From: Odontocerum albicorne
Taxonomy: Eukaryota; Arthropoda; Insecta; Trichoptera; Odontoceridae
NCBI GenBank assembly: GCA_949825065.1
Contig: OX463859.1
Coordinates: 6,610,217-6,674,216 of the forward strand
Length of the DNA stretch: 64,000 nucleotides
Reading direction: 5' to 3'
Position 1 is the stretch's first letter. Every line of letters begins with the position of its first letter. The notes under the pieces were generated by a model. That model made no database searches. It was not told the origin of the DNA and was given only the letters and a program-made list of their open reading frames with translations. Positions 1-64,000 of this stretch are shown one piece after another. The position numbers and the translations under genes were made by a program.

Positions 1-273
1 AATACATCAAAATTGGGAGGCTACGTTGGGCGGGGCATGTAGCAAGAATGGGAGAAGAGGAAATGCCTAACAAAGTACTCTTTTCCAAGCCCCAAGGAAG
101 ACGTAGCGTGGGTAGACCGAGGCTTAGGTGGATGGATGGGGTGCAGAATGATGCAAACGTGATTAGCATCAGGGGCTGGAGGAGTGCATCCCAGTATAGG
201 GGGGAATGGCGGCGACTGCTGGAGGAGGCCGGGGCCCACAATGGGCTGTAGCGCCATTGATGATGATGATGAA
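1..273 (+). mobile_element. RTE-type LINE, 3' end (5' end outside window)
   Basis: An open frame from base 3 to the stop at 249-251 encodes the C-terminal tail of a non-LTR retrotransposon polyprotein. It has LRWAGHVARM, then GRPRLRWMDGV, and ends in an Arg/Glu-rich segment. This follows the RT domain in RTE/BovB-like endonuclease-reverse transcriptases; the RT domain itself would lie upstream of the window. The stop is followed by TGATGATGATGA (about 259-271), the short trinucleotide tail typical of RTE elements, which marks the 3' end. No frameshift is visible in the 82 codons present. The reverse-strand ORF here is a shadow. Confidence 0.8.
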
Positions 274-384
274 TTAGTAAGATAGCTGTCATTCAACCCG
301 ATGTTTAGCGGGTAATACAGATTTTTAAAACAAGGTTTCACTTTTCAGTTTAACTTCAAATCTTTAAATGTCTTTCTATTTTTT

Positions 385-445
385 TGGAAAAGATTGCCAC
401 ATGAAATGAATCCACCAGGTTGTTCTGTGTACAAAAAACGTAATA
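385..445 (+). repeat. SINE-A / LINE-b type 3' tail remnant
   Basis: The stretch reads like the shared tail (AGATTGCCACAT, then CACCAGGTTGTTCTGTG) seen in intact SINE-A copies. No tRNA-like head is recognisable, so it is a truncated remnant. Confidence 0.4.
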
Positions 446-1004
446 GAAACAATATCTACCAATCAACCAGAGAAATATTACGTTTATAATGACAAATGCT
501 TCGAGTTCTAAACGTAAACAAATGAAAATAGAGATTCATTAAATATCATCAAAAATGGGAAAAAAAAGAAAGTAAGTTGAAACTTCGTTACTGAAGTGAG
601 ATATATTTTATTTAAGTAGCTTTTTGAAGTGAGGTAACGAAGCTGCAAGTCTTATTATAGTAACGTATAGGTTACAGAACCTGGTTCAATTCCATCTAAA
701 ATATCGATATCCACTTTTGAAAAATGTTGGATGTTTTCTCAATTATTTTCCAACAGGTGAAATGCGGGGTGGTTTTTATGATAAAAAAAACATGATCTCA
801 AGTATATGTGTAAGTAAAGATCTGCACCAAAATCAAAATAGAGATATTGCAAATAATAATTATACAGAAAAAAAGTTCTAGTTGCCTTGATTGGGCTCCG
901 AGACTGACATGCCCTATCGCATGGAATAAACCACTAGAATGCCAGTTATATGTAAGACTGAAAATATAATGTGATCAATTCTCGTTTGTATCTAATTTTT
1001 TTTT
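446..1004. other. AT-rich stretch, nothing recognised
   Basis: No ORF, tRNA-like head, tandem repeat or terminal inverted repeat was recognised. Confidence 0.5.
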
Positions 1005-1130
1005 AAAAGGGTTCTTGTTTTTTTTTTCTTTAAGGCCTCTTTAAAATCTTTCTGATTGTTTCTAAAATAATGCCAAATGGTAATACGCCAGCCTAGTTGA
1101 ACTGTATTCAACGAAATTATATTTTTTATT
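1005..1130 (+). repeat. SINE-A tail remnant
   Basis: Contains the SINE-A body pattern (AAGGCCTCTTTAAAATCTTTCTG, split by mutations) and the tail (CCAAATGGTAATACGCCAGCC, then TATTCAACGAAA). The tRNA-like head is missing. Confidence 0.45.
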
Positions 1131-1365
1131 TATTTATTTTATCATCAACGGTACAATGTACCTTAGCATTTTATTAAAAAAGGAAAGTACTTCAATTACA
1201 ATATTTACAAAATAATATCAAAATAAAAAAAATAACAATTCATCAAAATGAACTTTAAAATACACAACAAAATAATTAAAATAATACAAAAGTACACAAG
1301 TCAAAATAATTTAAATTATTGTATTATCTGAATTGACTGTTTATTTATTTTTTGTTTTTAATTTA

Positions 1366-1500
1366 TACAAGGGCGTGAGCTGAAAAACATCTGACGCTTC
1401 GTGAACGGGTTCGCCCTCTATTGGTGGGTGTGTTTTTCGACTGGGCGGATATTATAAGATAAGTCCATACCTTTTGATAGCTTCTCTTTTAAGTTTATTT
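1366..1500 (+). repeat. Dispersed repeat E, copy 1
   Basis: About 130 bp (GTGAGCTGAAAAACATCTGA ... CTATTGGTGGGTGTG ... CCTTTTGATAGCTTCTC) recurs at 13535-13672 on the same strand and at 5178-5262 and 47380-47511 inverted. Copies differ by scattered substitutions, so this is an old dispersed family. No coding potential or recognised origin. Confidence 0.7.
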
Positions 1501-1596
1501 TATCCACCATTATCTTGAAAGATATATGCAATTTTACGATATACTACCTTGATCAAAAAGTTTTAGGACTTTATTCATAAAATCGAAAATACAAGT

Positions 1597-1872
1597 TTAT
1601 TCATCAAAATCGATATGGTCCCCTTCAAAGTACTCTCCATCGACTGCAACGCACTTATGCCAGCGCTTGATCCAATCCTCGAAACACAGCTGGTACTCAA
1701 TTTTCGGTATGTCCATCAGAGCCATCTTCGATTTTTTCATGGCATCCTCTCGGGTGCTGTAACGCGTTCCGCGAAGCAGTTTTTTAAGTCGGTTGAACAA
1801 GACAAAGTCGCAGGGAGCCAGATCAGGTGAACTCAAAGGCTGCTGGATAGTAGTCGCGTTGTTTTTGGCCAA
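1597..1872 (-). pseudogene. mariner transposase C-terminal half
   Basis: About 90 codons encode the end of a mariner transposase. SPDLAPCDFVLF holds the third Asp of the DDD triad, followed by LKKLLRGTRY and the C-terminal KRWHKCVAVDGEYFEGD block, which is typical. The initial Met is not the native start: the frame enters from the deletion junction near 1870. It cannot be catalytic because the first two Asp residues are deleted. Confidence 0.85.
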
Positions 1873-2080
1873 AAATTCATGGAAATCATGTCCTTCGCGA
1901 TTTCAACGCGGTCCTTTTTTTGCATGAAATTGAGGTCTTTCGGCACCAGTTTTGCAGCGACACGTCTGAGGCCCAAATCACTAACCAAAATGTTTGAGCG
2001 GATCCATAAGCGATGTTCAAGTCCTCTGCCAGCTCTCTGATCCTCGGCCAACATTTCTTTGATTTTATCGATGTTTTCAT
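1833..2080 (-). pseudogene. mariner transposase N-terminal fragment
   Basis: Two overlapping minus-strand frames together cover the paired-like DNA-binding region and linker of a mariner transposase (RELAEDLNIAYGSAQT in one frame, LVSDLGLRRVAAKLVPKDL in the other). At least one frameshift separates them. The segment ends at the internal deletion. Confidence 0.75.
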
Positions 2081-2459
2081 TGGTTTTCGACTGCCACTGC
2101 GTTCGTCATCCTCGGCCGACTCACGACCACTTCTGAAGCGTTCGTGCCACCAAAAAACACATCTCCAACATTTCCAAGGTCTGCGGACCGTTAAATCCGT
2201 TTTTCACACAAAATTTAATGCAAACTCGTTGATGAACATTTTATGCTATTTTCAAACTTGTAAAAAATCGAAAACACGCACAAAGGTAGATGTACTTAGT
2301 ATCGCGTAACTTTTACAAATGTCAAGCTATGACGGTGAAATTTAAAGAAAAGTGTCAATGATAGATGTGGTAACCTAACAAAAAAAAAAGAATTTCAATC
2401 GGGTGACTGACAGCGCCACACGGTGGCCGGTTCTAAAACTTTTTGATCAAGGTAGTATG

Positions 2460-2934
2460 TATGTATATACACATATATCGCTTTTACTCAGCAGCGAATA
2501 CATCAAGACCAATGAGATAAAGGATAAAAAATAGTATCAACTAGTTGAAAACCGATCACAATCAAATAATACGATTAATATATAAACTAAACTTCAACTC
2601 GACATATTTGTAAATAATGAAAATCTTTATTTATACAAATTATTTTCAGCCTTTTTGATACTACTCTAGTGTACTCATAAGGTTAAAATCGAAGCATCCT
2701 ATGCCGAGACAAAATCAATAGGTGTCCTCCAAAGCTGTATGGCATACAGAAAACTGAGGTAGCCATTGCCTTTACATGACAACACTTACCGCATCTTTAC
2801 TTCACACACCAGGTGTACAAGTGTGAGAACCGCAAAGGGACAGTTACATATAGGGGTGCCCTCACTCAGCAGTGGGTAGAAAAGAGCAGATTAAGGTATG
2901 CACATACTATGTTGCTAACATATTAATAAACCTA
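2460..2934. other. No recognised feature
   Basis: AT-rich sequence with a moderately GC-richer patch at 2690-2890. No protein similarity, hairpin or repeat copy was recognised. Confidence 0.5.
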
Positions 2935-3110
2935 TATTTATTTAGTCCTCAGTGAGATACAGACAAAAGCCTAGTTTATTGGGGACACGACAAATGATAG
3001 GCAACAAACCCAGATCCATTGAAATTGTGTGCCCAAATTAAATCACCTCTTGTTTTTTCGCAAATTATGTATATTTCTTGTCATGTATAAAATAAATAAA
3101 AAATAAATTT
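2935..3110 (+). mobile_element. LINE-c 3' end, 5'-truncated
   Basis: Starts CCTCAGTGAGATACAGACAAA and ends CTTGTCATGTATAAAATAAATAAA. The same block is the 3' UTR of the longer LINE-c copy at 33125-34085 (minus). It also occurs alone at 49215-49400 (+) and 62145-62300 (-). Severe 5' truncation and an A/TAAA-rich tail fit target-primed reverse transcription of a LINE. Confidence 0.7.
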
Positions 3111-3294
3111 AAAGTTGATAAAAAAAATACAGGGTTGTCTCGATTCAGCTACCCGCACCTCACCACACCAATTAGACATTAATGCAAAATGAAACCTAAA
3201 AAAGGTTCTTAAGTTTATACTTTTTGAGAAATGTTACTTTGATGCTGCATTTAAGTGGCTTGACCACTGAATAAAACTAAATAAATATAATATT

Positions 3295-3810
3295 TATTAA
3301 TATCATCATCATCACCATCATTTTCAACCAAGGTCAATCAACTGCTGCATGAAGGTCTTCCCAAGTTGACTCCAAATAGTTCGGTATTTTGCTCGTTAAT
3401 GCCACGTGATGCTGCCATGCTTCCTGACTTCATCTATCCAGCGTACCTTCGGTCTTCTTCTGGACCTCTTTATGCCTCTTGGGTACCATTGGATTATTTC
3501 AGATGTCCATCGGGAGTCTGACATTCTGGCTACGTGTCCTGCCCATTGCCATTTCATTCTTTTGCACACCTTTATAACGTCTTCTACCTTTGTTATATTG
3601 CGAATCCAGGTGTTTCGTTTACGGTCTCTTTTATGTTAGTATATCCCAACATGCATCTCTCCATGCCCCTTTGTGCGGTCTGGAGCTTTTGTGTGTTTTT
3701 TACTATGAGCGTTCATGTCTCGCAGCCATACGTAAGTACTGGGAGAATACACTGGTTGTAGACCTTTCGCTTCAAGAATATTGGGAGATTATTTTTGAAG
3801 ATGTTGTTCT
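3295..3810 (-). mobile_element. LINE-a (RTE-type) 3' end
   Basis: The reverse complement encodes the same C-terminal module as 14985-15530 (KWQWAGHVARM type, then WYPRDIKRPRRRPKIRWIDE type). It ends in the trinucleotide tail seen here as ATCATCATCATCACCATCAT at 3301-3320. Several frameshifts break the frame. The plus-strand ORFs here are shadows. Confidence 0.75.
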
Positions 3811-4101
3811 AACGTCTATTAATATACACATATTTATATACTCGTAGATCCAAAGAAATGTAATATTTTTGCATATGTTATTTAAGCATAAAACTCCTCA
3901 TCAGGTTACGTTTACGTTTGATTTAAGTAGACAATCAAAGCATTATGCTCTTTGTTAACTCTGAGTTTGCAGAAATGTTGCACAATGAATTGATACAACG
4001 TAGCAGGTTATTTCCAGGAAACAATGTCAATAAAGTAATAAAATACCTTTCTTCGAAGCGTGCCATTTCAATATCTGCTTACGTGATGATTCATAACAGC
4101 A

Positions 4102-4215
4102 TGCCGGTTGGCAAGACACCTGTCTCCAATCCGGGTGATGCAGGTTCGAGACTCGTAGGATACCAGATATTTAAAAAAAAAAACTTTCAAACTGATTTTC
4201 AGTCTGAAGGTCTTT
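4102..4215 (+). repeat. SINE-A copy, partial
   Basis: tRNA-like head with degraded A box (GTTGGCAAGACACCTGTCTCC) and B box (GGTTCGAGACTC). The SINE-A body follows, with the run of A residues and CTGATTTTCAGTCTGAAGG. The 3' tail is missing. Confidence 0.6.
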
Positions 4216-4399
4216 TTGACACGTTTCTGGTTGTTTTGAAGAGAATATCACATGACAATAAGCTACCCAGATTATACTGTATAAATAAATTGATGAATGC
4301 TTATTAACTGTGATAAGTCGTTGTTGTTGTTACTGTGCCTCGAAGTCGAAGATCCAATTAAGTTGGAAAGCGAAGTTGTACCGTGTATTTTTTTATTTA

Positions 4400-4640
4400 T
4401 TTAGTGAGTCGTTGCACACCAGCAAACTCACCGGCCATACCACTGTACTTAATCCGATGGTACACCGAAGTGAGACGATCGGAGCAAACTGGACTGTTGT
4501 CTATGTTTTTTCCCTCTTTTTTGAAAGAATAGATATGACCAAAGGCATACATAGATATCCTTATATCCTCAAAGATTAGGTGGAAACAATGCCTTTTGCA
4601 TTCGACGGGACTAGGAAAGTGCGTGGAAATGCACATCTAC
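4400..4640 (-). repeat. SINE-B copy, 5'-truncated
   Basis: In minus orientation: body ATATGGATACC-like block, GGTCATATCTATTCTTTCAAA (near 4510-4540 inverted), then the terminal block CTTCGGTGTACCATCGGAT ... GTTTGCTGGTGTGCAACG (4415-4475 inverted). The order matches the fuller copies at 26300-26580 and 44872-45125. The tRNA-like head is lost. Confidence 0.6.
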
Positions 4641-4679
4641 GAGTAAGATGAGTATAAAAAAAGGCATAATACAAAGTGG

Positions 4680-4880
4680 GGATCAGTGTACTTGGCGTTG
4701 GTGTCACCGGAGATGACTATTCTAAACAACTCGTGATAGGCATATTCTGTTGCATATAGAGCAAGGAGCTTCAGTACTTGCAGCATGCCTGCGTCTTCTT
4801 TTTCTATCGGGTCCCTGATATAACAAGCAACAGTTCTACGCCATTTGGCTCTATCTGCTGCTGTTTGCTCCAAAATTTGT
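4680..4880 (-). mobile_element. LINE-i C-terminal fragment
   Basis: Reverse complement reads QTAADRAKWRRTVACYIRDP and onward. It is related to 14530-14650, where the same AVDRPKWRGTV block ends a longer LINE-i fragment. The x-D-R-x-x-W-R pattern is the usual end of RTE-like C-terminal modules. Short and frame-broken. Confidence 0.55.
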
Positions 4881-5177
4881 AAAGCATGAATGCTTGTAGA
4901 CCATTGTACTGAAGAAAATATAATTAGTAAGATACACTGAAACAGCTGTTCGAAAAGACGTTTAAATACAAAGGATGTGACGATTGAAAAGTCTGCCGCT
5001 CCGCTATCTCTTCCCACCTGACAGGGACAATTATTTGTGGTATAAATACATAAATAGAAGGTTTATTGATAGCAGCAAAGTACATACATACATATCTTGA
5101 AATTACGTATATACTATATGTTGAGGCAATGGAAAAAAAATACATTTGAGAGAGATGGTATCAAACAATCCTCTTTA

Positions 5178-5262
5178 TTGAAATACACCCCCACCAATAG
5201 GAGATCGAGCTCGGCCGCTAAGGCGTTAGATATTTTTCAGCCCACACCCTTGTATACGTAAA
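5178..5262 (-). repeat. Dispersed repeat E, copy 2 (inverted, partial)
   Basis: Matches the CACCAATAG ... TTTTTCAGCCCACACCCTTG half of repeat E in the opposite orientation to 1366-1500. Confidence 0.65.
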
Positions 5263-5334
5263 TTATAATCGATATTTTTTATAAAAATAGCAATTAATGG
5301 AATTTTAGACTTAATAAATATGTGCTGAAGAAAG

Positions 5335-5690
5335 ATGTTACGAATTCTATGGACAATCAGGTGAACTAACGTCTCCGTTCTCTAAGAACTGAGAATCCCT
5401 GACAGATTGTCGACAATATGTCTTCAACGAGTCGTCAGATTGTTTGGGCACATTGCGCATGACCAAGGAGAGTTTGGTGAGGCTTGTGGTTACTGGAAGC
5501 GTGGAAGGATAACGCACTCAAGAGGAAGAGTCCCAATGGGTAAGTCTGGCAAAGTGAGAGACGGAATTGGACTACCTTTAACAACTGTCCTTCGAACTGC
5601 GGAGTGCAGAGATGGGTGGGGAGAAGTCATCAAAGGATATCATGGGAGTCATGATACTCAGTAATGAGCTATAAGACAGGATGGATGGAA
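5335..5690 (+). mobile_element. LINE-f C-terminal fragment
   Basis: An 85-codon open frame (5407-5664) encodes RLFGHIAHDQGEFG, RGRVPMGKSGKVRDGIGLPL, TTVLRTAECRDGW and GSHDTQ. This is the RT-distal module of an RTE-like LINE. Upstream bases 5340-5400 match the RMLQIPWTTRR region seen at 56276-56320 but in another frame. Related copies: 53030-53215 (-) and 56220-56850 (+). Confidence 0.7.
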
Positions 5691-6044
5691 GTAAATAGAG
5701 AAAATAGTCCAAATTTTGAGAAAACAAATTAGAAGACAATTTCTTCTTTAGGTGAACGTATTTTTTTTCCTTAAATTAGTTCTGTGGTCTGTAATCAGAA
5801 CTGCCTCTCTTCAGATGGGGTTCTCAGCTATGCTTTTATATTTTTGGAGGTCTTCATGGAGGTCGATTTCTATGGTATATTTCATCCATTGCCACGTAGG
5901 GAGTTTTTTTTAACTATGCATCCTGTCTGCATGATCTCGTATGTATCTTTAGCGATTTTACATTCTCTCATCTTCTGGTTAACATATTTTTACGAGTAGA
6001 ATACGAGTTTTTTTTTCACATTCTATCTCCAAGTGTTTTGTCTG

Positions 6045-6178
6045 TAATAGTTTTGAGCGTTTTCATTTCAATAGTTCTTAGCATACTTTTTGTTTTTGCT
6101 GTATCTGCTCTAGACTCTATTCCATCAGTCATGATTGTCTTTACGCATGCTTTGTAAATTTTGACCTTAGCAAATCAT
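6045..6178 (-). mobile_element. LINE-h fragment
   Basis: The reverse complement gives about 46 uninterrupted codons: AKVKIYKACVKTIMTDGIES, RADTAKTKSMLRTIEMKTLK and so on. It matches the LINE-h copy at 61545-62143 (RPILTCGIEARADTVRTKSM). Both ends are truncated. Confidence 0.75.
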
Positions 6179-6288
6179 GTTTTCGTCATTCCAGACCACA
6201 TTTTTTAATTATCCGAAGACAGTAGTGACTTGAATCACTTGGTTTCTTATTATGTATGAGGATCATTATAATGTCTTATTGTGTCATA

Positions 6289-6645
6289 CTTTTGGTGTGC
6301 ATAGTACAACCTGGAGGAATAATAACCAAGAGTCAATATCTTTTGGTGTGCATAGTACAACCTGGAGGGATAATAACCAAGTATCAATATCTTTTGGTGT
6401 GCATATTACAACCTGGAGGGATAATAACCAAGTATCAATATCTTTTGGTGTGCATAATACAACCTGGAGGGATAATAACCAAGTATCAATATCTTTTGGT
6501 GTGCATAGTACAATCTGGAGGAATAATAGCCAAGTGTCAATATCTTTTGGTGTGCATAGTACAACCTGGAGGGATAATAACCAAGTATCAATATCTTTTG
6601 GTGTGCATAGTACAACCTGGAGGAATAATAACCAATTATCAATAT
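6289..6645. repeat. 51-bp minisatellite, seven copies
   Basis: Unit begins CTTTTGGTGTGCATAGTACA and has period 51. Copies differ by a few substitutions. Since 51 is divisible by 3 and the unit lacks stops in three frames, it creates long repetitive ORFs on both strands (6252-6668, 6256-6693, 6406-6642). These are by-products, not genes. Confidence 0.95.
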
Positions 6646-6647
6646 AT

Positions 6648-6775
6648 TTTAACCAACCAGAAAGTTAAATTCAGACTTGAACTTTTTTTTTAATAATCTA
6701 GGCTCCAACTGGAATCTAACTCGCTACCCTGAGATCGGATGACACGTGTCTTTCTTACTAGGCCACGGAGGTTGA
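6648..6775 (-). repeat. SINE-A copy
   Basis: Read on the minus strand: CAACCTCCGTGGCCTAGTAA (A box), a degraded B box, GTTGGAGCCTAGATTATT, the A run and the start of the body. It ends at CTTTCTGGTTGGTT and abuts the 51-bp array. The distal tail is missing. Confidence 0.7.
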
Positions 6776-7000
6776 ATCATTTGTATTCCATCAATTGTTC
6801 AATTTGTTTGGCAATCTTGAGTTGGCGTTTCACTGAATTTCTTGAAAAGACGAAACATTTATTTTTCTGTCCGTATTTGTACTTTTTTCCAAACCGTTCA
6901 ATATATCTAAATTAAACCAATATAAACCCATATCAAATAATGAAAACCAATCCCTCAGTGACTAAATATCGATTCTTTTCTGCGATTTTCCGCGAAAGCG

Positions 7001-7054
7001 CTATCTAAATGCCTTTAGTATCTTTTGCTATCTAAATGCCTTTAGTATCTTTTG
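7001..7054. repeat. 27-bp perfect tandem duplication
   Basis: CTATCTAAATGCCTTTAGTA plus seven more bases is present twice head to tail. Confidence 0.9.
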
Positions 7055-7270
7055 CGATTAGCGAAAGAGAAGTAGGAAAAGCTTAAATAGAGGAATTTAT
7101 TTTATTCCTATAAATTATTGCTAAAATCGACAATACATATAATAGAATACTTTTTCAAGCTATTCAAGAAATGTTTAGAAATCCTTTCTTTGAAAATATT
7201 ACGTAAACGTTAATAATTCTTTTGGGTATTTTCTCTCGAACATTCCGTAAAAATACTCGTACATTATTAT

Positions 7271-7440
7271 AAATCTAACTATAAAAATAGCTTATATTAT
7301 AAATCTAACTATAAAAATAGCTTATATTATAAATCTAACTATAAAAATAGCTAATATTATAAATCTAATTATAAAAATAGCTTATATTATAAATCTAACT
7401 AGAAAAATAGCTTATATTATAAATTTAACTAGAAAAGTAT
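7271..7440. repeat. 30-bp minisatellite, about six copies
   Basis: Units starting AAATCTAACTATAAAAATAG begin at 7271, 7301, 7331, 7361, 7391 and 7421. The array decays at its right edge. Confidence 0.95.
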
Positions 7441-8699
7441 AAATCAGATTAGATTTTAATTTATTGAATGGAACGGAATAAGAAGCGGAACGTTTTGTTT
7501 TTGTAGAAAAATAAAAGCTAACTTTATTATTGAAAGTTTGTCGTTGTTTATAATCATAAATCATCAATTTAACTAAAAAATCTTAGACAAATGCTACGAT
7601 AGCAAATTTAAAAAAAATAATTAAAAAAAAAAAACAATATGAAAACTCATGTTTTATAACACTGAATTGTTTTATTTATTAAAAAAAAGAATTTTTAGTG
7701 AAACTTAAATTCATTAAACATAAATTACATTAAAATTGAATAATTTATCCACTCGTAAATGTTGAAAAGTTTTTATAAATGTATTTTAATTTGAGTAGAA
7801 TAATATACTCCTATGAGCGCGCATATAATAGAAAATATTTTTGTCCAAATTTTTTGCTAGTATCAATAAAAAAGTTATGTAAAACTCTAATAAAAATATC
7901 ATGTTAGATATTATAAATTGAGTTCGAAAAAATACGTTATGAATCGGTCTTGTATTAAAATAAAATCGATTTTTTAAAATATTAAAAAAAAATTTAACAT
8001 ACCCCGATGCGAGCGATTCTTCGTTCCTCCACCTTGGCCTTTTGTTTGATCACTTTTTTCTTTACTTAGTATAAGATCAAATCCATTTAATTCTTAACCA
8101 CTGCGTACGCAATAATCACAATGAAAAATCAAACTAACAAAATAAAAAAATGTAACACGATACTATTATAAAATGAAAATCACTGTTATACAATAAACAA
8201 TTGGTAAAATTTTTGTTTTTGGCACGTTGTCTAAATCAATACACAGTTTTGATGCAGGGAAAAAACCTTTTATGTATGCTTTATTTTTCGTCTAAAAGCA
8301 GTTTGCGTCTAAACGAATATCGGGAGAGAGAGAACTGGCGCTAACGTCGACGTATTCGACTGAAGCACGACTGAAAGGTTGTACATAAAAGGCTGTATGG
8401 ACGCTCTCCACGGCCGTTTCAGGGTGGCGAATTCATGAACGAAGTTTAAATCTGAAATATTGTTGGTTTGTCGTTAGCTTGATAACCGAAACCGTAGAGT
8501 GGCGATTTTATTTGACGATTTCATTTGAAATTATAAGAAATCTTGGATAACTGAGCAATTTCAACTAAAATTAATACAATTATTTTTTAATATATCCTTC
8601 AAATTATTTTATATAAGTGATTTTTTTAAATACAGATTATTTTTCCAGTTGTTTTGGTATCTCCACTTCCTTGGCTTAGTCATCAAGATGTTTTCTTTC
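7441..8699. other. Unassigned AT-rich region with a GC-richer patch
   Basis: 7441-8020 is very AT-rich. 8285-8480 is GC-richer, with TATGTA/TACATA-type short inverted matches but no convincing element ends. No protein similarity was recognised on either strand. Confidence 0.45.
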
Positions 8700-8960
8700 C
8701 ATCTGAGAGTTTCGGATGCGATTCTCGATTGAACCTAAAATTTACTATAAAAGGATCTTAGTCTGGTAAAAGACTTCGTCGCGTAACAATACTCGTACAC
8801 GCCAGACGTATGTAAGTGTTGTTGTCACTTCACGTGCGGGGTAGTATTGCTAACAGGTGCGACGAACTGTGCGTTTCATGTCTACTTTAGAGGTTCTAAA
8901 CTGTAACGCTTTATTAATGGGGCCGAAAATTATGTTTTTTCCCTGCCACGATATTCAATA
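8700..8960 (+). repeat. Dispersed repeat F, copy 1
   Basis: Shares the block around TCACTTCACGTGCG ... CGAACTGTG ... ATTCAATATGCCCGA with 36700-37150 (where a SINE-A splits it) and with 58385-58490 (inverted). No coding potential. The CACGTG in the core is conserved in all three copies. Confidence 0.6.
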
Positions 8961-9624
8961 TGCCCGAATTACAATTCGAATATACACAAAATATATAGGG
9001 TATATACATACACCGTTTGTTTCTTCTACATTCATACACCTTATAATACGACTTCTACGATTTCTCTGACTATTGAGATTCCCCTCTTTCAAAATGTCAC
9101 AAGGTCCAATCATGCGTTCCTTAGTTTTCTTAACACTTCTTCTAATATTTGCAATATACATGTATATTTATTTTGTTAGTTTTCATTCATTCATTCTCGG
9201 TGTCCGAATTTCTTCAGTGTTCTTTTTCAACTTAATCAATCTTAACTTCATTAAAGAGAATAAATTGAATCTTAAAATAAAACACAGAAAGGTTTTGTGA
9301 GCAGTCATTTTAATATTACAGTTTGATTCAAATACGTATTTCGTACATGTTATTTAATTTTTTTCCTAATTGGAAATACTTCTCTAGTTCAGCTTTTTTA
9401 ATTTGATAAGTTTTTATGGCAGCGAATAGTTCAATAAATATGTTTAATATACCCACAGACCCATAAGGATATTTTATAAAAGTCTATACCAAGAGTATCT
9501 TCGAGGATACAAATATGTAACAGATTCTTGCAGAAATATTTCTTGCGTCATCTATTATATAGTAATTGAGGAATTGGATACAACAGTAATTTTATTGTTA
9601 TCCATAATATATTTATGAATTTAT

Positions 9625-9692
9625 TGTGAATAAAAAATCGGTTACCCCGGGCTGGAAGATAGGTGACTTACTAACTAGGTCATTGAGGTCGA
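9625..9692 (-). repeat. SINE-A head remnant
   Basis: Minus strand: GACCTCAATGACCTAGTTAG (A box), then AAGTCACCTATCTTCCAGCC and a GGTAACC-like B box. Body and tail are absent. Confidence 0.55.
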
Positions 9693-9914
9693 ATATGTGT
9701 TATTGGCAAACACATAACAATATGTACCGTTGACCTTGTTTCCTTTCGCATTTGTTAAAATAAAGATTTGCAAATATTGCTGCATGTCGAAAAGACCCAC
9801 TATGTATTTTCGACATACCACTCTTTAAACACTCACTAGTGACTAGTGAGTGTTTAAATAGTGATATACGAGATAATATATACATATCATCAGGCCATTT
9901 CTCTGTCTGGATAG

Positions 9915-10245
9915 GCAGTGGATAAAACGTCAGAATTTCCTATCTCGGCACACATCCTTCGCCTTTCCGACATCCATACACCTCATGTAACTCCTAAGTA
10001 TTCTCTGACTATCCACGTTCTTCTTTTTGAAGATATCGTTTACTTGGTCTAACTATACTTTCGTTGGTATTCCTCTACAATCTCTCCCACTCACATTTGC
10101 TCTCCACCATTTGTTTTGTTACTCTTTTTTCATTCATTCGTTTATTATCAAGATTGAACCATCTCATAATGCTCTTGTTTATCTTACTCAACACATTAGC
10201 TTAAAGCTTACATTTATCTCTAATAACTTCATTTCGTTTTCTGTT
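9915..10245 (-). mobile_element. LINE-e C-terminal fragment
   Basis: Reverse complement contains RKRNEVIRDKCKL, SKINKSIMRWF, NKRMNEKRVTKQM and a DVGKAKDVCRDR-like ending, in several frames. This is the RT-distal module also seen at 12715-13440 and 20035-20225. Many stops; long dead. Confidence 0.6.
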
Positions 10246-10254
10246 ACACCATGT

Positions 10255-10613
10255 ATTTATTTATTATTTATTTAACACTTTTATTGGAAATACAATCGGG
10301 AGGTCTTATTGCCAGGCGTTCATCTCATCTAACGAACCAGACAAAAGTAAATGAAGCAAGTTACACTGTCCCAAAAAACATTCAAATGACTATCCATCCC
10401 CACGAAATTCATGAACACCTACGTGACATATGCCCACAAAGACGGACAATCACCCGAACATTACTTTTCATATAAAGTGAGATATCATCAATCAAAGGAA
10501 AAGGAAGGGACGGTGGAAAGGAAAGGAAAAAAAACAGGAATGAAACACTTTACATTACTGACTAGAAATTAAGAGTTTTTTCAGTTTCTTCTTAAAGCAT
10601 GCCAAGAACGGAG
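10255..10613 (-). mobile_element. LINE-b 3' end, 5'-truncated
   Basis: On the minus strand it runs from the end of the RT polyprotein (CFKKKLKKLLISSQ-type block at 10560-10610) through the 3' UTR to TTAAATAAATAA at 10255-10270. The UTR blocks (CGGGTGATTGTCCGTC, AAATTTCGTGGGGATGG) match 17852-18247, 24145-24830 and 54278-54714. Confidence 0.75.
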
Positions 10614-10639
10614 CGATGTATCTTCTCCATGTAATGCCA

Positions 10640-11555
10640 TACATTAACATTGGTACAAAAATACTGTTGTGGACAATCATCTTAGCAGATTTTTGATACA
10701 GTGTGGATCGAGTATACTTGTTTTAGGTCCACATTGACTTTGTTTCATATCGTTACACGCCGTTCGATATTTCTCTTAACTCTTCCATAGTGCATGTGTC
10801 AAACGTTATTCGATTAGTGGATATTTATAAATTATTCATCACAATGACTAATATTCAATATTGTAGTCGAAAACAGATGTTCAGGTGTTGTTGGTAATTA
10901 TATCAAGCAATAATGATATACGGCAGCAATGGATACAAATTCTTGGCAATATTTATACACAACGTACTTGTATATTCAATCAGAACGCATTTCTTGGTAA
11001 TATAAGATTTCGTTGAGTTTACCTTTCTATTTCCTGTGGAACTATTGCCCATCGAGATACAATTCGGTTTGACCCCACCAGCTGCCCTGAAGGCTTACGA
11101 GAGTAAGTCTGTCCTATATTTCCATTGCAAGCGCAGGCTTCTGAAGCATCATCTGTTGCTTGACTAGTCCATCTACAGTCTACAGTATAAGCAGGGAGGA
11201 CCAAGGTCTGAGTCAATGTGATTAAATGCAAGTAGCCTGAACGAGTGTATATGTACGTGTTAAACAATTAGTTGTAATAATTGTTATCTAGTTATATAAG
11301 TTACTATGCGGGTGTTGATTATTTATAAGAAATTAAATATTAATATTTTTTTAAATAAAAATTACACGCGATAAAAGCGAAGATCTACAAAGGTTTCTTT
11401 GTAGTTGATCTTCCTTGGTAAGTTTTCTTACCTAATATGTTTTTATGAATATATAATGATACGGAGAAGTATCTAATTTAATGGCCACAGCCCCTTCCTT
11501 CCTATCCTCACACTCAATATAATATTTATTTTGTAATATTTTTTAATCTGAAAAT
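10640..11555. other. No recognised feature
   Basis: Mixed-composition sequence. The 82-codon minus ORF at 11019-11267 has no recognised motif and no family resemblance I can see, so I do not call it a gene. Confidence 0.45.
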
Positions 11556-11645
11556 ATAGTGAGTTCGTGTCCCGAGTTAGAGCGTCTTTAAGGAAAGTTT
11601 GTTCTCTAAATGGTGATATTTAGATAACAAACTTTCCTTTGATTT
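11556..11645 (-). repeat. Repeat H fragment containing a long hairpin
   Basis: TTCGTGTCCCGAGTTAGAGC at 11565-11584 matches the inverted start of repeat H copies (34405, 37400, 57050). Bases 11590-11639 form a hairpin: 14 bp, one mismatch, 7 bp, with a 6-base loop (AAGGAAAGTTTGTT pairs with AACAAACTTTCCTT). Confidence 0.55.
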
Positions 11646-11831
11646 AATACTATTACCATTAAGGTCGAAATGCTATTTTGTAATAACGAGCACGACGTCA
11701 CTTAGTGACGAAGAAGAAAATGAATGTAAAAATAATGTTATCGATGATGGATTTACGGTTCGGGGTTACGGGAGAAAGAAAATGACTTGTAGCGCAGTAA
11801 ATATGTTATCAATATGCGAAAACAGGCGTTT

Positions 11832-11868
11832 TTTACTCACTAGACCCCAGGGTACTCACTAGACCCCA
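11832..11868. repeat. 19-bp tandem duplication
   Basis: TACTCACTAGACCCCAG occurs twice in direct succession. Confidence 0.85.
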
Positions 11869-12710
11869 GTACTCTAGAGGCGTGAATTTCGGAAGTTTTT
11901 TCAGACTACAAAAAATATTTTTCGTATACATTTTTAGCAGTTTGTTTATTGATGATTTGAGAATGTATTTAAGGTAATAAAAATATTTTTGAAAAAAATA
12001 ATGAAAATTCAAGATCTTATCAACTGTTGTCGTAAAATCTTGTCGTAAAAAAGGTGGAAAGCTGGTCGACGTAATTGGAACCCTTAAGTAAATTTGAAAC
12101 AAAAATTATATACAGGTTTTTGATAAAAAATAATGTTGTTATAGTTGGTACCAAAAAATAAGTAAAATGACGGCTATCTGAAAAAAAAAATTTTTTAGTA
12201 AAAAAAATGTTTTGAATTTTCCAAGATAGAAACCATAGAAAAATATCTATCAAAGTTTTATATCAAATTTAAAGGCAATCGGTTGGATAGAACTTGAGAT
12301 TTTATGTCGACCAGGTCGTAAAAGTAGTTTCGAGAAAAACGCGTTAAAGTTTTGAGATTATTGTCCGAGTCATAACGATGCGGAGTAATTGCTGCTTCAT
12401 ATATAGCTATAACTTTGTAAATATTAAGAATTTTAAAATTTCCTTTTGTTAACATATTTTTAAAGGTCTAAACTTTAAGAATATGCAAAAAAAAGAAAAA
12501 AAAATCAGATTTCTAGAGAAGAACACCCCCTTAAGAACTGAAGTTCAAACAGCCCAGCAAGTTGGTAACATGTGTATGGTACATTCACAGAAAACTTCGA
12601 ATGCAGTCAACTATCTTTTTGGTCTAGATTTCTAGATCGGAGTAGCCAATTGGTCTGAAAATTTCCCGATGTAAAGCTGAATGGCGATCTTTTCGGAAAT
12701 TATTAATTCG
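11869..12710. other. Unassigned region
   Basis: AT-rich, with GC-richer phrases (GTCGACCAGGTCG; GAAAAACGCGTTAAAG). No RT, transposase or tRNA-like signal was seen. It may be part of an unrecognised repeat. Confidence 0.4.
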
Positions 12711-12714
12711 ATTA

Positions 12715-12860
12715 TCACAGAATTGTAGCGCTGACGAGGACGTGAAAAATTACTGATAGGAGTCCAATAAATGCTGGAGAAATGCGTGTGTTGAGATGAA
12801 TACACGGAGGGACAATGTATAACAAATTTGGGATCATTACACCCGTTGAAAAAAAGGGTT
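12715..12860 (+). mobile_element. LINE-e fragment 1
   Basis: Related to the block at 13060-13215 (GAAATGCGTGTGTTGAGATG ... GACAATGTATAACA). It encodes the VEMRVLRxI ... TIYDRIRNK stretch in broken frame. It appears to be a second LINE-e copy just upstream of the longer one. Confidence 0.5.
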
Positions 12861-13059
12861 GGGATAAGAGGTAGACACACGTGAAGCAGGGAATAATAAA
12901 GATCTGTGAATAAATGTTGTGAAATCCAAAGTAATGGTGATGGAAATGTGTGAAAGGAAAAGTAAATAAGATATGTGGGTGAATAATTAAATATTAATGA
13001 AAGTTGAGCAATTCTGCCATTTGTGTAGAATTTCTCAGATGATGGAAGAATTAAGAGGG

Positions 13060-13440
13060 ATATCTTGTATCTTGGTGCCAACTTTGTTGTATGGAAGTGA
13101 AACGTCTGGAAAAATACTGAAAGGAGTTTCATAAATGCTGTAGAAATACGTATTTTGAGACGAATACATGAAATTACAATATACTCGTATGACAGAATAC
13201 GGAATAAAGTGATTGGGGATGAATGTGAACTTAAAGCTGATGTGTTGAGTAAGGTGGAGAAGGACACTGTGAGATAGTTGAGGTATGTGAAACAAATGAA
13301 TAAGGAAAGGTTCGCAAAACGTGAGAGGAAGACCAAAAAAAAGTATGGTTGGGTCAAGTGAATGATATTTTTAAAGGATGAAACGTAGAAGGTCAGATAA
13401 ATCGTAGAAGAGACGAAGGAAGGTCCTGGCGCTCTGTCCT
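13060..13440 (+). mobile_element. LINE-e C-terminal fragment 2
   Basis: Reads VLRRIHEITIY, DRIRNKVIGDECELKADVLS, KVEKDTVR, MNKERFAKRERKTKKKVWLG, QVNDIFKG and EGQINRRR across a few frameshifts. This is the RT-distal module of an RTE-like LINE. An extra Ser-Tyr from a 6-bp insertion splits TIY and DRIRN at 13194-13199. The 270-codon minus ORF covering 12632-13444 is the shadow of this copy. Confidence 0.75.
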
Positions 13441-13534
13441 CCATATCTACTCCAATAGTATAAATTTATGTGTATGAAAGCTTTTATTATTTCAATATTT
13501 CCTCTTTAAGAATTTGATTAATTTGGTAGTTGTA

Positions 13535-13672
13535 AGCTAGGGTGTGGGTTGAAAAACATCTGGTGTTCTCGCGGCTAGGCTCGCCCTATATTGGTGGGGT
13601 GTATCTTGGCCGGGGGGATGTTATTAGATAAGCCCAGACCTTTTGATAGCTTCTCCCTTAAATGTATTTTCT
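13535..13672 (+). repeat. Dispersed repeat E, copy 3
   Basis: Same order as 1366-1500: GTGGGTTGAAAAACATCTGG, CTATATTGGTGGGG, CCTTTTGATAGCTTCTCCC. Confidence 0.75.
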
Positions 13673-13995
13673 TCCATTTATGTGTTTTTAAGTGTATTTA
13701 AATATATTATGTTGCTATCAATAAACCTATATTTTTTTTATTTATTTGTTTTTTTTGGTCTCCTCAAAATTCAATTCCCTGACTTCAAGCAATCAAAAGG
13801 TATTTTTATTCTGAGAATAAATTTTCAATTTCCAGAGATTATCTAATCAATGGTTGTTGATTTAACCTGAAAAAAATATTTTTCGCTTTTTTAGTTGACA
13901 CTTTTTTGTCTTCGTTTGTTTTCTGATAATTTTCTTAAAATATTTTTATTTTTATTTCAGCCATCCTCTTATAAATAAACGGTGTTCTACCGTTT

Positions 13996-14400
13996 ATTCT
14001 CTTTATCATTCAATCTATTACCTTTTTATTCCAACCATTCTATTTGTTGTACCATTAATTCTCTTTATCATTCAATCTATTTCGTTTTTATTTCAACCAT
14101 TCTATTTGTTGTATCATTAATTCTCTTTATTATTTAATTTATTACCGTTTTATTTCAAGCACACTCTTTGTTGCACCATTAATTCTCTTTATTATTCAAC
14201 GTATTTACTTTTTCATTCCGACTATTCTCATTTTTGTACCATGAATTCTCTTTATTATTCAATCACTTACCCTTTTTATTCCATCCATTTTCTTTATTGT
14301 ACAATTAATTCTATTTATTATTCAATACATTAACTTTTTTATTTCATCCATTTTTTTTGTTGCACCGTTAATTTTCTTTACAGTTTAATCTATTCACATT
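13996..14400. repeat. 62-bp minisatellite, about six to seven diverged copies
   Basis: Unit begins ATTCTCTTTATCATTCAATC; successive starts are at 13996 and 14058, then continue with divergence. Pyrimidine-rich on this strand (TTTTTATTCCAACCATTC). Copies are older on the right. Confidence 0.9.
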
Positions 14401-14419
14401 TTAAATCCTCGACATCTTT

Positions 14420-14520
14420 TTGGTTAGTTGAAGAAGATTGCTACATGGTCCAAAGCCCGCCAGGTTGTTCTGTGTGAGTGAATATCCATAATGCTTCATG
14501 AGTATAATAGAATGTACAAT
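14420..14520 (+). repeat. SINE-A / LINE-b type tail remnant
   Basis: GAAGATTGCTACATGGTCC and AAAGCCCGCCAGGTTGTTCTG match the shared tail. The head is missing. Confidence 0.45.
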
Positions 14521-14534
14521 ATAAAATAAGTGAC

Positions 14535-14965
14535 AACGGTCCCAGACCTTGGTGCCATCGGAGATGCTTCAGTACTTGCAGCTGTATTGACCCTCTAATA
14601 ACTAGTAACAGTTCCACGCCATTTGGGTCTATCTACTGCTGTTGCGCTGATCATTAATCTTTTTAAGCATCTCATGCAGTATGTCTTAATATCTCTTGCG
14701 CTGACCACTGTGCTTCCTTTTGCCTCCGTCAGCTCGTTAAAGAGGACATTTCTTGGAAGTCTGTATTCAGCCACGTGTTCAGACTAACGCAGGCGTGCAC
14801 GCGACAGTTGAATATTGATGCTACAGCGGTTTGCTCTGTGAACTTTACCATTAGATACTCTGTGATACCATTGAACCTTCATTATTTGAGTAAGGTGTCT
14901 CTTCTGGCACTTTTCAAATGCCCGAATATGTCGTGTGTAGGAAAACCGTGATTCGAATCCATAAA
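14535..14965 (-). mobile_element. LINE-i C-terminal fragment
   Basis: The reverse complement encodes RAFEKCQKRHLTQIMKVQWY, HRVSNGKVHRANRCSINIQL, SRARLR, SEHVAEYRLPRNVLFNEL and AVDRPKWRGTV. This is the C-terminal module that follows the RT domain in RTE-like LINEs (LRxI ... LRWxGHVxRM ... DRxxWR). Stops and frameshifts are present. It lies directly next to LINE-a at 14985. Confidence 0.7.
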
Positions 14966-14984
14966 TCCGTGATATATGAGTAAA

Positions 14985-15530
14985 TGTCATCATCATCATT
15001 GTCAACCAGGGTCGATCCACTGCTGGATGAAGGTCTCCCCAAGTTGACTCCAAATAGTTCGGTATTTTGCTCGTTGATGCCATGTGATGCTGCCATACTT
15101 CCTGGTTTCATCTATCCTGCGTATCTTCGGTCTTCTTCTGGGCCTCTTTATGTCTCTTGGATACCATTGGATTATTTCGGATGTCCATCGGGAGTCTGAC
15201 ATTCTGGCTACGTGTCCTGCCCATTGCCACTTCATTCTTTTGCACACCTTTATAACGTCTTCTACCTTTGTTATATTGCGAATCCAGGTGTTTCGTTTAC
15301 GCTCTCTTTTAGTATATCCCAACATGCATCTCTCCATGCCCCTTTTGGAGCTTTTGCGTGTTCTTTACTGTGAGCGACCATGTCTCGCAGCCATACGTAA
15401 GTACTGGGAGAATACACTGGTTGTAGACCCTTCGCTTCAAGGATATTGGGAGATTACCTTTGAATATGTTGTTTAAGCGTCCAAATGAGCTCCATGCTAG
15501 TTTTGTTCTTCGTGCTACGAATATCTCCTC
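14985..15530 (-). mobile_element. LINE-a (RTE-type) 3' end
   Basis: The 111-codon minus frame at 15337-15002 encodes MERCMLGYTKRERKRNTWI, then ITKVEDVIKVCKRMKWQWAG, HVARMSDSRW and GETFIQQWIDPG. This is the end of an RTE-like polyprotein. The element ends with the trinucleotide tail at 14988-15000 (CATCATCATCATT). It is the best preserved C-terminus of this family in the window. The plus ORF at 15084-15476 is a shadow. Confidence 0.85.
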
Positions 15531-15539
15531 CGATATGAG

Positions 15540-16690
15540 TGATTGTAATGAAATATATTTACATGCTAAATAATTAGTTGTCAGAATTGTTATCTAGTTT
15601 TAAGTTAGGATGTAGGTGATCACTATTTATAAGAAATTAAATACAAAAAATAAATATTAAGATTATTTGACTCCATTTTTATAAATGTCATACATTACAG
15701 TTCTCAAATGTCACAAGACCTAGGCAAGTTCACGACACCATCTGTGTTTTATCAAATAATTAAAAAAAAAACGATTAATTTGAAAGACCCTTTATATGGG
15801 TATAGCCTTTGGCAAATGTGTGTGTCACAGATTACTTTTTCAAATAAAAAATAAAATAATAAACAACCGATATATAGAATGAAAGTGTAATAAAATAAAT
15901 ACGAGGAAAGCAAAGTAACAGCGTGCTGGAAGAGATTGTTCTTTGGCAATAAATATTCCTAATTGTACATTGTACAATGAATTATTTAACAGTTAAATAT
16001 TAGAAATTAAACAGTGACAAATGTTAACAACGTAGGAGTCGTGATGGAAATTGTATAGGAGATAGGGATGGGAAATATTTAGTGATAAATAAACCCTTGT
16101 TTAAAATAAAGATAGATAATTTAATGGTGACAACCCTAATGCGTCGCTTGAACATAGTACAGGGTGGTTACTAAAGGCAGTGTGAATGGGGAAGGGGCTC
16201 GGAAACAGTTGGGCACGTTTCTAAATGGAGTCTCGGTTCCACGAAGCAACTCTGCCTGGCCGCCCTGTAGCTACGAGCATTTCAGCTGGCCGCAGTGGCG
16301 TGGCGTGCTTTTAAAGCAATACGTTTGAAGAAAGAATAAAATATACATTTATTTGAACCAGCGAACTTAAGATCACAAATAATAAAATAAACGAGTACCA
16401 TGAAAGTGTTTCTAAAGGATTTGTGGTATTTGATAACTTAGGAAAGAGCAGACGAAGGTCCCAAATGTTTTAGTAAAGCGTTCATGATTGATGTCTTTTT
16501 TTTATTTTTGGTTTTTAAGTTCTGACAACATTTTTTAAAATATTTTATTTTGAATACTACAAGAACATTTCACATACACACACACACACATATATGCCAT
16601 TGCACTATAAATTATTAAAAAAAAAACGATTTTTTAAATTTTATTTAATAAAGTATTTTGTAATACAAACATTTACCAAATGCTATACAA
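15540..16690. other. Unassigned region with a CA microsatellite
   Basis: Mostly AT-rich. 16150-16320 is GC-richer and includes TACAGGGTGG (16161) and an inverted CCGCCCTGTA (16267), possibly tiny TA-flanked ends, but too weak to call. A short CA repeat lies at 16573-16590. Confidence 0.45.
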
Positions 16691-16693
16691 GTA

Positions 16694-16908
16694 CCCGGCG
16701 GTAAGTAATACACATCGAGTTTAAGAAAGAGACTGTCGGCTATAATCGGCTAACTTCGGCTTTGTAGAGCGTCGTCTCTGTCATTCATCCACGTGTATTT
16801 GTCAAGCGTTCTAGGCGAGCAGAGACGACACTCTACAAAGCCGAAGTTACCCGATTATGACTGACAGTCTTTTTCTTAAGCCCGATGTGTATTACTTACC
16901 GCCAGGTA
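16694..16908. mobile_element. Foldback MITE J, copy 1
   Basis: Arms of about 90 bp are inverted repeats: CCCGGCGGTAAGTAATACAC and AGAGACTGTCGGCTATAATC on the left, their complements on the right. The centre is about 30 bp (CATTCATCCACGTGTATTTG). A second copy lies at 34115-34368. No coding. The flanks may carry a short GTA/TA duplication, but I cannot fix it. Confidence 0.8.
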
Positions 16909-16995
16909 CTGTACCTATCTTTAGAACTAATCTTTTTTAATATTATAACTATAAACTAACATAATTTTTATTTCCTAAATGTCACACGCACAGAT

Positions 16996-17013
16996 ACCTA
17001 ACCTAACCTAACT
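16996..17013 (-). repeat. Short CCTAA (TTAGG) run
   Basis: Three units, CCTAACCTAACCTAAC. TTAGG is the common insect telomeric repeat, but three units in AT-rich DNA can arise by chance. Confidence 0.5.
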
Positions 17014-17204
17014 AAATTTTAGTTTCCTTAATGTTATTTTATTTTTAATAAGTGCTACGTTTTTTCACACAATAAGTAAGACACTTATTTGATACATTGT
17101 TCCACTATAAGTAAGGCACTTATTTGATATATTGTTTATAGTTAAGGCATTAACGTTGTGGATATTTAAAGACATTGTAATTTGTTTTATCTAACACTGT
17201 TTAT

Positions 17205-17290
17205 CCCACCTTTTGTAACGGTATAACCCTACCGGTTTCAAAGCTTTCACCTCATCTTCAGGGCAGCACAAACGAGACTGAATTCTGTTC
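17205..17290 (-). repeat. Dispersed repeat G, copy 1 (inverted)
   Basis: Reverse complement CCTGAAGATGAGGTG ... CTTTGAAACCGGTAGGG matches the core of 48035-48200 and 50255-50370. The minus ORF 17191-17412 has no recognised family. Confidence 0.5.
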
Positions 17291-17734
17291 GAACTGGTAC
17301 CGATATCCACGATTCTAACGGTTGGGGACATTTGGGTTGGAGACTGAGGGCTGAGGGAGGCATGGGACGACCTCGGCGACCAATAAGAAGAAAGGTATTC
17401 GTTCAAGGACAAGGAAAGGAAACAGAGTAAAAATTAGGATGAAAGTATATTTTGAGTAAATAAGGATGGTTCACTTTTGATAACGCTTAGATGTTCGTTT
17501 CACAGTCGCGATGAGTGAACTGCAAATGAAGATGTGTAAAATGTGATGTGGTGTGTTGGTATGCAAACGAGTTTCTCATCGCCTGAATGACTGTGTTACG
17601 AAATGAAGTGGATTTTTTCTGAAAGAATGTGGAATTGGGATAGTTTAATAAGTAAATTAATGTCGATGGAACGTGAAGGTTCCTTCGCTGTCTGATTTTA
17701 AGCTATTGAAGTCTCTTCCGAAACTTTGACACGT

Positions 17735-17851
17735 GGTCATACGAAACTTTGACACGTTTATTAGATCTGTAGACGACATAATTCTTTTCGCTACACGTTC
17801 TAAGGAATTGCGAAGTCATATATTGGAATTGGCAGAGGTAATCAATCTATT
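17735..17851 (+). mobile_element. LINE-a RT fragment, left of the LINE-b insertion
   Basis: Encodes RSVDDIILFATRSKELRSHI and LELAEV. VDDI is the degenerate form of the F/Y-x-D-D catalytic motif of reverse transcriptase (palm domain). The frame is open for about 60 codons and resumes after the nested LINE-b at 18250. Confidence 0.75.
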
Positions 17852-18247
17852 TATTTATTTAACACTTTTATTGCAATACAATATGGTGGGCTTATTTCCA
17901 GGCGGCAATCTCTTCCAACCAACCAGACAAAAGTAAATGAAGCAAGTGGTCGCATAAATCATTCAAATTACTATCCATCCCCACGAAATCCATAAACATA
18001 TACGTGAGAACATGCCCACGAACCCCACAAAGACGGACAATCACCCGAACATTATTTTTCATATAAAGTGAGATATCATCAATCAAAAGGAAAGGAAAGG
18101 ATGGTGGAGAGGAAAGGAAAAGAAAAATCAGAAATGAAACACGTTATTTTATTGACTAGAAATTAAGAGTTTTTTCAGTCGCTTCTTAAAGCATGCCAAG
18201 GACGACGCGAGTCTTATATTGGGTTGTAACTGATTCCAGAGTCGATC
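17852..18247 (-). mobile_element. LINE-b 3' end nested in LINE-a
   Basis: Minus orientation: the last RT-polyprotein codons (18180-18247, CFKKRLKKLLIS-type with stops), then UTR blocks and the AAATAAATAAATAG tail at 17850-17865. It sits inside LINE-a, which continues on both sides, so LINE-b is the younger insertion. Confidence 0.8.
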
Positions 18248-18249
18248 TA

Positions 18250-18840
18250 GTGGGTTGAATATAAAAAATACAAAATATATGTCGAACCACTTTGCTGATA
18301 TCACATCGATCCAAGTGGATGGAACGCATTTAAAACAAGTCCAACAATATATCTATTTAGGACAAAAGTATTTCATTTGAGGAATGCACTCTCAATTAAA
18401 TAAATATATACTTAAGTAAAACTAGCTTGGAGTTCTTTTGGACGACTGAATTTCCTATAACCTTAAGGACAATCTCCCAATCTGTCTCAAACGTAAAGTA
18501 TTTAATCAATGCATCTTACCAGTAGTAATATATGGATGCGAAACTTGGGCTCTTTCTGTACGAATGATACAAAAGCTCTAGACAGCACAACGTAGAATGG
18601 AAAGGTATAAGCTAGGTTATACTACAAAAGTTGATGGTGTTATAGACGTTACAAAAATACTAAAATGGAAGTGAGCTGGGCACGTCGTCCGAACAATGAC
18701 TATCGTTGGACGTATGAAGTAATTTAGTAATACCCAATAGGTTGAATAAAACCTGTAAGAAGACCGAAGGCGTGTTGGGTGGACGAAGCGCCCTTGAGAA
18801 GAATTTTCTCGTTTATCGGCGTTAAATAAATTGTTATTTT
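18250..18840 (+). mobile_element. LINE-a continuation after nested LINE-b
   Basis: Reads VGLNIKNTKYMSNHFADITS, IQVDGTHLKQVQQYIYLGQ, ISYNLKDNLPICLKRKVFNQ, CILPVVIYGCETWALSVRMI, QKL, TAQRRMERYKLGYTTKVDGV, KWK.AGHVVR and EDRRRVGWTK with several stops and shifts. This spans the thumb/connection region and the C-terminal module of an RTE-like polyprotein. The 3' end lacks the usual trinucleotide tail. Confidence 0.8.
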
Positions 18841-18844
18841 TATT

Positions 18845-18928
18845 CTTATTTGAATCCATCAGGAATCGAATTCAGAGAGCCCGCTTGTTTGGTGTATATG
18901 TTAACCGTTAGACCACCGCACCGACAAT
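18845..18928 (-). repeat. SINE-C tRNA-like head, copy 1
   Basis: Minus strand: CGGTGCGGTGGTCTAACGG (A box), AAACAAGCGGGCTCTCTG, AATTCGATTCCTG (B box). A related head lies at 62855-62925 (+). The match to tRNA promoter boxes is good but anticodon-arm pairing is not maintained, so it is a SINE or tRNA-like relic, not a functional tRNA. Confidence 0.5.
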
Positions 18929-18929
18929 G

Positions 18930-19125
18930 AATTGAAGATCTGTACTTAATCTGCCCCAATAGGGACATGGGATAGAGGAAGTGATTATTACTGGGTCTAT
19001 AGTTTTTATTATTTCTATGTAGGAAGAGCTGGTTTTTCCAATTAGTCATTTATTGGATGGACTGGGCCGTGCGCGCCTCTGATCGGGTTTTCCGAAACGA
19101 CTGTAACATATAGAAGGGTAGAGGG
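18930..19125 (+). repeat. Dispersed repeat K, copy 1
   Basis: About 195 bp (CCCCAATAGGGACATGGGAT ... TAGGAAGAGCTGG ... GGATGGACTGGGCCGTGCG ... ATAGAAGGGTAGAGG) recurs inverted at 23086-23285. No coding. Confidence 0.75.
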
Positions 19126-19171
19126 GCTGAGCGGGAGCAGGGAGAGAGGGAGTGTGACGTATTGGGTGGGA

Positions 19172-19187
19172 AGTGACGTACGTCACT
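19172..19187. repeat. 16-bp perfect palindrome
   Basis: AGTGACGTACGTCACT, an exact palindrome containing TGACGT/ACGTCA half sites like those bound by bZIP factors. No gene is recognised beside it. Confidence 0.6.
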
Positions 19188-19327
19188 GGGATTACTGGTG
19201 CAAAGCAACTCAAGTAATTTCAATAATATAGAAAAAAATATTTGATAAAATATAACTTACATACCATAACTCGAGTCAATGAGGCAATAAAAATTGTGAG
19301 GGTATATAGCACTTGTCGACCATTTGA

Positions 19328-19420
19328 TGACCTCCATGGCCTAATTAGTAAGACAACTGTCTTTTCACCCGAATGTTGCAAGTTCAATTCCCGTTGTTAG
19401 CCAACTTCAAAAAACAAAAC
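19328..19420 (+). repeat. SINE-A head
   Basis: GACCTCCATGGCCTAATTAG (A box), AAGACAACTGTC, then GCAAGTTCAATTCCCGTTG (B box region), followed by the A run. The body is lost. Confidence 0.65.
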
Positions 19421-19799
19421 AAAAAAAAAAGATTTTCCCTGGTCCAGCTTCGTTTTCTTCGGTCTTACTCTTCCACGCACACGTTGCACTTCTCACTTGT
19501 ATATTCGCTTAGTCATTATTTCATCATCCGTTCTCTCCACACATCTAAACCATCTTAAAAGTCCTTCTTCTTGAATAATGACCGTGAACTCCTATATATG
19601 AAGGAGTATACGCCAGCGTCAAGTGATGTTCACTTTATAGGATCTCGTTAGTTCTAGTGACATAGGCGCACTCAGTTGATGCGTCCGATGTTGATATTTT
19701 AAGTATACTAAGTTCCTTTTTTTTCTAACTTAAAACATCTATTTTATCCATGCATCAATTTCTGACGCCTTGACGACTTAAGGCCTTATAAACGTATAT

Positions 19800-19870
19800 C
19801 TGGTTGGTTGGAAGAGATTGTCGCATGATAATACTCACACAAGGTTGATATGTATGGTATATAAAGAAAA
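19800..19870 (+). repeat. SINE-A / LINE-b type tail remnant
   Basis: TTGGTTGGAAGAGATTGTCG plus the GTATGGTATATAAAGAAAATG end. No head. Confidence 0.5.
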
Positions 19871-19929
19871 TGTTAAACATGATTTGCTCCGGCGATTCTA
19901 CAACTGTCAGATGTGATTTGTTTAATATT

Positions 19930-20000
19930 AGTGAGTTCGAGTTCCGATCTAGAGTGCACTCGAGGAGAGTTTGCTCTCTAAACGGCGCTTTTTAAACTTG
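19930..20000 (-). repeat. Repeat H fragment
   Basis: GAGTTCGAGTTCCGATCTAG ... GAGAGTTTGCTCTCTAA is the inverted counterpart of the 5' part of repeat H (37400-37470, 57055-57110). Confidence 0.45.
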
Positions 20001-20034
20001 TCTTTTAAATGTAAAAATGAGCTGAATTTTAATA

Positions 20035-20225
20035 CCAACTTTAATTTATGGAAGTAAAACGTGGACGTTAATAGGAGCCGAATAAATGTTGTAGAAATGC
20101 GTGCACTTAAAATAATACAAAGGGTGACAATTTATATCAGAATATGGCAAGAAGGGATTAGAAATTAATGTGAACTTAAAGAGAATAAGATGAAGAGAAT
20201 AGAATAGAACAGCACATTGAAAAAG
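20035..20225 (+). mobile_element. LINE-e fragment
   Basis: Encodes YGSKTWTLIGAE, VEMRALKIIQRVTIYIRIW, GIRN and CELKENKMKRIE with shifts. It corresponds to 13085-13260 of the longer LINE-e copy. Confidence 0.6.
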
Positions 20226-20239
20226 TTTGGTGATTGATA

Positions 20240-20455
20240 ATGAATCTCCTTGGTAGGTAAGGCACCTGTCTTCTGATCCGAGTGTTGCAGATTCGATTCC
20301 CGTTGGAATCTAGATTTTGTAAAAAAAGATTACTGTCTGGTTTTCACCCAAAACCTCTTTAACCCTCTTCCTATTTGATTGGAAGAGAGTGTCACTTGGC
20401 TATAAACATATCTGATTGTACTGTATATAATGAAAGTGTAATACAATAATACAAA
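20240..20455 (+). repeat. SINE-A copy, near full length
   Basis: Head (TCTCCTTGGTAGGTAAGGCA; GCAGATTCGATTCCCGTTGG), ATCTAGATTTTG, body (GTCTGGTTTTCACC ... CCTCTTTAAC) and the LINE-b-like tail (GATTGGAAGAGAGTGTCAC ... GATTGTACTGTATATAATG), ending in an A-rich run. Confidence 0.8.
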
Positions 20456-20585
20456 ACAACGAATTAATAAAAAAGGATTAAAAAAACAAATGCTTATTTC
20501 AATCAAGTGATACATTTTTTGAAAGAAGGAAATATTGAAAGGAAAAGAAATCATTGAAGTTGTATGAGAAGGTGTATAGATGTAG

Positions 20586-21863
20586 AAGATTCCTAAATTA
20601 TTCGAGAGTCTTATCCTAGACAAAATTGTTGATTCGATTCGCAATATTATTATCACTCAACAGCATGGATTTATTTCAGGTAGATCCACACTGACTAATC
20701 TACTCGAATATGAAAACTATATTTTCAATTCGTTCTCAAATGGAAAACAAGTGGACTCAATTTACACAGATTTCAGTAAAGCATTTGACAAAGTATCACA
20801 TAATATACTATTAAGTAAACTAAAAGCTTTAGGAATAGTTAGCCCGCTCTTAGACTGGATCGAAAGCTACATTAAAAACCGAATACTTACTGTCAAAATC
20901 GATAGTTGTCTTTCATATCCATTCACAGCTACAAGCGGTGTACCCCAAGGATCGCATCTAGGACCAATATTATTTCTCCTATTCGTTAATGATATAGTTG
21001 ACACACTTAGTGACGTAGAAATTTTACTTTTTGCTGATGATTTAAAAATGTTCAAAGTCATAAATAATACTGCTGATTGCCTTAAATTACAAGAAAACTT
21101 AAATAAATTACAACAATGGTGTACCACAAATAAACTGCACTTAAACCTGAGTAAATGTGAGTCCATTAGTTTTTATAGAAATAAAAATCCAATTAATCAC
21201 GAGTATTCGCTAAATCAATATATATTAAAACGTGTATCTTCTATAAGGGACTTAGGAATTATATTTGATGAAAAACTCTCATTTATAGAACATGTGAACA
21301 AAATCACTCGGGAGAGTTAAAAAATCTTGGGATTTGTACTAAGAACTGCCCAACATTTCTCGGATTTACGAACATTAAAACTGCTGTACTGCTCTTTAGT
21401 ACGTAGTCGCCTTGACTACAACTCACCAATATGGTCTCCTCATTACGCCGCCCATGCACTAACTTTAGAACGTGTGCAAAACAAATTTCTAAGATTCATA
21501 AACTTTAAACTTGGAATACCGCATGAAGAAAGAAATTATCCCAACTTATTAAATGCAGTGAAACTCTTGAAGCTGTGTGACAGAAGAAAAACAGCCGATA
21601 TAGTACTGCTATACAAAATCATTCACTCAGTGATTGATGCACCTCACTTACTCGCGAGCATTTCATTTCGTATTCCCACTAGATCCACAAGACAGCTCAA
21701 TCCCTTTTATACCGAAAATTGTTATACTAACTATAAAATCAACTCCTCTATAATTCGTATGCAAAGACTTGGAAACGAGTTTTGCAACAATTTAGATATC
21801 TTTAATATAAGTATATATAGTATTCGCCAGAATATTACAACAATATTTAGAAATAGCTACTAA
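20586..21863 (+). pseudogene. LINE reverse transcriptase, one in-frame stop
   Basis: About 425 codons in one frame. In order: IPKLFESLILDKIV (20586 on), QQHGFISGRSTLTNLLEY (RT finger), YTDFSKAFDKVSHN (first catalytic Asp), ATSGVPQGSHLGPILFLLFV, LLFADDLKMF (FADD catalytic pair, about 21028), LNKLQQWCTTNKLHLN, DLGIIFDEKLSF, then RTLKLLYCSLVRSRLDYNSP and IWSP. The only break is a TAA at 21318-21320; the frame is the same on both sides, so this is a nonsense mutation. The 5' part (endonuclease) is absent. The frame continues upstream of the GTG at 20751, which is not a true start. QHGF with FADD suggests the CR1/jockey group. Confidence 0.9.
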
Positions 21864-22260
21864 CTCTGTGCTCTCCTTTATTAATATAAATACCAAATAT
21901 TAAGGACAATATTTTGCCTCTGGAGTTGAGTAACCCTGCATCAACATATGTGAACCTTTTAATTCTGCAAAGCAACTTGCATCTCGTTCCACTAATGAGG
22001 CCATGTGTTTTCTATATTTCAATATATATCCATAAAATTCCCACAAAATTCTCAAAGGTTATTAAATAATTTTAAAACGATGACTTTAACTTATTCTACT
22101 GCTTTTTGTATCTTCATGTTAGTTTAAGATAAAGTTGTATTATTTGTCAATAATTTTAAGTACTTGTATAACCTGTCACATGTTCATTTGTATATAAAGA
22201 CACTGTTGTGTCGTTAATAAAATAAAATAAATAAAAATAAAAATAAAATAAAATAAAAGT
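20586..22260 (+). mobile_element. CR1/jockey-like LINE, 5'-truncated, nearly intact RT
   Basis: A 5'-truncated non-LTR retrotransposon. Coding runs from about 20586 to 21863, with a 3' UTR to an A-rich (TAAAA)n tail at 22215-22258. 5' truncation plus an A-rich tail is the usual LINE outcome. No target duplication was identified. It starts about 130 bp after a SINE-A copy. The RT-bearing part is described separately. Confidence 0.85.
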
Positions 22261-22264
22261 GTGT

Positions 22265-22840
22265 CGATATAGGTAAATCCGGCTCTCTATCTAACCCAAC
22301 AGGGAAAGCAATACAAAATGATCGAATGAAAATAATAATGAAGTCATATTTACTATGAAGGAGGAAAAAGTAAATAATTCATATTTAAAGAAAGCTATCA
22401 ATAGCTGGGAGACAGGAAGGAAAATGAAACATTAAGAGAAAATTGTAACACCGAGTTTCAGTACAAAAGATTAATATGATTTTATTTTAAGTCGCTGTTA
22501 GAAGTATATCAATAAATAAATTCGAAAAAAAAACTGATCCTTTTTATCCTTGTCTCCTCATTTTTTCAACAGCTAACCGACAAACGTGTCAATTGTCTCA
22601 TTCTGCCGAAGGACAACTTAAGTATAGTCCAATCCACGACAGACCACCGCACTCTTCATCTCAGTCTAGCGTGTGGGAAAGCCGCCTCTCGCTCTAACTA
22701 TTGATCTTCCAACCCGTGCTGTGTCTCTCTCTAACAGCATGAGTATATGATTTGTAATGGATTTCTATAACGCAGGGTTGTCAAATTCTATTTGGAATTT
22801 TTTGCCAATAAGATTATTTTTCAATTAATAATAATTTATA
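22265..22840. other. No recognised feature
   Basis: AT-rich to 22550, then a GC-richer patch at 22585-22740 (GACAGACCACCGCACTC etc.) without recognised coding. Confidence 0.45.
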
Positions 22841-22842
22841 TA

Positions 22843-22892
22843 TGAGGACCTCTATTACCTAGTTGGTAAAACGTCTGTCATCTGATCCTGGG
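22843..22892 (+). repeat. SINE-A head remnant
   Basis: GAGGACCTCTATTACCTAG, GGTAAAACGTCTGTCATCTG: A box only. The copy is cut off where LINE-a sequence begins. Confidence 0.55.
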
Positions 22893-22934
22893 ATTGCGTT
22901 TTTTTTTTTGCGAAGAATTGAGTTTGGTTTTTAT

Positions 22935-23085
22935 TTCCAAGTTTCGCATCCACTTGTTAGTACTGATTGGTTAAACACCTTTCGTTTGAGACAGATTGGG
23001 ACATCATTAACTTTTGTTTGGGCGCAATCCACTCATTGCGTTTGTGGTAATTTCTAGTATAACCTCGCATGCACCTTTCCAGTCT
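22935..23085 (-). mobile_element. LINE-a fragment with internal deletion
   Basis: Inverted LINE-a. CAATCTGTCTCAAACG (CLKRKVFNQ region) is joined to the TKVDDVI region (ATCATTAACTTTTGTTTGGG), skipping about 130 bp present in other copies. Compare 43385-43480 and 42795-42905. Confidence 0.7.
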
Positions 23086-23285
23086 CTACCCTTCTACTCG
23101 TATATGTTGCAGTCGTTTCAGAAAATTCGTTGAGATGTGTGCACGACCCAGTCCATTCAATAAATTACTAAATGCGAAAACTAGCTCTTCCCACATAGAA
23201 ATAACAGAAACTATAGATACAATCATTATCACTTCTACTATCCCATGCCCTATTGGGACAGACAGAGAGAACATATCTTCACTTC
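23086..23285 (-). repeat. Dispersed repeat K, copy 2 (inverted)
   Basis: Inverted copy of 18930-19125, with a 6-bp CGAGTA insertion relative to it (TACTCGTA at 23095-23102). Confidence 0.75.
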
Positions 23286-23289
23286 ATTC

Positions 23290-23680
23290 TAAGTGCGTCG
23301 TCGTCGTTGCCGGGCTGCGTAGTCGAGGGTCCCCTCACCACTCCAACGTCAATCTTGAGCCGTTCTTCTATGTCAATCATGTGATATTCTGTGAGAAAAC
23401 AGCCCGATCCTAGATACGCACTCCCTCCCGCAAATGCCATAGACACGTGGCCCCTGCTGATTCACCTACCCATGCTGACGCATATTCGCAGCACGCTGAC
23501 TGTTTCTCACACGTCTAGCCACTGAGACGCCATCAGCCCGAGAGCATACGGCTCTCCACTCCTCACGGTCCTGAGCCACCTGCTCCCAGTCCTCAGGTGC
23601 CCCGCACAAAGTAAGCGACTCTCGTAGACTGTCCTTATAGCGCTTCCTCTGCCCACCAAGTCTTCGCTTGCCGGCTGAAC
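23290..23680 (-). mobile_element. LINE-d C-terminal part (inverted)
   Basis: Reverse complement: GKRRLGGQRKRYKDSLRESL, TLCGAPEDWEQVAQDREEWR, AVCSRADGVSVARRVRNSQR and a decayed zinc-finger end. Same module as 28413-29050. The left part (23290-23420) holds the region after the zinc finger. Confidence 0.8.
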
Positions 23681-23689
23681 TACATTATC

Positions 23690-23812
23690 AAGGGCAATCT
23701 CTCAAACTGTTTCAAACGTCCAACAGCTTAAGACAAAGTATTTCATTTGAGGAGTGCACTTTCAATTAAATAAATAGATCTAGCTTGGAGTTCCTTTGGA
23801 CGACGACTAGGG
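23690..23812 (+). mobile_element. LINE-a fragment, shuffled
   Basis: AGGGCAATCTCTCAAACTG (LPICLKR region) lies upstream of TATTTCATTTGAGGAGTGCA (SISFEEC region) and AGCTTGGAGTTCCTTTGGAC. This is the reverse of the order in 18340-18490, so the block is rearranged. Confidence 0.6.
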
Positions 23813-23814
23813 TC

Positions 23815-23965
23815 CATAGGTCTGTGGTATTTGCGGGAGGGAGTGCGCATCCAGGATCGGGCTGTTCTCTCACAGAAGATCACACGATCGACGTGGGAGA
23901 GCGGTTCAGGACTGACGTTGGAGTGGCGAGAAGATCCTCGACTGTGAGGCCCGGCAATGATGAGT
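23815..23965 (+). mobile_element. LINE-d zinc-finger end
   Basis: Encodes a finger region ending RIGLFSHRRSHDRRGRAVQD (a Cys pair upstream, His-x3-His here), as at 28910-29030. It is separated from the rest of LINE-d, which lies inverted at 23290-23680, so an inversion or two insertions occurred. Confidence 0.7.
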
Positions 23966-23967
23966 TC

Positions 23968-24135
23968 AGTCGTCTAATGAAACACCAAGTACTATTTATT
24001 TCATTGTAAGTGCAATTCTTAAATTAAATACTTTGTCTATCCACCTGGATCGATTTGACATCAGCAAAGTGGTTGACATAAATTTTGTCCTTTCAATATT
24101 CATTTTCAAACCAGTTGATTTTCACTTGAGACCGC
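23968..24135 (-). mobile_element. LINE-a fragment (inverted)
   Basis: Inverted match to 18260-18400 (ATCGATCCAGGTGGATAG; AAGTATTTAATTTAAGAATT); the reverse complement encodes KTKFMST-like and YIYLGQ-region sequence, degraded. Confidence 0.6.
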
Positions 24136-24144
24136 TATAACACA

Positions 24145-24830
24145 TTTATATATTTCTTTAACACTTTTATTGCATATACAGTCTGGTGGGCTTATTGCCA
24201 GGTGGCAATCTCTTCCAACCAACCAGACAAAAGTAAATGAAGCAAGTTACGTCGTCGCATAAATCATTCAAATGACTATTCATCCCCATGAAATCCATAA
24301 ACACATACTTGAGCATATACCATACCCACGAACCCCACAAAGAACATTCTTTTTCATATAAAGTGAGATATCATCAATCAAAAGGAAAGGAAGGGATGGT
24401 GGAGAGGAAATGAAAAGAAAATACAGGAATGAAACACATTATTTTACTGACTAGAAATTAAGAGTTTTTTCAGTAGCTTCGTAAAGCATGCCAAGGACGG
24501 AGAGAGTCTTATATTGGTTTGTAACTGATTCCAGAGTCTCACTGCATGGACAGTAAAGGACGACGTAAAAAAAGAGGAGCGGTAACTGGAAAGGCCAATA
24601 AAGAATCTCTGTTTGAGCGTAGCGCTAATCCTTGATTGGAAAGACGCTGAAAAATTTCGGCGAGATAATAGGGGGCGGCGGGACAGTTAAGGATATTATA
24701 CAATAGATACAGTATGTGAAATTGGGGTCTATTTCTTAACATTCAACCAGTTCAATGCCTTCTGGAATGAAGTTATATGATCGTACTTTCGTAGGTTGAA
24801 AATAATACACGGATTTATTCAGATGGCCGC
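24145..24830 (-). mobile_element. LINE-b, C-terminal coding and 3' end
   Basis: Minus strand. 24830-24545 encodes the end of a CR1-like polyprotein (YLLYNILNCPA; QGLALRSNRDSLLAFPVT). A frameshift near 24590 leads to RSSFFTSSFTVHAVRLWNQL, QTNIRLSPSLACF and KLLKKLLIS; the VRLWNxLP..IR..SL..F block is the usual end of CR1-like LINE proteins. The 3' UTR and TAAA tail run to 24150. Best coding evidence for LINE-b in the window. Confidence 0.85.
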
Positions 24831-25330
24831 AAAAATGGGTAATCTAGATGACCGCAAGTATAATAGGGTGAAGGAACAATATTGAAGCTAAAGAATTTAC
24901 CGTAAAAGCTTCCATGCCATTTAAGCGCACATAAGGTCCATTGTCTTTTTATCACCAAAGTCACTGCACTGGGATACTAGTCACTGGTAACTGAAGTTAT
25001 GATGGAAGGTCAAGACGAGGTCACGCTCACGTGAGGTGATTCAGTAGGCTGGTGGCGATTTAGGCAGGTCAGCCGCGGTAGACAGTGTAGGGCGCTAGGG
25101 TGGCTAGGGTGGCCCACGCAGGAGGCCAGGGCGGCAAGACCACAGCAAAGTCAATAAAGCTATTTTAAGATTCAATTTAATAAGTTAAATTTAAAAAAAA
25201 AACAATCATTATTATTATTATAATTTCCTAGATCTATCCGAAACGCTCTGAAGTTCGTCTAAAGTGAAAAAAATATATAAAATAGAAAAACCGATGTACT
25301 CGTAGTTCAGACGACACATTGTATTGTATT

Positions 25331-25533
25331 ACACTGTCATTGTATATAGTACAACCTGGTGGGTTTATTGTCATGTGACAATCTCTTCTAACCAACTAGA
25401 AATATGTTAAACATGACTTAAGTAAAATCCAAATAAGAATCTTTTAAAAAAATCTGGGTTCCAACGAGAATCGAATTCGTAACCCCCTGGCTGAAAGTCA
25501 GGCGTCTTACTAACTAGGTCACAGAGATTGTCG
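25331..25533 (-). repeat. SINE-A copy, full length
   Basis: Minus strand from 25533: CAATCTCTGTGACCTAGTTAG (A box), GTAAGACGCCTGACTTTC, GTTACGAATTCGATTCTCG (B box), GTTGGAACCCAGATTTTT, body, then GTTGGTTAGAAGAGATTGTC and the GGTTGTACTATATACAATG tail. Confidence 0.85.
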
Positions 25534-25574
25534 ATAACAATTCAGTTGGTTCTTATTTGTAATAACAGATTGTC

Positions 25575-26144
25575 GTGCCATTCATGCCATTGTCGTGCAG
25601 CAGGCAGACTCCCTTTGTCAGCATGCCTCTCCTCTTGTTCTGAATTGCCCTCCGCAATTTTTTTAGGGTCTCACAGTATCTTGCAGAGTTGATGGTCTCC
25701 CATTGAGGCATATATTCAATCAAAATTATGCCTTGACAGTCCCAAAATAATTTCGTCAGTCACAATTGAAGGTCTTCCGCTCCTCTGATCATCATGCACA
25801 GACGTACGACCGTTTTTAAACTCGTGACACCATTTGTACACACTCGTACGATTCATAGCTTTATCACCATATGCAGTTTTCACCTCATTATAAACCTCAA
25901 CCGGAGGTTTTCCCTTCCGAACGAGATAACGGATGACGCCGCGTATTTCGCACTTGGCAGGAGATTGGATTTACATTTTTCACAAAACGTGTTGTCGCGT
26001 CGACAATTCTCAACGTACTGACCTCGAACCGGTCTCGTTGCGGAGGGGAAGGGTCAGGCTACGCGGAAGTGTAGCCAACATGTCGAAAATTAAATCCATC
26101 CGGTCGTGAGAGCCTCAGTACACTTACTTTCTGGATACGCCACG
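25575..26144 (-). mobile_element. mariner element 2, 5' half with internal deletion
   Basis: The 5' terminus is visible at 26144 (CGTGGCGTATCCAGAAAG after TA at 26145-26146). Downstream on the minus strand, a frame encodes the HTH region (SPAKCEIRGVIRYLVRKGKP, PVEVYNEVKTAYGDKAMNRT, SVYKWCHEFKNGRTSVHDDQ, RSGRPSIVTDEII). It then jumps by deletion and shift to GIILIEYMPQWETINSARYC and LLHDN, the end of the second catalytic motif. The stretch between (including the first Asp) and the C-terminus are missing, and no 3' terminus is seen. Confidence 0.85.
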
Positions 26145-26299
26145 TATATAATTAGTGAGTGTTTCATTCATTACAAAAGATAACGACCTCCGTAACATAG
26201 TGGTAACATTCTTGACTTCAACCCAGTAGATGGTACCCAAAAAGGAAAAGAATGAATAGATATGAACAAAGTCAAACATGTTTCTTTCTTCCTTTCTCC

Positions 26300-26580
26300 T
26301 TTTTAAGTGAGTGATCCGTTGCACACCAGCAAACTTACCGACCTCATCGCTGTAGTGGATCCGATGGTACACTGAAGTGAGACGATAAGAGTATCGACAT
26401 GTTTTTTTTTCCCTTTGAAATAATCCATATGTTATGACCGAAGTTGTATATATTCTTATACCCCTGAATAATAAACAAACAAATGCCTGTGTCCTTCGAG
26501 GGAAATAGCACAGCGCGGGATTCAAACCAGCGACCTTTCACATGGAAGTACAGTGCGTTACCGCGTGGCCATGCACTTCG
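26300..26580 (-). repeat. SINE-B copy, near full length
   Basis: Minus strand from 26580: ATGGCCACGCGGTAACGCAC (A box), GAAGGTCGCTGGTTTGAATC (B box), CCCGCGCTGTGCTATTTC, CCTCGAAGGACACAGGCATT, body with GGGTATAAGAATATA and GGTCATAACATATGG, then the terminal block CACTTCAGTGTACCATCGGA ... AAGTTTGCTGGTGTGCAACG. The head/body/terminal order matches 44872-45125. Confidence 0.75.
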
Positions 26581-27049
26581 TTCGATGTTCTTCATTGCCC
26601 GTGTTGATAACACTTCAGGGACGTTTTTTATTTGGATATTATCGAGCATGGATCCGAATGAAAGTCAAGCGTTTTACCAGCTATGCCATATATCATATGT
26701 CGTCTGAGTGTCGATTGGATTATTTCTGTTCAGACATGTCGTCAGAAGGCCAACCCTGCAAATTTGGCAGCTTTCGAGTATATACGCGTTTATATGCAAG
26801 TCTCGCAGATTCGAGTTAGTCGGGTTATTATTGTTATTTTTATATTACCAGCGAGTTCATTATACTCGAATCAATATGTAAACAGGGATAAGTTATGGGT
26901 TAATTGAGACGTAAGGCTGATTTATGAGTTGAGCTGTAATATACAGTTACCGATTTTACAGGCGTATTTGTTTCGGAGTATATTTCATTTATAATTTTGA
27001 AAAATGGCAATTTGAAAAAAACATTACATCTCCCTTTAGTAACATATTA

Positions 27050-27150
27050 CGTATTTGCCTGGTTTTCAATAATCTGTTTTTCCAATCTCCTTTTTCTTTT
27101 CCTGGTCATCGACGACCTTGTAAATTTGTATTTGTTTAATTTTACATTTG
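27050..27150 (+). mobile_element. CR1-like LINE 3' UTR fragment
   Basis: TTTTCTTTTCCTGGTCATCGACGACC-type sequence matches 46995-47050 (CCCTGCCCATCGACAACCGTG). The latter follows a recognisable LINE C-terminus. Immediately followed by the 35-bp array. Confidence 0.4.
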
Positions 27151-27157
27151 TTGCTTA

Positions 27158-28412
27158 TTTTTGTGTGTTTATTAACATTGTATTACATAATTATTTTGTG
27201 TGTTTATTAACATTGCATTATATAGTTATTTTGTGTGTTTATTAACATGGTATTACATAATTATTTTGTATGTTTATTAACATTGTATTACATAATTATT
27301 TTGTGTGTTTATTAATATTGTATTACATAATTATTTCGTGTGTTTATTAACATTGTATTACATAATTATTTTGTGTGTTTATTAACATTGCATTACATAA
27401 TTATTTTGTGTGTTCATTAACATTGTATTACATAATTATTTTGTGTGTTTATTAATATTGTATTACATAATTATTATGTGTGTTTATTAACATTGTATTA
27501 CATAATTATTTTGTGTGTTTATTAAAATTGTATTACATCATTATTTTGTGTGTTTGTTAATATTGTATTACATAATTATTTTGTGTGTTTATATTAACAT
27601 TGTATTACATAATTATTTTATGTGTTTATTAACATTGTATTACATAATTATTTCGTGTGTTTATTAATATTGTATTGTATAATTATTTTGTGTGTTTATT
27701 AACATTGTATTACATAATTATTTTATGTGTTTATTAACATTGTATTACATAATTATTTCGTGTGTTTATTAATATTGTATTGTATAATTATTTTGTGTGT
27801 TTATTAATAGTGTATTACATAATTATTATATGTGTTTATTAACATTGTATTACATAATTATTTTGTGTGTTTATTAACATTGAATTACATAATTTTTTTG
27901 TGTGTTTATTAACATTGTATTACATAATAATTTTGTGTGTTTATTAACATTGCATTATACAGTTATTTTGTGTGTTTATTAACATGGTATTACATAATTA
28001 TTTTGTGTGTTTATTAACATTGTATTATATAATTATTTTGTGCGTTTATTAACAGTGTATTACATAATTATTTTGTGTGTTTATTAACATTGCATTACAT
28101 AGTTATTTTGTGTGTTTATTAACATTGTATTACATAATTATTTTGTGTGTTTATTAACATCGCATTACATAATTATTTTGTGTGTTTATTAACATTGCAT
28201 TACATAATTATTTTGTGTGTTTATTAACATTGTATTATATAATTTTTTTTGTGTTTATTAACATTGTATTACATTATTAATTTGTGTGTTTATTAATATT
28301 GCATTACATAATTATTTTGTGTGTTTATTAACATTGTATTATATAATTATTTTGTGTGTTTATTAACATTGTATTACATAATTATTTTGTGTGTTTATTA
28401 ACATTGTATTAC
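27158..28412. repeat. 35-bp minisatellite, about 36 copies
   Basis: Unit AACATTGTATTACATAATTA followed by TTTTGTGTGTTTATT, period 35, with scattered point variants and occasional 1-4 bp indels. The array is interrupted at 28413 by LINE-d and resumes for one unit at 29051-29086. Variants such as CATTGCATTATA recur in separated units, suggesting higher-order duplication. Confidence 0.95.
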
Positions 28413-29050
28413 TTAAGGGTGCTATCCTCCCCACACTTCGCCATGGGTCTGAGACTTAGGTTCCCTATAGAAGGCACATTCAGAGCCTAGAAATGTTCCA
28501 CCAGCGTTTCCTTCGCCGAATCCTTCGGATCCACTGGAGTGATCACGTCGCAAATGTTTAGGTCCTTCAACGCTCCAACTGTAAACCTATAGAAGATATG
28601 GTTGTAAAGGCGAAATTACGGTGGATCGGGCATGTGATACGCATGGGCGATCACAGACTCCCAAAACGCGTCTTGTACGGGGAAGTGGTGGGCAAGCGAA
28701 TAGTTGGTGGGCAGAGGAAACGCTATAAGGACAGTGCGAGAGTCGCTTACTTTGTGCGGGGCGCCTGAGGACTGGGAGCGGGTGGCTCAGGACCGTGAGG
28801 GGTGGAGAGCCGTATGCTCTCGGGCTGATGGCGTCTCAGCGGCTAGACGTGTGAGAAACAGTCAGCGCGCTGTGAACATGCGTCAGCATGGCCAGACAGC
28901 TCAGCAGGTTCCACATGTCTGTGACATTTGCGAGAGGGAGTGCGCTTCTAGGATCGGACTGTTTTCTCACAGAAGATCACACGATCGACGTGGAAGAACG
29001 GTTCAAGGTTGACGTTGGAGTGGCGAGGGGATCCTCGACTACGACGACGA
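28413..29050 (+). mobile_element. LINE-d 3' end inserted in the 35-bp array
   Basis: 5'-truncated LINE flanked by the 5-bp repeat ATTAC (28408-28412 and 29050-29054) inside the satellite. Encodes KLRWIGHVIRMGDHRLPKRV, LYGEVVGKRIVGGQRKRYKD, a frameshift near 28745, then CGAPEDWERVAQDREGWRAV, CSRADGVSAARRVRNSQRAV, and a C2H2-type finger (CDICERECASRIGLFSHRRS, then H). The finger-bearing C-terminus is known from a group of RTE-like endonuclease-RT proteins. The short ACGACGACGA end is its 3' tail. Confidence 0.85.
28704..29012 (+). pseudogene. LINE-d C-terminal ORF with zinc finger
   Basis: A 102-codon open frame. Residues 14-45 carry APEDWERVAQDREGWRAVC; residues 70-94 carry a Cys-x2-Cys ... 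His-x3-His finger (CDIC, then HRRSH), followed by a basic tail. The coding sequence upstream (28560-28745) is in another frame, so this is not an independent gene. The finger may contribute to nucleic-acid binding in the parent protein (inference). Confidence 0.75.
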
Positions 29051-29094
29051 TTACATAATTATTTTGTGTGTTTATAAATATTGTACAATTCATT

Positions 29095-29425
29095 GTCGTG
29101 ATGTTAAATTCGCTCCGTCTTTGGCATGCTTTAAAAAGCGACTGAAAGAACTCTTAATTTCTAGTCGGTAATATAACGTGTTTCATACCTGATTTTTCTT
29201 TCCTTTCCACCATCCTTTCTTTTTCCTTTGATTGATGATATCTCCCTTTTAATTTAATATGTATATATCATATATGTCCATAAATTTAATAAATATGAGT
29301 AATCATTAGAATATTTTTTGCGACCATGTAAATTGTTTATTTAACCATTGTCTTGTTGGTTGGAAGAGATTTTAGCCTGGCAAAATGCCCACCAGATTTT
29401 ATTTGCAATGAAATGTTAAATAATA
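29095..29425 (+). mobile_element. LINE-b 3' end, partial
   Basis: LINE-b sequence from the CFKKRLKELLISSR block (29120-29165) through the UTR, with a central gap at 29240-29340, then TTGGTTGGAAGAGATTTTAG ... GTTAAATAATAAA. Same order as 54278-54714. Confidence 0.7.
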
Positions 29426-29454
29426 AAATAGGCAGAGAGGACAAAGCGACGGAC

Positions 29455-29600
29455 TTTCCTATCTCTCTATACATCTTTCGCATGCTCTACATTCATGCAT
29501 CTTCTCATATAATATTAATTTCTCTGATTTTTTACATTTATTTCTTTCCACTTGATTTAACCATACTTTATTTGATCTTTATCTACCACATCTTCTACTG
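29455..29600 (-). mobile_element. LINE-e 3' fragment
   Basis: Inverted match to the LINE-e C-terminal/3' region (compare 9945-10060 and 45620-45715); reverse complement contains KYG.IKSSGKK-like remnants. Very degraded. Confidence 0.35.
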
Positions 29601-29607
29601 AGCACTG

Positions 29608-30195
29608 GATACACTACGGTTCAAGATAGATAAAGGTGGACACACTAAAGTCCAAGATAAATATAGTATGATTTACTGTGGACACACTTCGGTCCAAGGT
29701 AAACAAATTACGGTCCAAGATAGACTAAGTATGGTCCAAAGTGGATACATTACGGTCCGAAATGGACATAGTACGGTTCAAGGTGAACACAATAAGGTCC
29801 AAAATAGTATAGTATGGTCCAAGGTAAACACACTACATTCCTAGATAGACTTAGTACGGCCCAATGTGGAGACATTAAGGTCCAAGACATACATAATATG
29901 GTCTAAGGTAAACACATTACGGTCTAAGATTGGTTAAGTACGGTCCAAAGTGGAGACATTACGGTCCAAGATAAACATAGTACGGTCCAAGGTGAACACA
30001 ATACGGTTTAAGATATACATAGTACGGTCCAAGGTAAACACATTACCGTCCAACATAGACATAGCACGGTCCAAAGTGAACACAATACGATCCAAGCCAG
30101 ACATAATACGGTCTAAGGTGAGCACATTATGGTCCAAGTGAGATATAATACGGTTCAAGGTAGATAAACTATGGTCCAAGATGGACACACTACAC
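29608..30195. repeat. 21-bp minisatellite, about 28 copies
   Basis: Unit ACGGTCCAAGGTGAACACATT alternates with ACGGTCCAAGATAGACATAGT, giving a 42-bp higher-order dimer. Because 21 is divisible by 3, artefact ORFs appear on both strands (29934-30188 minus, 29950-30141 plus). Confidence 0.95.
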
Positions 30196-30243
30196 TACCC
30201 AGATTAGAGGCAGCAAGGAAACCACGCTGACACAAATATTGAA

Positions 30244-30606
30244 CAGTGGCGGCCGGTCCCAAGGTGCGCTGGCGCGCCGAACCGTAGAAACAATTCGCAA
30301 TATAGAGAAATAGTCTCACGGTTTACTGTACTCGTATGTCTCTGTCTGCCCTACATGAATCTGCGTTTCCGTCCGGTGCATATTCGAAATCGCTCCGCTA
30401 TGAATTGGCAAACTTGGCCGGTCAATTTGAAAGGATTTTTTTTTAAATGTTACTTAAATATTCACTTAAATAAATATACTTGTATTATTTGTCAGTATTC
30501 TTGCACATATTTAATCTATACAAATATTCAAATTTTTTGGAAGTCATGTTTGCGAATTATTTCTCCAGCTCAGCGCACCAACGCACCCAGAGACCAGCCG
30601 CCGCTG
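30244..30606. mobile_element. hAT-type MITE with 8-bp target duplication
   Basis: Long imperfect inverted ends: left CAGTGGCGGCCGGTCCCAAG, right (inverted) CAGCGGCGGCTGGTCTCTGG, with similarity extending about 55 bp inward (GTGCGCTGGCGCGC against GTGCGTTGGTGCGC). Flanked by ATATTGAA (30236-30243) and ATATTGAG (30607-30614), 7 of 8 matching. CAG-type ends with an 8-bp duplication define hAT. No transposase inside. Confidence 0.85.
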
Positions 30607-30699
30607 ATATTGAGTATACATTTTATGATCCCTTTCCAGGAAGAAACTTTCGATCGTATAGCGTAAATGGAAAATACTCAATCACCGAGGCGTGTCCTA

Positions 30700-31012
30700 G
30701 AAAACAAGATTGATGACCTTAGATAATATCATATCATTAAGAATGCTAGGATAAGAAAATAATGTACGCAAATAAAATGGCAGAACGCCTTTAGCCAAAC
30801 GACGGAGGCAAAAGAATCAATGACGATAAGACATAAGCAGCACCTAGCAAGATGAAGTGATCAGATGAAGGAATTAATTAGGAGTAGTCTGTATACTGTC
30901 ATGCAAACGATAAGAGACCCAGAAGAGTGGAAACGTTGTCGCAACCTTTACGCCCAACATCCTAAAGATCATGACCCTAAGTAACGAGATATGAGATGAA
31001 GATAGAAATCTG
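30700..31012 (+). mobile_element. RTE-like LINE C-terminal fragment
   Basis: Encodes RWSDQMKELI-like sequence and RSSLYTVMQTIRDPEEWKRC, RNLYAQHPKDHDPK and stop: the terminal W-x-D-x(I/M)-x ... D-x-x-x-W module of RTE-like LINEs. The upstream part is frame-broken. Ends at 31010 beside the Harbinger-like MITE. Confidence 0.6.
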
Positions 31013-31031
31013 GTGTTGTCAGTTCGATTTA

Positions 31032-31531
31032 GGATGAGGCCACACCAAAGTGCTTCGTTAGGTGCTAAGCTAGGTTTTACGTGACTCATATACTTGGTGA
31101 CCCCATGCTGGCCACACCAAAGTGCTACGCACAAATTCATTTGACAGTTGGGAGCGGTTGAGTCAACACACGATGTCACTCTCAAAACTAACCAATTTCA
31201 TTACACCTTACCATCTTTATTTACTTTATGTGCAACTTCATTCCAAAGTGATTTTGTTACAGGTAAATTTTTCTATAATTTGCTCGATGGGTTCCACAAA
31301 GGCTCCCTTTTATACACAGCTGTCATTAAAACTTTCGCCATCTTGTAAATTAACCAACACGTCTGTTCGCTAGGAGATTTACTCGATGACTAATCGTCAT
31401 GCAATGTGGCGCGAAGCGTGCAGTGTGGCCACTGCGATAGTATGCGGTACGTTGGTTCACTAGGATATGTCGCCTAACTCGCAACATAGCTCTAAGCATC
31501 AAGCGAGGCACTTACCTGTGTGGCCGATGCC
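31032..31531. mobile_element. Candidate PIF/Harbinger-type MITE
   Basis: Ends are imperfect inverted repeats of about 45 bp: left GGATGAGGCCACACCAAAGT, right (inverted) GGCATCGGCCACACAGGTAA, continuing GTGC..CG..TG.TGCT.AG. TTA lies on both sides (31029-31031, 31532-31534), the PIF/Harbinger duplication. GGCCACACCAAAGTGCT recurs internally at 31110. No coding. TIR identity is modest, so the class is tentative. Confidence 0.5.
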
Positions 31532-31534
31532 TTA

Positions 31535-33120
31535 AAATGTAATGGAACTGAGTTGTTCTGGATTGTTATCAACGAGGTGCAGATTTCGGTGATGGTGACA
31601 ACCTTCAACAGAAAACGATACCGAAATAAGATAAAGAAAAATTGAAAACAAATAAACCGTAATATTTAGACGCCATTGTAGATGATACTTACATCATTTT
31701 GATTCACCCCCTCTACAATTTTGGGCTTATCTCTTTCTAACTGAACGAGCAAGACAGAGATGGCGCTCTATAAGCCTTGAGATAAGACCTTGATTTACCG
31801 TTCGAACTGTCAAAAATCCCGCCATTTTCGGAAATGGGACGCGCCAGTTATATTTGTTACTCTTGGTAATGTTATATAGACTGTTTTAATTTTGTAAATT
31901 ATTATCGTTATTTAGGAATATACCTGTATTTCGTAGGAATGAGAGACACAGACCAGGGAAAATTTGGTCGGACCAAGCCGGTAGATTTTAGTCCCTATAC
32001 TTCAGAAAATGTAAGATGGGTCCTGCGCCGTTTTAAACATTTTTTACAAATCGAATAGTTTTTTTATAAATCGAAAAATTGTTTGTCTCTAAACTGACGT
32101 GTTAATTCCTAATTTTCATTATACTGACTTTCTAATGTATTATATGATTTGTATATATCTTTAAATAGGCCAAGATCCACTATGAATTAATACTAATAAC
32201 GAACATTTAATTTTAGGTATAAAAAAATAAAAAATCTAACTATCGTATACCCCATCCCTAGCCAATGCAGACTAACGTAGTGACTTTTGACAAACGTCAC
32301 CAAATATTATTTGATTTTAACAAACTGACACATTTTTGCTAATTTGTAACAAGATGTATTAATTTGTCATTATTGTTAGTTTTATATAATGTATTTACCT
32401 AAATAACTTGCCATTTATTGGAATCGAAGCTAATATTAAAGTTGATAAAATAATTAGAATTACTGAACGTCGTTACAAGGTTGTATTGGGGCAAATTTGT
32501 GAACTGTCATAGGACCCGTGCTACAATTTCTGAAGTACATATAACATATATGCTCGATATCGTAGACCAGCTGGCAAACTAACTATGAATTCCTGTTTCA
32601 AGTCAACCAGATTATCACATGTGTTTATTAAATGCTTTTACAACTAAAAAGAACATAAATAATTAATATCTAGATAAAGGTGAAATTTGCACTTTTAAAG
32701 TTCAATTCAGGGAGTAAGTTAGAATTGAAAGAACACCGTTGTATTAAATGTTATTTGTGTAGAAAAAAATAATTGACTTTACCAATGATTTACTAAATTG
32801 CGAGCCTATGAAGAAGTTAATTGAAAGATGTATTTATTAAGGGAAGTGTAGTGTGGGGATGGAGAAGGAAAAGAGAGCGTAAGAAGAAATCGCTCGAGTT
32901 GTTGACACAATTAGAGGATTCGCTATTATAAAGAGAAAGAAGATTATGTTATTGCTAAAGATTCGTAATCCTCTAAAGATAATTAAGAAAAAACTATTAC
33001 GGTAGTCTTCCCTTATTCACGGAGGATATTTTCAAACAACCCCAGTGGGTGCAAGAAACTGTGGATTTTACCGAACCCTACATTTCCTAGGTTGTATTCC
33101 TACTTATACGTATTGTAAGT
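31535..33120. other. Long stretch without recognised coding
   Basis: Contains a candidate TA-flanked inverted-repeat element (32000-32535). 31780-31870 has TGTCAAAAATCCCGCC near AATGGGACGCGCC, which looks promoter-like but supports no gene. Otherwise AT-rich. Confidence 0.4.
32000..32535. mobile_element. Candidate TA-flanked inverted-repeat element
   Basis: Left end CTTCAGAAAATGTAAGATGG and right end (inverted) CTTCAGAAATTGTAGCACGG match at about 20 of 25 positions; TA flanks both (31998-31999, 32536-32537). No transposase. Weak. Confidence 0.3.
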
Positions 33121-33124
33121 ATAA

Positions 33125-34085
33125 TAACGTTTAATTTTTTTTAATTAATTAATTTATTTATTTATTATTACACATGACAAGAAATATACACAATTTGAGA
33201 AAAAACAACAGGTTATTTGATTTGGACATACAATTTTAATGGATCTGGGTTTGTTGCCTTTCATTTGTCGTGTCCCCAGTAAACTAGGCTTTTGCCTATA
33301 TCTCACTGAGGATATTTAGCATGAAAAAATAAATCAATACTTCTTTCCGATTTTTGATTACACAAGAACAAAACCCCGTTGCATATTCTCATCAACCTGA
33401 CAAACAGTGACACTCAACTACAACTGGAAACATCTTGCGAAATTCAACTCCTCACACATCATCACTCCAGAAAGACCAAAAATATTTATCCCACAATATA
33501 CCGCACACAATCATAAGAATATATTAAAACAAAAAATACACAGAAATACAAATACAAAAACAACCAAAATTAAAACAACAAGAAATAACCCACACTCACA
33601 CAAATCTTTTCCACTCGTCATTCATCCTGAAAGCCCAAGTACTCAAAATCCTGTCGCAATAACAACCACGCTCCGATCGACTGTCTAAATGGTTTTCCTA
33701 CCTTTACCTTTATTGAAGTTGGCGCGCCATTGTATGTAATGGGAGCCAAATAAGCATATTGCCTTTGGGCAAAAGAGATTCTAACTCTAGGGATGGTGAA
33801 CATTCCATTAGTTGCCATGCGTGTCATGTGTGTCTGCTGAGTTTGCATCTTCCCCTCCTCTCGATGGTAGTGCCAGAGAATGGATTTGAGATGTAAATTG
33901 GCTATGTTCAGGACCTGATACTCTCTGAAAAGCTCCGCCGTGGGATACTGAGCAGGAAGTTAATTAATTATTTTCACAATCAATTTTTGGGAAACCTGCA
34001 ATATGTGCTTTTGGGTTAAGGTGCATCCCCCCCAAACTGATATACCGTAAGAAAGTGCTGACTAACATAAGGCAAAGTATATACT
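33125..34085 (-). mobile_element. LINE-c (CR1-like), C-terminal coding plus 3' UTR
   Basis: Minus strand from 34085: a frame-broken RT C-terminus with YISLGG, ELFREYQVLNIANLHLKSIL and WHYHREEGK, then an open 76-codon frame (33848-33618): MQTQQTHMTRMATNGMFTIP, RVRISFAQRQYAYLAPITYN. This R-x-R-x-x-x-x-Q-R-Q..Y.AP..YN ending is typical of CR1-like LINEs. The 3' UTR runs to CTCAGTGAGATATAGGCAAA (33315) and ends CTTGTCATGTGTAATAATAAA near 33165, with (TAAA)n to 33125. The truncated copies at 2935, 49215 and 62145 are 3' ends of this family. Confidence 0.8.
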
Positions 34086-34114
34086 TTAATTTATAAACAA
34101 GGTATATAGTACAG

Positions 34115-34368
34115 TACCCGGCGGTAAATAATACACACCGGGCTTAAGAAAGAGACTGTCGGCCATAATCGGCTAGCTTCGATTTTGAAGAGCGTCGTCT
34201 ATGTGTTTCATACACGTGTTCCATTGCGATTTGTCAGTCGTTGTCAAGCGTTCTAGGGTGTGGTCGCTTCCACTTCAAAGTGTATAGACAACGCTCTACA
34301 AAGCCGAAGTTAGCCGATTATAGCCGACAGTCTCTTTCTTAAGCCCGGTGTGTATTACTTACCGCCGA
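34115..34368. mobile_element. Foldback MITE J, copy 2
   Basis: Same arms as 16694-16908 (CCCGGCGGTAAATAATACAC ... AAGAAAGAGACTGTCGGCC on the left, complements on the right) with a longer centre (34195-34275). The two copies share arms but differ in the centre. The right terminus lacks the last bases (ACCGCCGAGAG). Confidence 0.8.
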
Positions 34369-34404
34369 GAGATTAACAAAAGTAATAATAATAAAACGAT
34401 ATAG

Positions 34405-34800
34405 CAGACTGAGAAAACGCCTCAAGGGCGCTGTAACTCGGGGTTTGAACCCATTATGCTATAATTAACAAATTAAAAACATCACAAATAAGTTTGGATG
34501 TAAGGATGTGAAGACGGTGGTAGTACCCATTAGATTCTTATTGGAAGATTTCCTACATCTGCATAAGTTTTAAAAATATATTTGGTACGAAAACCGCAGA
34601 AAATTTACGAAGGAAAGACGAACTTCAAAGAAAGCTTTGTAGATCATCATGTATGTGATAGAAGCACATTCGGCTTTAGGTGAAGTGTATTTGTGTAGTG
34701 TTCATGTGTAATCGTAAATTTTGACAAGAATTGACATAAAAAGTTGTTTTTAAATGCTTCCTAAAGCTGGACATGTCACCCATATCTTCAACAATTTGAA
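34405..34800 (+). repeat. Dispersed repeat H, copy 1
   Basis: GCCTCAAGGGCGCTGTAACTC, GGGGTTTGAACCC, then GGAAAGACGAACTTCAAAG and TGTGATAGAAGCACATTCGG and AATGCTTCCTAAAGC. Other copies: 37400-37770, 38225-38780, 57050-57420, partial at 51820-51895. No ORF. The GGTTTGAACCC near the start resembles a B box, so a tRNA-related origin is possible but unproven. Confidence 0.65.
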
Positions 34801-35089
34801 GCAGACAAAGATTGGTCGAAATGAAATGTTATTCTAGAAAATGAGCGTTGATTAAAAATAATGATCATTAATTCATTAAATATAATAAATACGTAATGAT
34901 ATAACATTACAATAACAAAATAAACATGTTAAAATGATCACAATACACTGTTATCGATTACAATTAATTAATAAATGTAAGTATTATAAATTAAATAGAA
35001 TATTGTGCACAGCTTTAGGAAAAGGCAAATAGCCAAAAATCACATAAATCAAAATTAGCTTTATTTTTTATTTTTATTTTATTATAATT

Positions 35090-35275
35090 TTGATGTAAAC
35101 AGTACTTATAGTGCTTATTGCTACATGATTTTTTTTTCCAACCAACCAAAAATATGTTGAAGAGGCTTTGAGTGCAAACCAGACTGAAATCCTTTTAAAT
35201 AATCAAGGTTCCAACGGGAATCGAACCCGCAACCGGTTGGAAGACAGGCGTCTCACCAACTGGGTCACGGAGATC
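35090..35275 (-). repeat. SINE-A copy, full length
   Basis: Minus strand from 35275: GATCTCCGTGACCCAGTTGG (A box), TGAGACGCCTGTCTTCC, GGTTGCGGGTTCGATTCCCG (B box), body with CAGTCTGGTTTGCACTCAAA, tail TTGGTTGG ... ATGTAGCAATAAGC. Confidence 0.85.
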
Positions 35276-35276
35276 G

Positions 35277-35890
35277 TTTCGATCCATATGGAAAATAATA
35301 AATCACGCTTAGCTCTTACAGTAGCAACTGAAAGTTAATGTATAATAACAAAATATAACAATTAAAAAAAATAACTATTAATTAAATATAAAAGTTATAA
35401 CAACACAAGACGATTAACTCGTCGCATGCAAGATTTTCGAGGTTTTTATAATGTTTCTGAACTGTTATAAAACAGTACTTAAGGACAAATGAATGAAAAA
35501 TATATGTTGTATTGCCAAAATTTAAAAACTTTCCTCCGAACCGCAATAAACACAATGATACCACCCCGACACGTTAACTGACAGCTGAATGTCAAAAAAA
35601 AAATATAAATTTTTCACTCGTTACTTTTATTTATTCCATGTAGATATAAATATTTTTTTAAAATTAATTTCTTACAATGCATGCATAATTTTATTTACAA
35701 AAGTGAAAATAGTGCGTCATCTTTTATTACAAATCAAAACTATCTAAATAACTATCGATAATGATGGGCGTATTTGGGTTATATCTTTGTTTTGGCATAT
35801 ATCTATATTTTTTCCACTTTAGATGAACTTCAGAGCATTCTGGGTATTAATTATTATAATACTGTAAAACAAAGTAAAAAAAACGTGAGG
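35277..35890. other. No recognised feature
   Basis: AT-rich. The 60-codon minus ORF (35382-35564) shows no family resemblance. Confidence 0.45.
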
Positions 35891-35892
35891 TC

Positions 35893-36060
35893 CATGGCCG
35901 CGCAGTAACGCACTGGACTTCCGTCCGGAAGGTCGTCGGTTCGAACCCCGCGCTGTGCTACTCTCCTCGAACGACACAGACACTTTTTCCGCTTGGTGTT
36001 CGAGGGTATAAAGATACCTTTGACTTCGGTCATATCTATTTTTTTTTAAAAAAGAAAAAA
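35893..36060 (+). repeat. SINE-B copy, 3'-truncated
   Basis: GGTCCATGGCCGCGCAGTAA (A box), CGCACTGGACTTCCGTCC, GGTCGTCGGTTCGAACCCCG (B box), CGCTGTGCTACTCTCCTCG, GTGTTCGAGGGTATAAAGAT, then CGGTCATATCT and an A-rich end. It lacks the GTTTGCTGGTGTGCAACG terminal block of other copies. Best preserved head of this family. Confidence 0.85.
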
Positions 36061-36470
36061 AAAAGTTATATGATTATGATTCCTCTTTCTTTCTCTCTCT
36101 AAATGTCTTATTGTTTTGTACTCACTCTTCTTTTTTCAGCGATGATGTGTTAGGTTATGTTAATGACGTAAGTATTATAACTAAGAGTTAGGTTAATGTT
36201 GGCCTTATGATGTAAATTCAATATTTTTAGAACGCGGTTGACCGCGAGTACCCAAAACCGCAGAAAACGAAACTGCGTTTAAGGGAGGACTAATATATAA
36301 TTTTATGTTGTAATTACAATAAACCAATCAGGATTGTAATTTTTTTTTTAAATAAACTGTTTTTTGGTATATTTTTTATTTGAACGATATGACTATTCGA
36401 TAAACTTCGTGGCTCAGTTTATAAGAGGGTTGGTTTCCACCCAGGAGTTTTTGATGATACCTGGGGAGAA

Positions 36471-36695
36471 AGACCTCTGTGGAATAGTTGGTAGGACGCA
36501 TATTTTCCAACGCCCCCTGCGATGGAAAACAGGCGGGCTTGATTCCCGTTGGAACCCAATTTATTTTTAAAAGGGTTCAAGTGTGGTTTCCATTTAAGGC
36601 ATCTTTGATATTTTCGTGGTTGGTTGGAATAGATTGTCATGTGGCCATAAACCCAAACGATTATATTGTATAAAAACGAAAGTATATTTAAAAAA
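36471..36695 (+). repeat. SINE-A copy, degraded head
   Basis: AGACCTCTGTGGAATAGTTGG, B-box relic GGCTTGATTCCCGTTGG, AACCCAATTTATTTTTAAAAGG, then GTTGGTTGGAATAGATTGTC and an A-rich end. Confidence 0.75.
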
Positions 36696-36699
36696 TATA

Positions 36700-36816
36700 T
36701 AAAAAAAGGATCCCATTCAGGTAAAAATTATCTGCTAACAATATTCACTTATATGCGGTAGAAGTCTGCGAGTGTTGCCTCTTCACGTGCGTTAGTATTA
36801 CCAACACTTGAAATAA
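36700..36816 (+). repeat. Dispersed repeat F, copy 2, left part
   Basis: GTCTGCGAGTGTTGCCTCTTC and ACGTGCGTTAGTATTACC match 8805-8855. SINE-A at 36817-37003 splits the repeat; it resumes with CGAACTGTGAG at 37008. Confidence 0.6.
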
Positions 36817-37003
36817 GACCTCCGTGGCCTAGTGGTAAGACGCTTGTCTGTCGATTCGGAGGTTGCGGGTTCGATCCCCGCTGGAACCCAGATTTTAAAA
36901 ACTTGAGATTTCAGTCTGGTTTTCACTAAAGGCCCTTTCAAACATCTTTCTGGCTCTTTGGAAGAGATTGCCACATGGCAATACGATCGCTAGATTAAAA
37001 AAA
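36817..37003 (+). repeat. SINE-A copy inserted in repeat F
   Basis: GACCTCCGTGGCCTAGTGG (A box), TAAGACGCTTGTCTGTCG, GGTTGCGGGTTCGATCCCCG (B box), CTGGAACCCAGATTTTAAAA, body GTCTGGTTTTCACTAAAGGC, tail TTGGAAGAGATTGCCACATG. It is among the best heads in the window. The distal tail is replaced by an A-rich junction. Confidence 0.9.
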
Positions 37004-37004
37004 T

Positions 37005-37150
37005 ACAACGAACTGTGAGTTTTAAGCCTATTTTAGTGGTCCTTATTCTTCAAGGATCGATTAATACGTTAAATGACAAAATTGTCTCCCAGCCACCCTA
37101 TTCAATATGCCCGAGGCTCCATTTCGGACATATGTATTTAACGGTTCTAT
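37005..37150 (+). repeat. Dispersed repeat F, copy 2, right part
   Basis: CGAACTGTGAGTTTTAAGCC ... CTATTCAATATGCCCGAGGC, matching 8865-8985. Confidence 0.55.
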
Positions 37151-37289
37151 ATAAATAAAAACTAGACAACTTAGAACCAGCGTTGCGACCTATTTTTCAA
37201 AAGCCTGACTCGTTACTCCTCTGCTATGCACCTCTTAACCTGTTTTAAAAATGATGGTTGTATTATAGTATAACATTTTCGTTAATTAC

Positions 37290-37400
37290 AGAACAGCCTC
37301 CCGGGTTTTTACAATAAGACAATTTCTTCCAACCAATCAAAAACACTTTAAAAAAATGTCTTAACTAAAAACTAGTCTGGAACCCATATCAAAAAAGGGT
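37290..37400 (-). repeat. SINE-A tail and body
   Basis: Minus strand: GGGTTCCAGACTAGTTTTTAG, TTGATTGGTTGGAAGAAATTG, then TTGTAAAAACCCGGGAGG. No head. Confidence 0.5.
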
Positions 37401-37770
37401 TCTAAAGGTTAAGAGAGCAGATTCTCCTGATGGACGCTCTAACTCTGAACTGGAGCCCTCTATTATTGACAGATTAAAAAAAAAGAAAATAAATATAAAC
37501 AAATTGAATGTAATGATAGGAAGGTGGCAGCTGCGGTTATTAGATTAATTTCTCCGCATCTGCATGTATTTAGAAAAATATATTCTGATAAGAAAACCAC
37601 AGAAAGACGAATTAAAAATTAACCTTTGTAGATCTTTCGATATGTGATAGTAACACATTCGGCTTTAGGTGGAGTAAAGTGTATATGTGTAGAGTTTTTA
37701 TATAATTATAAATTTTGATAAACCTCCCAACTCCTGTAACTTCAGAGTTAGATTGTATAATGATGGTGAA
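37400..37770 (+). repeat. Dispersed repeat H, copy 2
   Basis: AAGAGAGCAGATTCTCCTG, GGACGCTCTAACTCTG, AAGGTGGCAGCTGCGG, GATAAGAAAACCACAGAAAG, GATCTTTCGATATGTGATAG, ACACATTCGGCTTTAGGTGG. Same order as the other H copies. Confidence 0.7.
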
Positions 37771-37774
37771 AAAT

Positions 37775-38224
37775 TTACAACAATTTTTAACAGAATGGCG
37801 TCTTGTATTTTTTTTACTCAAGTCACGTTCGTTTCTAAATATTTAATCATTATATTCACCCAAAGAAAGGATCTGTAGAAGTGTTACCATTATCAAATAA
37901 TAAATTAGCTTGGGGACTGGCAAATGGCAGATGTGCCCGGCTAAGGAAGGAGGTGCAGGCCGTATAGGGAATGTGCCGAATAGTAGCGATGTGTGATGTA
38001 TGCGTACACAAATCATATACCGCTACACAATCGCTACCTAGATATGTGACCGCATTTATACTGTCAAATAGAATCCTAACATTGGCTGTCATTTGTAATG
38101 GAGCCAAGTAGAACAGGGCAAGATTTAGAATTTAAAAATAAAACTTTTTTTTTAAGAATAATATTAAAAATGGCTAATCGTGAATTTTTTTATGCTATCA
38201 AAATAATAAGAAAATAACAATTTA
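37775..38224. other. No recognised feature
   Basis: Mixed-composition region. An ATG at 38098 follows TGGCTGTCATTTGTA but the frame is short and without family resemblance. The 83-codon minus ORF (37856-38107) is not recognised. Confidence 0.4.
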
Positions 38225-38780
38225 TATTGCATCGTTTAGAGCTGTGGTCTCCAAAGTGGGGTATGCCAACTGACAGAAATAAACATATTAAAGATGAACA
38301 AATGATAAACATCAAATAGACGAGGAATTGACAGTGGCAACGCTATCTGGTGCTCGTAGAAGAGGCAGACTGGAAATCTTTGTATTTAAAACTGCCAATC
38401 CATGACATTTTTACGTATGTATATCATATACATCAACATTTATAGTGCGAACCCCTATATACTCGTATATATTCAGAGGTTCGCATTATAAATTTCTTCC
38501 ATCTTAAGGGTACGCGATCAAAAAAGTTTGGAGACCACTAGTTTAGAGAGCAGACTCTCTTCAAGGGCGCTCCTACTCGGGACTCTAGCCCACTAATATT
38601 TGCAGATTAAAAATGTATATGCGAGTAAGTAGAGTGTACGGATAGGAAGGCAGCGATTGCAGCCATTAGATTAGGGACTGCCTCGCATTTACATATTATC
38701 AGAAAAACATATTTGGTAAGAAAACTGCAGAAACCTTGCCAATGGATAGTGACAATATAAAAAAAGTTTTATCCACGGTT
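38225..38780 (+). repeat. Dispersed repeat H, copy 3, split by a MITE
   Basis: The start (CGTTTAGAG) is interrupted at 38242-38540 by a hAT MITE and continues at 38549 with AGCAGACTCTCTTCAAGG, GCGCTCCTACTCGGG, GGAAGGCAGCGATTGCAGCC and GGTAAGAAAACTGCAG. Confidence 0.6.
38242..38540. mobile_element. hAT-type MITE with perfect 8-bp duplication
   Basis: Flanked by GTTTAGAG at 38234-38241 and 38541-38548. Ends: left CTGTGGTCTCCAAAGTGGGG, right (inverted) TAGTGGTCTCCAAACTTTTT. The short TGGTCTCCAAA terminus and 8-bp duplication fit hAT. An internal hairpin (38439-38493) carries TACTCGTA at its apex. No coding. Confidence 0.85.
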
Positions 38781-39060
38781 TCGGCTTTAGCTTTGTGGAA
38801 CTTCATACTAGAATATTTAACGACACATTATTTTGTTATTTCATTAATACCCGCTATACGTGTTTCTACCTCATATCCTGAGGCTCTCTTCAGATGGAAT
38901 CATCCCAGTTTGATTTGAGAGCAGTTTTTATGTATCAGACATGTTACTATGGACCACTAACATCAAAAGTGTGTGTGGCTGATTAACGGACATATTTAAA
39001 TTTTAATAAAGCAATTAAAATATTTTATATAAATGTTTCTTATAAATTCAACAATATTAA

Positions 39061-39331
39061 CCCTTTAAGTCCCAGCATATTTTGCAAGTATTTTATGCCA
39101 AAACAACAGTAATTATATTTTACTTTTTATCTCAGTTAATATTTAGTTTTAGAACCTATTTTTTGTGGAGACGTCCGTGTATAGTAGAGTGTAAAATAAT
39201 TAATTTTCATATTTCATAAAAAAAAATTTTTTTTTATTCAACATGAAAACTTTGAGGCCGATGATTGGCTTCGTGGAATTTTTTGCATACACCAGTTGGG
39301 GCCGATTCTCGATCATGTGGGATTAAAAGGG
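39061..39331. mobile_element. piggyBac-type MITE 1 (TTAA duplication)
   Basis: TTAA at 39057-39060 and 39332-39335. Ends are CCCTTTAAGTCCCA and (inverted) CCCTTTTAATCCCA. TTAA duplication with CCC-starting ends is the piggyBac hallmark. 271 bp, AT-rich, no transposase. Confidence 0.85.
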
Positions 39332-39589
39332 TTAATGCTAAAGAAAAATATTTTAGAATTGTGATTTTTTTAAAATTATTTGGTTATTTATTACTTTTTG
39401 ATTTTCCTTAAGGCTTTGTGTATCTCTAATGTTTCTAAATTAATCGTTTTATATAATTTTTGTAATGTATACAAAACATAAACCATTAATATTTTGAAAT
39501 GAAGATTTGTCTGTAATATATGATTTGCCAATTTAGAATTTTTTTTATGAGATAGATAACGCTTATATTTTTATATTCTCGTGCCTATG

Positions 39590-39687
39590 CTGCCCTTTGC
39601 ATATTGCTGCCACGTAATCGCTACTTGCTTACGTACACATATTTTGTCCACCCAGCGTGCCTACGGTCTTCTTACAGGCCTAGTTCT
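39590..39687 (-). mobile_element. LINE-a, 3' part left of the hAT insertion
   Basis: Reverse complement encodes RPVRRP, ARWVDKI, the same module as 15125-15180. Continues at 42730 after the hAT element and its duplication. Confidence 0.75.
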
Positions 39688-39695
39688 TCCTATTG
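39688..39695. repeat. hAT target-site duplication, left
   Basis: TCCTATTG, identical to 42722-42729. Removing the element and one copy rejoins the LINE-a frame (EVIQWYPIGRTRPVRRP). Confidence 0.95.
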
Positions 39696-40429
39696 CAGCG
39701 GTTCCCAACCTTTTTTGGCTCGCGTACCACTTGGTAGTACATCACGCTTAATTGTACCACTTCGTAAAAATGATTGTATTTCGAGAAATTTGTTATTCTA
39801 TTTGCATTATAAATTTTATAGGGTGACTATATTTCCCATAACTCAATTTATTTAAGTTTAAAAAAAATACCAAATGTTTTATTTTTTCTGATAAAAATGA
39901 GACATTTGAACTTTACATATAACAATGTTTTTTTTTAAATAAAAGGTGTTGAAGCTCATTTCTTGTCGAAATTCAAATCCAGGACATTTAAAGAAGTATT
40001 TTTTTTTAACAACTAATTTTTATTAAAAAAAAATACATAGAATTAAATTAAATTATTTGTATAAAAAAAACCAAATGCGCCGCAGGCAATTTTTTTCCAA
40101 AAATTACAGATATTAATAGAAAATATATGTATATAAAATTAATTAAACACGGTAAATGTAAAAATTGTTCCGATGAAAACGAGACAATGTACACTTTCAT
40201 TTTTACAAATTTACAGCAGCGCCGCAGGCGAAATTTTTGTTTTAAATATAATAATATTAATGAAATTGTATTTAAAAATATATTTATTACCGAAATTTTC
40301 TATTTATTATCGAAAATATTAGTAATGAAAGTGTTGCTTAAGATTATAATACATTGTTATCAAGTTATAAGTTTAATTTTTAAACAAATTTTACGAAAAT
40401 ATAAGCACAATAATATCAGCTAAATACAT

Positions 40430-42283
40430 TTAATGAGATCCTTGTGCTTGTTTCGAAGAACAAGATGTGAGATATACCCTTCAAGCCACCCTCCCCCTCC
40501 ACCTGCGGCCTATTTGGGAAGATACTTATTTCTCTTTCTACTAATTCCGTACTAGTGAACGGTAATAACTATTTGAGAGCTTTTTCAGAAAGTTCTTCAT
40601 ATTCTTTATCGATGTTTAACCAACAATTAATTAGATTGTTTCGTTCGAATTTGACTTGTAAAGTTTTGTCACTTGATAAGCCTATTAAACTTTCTTTATC
40701 TTTTATTGATAACGATGAAGCTTTTTCCAAATTTTCTGCATAGAAGGGGTTTGTTTTCGGGTTTTGGAAAATACTCCATGAAAGACGATTTTATGTTCTC
40801 GTAAATCTTGAGACAAGCTAACCTTATTTTCAACCAAAAAAGTATGTAGAGTTTCGAATACTTCCGGTTGATTGTTTTCGATACACTGTTTCCAAAAATC
40901 TAATTTCTTAATCATACTTTCAATTTTATCATTAACATTAAAGATCGTCATCGAGCTTTTCTGAAGTGTCAAATTTAAGTCATTTATTTTAAAAAAAATA
41001 TCAGATAAATATGCGAGTGCCTGAATAAAATACAAATTATATAATTTTGAAGAAAGATCAAAATGATTATCTTGAAAAAAAATCAGCGCTTCTTGCCTTA
41101 GTTCAAATAAGCGGGTTAGCACCTTTCCGCGAGATAGCCATCGCCATCGCCATCGCCATCTCACTTCTGGATGAAAAAGTAGAGAAGTGTGAATACTCAT
41201 CATATCTTCGCACATAACTTTAAAAATTCTCGAGTTGGTGGAGCTTTTCTTTATAAAATTAACAATCTTCACCGCGTCGTTGAGAACGAGATTCAATTCT
41301 TCAGGAAGGCGCTTTGTTACTAGATTTTGCCTATGGATACAGCAGTGGCTCCAAATTACATTAGGAGCTACATTTAAGACGCGGCCGCGAAGACCAATAT
41401 ATAAACCTGACATTGACCTGGCACCATCAGTACACAATCCACAACAGTTTGACCAATTAAAACCTTTCAATGTGAAATAATTGTCAATGGCTTTAAAAAT
41501 GTCTTCACCAGTTGTACGTGTGGAGAGAAAATGACAAAGTAAAAGGTTCTCTTCAAATTCATTGTCTTTCACGTACCTAGCAATAACAAGCAATACAGCA
41601 TTGTTTACCAAGTCTGTGCTCTCATCTACTTGAATTGAGAAAAATTTACTTTTTTTTATTCTCTCTACCACTGTTTCCTCGATATCCTCGGACATATCAT
41701 GAATTCTTCTCAATACCGTATTGTTTGAAAGAGGAATACGATTTATTTTTGGGATATATTTTTGATCAATCATAAATTCAACGGCATCCTTTATACTGGG
41801 TAAAATTATTTTTTCGCCAATTTGATGGTTATAGCCACATTTGGCGATTCGATAGCTAATACGATAACTCACGTCTACCGCACGTTCGTTATCGTTATTA
41901 GCATTTGAAACGTAACTTGATATCACTTTAGTATTTTCTTTCATACGTTTAAAAAAATTGAAATCTTTGTTTCGGTAATCCGAATGTTTCGTGTGCAGAT
42001 GTCGCGAAAGAAATGAAGGTTTCATGCATCCATTGGAAAGCACTACCCCACACACTACACACTCGGGCTTAGGGCAGTCTTCGTCTCCAGTATACGAAAA
42101 TCCATATTTTATATATTCATCGCAGTATTTTCTCTTAACGCCTTTTTGTATAACTGAAGACTGCAAAATTTCAACGTTTTGCACCGAATTTTCAGAACTG
42201 CCATTTGTAGAACTTGGCAATACATCACTGTCCGTGTATTGCTTGATATTTTGGCACATACCGGTTTTTAACCACTGATCCAT
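40430..42283 (-). pseudogene. hAT transposase, BED finger type, frameshifted near C-terminus
   Basis: 526 codons open from ATG 42283. Residues ~57-115: BED-type finger (CVVCGV ... HLHTKH). ~210-225: FFSIQVDESTD (catalytic Asp region). ~280-300: GLCTDGARSMSG. ~315: WSHCCIHRQNL. ~378-395: EVRW..WLSRGKVLTRLFELR. A frameshift near 40735 moves the rest to another frame, which reads DKESLIGLSSDKTLQVKFER, NCWLNIDKEYEELSEKALK, a TAG stop, then LLPFTSTELVE, the hAT C-terminal dimerisation region. The resemblance is to the ZBED5/FAM200-like hAT group. A short repeat expands RW within the VRWLSRG motif. Likely recently active, now inactive. Confidence 0.9.
41137..41161 (-). repeat. In-frame hexanucleotide expansion in hAT transposase
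   Basis: Four CCATCG/TGGCGA-type units encode RWRWRWRW where related proteins have a single VRWLSRG. Three extra Arg-Trp pairs lie in a conserved motif. Confidence 0.85.
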
Positions 42284-42721
42284 GTCTTATTAAAAAAGAA
42301 AAAAGTTAATTAACACACGGGATCAATGAAGTTTAATAAACAAATATGATACAATCACAAACAATAACGCACCTGTCACTTGTAAGCCGCGCACTCAAGT
42401 GAATGGAGTACAGCGCCATCATAACAGTGACGGCGACATCTTAAGTTACTGATAGCTACCGCGCTAAATTTAAAAGTGCACTCCAAAAATACGATATTGA
42501 TTGTTGGATTTTCGATCATCGACTGTACATATTAACAACTGTACTGTATATTATTAATTAAAATTATGAATTATAGGAAAAATATAGTAGTTTAAATGAT
42601 ATTTTTATGACAGTTTTTTTTTTACTTTTTATGTCCGCCATTACTGATTATTTTTCGCGTACCACCAACTATCCACTCGCGTACCACCGGTGGTACGCGT
42701 ACCACAGGTTGGGAACCGCTG

Positions 42722-42729
42722 TCCTATTG
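42722..42729. repeat. hAT target-site duplication, right
   Basis: TCCTATTG, identical to 39688-39695. Confidence 0.95.
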
Positions 42730-42955
42730 GATACCACTGGATTACTTCATGCGTTAAACGATGGTTCGTTGTTCGGGTAACGTGCCTAGCCCACTTCCAC
42801 TTCAGTCTTTTTACGACCTCTATAACATCATCAACTTTTGTTTGGGCACGTATCCACTCATTGCGTTAGCGGTCTCTTCTGTTTTAACCTAGCATGCACC
42901 TTTCCATGCTGCGTTGTGTTGTATAGAGCTTTTGTTTCATTCGCACATAAAGAGT
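42730..42955 (-). mobile_element. LINE-a, continuation right of the hAT insertion
   Basis: Reverse complement runs upstream in the LINE-a frame (MERCMLG near 42905, IRxxTKVDDVIEVVKRLKWKW region, HEVIQWYP at the junction). Same family as 14985-15530. Confidence 0.75.
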
Positions 42956-42977
42956 GATAAGATAACACATAAGAGAC

Positions 42978-43172
42978 GACCTCCGTGGCCTGGTGGTAAG
43001 ACACTTGTCTGCCGATCCGAAAGTTGCGGGTTCGATCCCCACTGGAACCCAGATTTTTTTAAATAGGATTCCAGTCTGGTTAACACTAAGGCCTATAAAA
43101 ACATCTTCCTGGTTGGTTGGAAGAGATTGCCACATGGCAATAAACTCGCCCTATAAAAAAAAAAAAAAAAAA
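42978..43172 (+). repeat. SINE-A copy, full head and body
   Basis: GACCTCCGTGGCCTGGTGG, AAGACACTTGTCTGCCG, GTTGCGGGTTCGATCCCCAC, TGGAACCCAGATTTTTTT, GTCTGGTTAACACTAAGGCC, TTGGTTGGAAGAGATTGCC, ending in about 20 A residues. Confidence 0.9.
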
Positions 43173-43177
43173 AAGTG

Positions 43178-43378
43178 GGCCTCCGTGGCCTGGTGGTAAG
43201 GCGCTTGTCTGCCGATCCGAAGGTTGCGGGTTCGATCCCCGCTGGAATCTAGATTTAAAAATAAATGGAATTCCAGTCTGGTTTTTACTTAGGGCCCATT
43301 AAAACCTTTTTCTGGTTGGTTGGAAGAGATTGCCACATAGTAATAAACACGCCAAGTGAAATAAATAATAAAAAAAAG
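43178..43378 (+). repeat. SINE-A copy in tandem with the previous one
   Basis: Head GGCCTCCGTGGCCTGGTGG, AAGGCGCTTGTCTGCCG and B box GGTTGCGGGTTCGATCCCCG. It starts right after the A run of the preceding SINE-A, so the tail was a target or a dimer was transposed. Confidence 0.9.
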
Positions 43379-43382
43379 AGTT

Positions 43383-44005
43383 CATATTTCGCATTCATCT
43401 GTTAGTACTGGTAAAATGCATTGATTAAATACCTTCCGTTTGAGACAGGTTGGGATATTGCCCTTGAAAATGTATATCAGTCGTCCAAAGCAGTGCTCCG
43501 CAACCGGTGTGCCGTGGCACACTGGTGTGCCGTGAGCCGGATACAGGTGTGCCGCGGTCAAATTCAATGTACGAGTATTTGACATTTTACAATTTTTCAT
43601 TATGTATTTAATACACAATAACTGGTGCCAACTGTTGAAAACTGCGTAGTGTGCTTTGTACACACCATGGCCGCACCAAATTAGTCATAGACAAAGAAAA
43701 ATGACCCTTATGCGCGTCGCTGAAGACTCATGCCTAATTTAATACCTATATATTTTAGCTTTTGGTGTGCCGCGGAATTCTAGGAAGAATTTTGGTGTGT
43801 CGTAGGTGAGAAAAGGTTGCAGAGCACTGGTCCAAAGGAACTCCAAGCAAATTTTCCTTTTCTATTTATTTCATTTAGAGTGCAATCCTCAAATTAAATA
43901 CTTTGTCCTAGGTAGATATATTGTTGGACTTGTCCTAGCTGTTCCATCCACCTGGATTGATGGGACATTAGCAAAGCGGTTCGAGTATATTATATACGCT
44001 GTTCA
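43383..44005 (-). mobile_element. LINE-a fragment split by a hAT MITE
   Basis: Reverse complement encodes ADVMSNRSRWMEQLGQVQQY-like, KLAWSSFGRL, NLPTCLKRKVFNQCILPVLT and DECEI pieces. The MITE at 43491-43829 interrupts CTCCAAAGGAACTCC. Outside it, the order matches 18260-18540 inverted. Confidence 0.8.
43491..43829. mobile_element. hAT-type MITE with perfect 8-bp duplication
   Basis: GTCCAAAG at 43483-43490 and 43830-43837. Ends CAGTGCTCCGCAACC and (inverted) CAGTGCTCTGCAACC. Multiple GTGTGCCG/GTGTGCCGTG subterminal motifs. Removing it restores LINE-a. Confidence 0.9.
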
Positions 44006-44009
44006 TATA

Positions 44010-44785
44010 TAGTTTATCTTCCTTGTCTCTTTGGCGTTAAAAATTTTTATACCTGAAGACGGTAAGAAAGAAAAATTAGTTGAGGCGCGTTTTGTCAGTT
44101 CTTTCCATATTGTCATCAGAACGTCATTATACTCGTAAAATTGTATATTAAAGTTATTATTATTAAAATATAATTCACTTATACACACATAAAACATATT
44201 TTATTTGATAAAATATAGGAATCATGAACAAAGATATAAATTAAATTTAAAAAATGTCATTTTCTCCTCCAATACTTCCCTGACAATTGCCTCAAGGGTG
44301 CAATGGTGTGTCATCGCAAACAAAAGGCTTTGAAGAAGTAACACTCAACGCATTTGCTATACCATAAATAATACCCATATTACCGTGTGCCCTATTGTAC
44401 CCCCGTCTCCCCCCGTAACTTAATACAATATCAAATATAATAAATCGTATCGCACTCAAAGCCGCAGAACACAATCATTAAATATAGTAAAATATATACT
44501 TTTTGATAGAAAGGGAGGGACAGTTGGGGTAAAAGTAAGTACGAAAAAGTAAGCAGGATAATTTTGTGAGTTGGGGGAATTGGAGTCAATTGCTTCGATT
44601 TGTGAGGGTTATTTAAGATGTGGTTGAATTGATCAAGCAGTGATATTCATGGACAAATCTTTATCAAGGAAAAAGTCTTAATGTTGTCGTCATGTGCAAC
44701 GTTCCCTGTAGATTTCACTAGTTAGGTGGAATGAAATATATCTACATAAATACATAATATCGCACCATTTCCTGCTGGGGTAGGC
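44010..44785. other. No recognised feature
   Basis: AT-rich with a purine-rich patch at 44500-44570. No family match seen. Confidence 0.4.
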
Positions 44786-44789
44786 AAAG

Positions 44790-44855
44790 AGGACAAATCA
44801 CCAGAATTTTCTATCTCGACATACATCCTTTGTTCTTTTTTATATTCATACTCAT
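44790..44855 (-). mobile_element. LINE-e 3' remnant
   Basis: GGACAAATCACCAGAATTTTC, CTATCTCGACATACATCCTTTG resembles 9925-9970 (same orientation). Directly precedes SINE-B. Confidence 0.4.
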
Positions 44856-44871
44856 CTTGTCGAGGTGTTTG

Positions 44872-45125
44872 GCCGCGCAGTAATACACTGGTCTTCCGTT
44901 CGGAAAGTCGCCGGCACAAAATTCGCGCTGTGCTATTCATCCCAAATGACAGGCATTTAGTGTTTGGGGGTATATGGATACCTATGACTTCAGTCATATC
45001 TATTCTTTCAAAAAAAAAGGATACAGAAAACATACCGGTGTATTTCGATTGTCTCATTTCAGGTATGCCATCGGATCCAGTACAGCGGTGTAGTCGGTGA
45101 GTTTACTGGTGTGCAACGGCTTCAA
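44872..45125 (+). repeat. SINE-B copy, full length
   Basis: GTTTGGCCGCGCAGTAATAC (A box), TCGCCGGCACAAAATTCGC (decayed B box), GTGTTTGGGGGTATATGGAT, CAGTCATATCTATTCTTTC, A run, CATTTCAGGTATGCCATCGG, AGTTTACTGGTGTGCAACGG. It defines the family length at about 250 bp. Confidence 0.8.
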
Positions 45126-45129
45126 TCAA

Positions 45130-45510
45130 TCAATTCACTCTTTAAAGCCCCACAAAGGAGCATAGGGAGGCCACCAGTCTTCTTCATTCAGAACAGTTTT
45201 GGGTGGTGTTCGTAATCTCTCTCCACGACATTCCTAACGCTCTGACCTCCTTGTCATAGGAACGGTACACCGTGAGAGAGGGTCTTCCAGGCCATCGGGA
45301 CCCCAATGGACAGAAAAACAGCGCTCTCCTCGGCCAACTATCATTTGGTATTCTCAGAACATGTCCCAGCCAGGACCATCACCTCTCCCGAATTACAGAG
45401 ACGACAGACCCCTGCCGGGTGCGCCGGCGTACAGCGTAGTTTGTTATGTGGTCATACCACCTGATTCCCAATATCCTCCTGAGATACCTGTTTTCAAAAC
45501 TAAGTATCTA
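45130..45510 (-). mobile_element. RTE-like LINE C-terminal fragment
   Basis: Reverse complement: RYLRRILGIRWYDHITNYAV, RRRTRQGSVVSVIRE, WSWLGHVLRIPNDSWPRRAL, FFCPLGSRWPGRPSLTVYRS, YDKEVRALGMSWREITNTTQ, NCSEW, RRLVASLCSFVGL. A well-preserved C-terminal module of an RTE-like LINE with one or two stops. The plus ORF at 45361 is its shadow. Confidence 0.8.
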
Positions 45511-45619
45511 ACGGCTTACTCACTTAAAATAGGAGAAAAAGGAAACAAATATGAAAATAACTCCACGACACAGCTTCACTTTCCAACTAAATTAACTTTG
45601 GAAGACGACGACCTTCCCC

Positions 45620-45720
45620 ATGACCTCTTAAGATTCTTCTGACTTTCTACGTTTTCTTCTTTCCAAATATCATTCGCTGAATCAAACCATACTTTTTTAG
45701 TTTTCCTTTACCGCGTCTTC
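45620..45720 (-). mobile_element. LINE-e fragment
   Basis: Reverse complement KTKKVWFDSANDIWKEENVE, SQKNLKRS; matches the KKVWLGQVNDIFKGxNVEGQ block of 13330-13420. Confidence 0.55.
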
Positions 45721-45789
45721 CACACATATGCGCACGTATATTTGAGTCGTCAAGATGCAAAACCCGTTCTATATATTAGTCACACCTTC

Positions 45790-46030
45790 CATATTCTCTA
45801 GACCTCGCACCGAAGCTTTCCACCTTTTCCGGTCGCTTTCGAATAATTTGCGCGGCGTTTCCTTCAATAATGACGTCGAATTGCGGACATGGTTGGACGA
45901 ATTCCTCGAGTCAAGACCGGATGGTTTTTATCGCACAGGCATTGAAAAACTTGTAGAACGTTGGCAAAAGTTGTAAATAATGAAGGAGAATACATTATTG
46001 ACTAATTTGATTTAAAATAATGAAGGAGAA
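45790..46030 (+). mobile_element. mariner transposase C-terminal fragment
   Basis: A 73-codon frame ends FRSLSNNLRGVSFNNDVELR, TWLDEFLESRPDGFYRTGIE, KLVERWQKL, stop. The FRSL..NL.G..F ... GI.KL.ERWQK pattern is the C-terminal end of mariner transposases. A frameshift after WQKL would continue to NNEGEY. The segment AATAATGAAGGAGAATACAT is duplicated at 45978 and 46015. No ends identified. Confidence 0.8.
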
Positions 46031-46377
46031 TACATTATCGACTAATTTGTTGTAATTTTTTTTGTGTCCTCTTGTTCTCTTGATTTGGAAAAAAACGGAC
46101 ACAACTTATGTTAACACCCCAATAGAAGACAGCGAGTGTCAAAATCCGCTCTGCGAATTATTTAATTTTTCATTATGTTTCTATTAAAACTAATTATGTG
46201 ACTGACAATATTTCTGGTTTCTTAAGCTATAAAGCAGAAAATACACAACGTTAACATTTCATTTACATTTGAAGTAATTAATCATTATTTACTCAAAACT
46301 GAAAAAGTCTTCCGTCTTGAGCCTTGCATCTTGACTCAAGAGCCTTGCATCTTGACGACTCATTGGTATTGTTAGCC

Positions 46378-46580
46378 TTCTTCTTATCAGTGTCATGTCA
46401 GGTCCCCCCAACGTCGACTATCACCTGAGAGTAGATATCTTTGTCCCCGGCAGTCTGAAAAAGATTCCCAACGCTCCTTATACCAGTCCAGTCACATATA
46501 TTGCGGAGCCAGGAGATTTGCCTCCTGCCAACACCTCTTGTACCCTCTATTTCACCTTGGATGATCAGGTGCAGTAATGG
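46378..46580 (-). mobile_element. RTE-like LINE 3' end
   Basis: Reverse complement LIIQGEIEGTRGVGRRQISW, LRNICDWTGIRSVGNLFQTA, GDKDIYSQVIVDVGGPD: the GRR..SWL.N...W.G ... L...A end of RTE-like LINEs, finishing in an AAGAAGAAGG tail at 46378-46387 inverted. Single frame throughout. Confidence 0.8.
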
Positions 46581-46864
46581 CGCTTGTCAGTCTATCATAA
46601 TTAATTTGTTCTACGAGTATATATCTAAACCATCTCAGATTTATCTTTTCATCTTATTTAACTCTTTAGTCTTAAGTTTTATTTTAATTTTAAGCGGTAT
46701 GATGTTTTATCAATTATCTCAAAACAGGTAAAACATGAGCTAGGCTCGTCTTGTATACTCATGGTCATATAACGTTGAAATCTTTTTCATTTAATTAATT
46801 ATATATTTTCTATCCTATAAACATACCTTCGATTCCAGTTAGCCCAACAACTAAATATTCTCAA

Positions 46865-47160
46865 CAGTTTTTACTGTCCAGTCTGGAACCAGTTACCAGC
46901 ATAAGACTCGCACCATCATCGTTGACGTGCTTCAAAAAGCTAATTGCAAAACATTCCATCCCTCTTTGCTAATAACACATATTTTTCCTGATTTTCCATC
47001 ATTCTTTTCTTTCCCTGCCCATCGACAACCGTGTAAAATGATTTTTTTTAAATTGTTTTCGTTCTTGCCCTTTTTTCTCTTTTTCTGTAACTTGGGCATG
47101 GCAAATTAGTTTTCTCCACGGGCTACTAAGTTGTTTTGCACCAGGCCAATTGCCATATGT
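46865..47160 (+). mobile_element. CR1-like LINE 3' end
   Basis: Encodes LEPVTSIRLAP-like sequence and LTCFKKLIAKHSI across shifts (the terminal WNQLP..IR.APS...FKK block), then UTR to 47160. A related UTR block is at 27050-27150. Confidence 0.55.
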
Positions 47161-47379
47161 TTTTTAATATAAAAAATATTACTTCGACTCTTGTTAATAT
47201 TTAAAAAATTTTATATTCAATATTTTTTAAGTAATCTCGTTGGAGCAGCAGACTTACTGTTAGGGATGTCGACATGTCTGATGTAAATCGATAATAATAA
47301 TAAATATATGTTTATTCATGGTAATATAGTTTTTTACACATGTATTTGAAGGCAATATAAATTAAAATACATTTAAGTG

Positions 47380-47511
47380 AGAAGCTATCGAAAGGTCTCG
47401 GCGCATCCCATAACATACCTCAAATAGAGATAGATACACCTCACCAATAGAAAGCGAGGTCGATCGCGAGAACATCAGATGTTTTTGATCCATATCCACA
47501 CGTAAATTGTA
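47380..47511 (-). repeat. Dispersed repeat E, copy 4 (inverted)
   Basis: GAAGCTATCGAAAGGTCTCG ... CACCTCACCAATAGAAAGCG ... CATCAGATGTTTTTGATCC: inverted relative to 1366-1500. Confidence 0.7.
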
Positions 47512-47516
47512 CTACA

Positions 47517-47905
47517 AAAAAGGGGTAATTAATTACGTATTTAATACAATTATGAACTTAAAAGGGATAATTACGTATTTAATACAATTATGAACTAAAA
47601 AGGGATAATCACGTATTTAATCCAATTGTGAACTAAAAAGGGATAATTACGTATTTAATACAATCATGAACTAAAAAGGGATAATTACGTATTTAATACA
47701 ATTATGAACTAAAAAGGGATAATTACGTATTTGATACAATTATGAACTAAAAAGGGATAATTACGTATTTAATACAATTATGAACTAAAAAGGGATAATT
47801 ACGTATTTAATACAATTATGAACTAAAAAGGGATAATTACGTATTTAATACAATTATGAACTAAAAAGCGATAATTACGTATTTGATACAATTATGAACT
47901 AAAAA
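47517..47905. repeat. 38-bp minisatellite, about ten copies
   Basis: Unit AAAAGGGATAATTACGTATT plus TAATACAATTATGAACTA, highly homogeneous, so expanded recently. It begins directly after repeat E copy 4. Confidence 0.95.
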
Positions 47906-47909
47906 AAAT

Positions 47910-48030
47910 ATTACGAAAATTGTTAAAAATATAAATACACCCTCTCACAGATACACAAACCCCCAGATTCACTTGCAGCTTCAATAAAGAAAAGAAAATG
48001 CAGTTCAAATTTTAATGAAGCAGATAGTTA
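47910..48030. other. No recognised feature
   Basis: Short linker between the 38-bp array and repeat G. Confidence 0.4.
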
Positions 48031-48034
48031 AACT

Positions 48035-48200
48035 TACGAAAAATAACTTTCATCTGACGAGGAAGACGAAGAGGTCTTTGAAAGCGGTAGGGAACTTAAA
48101 TAAAACAGTGGAGAATAAAAAAATTGTGTTTTAGTTATTTTATTAAAAATATATACTTAAACAAGTTTCTAAGATTCCACCTTTTATTTATTATTTAATT
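48035..48200 (+). repeat. Dispersed repeat G, copy 2
   Basis: CATCTGACGAGGAAGACGAAG, AGGTCTTTGAAAGCGGTAGG, TTAAATAAAACAGTGG and an A/T-rich end. Matches 50255-50370. Confidence 0.7.
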
Positions 48201-48955
48201 TAAAACTATTTTAAACAATGGGTTATTGGAAACTGTTTTCTCTCTGAAGTATGCTATCTACTCGTAATTTAAACAAAGTGCTTTTGGAGAGCGTTTCCTC
48301 TCTAAAATATGCTATCTATTGTATTTTAAACAAAGCGCTTTTGGAGAGCTTCTCTAAAAGATGCAATATAAATTGCACTTTTTATATTTATTATTAATTA
48401 AAAAATTTAAACATCACATTTTTATTTGTAGTGTTTCAAAAAGTATTTATTATAAGAGCCGATTGAAATATCATCCTTAACAGTGTGAACAAGGTTATTT
48501 AGTTCCAGAAAATAATGTAAAATGGCATCCTGGTGACATGTCGCAGTTATAACCCTTCTCCCGTGACGTGGGTGTGACGTCCATGTGCCGTTCATTGTAT
48601 ATTATTGTATTGTTGTAGCAAACACAATTTTTACACCTCTCCATACAATATAAAAACTGTCAAGTTCTGTTGAGTGTCTGGTACAAGTATATGGAACATT
48701 GTACTAATCGGCTTTTGTACAAGGTGTCGGTTTTATGTTTTCAACAAACAGTAAGGGAGTACTTCTCAATAATGTATTTTATTTTCTAAAAACGTTTTTT
48801 TTGTTGTTGATTCGATGGTGTCTTCCATGGACCAATAGGCAAGTCACATCTTCGGGAATACGGGCTTAATTTCAGTTTAAATTAAATCAAAGAAAAGGGG
48901 CTTTGGTATGAGTTTTATAATACTTCAGCCTTCATATATGTTGGTTGGTCAGAAG
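48201..48955. other. Unassigned, with a local duplication
   Basis: 48235-48280 and 48285-48350 are related halves (TGCTATCTA ... AAACAAAG.GCTTTTGGAGAGC). Otherwise no recognised feature. Confidence 0.45.
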
Positions 48956-48956
48956 A

Positions 48957-49170
48957 GTTGATCCATGGCCTAGTTGGTAAGACGCATGTCTCCCAACCCG
49001 GAGGTTGCGGGCTCAAATCCCGCTGGAAGCCAGATTTTTAAAAATGATTCTAGTCTGGTTTTCACTTAAGGCCTATTTAACATGTTTCTAGTTGGTTGGA
49101 AGAAATTACCATATAGCAATAAGCCCGCCAAGTTGTACTGTATACAACGAAAGTGTACTACAATAAAATA
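48957..49170 (+). repeat. SINE-A copy, full length
   Basis: GTTGATCCATGGCCTAGTTGG, TAAGACGCATGTCTCCC, GGTTGCGGGCTCAAATCCCG, CTGGAAGCCAGATTTTTAA, GTCTGGTTTTCACTTAAGGCC, TAGTTGGTTGGAAGAAATTAC, AATAAGCCCGCCAAGTTGTA, CTGTATACAACGAAAGTGT, ACTACAATAAAATAA. It shows the complete 3' tail of the family. Confidence 0.9.
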
Positions 49171-49214
49171 ATATATTAATATACCCACCAAGTTGTATTA
49201 CACACAACGAAAAT

Positions 49215-49400
49215 TTTACATCGCAGAATCAGATGCAGTGAGATACAGGCAAAAGCCTAGTTTACTAGGGACACGACAAATGAAAGGCAACAAATCCAGA
49301 TTCATTAAAATTGTATGTCTAAATTAAATTACCAGTTGTTTTTATTGCAAATTATGTATATTTCTTGTCATGTGTAAAATAAATAAATAAAATAAAAATA
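49215..49400 (+). mobile_element. LINE-c 3' end, 5'-truncated
   Basis: CAGTGAGATACAGGCAAAAG, CCTAGTTTACTAGGGACACG, ACAAATGAAAGGCAACAAAT ... CTTGTCATGTGTAAAATAAA(TAAA)n. Same block as 2935-3110. Confidence 0.75.
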
Positions 49401-50254
49401 AATAAAGAATATGACTGAATGCCCAACACCCGTGACGAGTGTAATAGAAGGCAACATATAAAGGGGGGATCAGAGTGGTAGGTGGTGGGATCGAACTGAA
49501 TTACATAATTTGTAAGCAGAATGCTTCGACTAATGATGTAATCAGCAATACCAAAAACAATTGCCATTTTAAACTTGACAATAATCGTATCAATGCAGAT
49601 ATATGAATGGTCATAACTGTCATTTCGGTTAACTGAAGTCAGCAAGTTGACAGAAAACAATTTTGACAGGCGATGATGTCTGCAAACGATGTGACGAATG
49701 TGCCAGTGACAAGGCAATGTGAAGTCACAAAGAGGAGTCGGCTCGCTTCAATGGTACATATTCCATTGTCGGTCGCTTTTGCTTCTCGAGTGTCAATTGA
49801 AGATTGAACAGGGCTGTGAAAAATATCCAAATAAAAAAAATGCTTATATTAACATTTATATATAAGCAAGATAAAATGAAACTTTGAAAAAAAGGGATAG
49901 GGAACATTTGAGATGTCTAATATCAATAATTGTTCGGAGTTCGCTAAACATTTAATTGAAAAAAAAAACATTCGTTTGATATCGATTGTGCTTTGCGGAT
50001 TCTGCACACGAACTGAAGGGATTGCGGCTGGACAAACTTAGAAATTCTGGAGATGAAAAAAAACGTTGAATTAAGTCTCAATATTATAAACAATCAAATT
50101 AATTTCAACAATAGTCCTTAGCTAAATATGTTTCCCGTTCAAAAGCCACCCTTTTGACATCTACCTACTTCCTTCCCCTTATTAGCCACTTTTCCCCTCC
50201 CCCTCTCCTGTTCCTATTATAATTAAAAAAAAATGTACTTAAGACATAATTTAG
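49401..50254. other. No recognised feature
   Basis: The 121-codon minus ORF (49352-49717) overlaps LINE-c UTR and shows no family motif. 49900-50060 is AT-rich. A Helitron 5' end (TC...) may lie somewhere here or further left, but I could not place it. Confidence 0.35.
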
Positions 50255-50370
50255 TTTAACTTCACCTGATGAGGAAGACTAGGTCTTTGAAACCGGTAGT
50301 AAGCTCAAATAAAACCGTGACGAATACAAAGTAAAATAGAAGTGTTTAATTTATTTTATTAAAAACTTAT
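50255..50370 (+). repeat. Dispersed repeat G, copy 3
   Basis: TTCACCTGATGAGGAAGACT, AGGTCTTTGAAACCGGTAGT, AAGCTCAAATAAAACCGTGA, then AAATAGAAGTGTTTAATTTA. The CTGATGA ... GAAA pattern with a short stem between is hammerhead-like (see findings). Confidence 0.7.
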
Positions 50371-50735
50371 AAAAATGACACTAAAAATGTATTTTGTAAG
50401 ACTCAAGAAATAAATTGAAGGAGAATATATTTTTAAATAGGGAATTCATTCATACAAAAATGATTTGTGCCACCATACCAAAGCCAGTATCGTAATATAA
50501 ATAAGCCAAAACCCGTACGGTTGTCGCCAAAGAAAGAATACGAGAATTGAATTTTGAATACAAGAGAGGAATACTTCGAAACAGATTGAAATTATACTGA
50601 ACGAACCGGTGTAAAAGTGGACGATGTCAATTTATTTTGAATTGTTATTCATTAAATAATTAATTTATTTCCTATTATATTGAACCTTATAATTACTTGT
50701 GTTTATTTATCTTATGCTATTTTTTTGAATGCAGA

Positions 50736-51043
50736 CAATTATATGTGGCTTTTTCAAGATGTCGGAAACGCGAAAATATTAAAGTCAATATATCTGAAAC
50801 AAGTCTTCAAGGAAAACTTTATCAACGATTTAAATTGAACAACAGTAATGTATATACACAAAACATCGTGTATAAAGAGATTTTTGAGAATTAAATAATT
50901 CATCAATCAAGATGTAACTTTTACATCTTGATTGATGAATTATTAATGAACCCAAAAAACTTTAAGCTGATCTTGCTCCATTCGGTATTTCAAAAATGTA
51001 TAATTTGGTTTACTTCCGTGAATATTTCACGGGTTGAAACTAG
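50736..51043 (+). mobile_element. Helitron 3' end with helicase C-terminus
   Basis: The ORF end (about 50736-50894) reads QLYVAFSRCRKRENIKVNIS, then VYTQNIVYKEIFEN: the terminal motif of the PIF1-like helicase of Helitron Rep/Hel proteins. TTTTTTTGAATGCAG just before looks like a splice acceptor. The element ends with a hairpin CCGTGAA-TAT-TTCACGG (51016-51032), 11 bases, then CTAG at 51040-51043, followed by T. A hairpin 10-12 bases before CTRR, with insertion at A/T, is the Helitron 3' hallmark. The 5' end and Rep domain were not found. Confidence 0.85.
50894..50944. repeat. 24-bp perfect hairpin
   Basis: AATAATTCATCAATCAAGAT and four more bases pair exactly with 50921-50944; the loop is CTT. 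It begins at the helicase stop codon, within the Helitron. Confidence 0.95.
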
Positions 51044-51117
51044 TGCAATTATATAAGTCAATAAAACAAATAAATTTGAAAAAAATATTTAATTTTAATA
51101 CTTTGTATCCCGATTTA

Positions 51118-51263
51118 TGTTTTAACGTGATAAACTAGATTAGCGTTATGTCCCGGTCTTGTGTTTTAACGTGATAAACTACATTAGCGTTATGTCCCGG
51201 TCCCGTGTTTTAACGTGATAAATTGGATTTGCGTTATGTCACGGCCCCGTGTTCTAACGTGAT
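51118..51263. repeat. 44-bp minisatellite, 3.3 copies
   Basis: Units start at 51118, 51162, 51206 and 51250: TGTTTTAACGTGATAAACTA, then GCGTTATGTCCCGG. Confidence 0.9.
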
Positions 51264-51599
51264 CCATCTATAAGTGGAAAAGATCCTTGAAGAAAGAAGA
51301 AACGTAACATTGATTGTATGGGGCAAAATATATAGCGTTTAGTGAATCAAATCTGTCAGTTACGTTAAGGACAACGGAAAAACACACGATCTATAGTTTC
51401 ATCATCTAGTCCTCACTCGCCGTAGGAATCCTTCCCTATACCCATTATGTAAAAGGGACTAGCTACCACGCAGTGGCCTCTTCATAAACGAAACATTATT
51501 GACATTTACATCTGGTCCATTCTCATTATATCAAACTATGGTTTCAAAGAGATAGATTGTGGGATTGATTGATATATAGAGCTCTAATTTACACCTGTT

Positions 51600-51770
51600 A
51601 TATCCAAATCCAACGCCCTTCAGAATAAATTTTAAAAAGCAATTGAAAAAGCTCTAAATTTCAAGTCAGTAACGCAACGTGATTTATTCTCGATTTTCCT
51701 TTACTCTGTCCAACTTCTTTTCTTTTTTCCTTTGATTGATATCTCACTTTTATTTTTGTAGTGTATATTT
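51600..51770 (+). mobile_element. LINE-b 3' fragment
   Basis: FKKQLKKL and the LISSQ region (AGCTCTAAATTTCAAGTCAG), GTGATTTATTCTCGATTTTCC, then TTGATTGATATCTCACTTTT. Matches 54350-54490. Tail missing. Confidence 0.6.
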
Positions 51771-51819
51771 ATAAAAAACATTAACCCGAAGCCCCCAGGT
51801 GGAAGTAAATGGAGATCGT

Positions 51820-51894
51820 CGTTTATGGATGTTTCAATATTGCCAATAACACATTCGGATTTAGGTGGAGTATAGTGTATGCGTGGAATGTAGT
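51820..51894 (+). repeat. Repeat H fragment
   Basis: ACACATTCGGATTTAGGTGG, AGTATAGTGTATGCGTGG matches 37655-37700. Confidence 0.5.
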
Positions 51895-52020
51895 TACCAA
51901 TCAACCAGAAATATATTAAAAAGGCCTAAAGTGAAAATTAAACGTGTATCATTTAAAAAAAAAGGTTCTTACGAGAAGCGAACCAGCAACGCCCAGGTTG
52001 GAAGAGAAGAGAACCTTATC
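51895..52020 (-). repeat. SINE-A copy, partial
   Basis: Minus strand: CCAACCTGGGCGTTGCTGG, TTCGCTTCTCGTAAGAACC, A run, body ending CTGGTTGATTGGT. Confidence 0.5.
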
Positions 52021-52129
52021 TCCAATGACATAAAAAATTCTACCAATAAATAATATTTTCAATAATTAACTCTAATTTTTATTCGTTAACCCTGTTGATT
52101 TTTCAAGAGCGGGTGTATCAAACGAATCG

Positions 52130-52215
52130 GCACCCTTAGGCCCATAGCAAAAAGGCTAGTCGGTACCTGTGAAGTGGGTGTTGGTGGGGCGGAGCCCCAA
52201 ACACTAAACAAAGCC
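52130..52215. other. GC-rich patch, unassigned
   Basis: GGTGGGGCGGAGCCCCAAAC and GCCTCCCGAGGCCTGAGG include short palindromes. They stand out from the AT-rich surroundings; no family match. Confidence 0.4.
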
Positions 52216-52479
52216 TCCCGAGGCCTGAGGAAGAAAGATATTTGGAGCAATTTAGGTGACATTTTTTCTGGTCACCCGTTGTTGTGTATGCCCATTGTTT
52301 GGTATGATGGGATTTTCTTTTCGGTCTATTATGATATTGTTATTAAATTTGTTATTTTTTTCATAGAATGGTCAGTGAATTTGTTAATTTAGAACTTGAG
52401 ATGTCAAAAATAATATGAATAGATAAGACTGTAAATGTTGCGAAGCAGATGCCAAGATAGAGCGTAGACGTGGTCTTGA

Positions 52480-53020
52480 TGGGCGGCGTTTGGTAAACTC
52501 TCTTATATCCTGAAATCTCCAAAATACCCCAATCATTTGAAAAAGAGAGTCTATGATTCAGACATCTTACTGATCCTCCCATATGGAATTGAAACCTCTG
52601 CCCTAACAAAGTGAATAACGCAAAAACTATTAGTAACACAGAGAGCCATGGAGAGGAGGATTCTGGGAGTTTCACTGCGAGATAGAAAGACCAACAAATG
52701 TATTAGAGAGAGAACCAAAGTCACGGATGTAGTTGAGATAACAGCTGCCTTAAAATGGAGCTGGGCAGGACATATTGCCAGATGCTCTGACTCTCGATGG
52801 ATGAAAAAGGTCCTGGAATGGCAGCCCAAAACGGCCAGGAGATGTGTAGGGAGACCACAGGCTAGATGGTCGGACGATATAAGACGGCCCGCAGGGGGGA
52901 AGTGGATGCAGTGTACCCGAAATAGGGAGTTGTGGAAGACCGAAGGAAGGCCTATATCCAGGTATTGGTCCAGGATGGCTGAAGAAGAAGAAATGAATGT
53001 TGCTAATGATAATTCATCCA
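52480..53020 (+). mobile_element. RTE-type LINE C-terminal fragment (LINE-a relative)
   Basis: Reads ILPYGIETSALTK, stop, then ORF 52648-53040: MERRILGVSLRDRKTNKCIR, ERTKVTDVVEITAALKWSWA, GHIARCSDSRWMKKVLEWQP, RRCVGRPQARWSDDIRRPAG, GKWMQCTRNRELWKTEGRPI. The whole C-terminal module is in one frame for 115 codons. No trinucleotide tail; the end joins an inverted LINE-f at 53030. Confidence 0.85.
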
Positions 53021-53029
53021 TCCTGTCCT

Positions 53030-53215
53030 GTTTTTTATGACTGAGCATCGAAACTCCCATGATAGTCCTAGCCTTTGACGACTCCTCTCCGCCCATTTCT
53101 GCGCTCCGCGGTTCGAAGGAAAGTTGTTAAGGGTGTTACACCTCTCATTTGGTCAGTCCAACGCTTTCAGTGACCACAAGCCTATCTAAACTGTCCAAAT
53201 CATATTTTTCTTGTC
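53030..53215 (-). mobile_element. LINE-f C-terminal fragment (inverted)
   Basis: Reverse complement RWTDQMRGV, TPLTTFLRTAERRNG and GSFDAQS, followed by ..AIKQDRMD. Matches 5545-5690. Confidence 0.65.
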
Positions 53216-53935
53216 AGAAACATTAACCGATTTTAAGATACAAAATTTAAGATACGAAATGATACAATGGTAATAAATCCATAAAAATATAAAGAAAATG
53301 GAACTAAATTTGACTTATCTAAATTCTATCAATAACTTTTTATTGTAGTTTTATATTTATTTCAAATTTTGATTGTGATACAATCAATATCTTTGATTGT
53401 GATACAATCAATATCTTTGATTAGAGCTGCTGTCTTAAGAGTTAAAATATCCATGATGATTACCAACCTCCGAAGAAAATCTTTGAAGAAGAAAAATATA
53501 GGATTTGAAAGAAAAAGTCTTGATATTTGATTCGAGAAATTATTTAAGACATCTTTAAAAAAATGGTGAAATTTCTCCGAATATAACAAATGGGTATGCG
53601 GCCCAGTTTTGACCGCATTGAAAAGAGTCGGCGCAATGTCAAAGAAATCGAACATAGTCATCAATAGATACGATGACTTTTCACAACAATGCAGCCGGCT
53701 TGTTTGACTTGCCACGTAGCACGCTTGTCCCGAACAATAAACAGCAAGCTTTTCAATGTACATTATTTGTTTATTTATGTGAAGGATCGACTTAAGAAAC
53801 ATGAGTTTTGGGTACATACCGCCATTTTTTTTGCACCATGTTCACACGTCAAATAGGTATATGACGTTTTGATTTTGACAGTCATATATTTTATTTATTT
53901 TACATCTGATAAACATTTAACACAGAAACGCTAGA
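53216..53935. other. Unassigned region with a 151-codon minus ORF
   Basis: The ORF at 53362-53817 has no recognised domain. Its 5' side reads ATGGTGCAAAAAAAATGGCG followed by GTATGT on the minus strand near 53840, donor-like, but no partner exon is seen. 53376-53425 holds a 24-bp tandem duplication (GATTGTGATACAATCAATAT). Confidence 0.35.
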
Positions 53936-53939
53936 AAAC

Positions 53940-54277
53940 CTCTACACATGATCTTTATTGACCTGGAAAACGAGTACGGTAGAGTCTACATGGAACATTT
54001 GTGGGGTTCACTTCGCAGTTTATATAGCCTTGAGACATACGTCCGCATTATTAAATAAATGCACAATCATAGTAGAACCATCATTACGATGACATGTGGA
54101 AACAGTAACCTGATCACGGTTACAGTTGGACTCCGCTAAGGATCAGCCTTGAGCCCGCTCTTGTCATGTTAATCTAATTATGGAATTCTGAGAGAAACCC
54201 ACAAAACTATGTTGTTTGTAGACGATATTGTTCTATGTGATGAAAATATTGAAATAATCCAAGAACAACTGGAATTT
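53940..54277 (+). mobile_element. LINE-g RT domain, left part
   Basis: Reads HMIFIDLENEYGRVYMEHLW (first catalytic Asp block; family form FIDLEKAYDRV), ETYVRIIK, TIITMTCGNSNLITVTVGLR, GSALSPLL, LFVDDIVLCDENIEIIQEQL (catalytic DD). RTE-like RT with several stops. Continues at 54720 after the LINE-b insertion. Confidence 0.8.
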
Positions 54278-54718
54278 TTTTTAGTCCTTTATTGTCCATG
54301 CAGTGAGACTCTGGAATCAGTTACATACCAATATAAGACTCGCTTCGTCCTTGGCATGCTTTAAGAAGCGACTGAAAAACCTCTTAATTTCTAGTCAGTA
54401 AAATAACGTGTTTCATTCCTGATTTTTTTTCCTTTCCTCTCCACCATCTCTTCCTTTCCTTTTGATTGGTGATATCTTACTTTATATGAAAAATAATGTT
54501 CGGGTGATTGCCCGTCTTTGTGGGGTTCGTGGGCATGTGTTCACGTATATGTTTATGGATTTCGTGAGGATGGATACTCATTTGTACGATTTATGCGACC
54601 ACGTAACTTGCTTCATTTACTTTTGTCTGATTGGTTGGAATAGATTTCCGCTTGGGAATAAGCCCGCCAGATTGTATTTGCAATAAAAGTGTTAAATAAA
54701 TAAATAAATAAAAATGTA
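54278..54718 (+). mobile_element. LINE-b 3' end nested in LINE-g
   Basis: Starts VHAVRLWNQLHTNIRLASSL with stops, ACFKKRLKNLLISSQ, then UTR (CGGGTGATTGCCCGTCTTTG) and tail CCCGCCAGATTGTATTTGC, AATAAAAGTGTTAAATAAAT. This is the most complete LINE-b UTR. The tail from GATTGGTTGGAATAGATTTC matches SINE-A tails. Confidence 0.85.
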
Positions 54719-55690
54719 GACAAATGTTGGAGTAAAATTGATTAAAAATAAGCAGAGCCAAGACTGTTCATGTGCTAGTCACACCAGATACGGACATTAG
54801 AACTACCAAACTCCAATCCGAAACCTACTAGAGAGACATTTATTCAAATATATAGGCTCAATCATTACAACAGACGTGGAGGTGTTCCAGGACGTAAAAA
54901 ACAAAATAAAAATGAAGTGGAAAAAATGGAGAGAAACGACGGAGGTTATACCTATATGACAGAAAACTAACAATAAAGATTAACCCTTTCCGGTCCTATG
55001 TCGAATGTCATTCGACATCGACTTTATTCCAGTGAGTCCTATGTCGAATATCATTCGACATTTTTTTCTTGTAAACATAAATATAGTTTTATTAAAAACA
55101 ACCTTGTGAACATAAATATAGTTTTATTAAAAACAACCTGGATGTATTGTTTTACCCTGTAATTCTGTAAATCTTTTGTGGACCTGATGGAACATTTTTA
55201 TTTTTTTTTGTGGACCGGAAAGGGTTAAGAGCAAGATCTACAAGAGAGTGATCAGACCTATTATACTACATGGAACCAAGTGTTGGCTTCTAAAGAATAA
55301 GGAGGAACATTTGCTTCAAGTCGCGGAGACGCGTATGCTACGGTGGTCACTGGGCGTCACTAGATTTGATAAACCCCAAAATGAATGAATTAGTGAAACA
55401 ATTAAAGTAGCGCCAATAGTAATAGATAAATCCCGAGAAGCACGACTACGCTGGTATGGGTACGTGCAACGGTAGGATGAAGGGTCTATTCTCAAGACAG
55501 ACACGACTTGGGAATTACCAAATAAACGTAGAAGGAGACCTAAAAAGAGTCTATATAAGAAAGTGGAAGAGGTCATGACGAGACTTGGACTATCCTCGAG
55601 TGATTGGCGAGATTGAGAGAAATAGAGGTAAAAGGTCCAAGTAGGTCCGACCCTAAACGGATAAGAAAAAACAAGGGAACAGAAGAAGAT
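54719..55690 (+). mobile_element. LINE-g, right part, with piggyBac MITE inside
   Basis: NGLKIS-like start, HLFKYIGSIITTDVEVFQDV, KNKIKMKWKKWRETTEVI, KLTIKI, [MITE], KSKIYKRVIRPIILHGTKCW, LLKNKEEHLLQVAETRMLRW, SLGVTRFDKPQ, EARLRWYGYVQR, PNKRRRRPKKSLYKKVEEVM, TRLGLSSSDWRD. A few stops and shifts. The frame is exactly continuous across the MITE when it and one TTAA are removed. Confidence 0.85.
54984..55224. mobile_element. piggyBac-type MITE 2 in LINE-g (TTAA duplication)
   Basis: TTAA at 54980-54983 and 55225-55228. Perfect 13-bp ends CCCTTTCCGGTCC (inverted). Inside the left end, ATGTCGAAT(G/A)TCATTCGACAT occurs twice (55001, 55041), itself a near-palindrome. A 34-bp stretch (CTTGTAAACATAAATATAG...) is also duplicated (55069, 55105). 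241 bp, no coding. Confidence 0.95.
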
Positions 55691-55814
55691 GAAGATTTAA
55701 CCCAATTACATAAAAAAAAGAAAAAAAGTTAAATATCTAAATATGATATATCATAATGATAACAGGAACACTGATACCCATGATTTCCTGGGGAGTGGTT
55801 CAGTTATGTTAACA

Positions 55815-56030
55815 AAGTTAAAATTAATTCAATAAGGTCATTCTGTATACGAGTGGCGATGCTGTTAATAGATTAATTCGTGAATACAATAACGAAAACA
55901 ATATTTAATTCACGATTGCGTGTATAATTATCCGGGACATTAAACAACATTTTGTGATGCAACAAAGAGTTTGCTATTTTTCCCGTTATTAATTTGTATA
56001 TGTACATATAAACATGTGCGACGTTCTCTT
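55815..56030 (+). repeat. Dispersed repeat I, copy 1
   Basis: AATTCAATAAGGTCATTCTG ... GTTTGCTATTTTTCCCGTTA ... ATTTGTATATG, about 70-75% like 59375-59600. No coding. AACAGC/AACAAAG motifs conserved. Confidence 0.65.
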
Positions 56031-56219
56031 CCAACGCTTAAGAAGTATATCCAAACAGACCCATTAGAATAAATTTGGAATAGAGCCATGGATAAAATCC
56101 ATACTGTGTGTAATAAACCTGTCGCCGAAATCTCTTTTGGACTCGCTCAGTAGCTACAGAAGACCGAAAAATTATAATTTATTGTCTTTATTCGAAACAT
56201 TGTATTTGGTTTCTGTACT

Positions 56220-56850
56220 CGTATTTCGAGCAAGCGAGAGGCGTAGAATAGATGCGTTTGAAATGTGGTGCTGGAGCAGGATGTTACAAATTCCATGGAC
56301 AACAAGGCGAAATAACGCCTCCATTCTCGATGAACTGACAATTATTTACAATATGCATTCGACGAGTCCTCCGATTCTTCGTCCGAAGTCTTTCGTTTTT
56401 GCAATATTCATGTATGGCGAGGATACTTGAATTCTGCAGCGAGAGACGTAAAAAAGATGCATTTGAAACGTTCTGCAGGAGAATAATATTACAAATTCCA
56501 CGGACAGCAAGGCGAATTTCTCCATCTTCTAATAATTAAGAAACACCGATTAATTGTCGACAATATGATTTCGACGACTCCTTCGATTCTTTGGGCACAT
56601 TGCTCGTGGCCAAGGAGACAGTTTGGAGAGGTTTGTAGTTAATGCAGCCACGGAAGGATGACGCACAAGAGAAAAAATCCCAATGCGTTGGACTGACCAA
56701 TTGAGAGACGCAACTGGATTACTCTTGACAACTGCCTTTCGAGCCGCGGAGTGTAAGAATGGATGGTGAGCTTCAGAGGCTATCATGAGAGTCACGATGC
56801 TCAGTTATGAGCCACACGACAGGATTGCTTTTCTCTTTGGTTATTATGTT
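56220..56850 (+). mobile_element. LINE-f, two adjacent fragments
   Basis: First: SERRRIDAFEMWCWSRMLQI, PWTTRRNNASILDEL (56240-56340). Second from 56435: ILQRETxKRCI-like, FCRRIILQIPRTARRI and RLFGHIARGQGDSLERFVVN, DDAQEKKSQCVGLTN, ATGLLLTTAFRAAECKNGW, RGYHESHDAQL. Both are parts of the same C-terminal module, so this is a local duplication or two insertions. All frames broken. Confidence 0.7.
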
Positions 56851-57049
56851 ATTGCTATTTAAGCGTAGTTAATTTATTTTTTGTTGAATTCTTTTAAATA
56901 ATGGAATATAGCGTGACGTGTAGTTCATTTGTTCATTCGTGTGGCACCTTTCAACATATTCAAATTGATGAAGTCAACATGTTGGTGACCGTGTCCGGGA
57001 GAACATATTGTCTTCGGTCCCAGTAATAATTAAATTATATTTAATACAG

Positions 57050-57420
57050 CATCGCTAAGAGAGTAGACTTTCCTCAAGGGCGCTCTAACTCGGGTTTTCA
57101 AACCATAATTACTGACTTATTAAAAATATTATGAAATAAATATTTATAAGTTGAGTGTCAATATAGGAAGGTAGTGGCTGCGACCATTTAATTATGTATT
57201 TGTTCTGTATATATCCAGAATAAAAACTATTTTGGTAAGAAAACCACATAAAACTAAGGGAAGACGGACTACAAAGAAAACTTTGTAAATCTTCCGATAT
57301 GTGATAGTAGCACATTCAGTTTTTAAGTATGTGAAGTGTTTATATCAAATTGTAAATTTTGAGAAGACATCCCAAAAATAATTGTCTTCAAGTGTTCCCT
57401 AAAGCTTCACACGCCATTTA
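57050..57420 (+). repeat. Dispersed repeat H, copy 4
   Basis: CTAAGAGAGTAGACTTTCCT, CAAGGGCGCTCTAACTCGGG, AGGAAGGTAGTGGCTGCGAC, GGTAAGAAAACCACATAAAA, CTTTGTAAATCTTCCGATAT, CTTCAAGTGTTCCCTAAAGC. Ends where the foldback element begins. Confidence 0.75.
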
Positions 57421-57426
57421 TATCTA

Positions 57427-57924
57427 CAGGGTGGTGCAGAGGAAACGCATGTTTTTTGAATGGCTGGTATTTTGCAAAGAGATGAAACGCATGTTTTTCA
57501 TTTAAGCATAACATTGTTTATTTTCAAGATAATTTTTTGATTAATACAGGTAAATGAAGTAATAATATTGCACCTTTAAATTAATTGAGAAAAATAATGT
57601 CAGGCAAGTGTTGCCCTTCTTCGCCCACTGAAAGTTTCTATTCGTCAAGAAATCGAAGGAATACTAGAAGAAATGTTTGTGAGAGTGATGCACAACTTTC
57701 AAGAGAGGCTGCAGATATGTGACCGCGAAGAAGGGCAACACTTGCCTGACATTATTTTTCACAATTAATTTAAAGGTGTAATATGATTACTTCATTTACC
57801 TGTATTAATCAAAAAATTATCTTGAAAATAAACAATGTTATGCTTAAATGAAAAACATGGGTTTCCTCTCTTTGCAAAATACTTGCCATTCAAAAAACAT
57901 ACGTTTCCTCTGCGCCACCCCATG
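57427..57924. mobile_element. Tc1/mariner-type foldback element with 200-bp arms
   Basis: Arms 57427-57624 and 57725-57924 are inverted repeats (about 90% match). TA flanks both ends (57425-57426, 57925-57926); ends begin CAGGGTGG/CATGGGGTGG. The right arm plus centre encodes VRVMHNFQERLQICDREEGQ, HLPDIIFHN, stop (57691-57780), the last residues of an IS630/Tc1-mariner-type transposase (F.ERL..C....G.H). The left arm is the inverted copy of that 3' end. So the 3' end of a transposon has been duplicated head to head. Confidence 0.85.
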
Positions 57925-57934
57925 TAATACTAAG

Positions 57935-58410
57935 ATGTAGATCATTCCATGCCACAGGACCAGCAACGGCAAAAGCTCTACCATAATACCCCGAACTATT
58001 AGATCGATTTGGAACAACCAATTTGTTAGATGAAGGAGTTCTTTAAATTAATGTTCGACTCTTCTTCAAAGCAACATCTCTTAGACACAGATTAGAAAAA
58101 TACAATGGAGACATCTCATTTAGACACTTGAATACAAAGAGACAAAATTTGAAGTAAATCCATTTGTGACACTTAAGATAGTGTGGACTTTTTAAAAGCA
58201 GACCAAAATGACAATATTTATGATAGCCATACATCAGTCTAGCAACTGCATTGAAAACAGACTGAAGTCTAGAAAATTTCAAATCATGCAAACCAGAATA
58301 AAAAAAATTACAATAATCCAGATGCGACACAACAAATTCGTTAATAACAGTAATTGAGCCTTTGGGGTAATAAAGTAGCTTACAGTTCGCCACCGCACGT
58401 GTTGAAAATA
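57935..58410 (-). mobile_element. CR1/L2-like LINE RT C-terminus
   Basis: Minus frame 58393-58043 (116 codons): VINEFVVSHLDYCNFFYSGL, HDLKFSRLQSVFNAVARLMY, KSPHYLKCHKWIYFKFCLFV, FKCLNEMSPLYFSNLCLRDV, SRTLI. The V..LDYCN ... LQ...N..ARL ... L.W.....I.FK......K.L....P.Y pattern is the CR1/L2 RT thumb region. Nearest to its end, GRAFAVAGPVAWNDL-like sequence continues to 57935 (GRAFAVAGP readable). One of the better preserved fragments. Confidence 0.85.
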
Positions 58411-58490
58411 CTACTGCACGTGAAGAGGCAACAGCACTCGCACACGTCTAGTGCGTCTGACTTTTATCACTAGACTTGTACTATTTTTAT
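58385..58490 (-). repeat. Dispersed repeat F, copy 3 (inverted)
   Basis: Reverse complement AGTGCTGTTGCCTCTTCACG, TGCAGTAGTATTTTCAACAC, GTGCGGTGGCGAACTGTAAG. Same order as 8810-8870. Confidence 0.6.
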
Positions 58491-58504
58491 TTGAGTTTTA
58501 CTCG

Positions 58505-58562
58505 AATCCGAACTTCTAGTGTAAGACCAGCGCCTTAACTACTAGGCCATGGAGCTCGTCAT
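58505..58562 (-). repeat. SINE-A head
   Basis: Minus strand GACGAGCTCCATGGCCTAGT, AGTTAAGGCGCTGGTC, TTCGGATTCG: A box and a decayed B box. Confidence 0.5.
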
Positions 58563-58789
58563 AATGTCGGTTGTGAAAAAGTATCACACTTTATACCATT
58601 AAATAATAATGTCATATAGCACCCAACTTTATAACCCCGTTGCTATCATTTTAAATCGCTAGCGTCACAAACCCATAAATAAAATTTTAGAAAAAATCTT
58701 TTATAACTTTCAGCCGCTTCTTCTATGCAACTTGGTGCCTGAAGAGGAGGTAAATCAAAATAATTTTAATATAGGGGACCTCCCCCCCT

Positions 58790-58935
58790 TTTTTCTTATT
58801 TTATTACCATGTAAGGCTCCGCCTTTGGCTTTCAGTGGGCTTTCTGGGGGCAATTTTTATTCTCATGGGGGTTTGCGGTCTACGGTGACCCCATGAATGG
58901 GGGAAGGGGGGGTTTGTAGACTGTTTGGTTAAAAC
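58790..58935. other. GC/G-rich patch, unassigned
   Basis: TAAGGCTCCGCCTTTGGC, TTTCAGTGGGCTTTCTGGGG, GGTCTACGGTGACCCCATG, GGGGGAAGGGGGGG. No family match; composition unlike the flanks. Confidence 0.4.
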
Positions 58936-59084
58936 AGAGCTTCTCAAATAGTTAATTTTGCTTTTTTTTGCAATACACATCCGTTTAGAGTACGGGTACG
59001 TTTGGAAAAATGATAAAGGGGTTTAAAAGTATTTATTTCTTTTAAATTGGATACAGGTTTTAATCTAGTATAATGACATCAGAA

Positions 59085-59305
59085 ATAATATTGATTCTAC
59101 CCTGTGAACTGTGAACAATGACTGATTCTACCCTGTGAATTGACTCAGTCATACCTACCATGTGAACAATTACTGATTCTATCCTATGAACTGTGAACAA
59201 CTATTGATTGTGAACAATTACTGATTGTGAACAATTACTGCGAACTGTGAACAATTACCTACCCTGTGAACAATTGATTGGGTGTGTGATTCTACCCTGT
59301 GAATT
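59085..59305. repeat. Irregular tandem repeat
   Basis: Blocks of GATTCTACCCTGTGAACTG, TGAACAATTACTGATT and GAATTGACTCAGTCATACC recur 3-6 times in varied order, with TGAACAATTACTGATTG units at the centre. Confidence 0.8.
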
Positions 59306-59374
59306 GGCTCCGTCATACCTACAAAGTTTTTTAAGGAGTTTAATTTTCAATGTATCCACTGAGATATGAAAGAT

Positions 59375-59600
59375 ATCGATATCAGAAAATTCATTCAATA
59401 AGATCATTCCGTGTGCGAGTGATGATGCTCTTAACAGCTCAGTTCGTGAACACGACACCGAAAACAATCTTCATTCACGATAGCGTAAATAGTTGTCCGG
59501 CGTATTAAAAAGAAGTTGGTGAATCAACAAAGGGTTTGTTATTCTTCCTGTTACAATAACAATTTGTATACGAGTATGTTTGAATATCATAGGTGCGTAG
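59375..59600 (+). repeat. Dispersed repeat I, copy 2
   Basis: Matches 55815-56030. It carries a CGAGTA insertion at 59571-59576 relative to copy 1. Confidence 0.65.
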
Positions 59601-60085
59601 ATCATTTGAAGACTAAGAATTGTAATAAATTCTTCGTGAAGGTCGTCAAGCGTCACACGGCGGTCATTTCGCACTTGTTCAATTTTTTTGCACAATTTCG
59701 TCAGAAATCACTGCCTTGCCTCGTCGTGAGTATCAGTATGGCCTTCTCTGAACAACTTAACCCAATTCGTGACATGTTGTCGACTCATCACATCACTACC
59801 ATAAACTTCCACGAGCTTCCAATGGATATTCGAGGCGGTATTGTTCTACAAAGTCAAAAAACGGATGATCGCGCGGGTCTCGCACGGACGAGAGGTGGCG
59901 GGAGCCCGCGACGACCTCTCCATCGGAAGAATTTACTGTGACTGAACAAAATGGCCGACAAACACGCGGGACCAAACAAACTGACCGTTAGGATCCTCCC
60001 TACACGCCAGGTGCGCCAACTTTGAAACAAAAAATTCCCCCGGCCTCAGGAGCCCTTGTAACCTTAGTTTCTGGATGACCCTCGT
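59601..60085 (-). mobile_element. mariner element 3 (CGAG terminus), 5' part
   Basis: The 5' end is at 60084, minus strand: TA then CGAGGGTCATCCAGAAAC, TAAGGTTACAAGGGCTCC. Downstream a degraded frame reads MERSSRAPATSRPCETRAII, RFLTL, NNTASNIHWKLVEVYGSDVM, SRQHVTNWVKLFREGHTDTH, DEARQ, KKIEQVRNDRRVTLDDLHEE. This is the HTH domain of a mariner-like transposase, with a few stops. Catalytic domain and 3' end are missing. The terminal CGAG is exactly the core of the TACGAGTA/TACTCGTA octamers seen across the window. Confidence 0.85.
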
Positions 60086-60089
60086 ACAA

Positions 60090-60345
60090 TTGGATGTATA
60101 TTTATTTGCAAATGAGATCCAACCCACATAACCAATTTTTTGGTTCATTTAAAATGTAGAACAAACATAAAGTCGACACGTAGATGCTAAAATTTCAAGC
60201 TATATAAATTAGTATCATATTATGTAATTCATAAATAAATATAATAAAAACAACGCTTTTTATACTTAAAAATAATAAAAAAAAATTATTTTCACGTATT
60301 TCATGAAATAATAAAAATTTGGCATAAAATATATGTATGGTATGA
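60090..60345. other. No recognised feature
   Basis: AT-rich linker. Confidence 0.45.
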
Positions 60346-60349
60346 AGGG

Positions 60350-60985
60350 CAGTGTTGGGTAACCTTTTTAGCTCGTCGTGTCAAAATTCTGAAAAAAACT
60401 GGCTTGACCCGGGTGCCGTGTCACATCTAGGAATATTAATAGCATTTGCAGCCCTAGTTAATGAAAGAGTTTTGTTTTTGAACTATTTATTTATTATTAT
60501 TAAAAAGCAAAAACAAATAATTATTTAAATTAGTGACTTTTTTGTTGCTGAATTGCATTTGCTAAATCTTCAATTGAAGGTTGATATTTCGTACATTTTA
60601 AACACAAGCAAGTGTTACAAACTTCATCAGTCAGTCTGTTTCTTTTTATTTGTTTTGATATTATTCAAAGCCGAGAATAAGGTCTCACAAAAGTACGTTG
60701 AGGGAAATATTGTGAGTAAAAGCCATCGCTAGATTTTTCAGAGTGCCAACAGTGTTCGGTAATCGGTTCCAAGCATTCAAAATATCTTGTTCGTAGTGGC
60801 ACTCTTCTTCATTCTACAAACGATTTCTTTCTAGATTTACGAGTTTGTTTCTGCAGTCGAAAATATACGAGCGAAGAAAGCGCATCGCTCGTTCTTGGGT
60901 GAAGATCGTCCGTAAATGATGCGTGTCACCCAAAATATTTTGGCGTGTCACCTCTGACACGCGTGTCATAGCTTATCCATCACTG
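60350..60985 (-). mobile_element. hAT element remnant with transposase C-terminus
   Basis: Ends CAGTGTTGGGTAACC and (inverted) CAGTGATGGATAAGC; flanks ATGAAGGG and ATATAGGG (6 of 8). The minus strand (about 60870-60540) carries the hAT dimerisation region over three frames: LNAWNRLPNTVGTLKNLAMA, ETLFSALNNIKTNKKKQT-like, LCLKCTKYQPSIEDLANAIQ, QQKSH. GTGTCA motifs cluster near the ends. Internally deleted and old. Confidence 0.75.
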
Positions 60986-61109
60986 ATATAGGGGATTAAA
61001 TAAAAATATAAGAATAATTAAGATTCATTACTTACTAATTTTTACCTGGAAAACGGGAAACCGTTAAGTGAAAAATCTTTTCCCACGGGAACGTATTACA
61101 TTGAAATTT

Positions 61110-61212
61110 CCCACAGGAACTTATACCCTCGATATTAAATCGATATAATTTCCCACAGGAACTTATATCTTCGATATTACACCGATATCATTTCCCACAG
61201 GAACTTAGCTCC
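61110..61212. repeat. About 46-bp tandem repeat, 2.3 copies
   Basis: TTTCCCACAGGAACTTATA, ...CGATATTA...CGATAT at 61119, 61150 and 61192 with small differences. Confidence 0.8.
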
Positions 61213-61540
61213 TTGAAAAACACATGGAACGTATTACAATTTATATGCGCCAATATCTAATGCTAATTACTGTTGTACGTTGCAATTTATTATTCGTGAG
61301 AATAAAATCATTGGTAGCTTAATGTCTCGTTTGGTGAATATTTTGAATGTAGTGTTGTTGAGTTCAGGAGTGTCTTTCTCCGACATTTACTCAATATAAG
61401 AAATCTCCGTCATTTCCTCAATCTTCAGAATAACAATGGAGGGTTGTTATTCTGTTGTATTTTAACCTAAGTATTATATATTTTTTAAATTTATACTATA
61501 TGTCCTATAATATCTCCTTGATTAAGATTTTTTTAAATTT
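61213..61540. other. No recognised feature
   Basis: AT-rich, with a short inverted pair GAATAACAA/TTGTTATTC at 61429-61453. Confidence 0.4.
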
Positions 61541-61544
61541 ATAC

Positions 61545-62143
61545 TTCTTCTTCTTCTTCTTAAACTTTCTGTAGACTCTCAAGAGTCTGTTACTGCAGGA
61601 TTGTCCTCCTGTGATGCTGAGCTCCAGCTATCTCTCCATCGTTTCGGGGGTCTCCCTGGCGGACGTCGTCCATCCGGCACCCCATGCAGAGTTATGTATG
61701 GAATTCTTGTGGAGTTCATTCTCTGTACATGTTGGTACCAGTATCTTCGACGCTGTCGTCCCCATCTGACCACATCTTGGACCTCACAGACCTCACGGAT
61801 TGTGATGTTCCTTACACGATCACGCAAAGTCTTCCCAGCAATAGCGCGCAGAGTTCTCATTTCCGTTGTCCTTAGCATACTTTTTGTCCTGACTGTGTCC
61901 GCCCTCGCTTCGATGCCACATGTGAGGATAGGTCGCACACAGGTCTTATAAATGCGTGCGTACCTTGCTATCCGTTCTAATATCTTTATTCATCCATATT
62001 ACATCACTCAGGCAGCCCGCCACAACTGCAGCTTTACCTACTTGAGGCCTTACTTCTCTGGGGAGGTCACGAGAGCTGAGCAGTTCACTGCCAAGATATC
62101 TGAACTGGGTTGCTTGTTCAATTGGCTCGTCACGTACTGAATT
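61545..62143 (-). mobile_element. LINE-h C-terminus and tail
   Basis: Minus strand: VRDEPIEQATQFRYLGSELL, SSRDLPREVRPQVGKAAVVA, GCLSDVIWMNKDIRTDSKVR, then a shift, IYKTCVRPILTCGIEARADT, VRTKSMLRTTEMRTLRAIAG, KTLRDRVRNITIREVCEVQD, VVRWGRQRRRYWYQHVQRMN, PPGRPPKRWRDSWSSASQED. It ends with (AAG)n at 61541-61562 inverted. Only one frameshift in ~190 codons: a four-base ACGC duplication at about 61952-61959. RTE-like, fairly young. Confidence 0.9.
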
Positions 62144-62144
62144 T

Positions 62145-62305
62145 ATACATGACAAGAAATCTACAAATACAGAATTTGCGAAAAAACAACAGGTAATTTA
62201 ATTTGGACACACTATTTTAATAGATCTGGGTTTGTTGTCTTTCATTTGTCGTGTCCTCAGTAAACTAGGCTTTAGCCTGTATCTCATTGAGGATAATAAT
62301 CAATT
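62145..62305 (-). mobile_element. LINE-c 3' end (inverted)
   Basis: Reverse complement CTCAATGAGATACAGGCTAA ... CTTGTCATGTATAAA. Directly abuts LINE-h. Same family as 33125-34085. Confidence 0.7.
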
Positions 62306-62850
62306 AATTTTAGGTTTTTTTAGTAATCTTTATTTTTATGTTTTTTTTTGTTAGTCTTTTCATTATTGCTATAGTATAATATATTGAAGCATCATATTTT
62401 ATGAGACTTGAATCATAAATTTTAAGATTTTGTTTGTAGAATATTGTTATGTTAATTTTTTACTTAAAATTTTTATTATAAAGAACACTCAAGTGTAGTT
62501 TATTTTGTTGGTAAATAAATTGTTTTCTACATTAATACAAGGCTGTTAGTAAAAAAAATATGACACCATATTTCAATAGAACGATAAAAGCATTTTTCTC
62601 TCGCTGGAAGTTAACATTTTAAAGCAAACTAAACATTGGAGGTTTTTACGAGGTTAAGTTTGAGATGTACAGTGTTAATGGGGGCAAGAAGGCCATGCCT
62701 AGTTTATGGGGTTCCATTTCTAGTATCCGTGATGGCGCATATTCATGCCATTCAAATATAATCCAATCGATCTTCAGTTAGATGTGACACTTAAACAAGA
62801 GAATTTTATGTTGGCTGTTCAACGTTTTATTATTTTTTTCAACACCCTGG
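62306..62850. other. No recognised feature
   Basis: AT-rich. The plus ORF at 62745-63062 spans a SINE-C head and has no family motif. Confidence 0.4.
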
Positions 62851-62854
62851 TCTT

Positions 62855-62925
62855 AGTGTTAGCATTCATGTTAAACAAGCGGGCGTTTCAAGTTCGATTC
62901 CACGCGGATTCTCCAATGAACTGGT
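62855..62925 (+). repeat. SINE-C tRNA-like head, copy 2
   Basis: GGTCTTAGTGTTAGCATTC, TTAAACAAGCGGGCGTTTC, AAGTTCGATTCCACG (B box). Matches 18845-18928 inverted. Confidence 0.5.
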
Positions 62926-63189
62926 TTTACTCGTGTTACATTTTAAATAATATTTTTTTTTCGCTTTTTAGCAATACCTATGTAAAATCTACGTGCAGCG
63001 AAAAACTCGTAAATGTTGCTAGGAGTGCAATCCAAAAATTAGATTTTTTAAACTATATCTAACAATTTTTGGACATTGGCATTAAAACTATTGCATCAAA
63101 TACAAATAAAGAGACTATACAGGAAGAAACCAATATTTTATGAATTTGTATTTTTTTTATTTTCAAGTATATTTTTTTCCATTCATAGA

Positions 63190-63520
63190 TTTATACTATG
63201 ATCAATGTTGATGTTATATTTCATATATTATCCTTTTTAGGTGTTATATTTCATATATTTTTTCAGGTTTTGTGTTGTGTTTTTTCTCAAGTTTTCTATT
63301 TCGTGTGTTTTTTCCAGTTTCTTGTTTTTTAGGTGTTATTTTTTGTACCTTTTTCATGTGTTATATTTCGACTTTTTTTTTCAAGTGTAATATTCTTTTT
63401 CGTTTTTAGGTGTTATATTTCGTGTTTTTAGGTGCTATTTTCTCTACCTTTAATAGGTATTACATATTTTTTCCCGTATTTTTTCAAGTGTAATATTTAG
63501 AGTGTTTTTGAGGTGCAATA
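63190..63520. repeat. Degenerate short tandem repeat
   Basis: Units like TTTTTAGGTGTTATATTTCG (about 20-35 bp) recur about ten times with heavy divergence. Confidence 0.6.
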
Positions 63521-63524
63521 TTTC

Positions 63525-63945
63525 GTATCACAGTTATTTAAGTTTAAAGTATATTGATATCTTTTAATGATTGGCATATCACAGTTATTTAATTTTTAAG
63601 TTTAAAAAATATTGATATCTTTTAATGATTGGCATACACATATCACATTTTTTAAATTTTAAAATGTATTGATATCTTTTAATGATTGGCATATCACAGT
63701 TATTTAATTTTTAAGTTTAAAAGATATTGATATCTTTTGATGATTGGCATACACATATCACATTGTTTTAATTTTAAAATAAATTGATATCTTTTAATGA
63801 TTGGCATATCACAGTTATTTAATTTTTAAGTTTAAAAGATATTGATATACTCGTATTTTGATGATTGGCATACACATATCACATTATTTTAATTTTAAAA
63901 TATATTGATATCTTTTGATGATTGACATATCAGAGTATGTACCAA
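63525..63945. repeat. About 113-bp tandem repeat, about four copies
   Basis: Each unit has two related halves ending ATTGATATCTTTTAATGATT, GGCAT, alternating ATATCACAGTTATTTAAT and ACACATATCACATT. One unit has ACTCGTA inserted at 63848-63855. Confidence 0.9.
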
Positions 63946-64000
63946 AAACGAACGTTTTATCTAAAAAAAGTAAAAAAAAAACGTTTTTATTTTGTTATCA

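Follow-up and report, generated by a model that had tools for sequence, protein, structure and literature searches.

Probable excision footprints of mariner-type transposons with TA-CGAGG ends: the octamer TACGAGTA in the genome of Odontocerum albicorne

Introduction

Excision of a DNA transposon is usually invisible afterwards, and the locus described here raises the question of whether such departures can be read from short fixed words in a genome. The window, i.e. the whole stretch of 64,000 nucleotides that was analyzed (G000:C28:6610217-6674216 within a 1.287-Gb assembly), contains on its minus strand the remnant of a mariner element with a TA-CGAG terminus, and it contains 17 copies of the octamer TACGAGTA, whereas 100 shuffled versions contained 1.31 on average and never more than 6. 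A first-pass annotation had proposed that the octamers derive from this terminus, each consisting of four terminal bases enclosed by two copies of TA. From the sequence comparisons summarized below, we consider it highly probable that TACGAGTA/TACTCGTA represents the excision footprint of mariner-type transposons with TA-CGAGG ends. If the octamers are scars, a single genome counts transposon departures in fixed 6-bp words, and this count is independent of the number of surviving elements. Excision rate, repair fidelity, target choice, and site re-use would then be measurable in natural populations, and the genome would harbor a mariner lineage whose cuts are staggered by 4 bases, as well as one 6-bp insertion in roughly every 4 kb, indels that go unnoticed in annotation.

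The mariner remnant and other elements of the window

On the minus strand, a TA at 60086-60085 is followed by CGAGGGTCATCCAGAAAC from 60084 downwards; the TA-CGAG terminus attributed to the element is thus confirmed, TA-CGAGGGTCATCCAGAAAC being read from 60086. The sequence CGAGGGTCATCC has one 0-mismatch occurrence in the whole window. The remnant (59627..60086, minus strand; CGAGGG from 60084 downwards) is the 5' half of an element of a family designated A, with 92-94% identity to the copies L006, L008, and L002 over the first approximately 460 bp, 90% to L001, and 85% to L003; the 3' half is absent. Because the match to the family copies covers these first 460 bp only, the window copy has one terminus. 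The alignment to L006 (94.2% identity) ends at window position 59627 and that to L003 at 59616, with a range of 59616-59632 over five copies, and the left border given earlier (59601) was 15-26 bases too far out. The terminal inverted repeat (TIR) of about 31 bp including TA (60056..60086, minus strand) matches the opposite end of L006 with 96.8% identity over 31 bp.

The family A comparison set (L001, L002, L003, L006, and L008), which was pulled out by the terminus, comprises copies of 893-930 bp with pairwise identities of 91.7-94.5%, and family A is an internally deleted family of about 929 bp. All five copies are broken: the helix-turn-helix (HTH) part is kept, the DETWV motif is found in most, and the catalytic middle is absent. 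The Pfam domain HTH_48 was detected with an E value of 3.3e-12 in a piece of the sister copy L002; a second piece of L002 has a sequence match to SETMAR and Mos1 chains and matches no Pfam family. Exact family A termini number 2,829 genome-wide (1,393 + 1,436).

Three further elements were seen in the window. At 20586-21863, a reverse transcriptase remnant consists of two open stretches in one frame, the first of which matches PF00078 proteins, and by eye it appears non-LTR-like. Among the 120 matches listed for it, the few eukaryotic ones that have a name are from insects and two carry bacterial labels, which points to no particular species. An open frame of 527 amino acids at 40703-42286 may belong to a hAT/ZBED-type transposase, which it resembles by eye. 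At 6229-6693, a unit of about 17 codons (LLVCIVQPGGIITKYQY) recurs in tandem in an open frame and has the appearance of a coding-like minisatellite.

Abundance of the octamer

Genome-wide, TACGAGTA occurs 381,502 times (190,753 + 190,749), compared with 30,151 sites (15,081 + 15,070) for the reversed control. Across about 160 kb, no other 8-mer is over-represented as strongly (106 versus 4.9). Among the words of the type TA-NNNN-TA, CGAG leads clearly, with milder excesses of TATATATA (236 versus 52.5), TAAGGATA (28 versus 8.0), and TAGCGCTA (8 versus 1.4), and among the 256 NNCGAGNN words the TA..TA context reaches 21.7-fold, followed by 6.8-fold for the next one.

When terminal bases of the CGAGG end were placed in increasing number between two TAs, a 222-kb sample contained 436 words versus 423 for one base, 100 versus 94 for two, 25 versus 31.7 expected for three (TACGATA), 57 versus 5.6 expected for four, i.e. 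the octamer itself, 1 versus 1.05 for five, and 1 versus 0.15 and 0 versus 0.2 for six. The array-rich C1 segment and L039 do not enter into these figures, and about 18 kb of the 222-kb sample, as of the 259-kb sample used below, are six loci that were retrieved by means of the family A terminus. A 3-base scar as from a Mos1-like cut was rejected, its word being without enrichment. The 222 kb contain about 51 octamers more than expected, which scales to about 300,000 beyond background genome-wide; with about 10,000 copies that have the exact end, this would correspond, as an arithmetic estimate, to about 30 scars per detectable copy. The 24 one-mismatch neighbors of the octamer total 161 versus about 148 expected; since they are barely in excess, most scars seem to be little mutated and mostly young, the decay count being too noisy for finer dating. 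The segment C1:1-81328 (G000) contains 100 forward octamers, some 8-fold the average density of the genome; many of these octamers belong to arrays.

Octamers as insertions at TA

Paralog alignments reveal that repeat copies differ by an exact insertion converting TA into TACGAGTA. The best case of such an insertion is the putative scar at 63848..63855 (minus strand), which lies in one unit of a tandem array near 63.5-64.0 kb and is flanked by two neighboring units (89% and 92%) that lack exactly 6 bp at the TA. The octamer at 13182..13189 (minus strand) is absent from paralogs at 20082-20181, with the gap placed as 4+2, and in L041, with a single 6-bp gap; the one at 46612..46619 (plus strand) is absent from an L042 paralog (68% identity). 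These two are also regarded as putative scars. At 23095..23102 (minus strand), the octamer was returned as a candidate 6-bp insertion by an unbiased gap scan. The octamer at 59569..59576 (plus strand) adjoins the mariner remnant and lies in a repeat whose L050 copy has its own octamer at a different TA. The one at 8790..8797 (minus strand) is common to a partial paralog (L006:1150-1218), and the spanning paralogs at window position 36692 and in L046 have neither the octamer nor a clean 6-bp gap. The octamer at 48259..48266 (minus strand) lies in a tandem whose partner unit aligns with a 1-bp gap and therefore provides no clean empty site. For the octamers at 4638..4645, 5991..5998, and 43570..43577 on the plus strand and at 3839..3846, 7254..7261, 25297..25304, 30329..30336, 38460..38467, 44130..44137, and 56216..56223 on the minus strand, the sample contains no spanning paralog.

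Further clean or near-clean empty sites were found for C1 24689, L043:2267, L043:3144, L049:491, and L039:3596, the last of which has a clean 6-bp gap relative to L052 and a 5-bp gap relative to L039:490 (C1 24689, 26337, 4264, 25696, and 22188 are stitched-segment coordinates throughout). Empty sites, which had been suggested as a check on the proposed origin, were thus found at TA with a difference of exactly 6 bp. C1 21029 was rejected as a scar on account of a 9-bp gap in the alignment. A word-blind gap scan of 259 kb returned 49 six-base gaps, 16 of which were of the TA-NNNN-TA type; CGAG accounted for 6 of these, and the runner-up was ATGA with 3, all within one C1 array.

In a strict test, paralogs were available for 47 of 131 octamers, of which 9 were empty-only, 1 was both, 30 were filled-only, and 7 were unclear, and for 1,102 of 2,442 control TA-NNNN-TA sites (54 empty-only, 168 both, 647 filled-only, and 233 unclear). 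Three tandem arrays, most units of which bear the octamer, contain 29 of the 47. Outside arrays, the raw score of the other 18 favors the empty state in 12 cases and the filled state in 4, with 2 mixed, and here the evidence is uneven on both sides. Three of the 12 empty-favoring comparisons are at 65-72% identity (C1 4264, C1 25696, and L039:1126), and C1 26337 is ambiguous on inspection. Among the 4 filled-favoring ones, L040:1965 and 59569 have partners, in L003 and L050, respectively, without an octamer at the same place, and the remaining two are the sites at 48259, with its 1-bp gap, and 8790, which shares its octamer with the partial L006 paralog. Several of the empty-site paralogs are old and diverged, which, like the 30 filled-only octamers, counts against the reading as scars.

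The octamer is present in most units of the minisatellites C1:24114-24699, L039:6462-7289, and C1:71937-72787 (periods of 45, 64, and 50 bp, respectively). Minisatellites of this kind would be in line with a motif of functional or satellite nature that selection or tandem amplification has spread, but outside arrays, comparison with paralogs mostly shows the octamer as 6 bp inserted at TA, and its flanks have a symmetric, transposon-like bias (see below); such a motif is a highly improbable explanation. Of 133 octamer sites, 37 (5 clusters) are in tandem context; for the controls, the numbers are 122 of 700 sampled sites and, among 2,465 sites, 33 clusters. It may be that arrays are seeded by breaks upon excision, for which the evidence is weak.

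Mariner families with CGAGG ends

At least three mariner families have the TA-CGAGG end in common. The pattern TACGAGGNNNNNCCRRWAASTA retrieved 18,657 exact ends genome-wide (9,283 + 9,374) and 0 in the control. The 100 TA-CGAGG ends listed, which come from the first 3.4 Mb of C1 only, are divided into 72 of family B, 12 of family A, 11 of family C, and 5 others. The end of family B reads CGAGGC[A/G]TATCC with close variants, and that of family C reads CGAGGG[C/T]GGTCCGATAAG with one variant. A family B remnant in two blocks with the end TACGTGGCGTATCCAGAAAGTAAGTGTACT is located at 25585..26150 (minus strand) of the window and has 95.1% identity to the B copy L040 over 205 and 163 bp. The family B copies L040 and L051 (about 937 bp) are 96.6% identical, and the sampled copies of families A and B, 0.89-0.94 kb in size as compared with about 1.3 kb for mariner elements, are deletion derivatives with TIRs of about 31 bp. 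All seven translated copies (five A and two B) are broken or internally deleted. With regard to the DD34D catalytic triad of mariners, the family B pieces contain TGDETWV and SPDLAPSDY, and HENAR in place of HDNA; we take these sequences, like the DETWV of family A, to be mariner motifs and HDNA to be the usual form.

A scan of 259 kb for TIR pairs with TACGAG ends gave 8 matches, i.e. 5 family A elements, whose loci had been fetched by their own terminus, 1 family B element, and 2 weak pairs (13/20 bases) of octamer against octamer in the C1 segment. TA was found at both ends in 35 of 35 full-length pairs (15 A, 17 B, and 3 C), nearly all of which had been chosen by TA-containing patterns. 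Of the two full B copies found in the sample, L051 is bounded by TA on either side, whereas one TA of L040 is mutated.

The flanks of 99 flank-unique octamers have a symmetric bias, with A-T-A before and T-A-T after the word, and differ from those of all TA sites with p values, computed from rounded frequencies, of 7e-11, 0.005, and 6e-9 at positions 1-3. The same bias is found in 36 resident elements (15 A, 18 B, and 3 C), in which position 1 is mostly a purine, position 2 a T, and position 3 A or T; with the exception of L051, these elements were selected on C1 according to their ends and are no random sample. The scar flanks are less clean, with C or G at position 3 in about 14% of the scars versus 0 of 72 element ends. 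The log-odds of the 99 scars and the 36 elements are correlated with r = 0.79 (0.65 for A alone and 0.85 for B alone); none of 2,000 random TA sets reaches this value, their maximum being 0.675.

The assumption that family A alone made the octamers can draw on the exact fit of its terminus, its 2,829 exact ends, and its similar flank profile. It is nevertheless very unlikely, because families B and C have the same TA-CGAGG end and B leads among the ends listed, the scar flanks correlate better with B than with A, and a comparison of one B pair suggests a younger age (96.6%) than that of the five A copies (91.7-94.5%). The view of the element at 60085 as the sole family behind the octamers is not supported, as other TA-CGAGG families are several times more numerous and a B remnant is present in the same window. 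What holds of the proposed derivation is that the octamers behave as scars of TA, four terminal bases, and TA, judged by the 6-bp gaps, the flanks, and the double sites described below; family A as "the" source does not. It is likelier that family A is one contributor and the commoner family B the main source, and since several families carry the TA-CGAGG end, with B ahead of A, the source is best named as the CGAGG-ended mariner group.

Alternatively, the scars could stem from an unseen CGAG-ended Tc1-like element, for example a Minos-like one, which is now rare or lost and with which the mariners merely share the terminus. A 6-bp footprint has been reported for Minos, and the published cleavage of mariners, in those parts of the reports that were available, lies 2-3 bases inside the end. 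However, the Minos terminus (14 bases with TA) has 0 exact matches genome-wide, on which ground Minos itself was rejected as the scar source; a diverged relative could escape an exact match. The convincing TACGAG-ended TIR pairs in 259 kb are mariners, and the scar flanks match those of resident mariners. A Tc1-like source is thus regarded as unlikely, and the CGAGG-ended mariner group is retained in the following.

Double sites and repair products

Double sites of the form TACKMGTACKMGTA number 1,944, versus 162 for the control. Of 50 listed, 24 are direct, 17 have CGAG beside CTCG, 9 involve CTAG, and 0 CGCG; three of the direct ones belong to one fourfold run and two to a run of three or more. 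The direct double sites and these runs are what local slippage or tandem duplication of CGAGTA would produce. As an origin of the words, this process is extremely improbable: the 17 sites of mixed orientation are impossible by slippage, which gives direct repeats only, whereas independent re-insertion into an old scar followed by a second excision would leave them, and 1,944 double sites are few beside 381,502 octamers. If about 350,000 scars are distributed over about 117 million TAs, chance re-use would be expected to yield about 1,000 double sites, compared with about 1,600 estimated from the 50 listed.

CTAG in 9 of the 50 double sites listed on C1 is above the background expectation, while CGCG is represented by 0. 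Counted on their own, the CTAG hybrid TACTAGTA occurs 17,979 times genome-wide versus 24,353 for the reversed control and 10 times in the sample versus 4.5-6.7, and the CGCG hybrid TACGCGTA occurs 2 times in the sample versus 2.8-3.5. By these counts, independent repair of two mismatches, which would give CTAG and CGCG, is at most weak.

The words TACGAGTTCTCGTA (C1 segment 22188) and TACGAGTCTCGTA (L039:5996) are possible scars with both ends filled in. Fill-in words with a spacer of up to 14 occur 4 times in the sample versus 0 in each of six control pairs, and the swapped CTCG/CGAG pair gives 3 words; these numbers are too small to use. A fully filled-in 8-base scar did not occur in the 222-kb sample.

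Proposed mechanism

The transposase would insert the element at sites favoring RTA/TAY, as shown by the flanks, with duplication of the TA. Upon excision, cleavage would occur at the 3' ends and, as we infer, four bases inside the 5' ends, which would leave CGAG 3' overhangs on both flanks. Direct joining of the flanks by the host would give TA-CGAG-TA, to be resolved to CGAG or CTCG; the element would move on and the 6-bp scar would stay. As all seven translated copies are broken or internally deleted, the CGAGG-ended mariners would have been mobilized in trans.

A tentative and rather doubtful extension of this scheme is that two CGAG 3' overhangs pair with each other and that the break is sealed without trimming, giving one uniform scar about 300,000 times. 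Such overhangs could pair by outer C:G pairs and a tandem G.A mismatch, which is a stable arrangement. Self-pairing would explain that scars of 3 or 5 bases are not in excess, that the 8-base scar is missing from the sample, and that CTAG and CGCG hybrids are few. If the end of the Tc1-like transposon Minos is likewise CGAG, the tetranucleotide would have been found twice.

The scars would have arisen in the germline and been inherited. Insofar as soma and germline are indistinguishable in a single assembly, it is conceivable that excision was programmed or occurred massively in the somatic tissue sequenced while the elements stayed in place in the germline, but many two-ended copies are still in place, and the copies and, less surely, the scars show some divergence; we regard this possibility as most improbable.

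Comparison with known systems

Among the matches listed from titles and abstracts of the open-licence literature, there was no description of a genome-wide excision octamer. Apparently, both the 4-base stagger for mariners and the scale of about 30 scars per detectable copy are new. In Macrosiphinimar, the irritans-type mariners of aphids (Apismar1.1, Mpmar1.1), the TIR CGAGGCGTGTCCAGAAAGTAAGTGTACT is nearly that of family B, and deleted copies (923-1165 bp) likewise occur; 1 to 6 complete copies are given per such lineage, and the available portion of this report contains neither a footprint nor a scar count (PMC5490172). The human mariner Hsmar2, with the 5' end TACGAGGGGTCTTC, likewise begins with CGAGGG, whereas the cuts of its reconstructed transposase are described, in the accessible part of the study, as non-canonical and variable, without a clean 4-base scar (PMC3770610).

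A four-base scar does not by itself set the family apart, as had been supposed, since Minos, which is Tc1-like and no mariner, is reported in the excerpts at hand to leave a characteristic six-bp footprint of four bases plus TA; its repair is non-uniform: three alleles had gained 4, 8, and 6 bp, one event was a precise reversion, and another was a deletion exceeding 500 bases (PMC3386967, PMC10992017, PMC6980720, PMC7466976). The footprints of Tc1 and Sleeping Beauty likewise consist of TA, terminal bases, and TA after end joining, with 2-3 bases versus 4 here, according to the available sections of these papers (PMC13148408, PMC3878927), and Tc1/mariner cleavage is published, in the portions available, as two to three bases inside the 5' ends. 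A survey of DNA-transposon excision in rice likewise read excision sites on a genome scale and, in the part of the article at hand, lists 94 putative excisions, 8 of which were perfect while the others had deletions or filler, whereas in the present genome a uniform scar would have been left about 300,000 times (PMC4423477).
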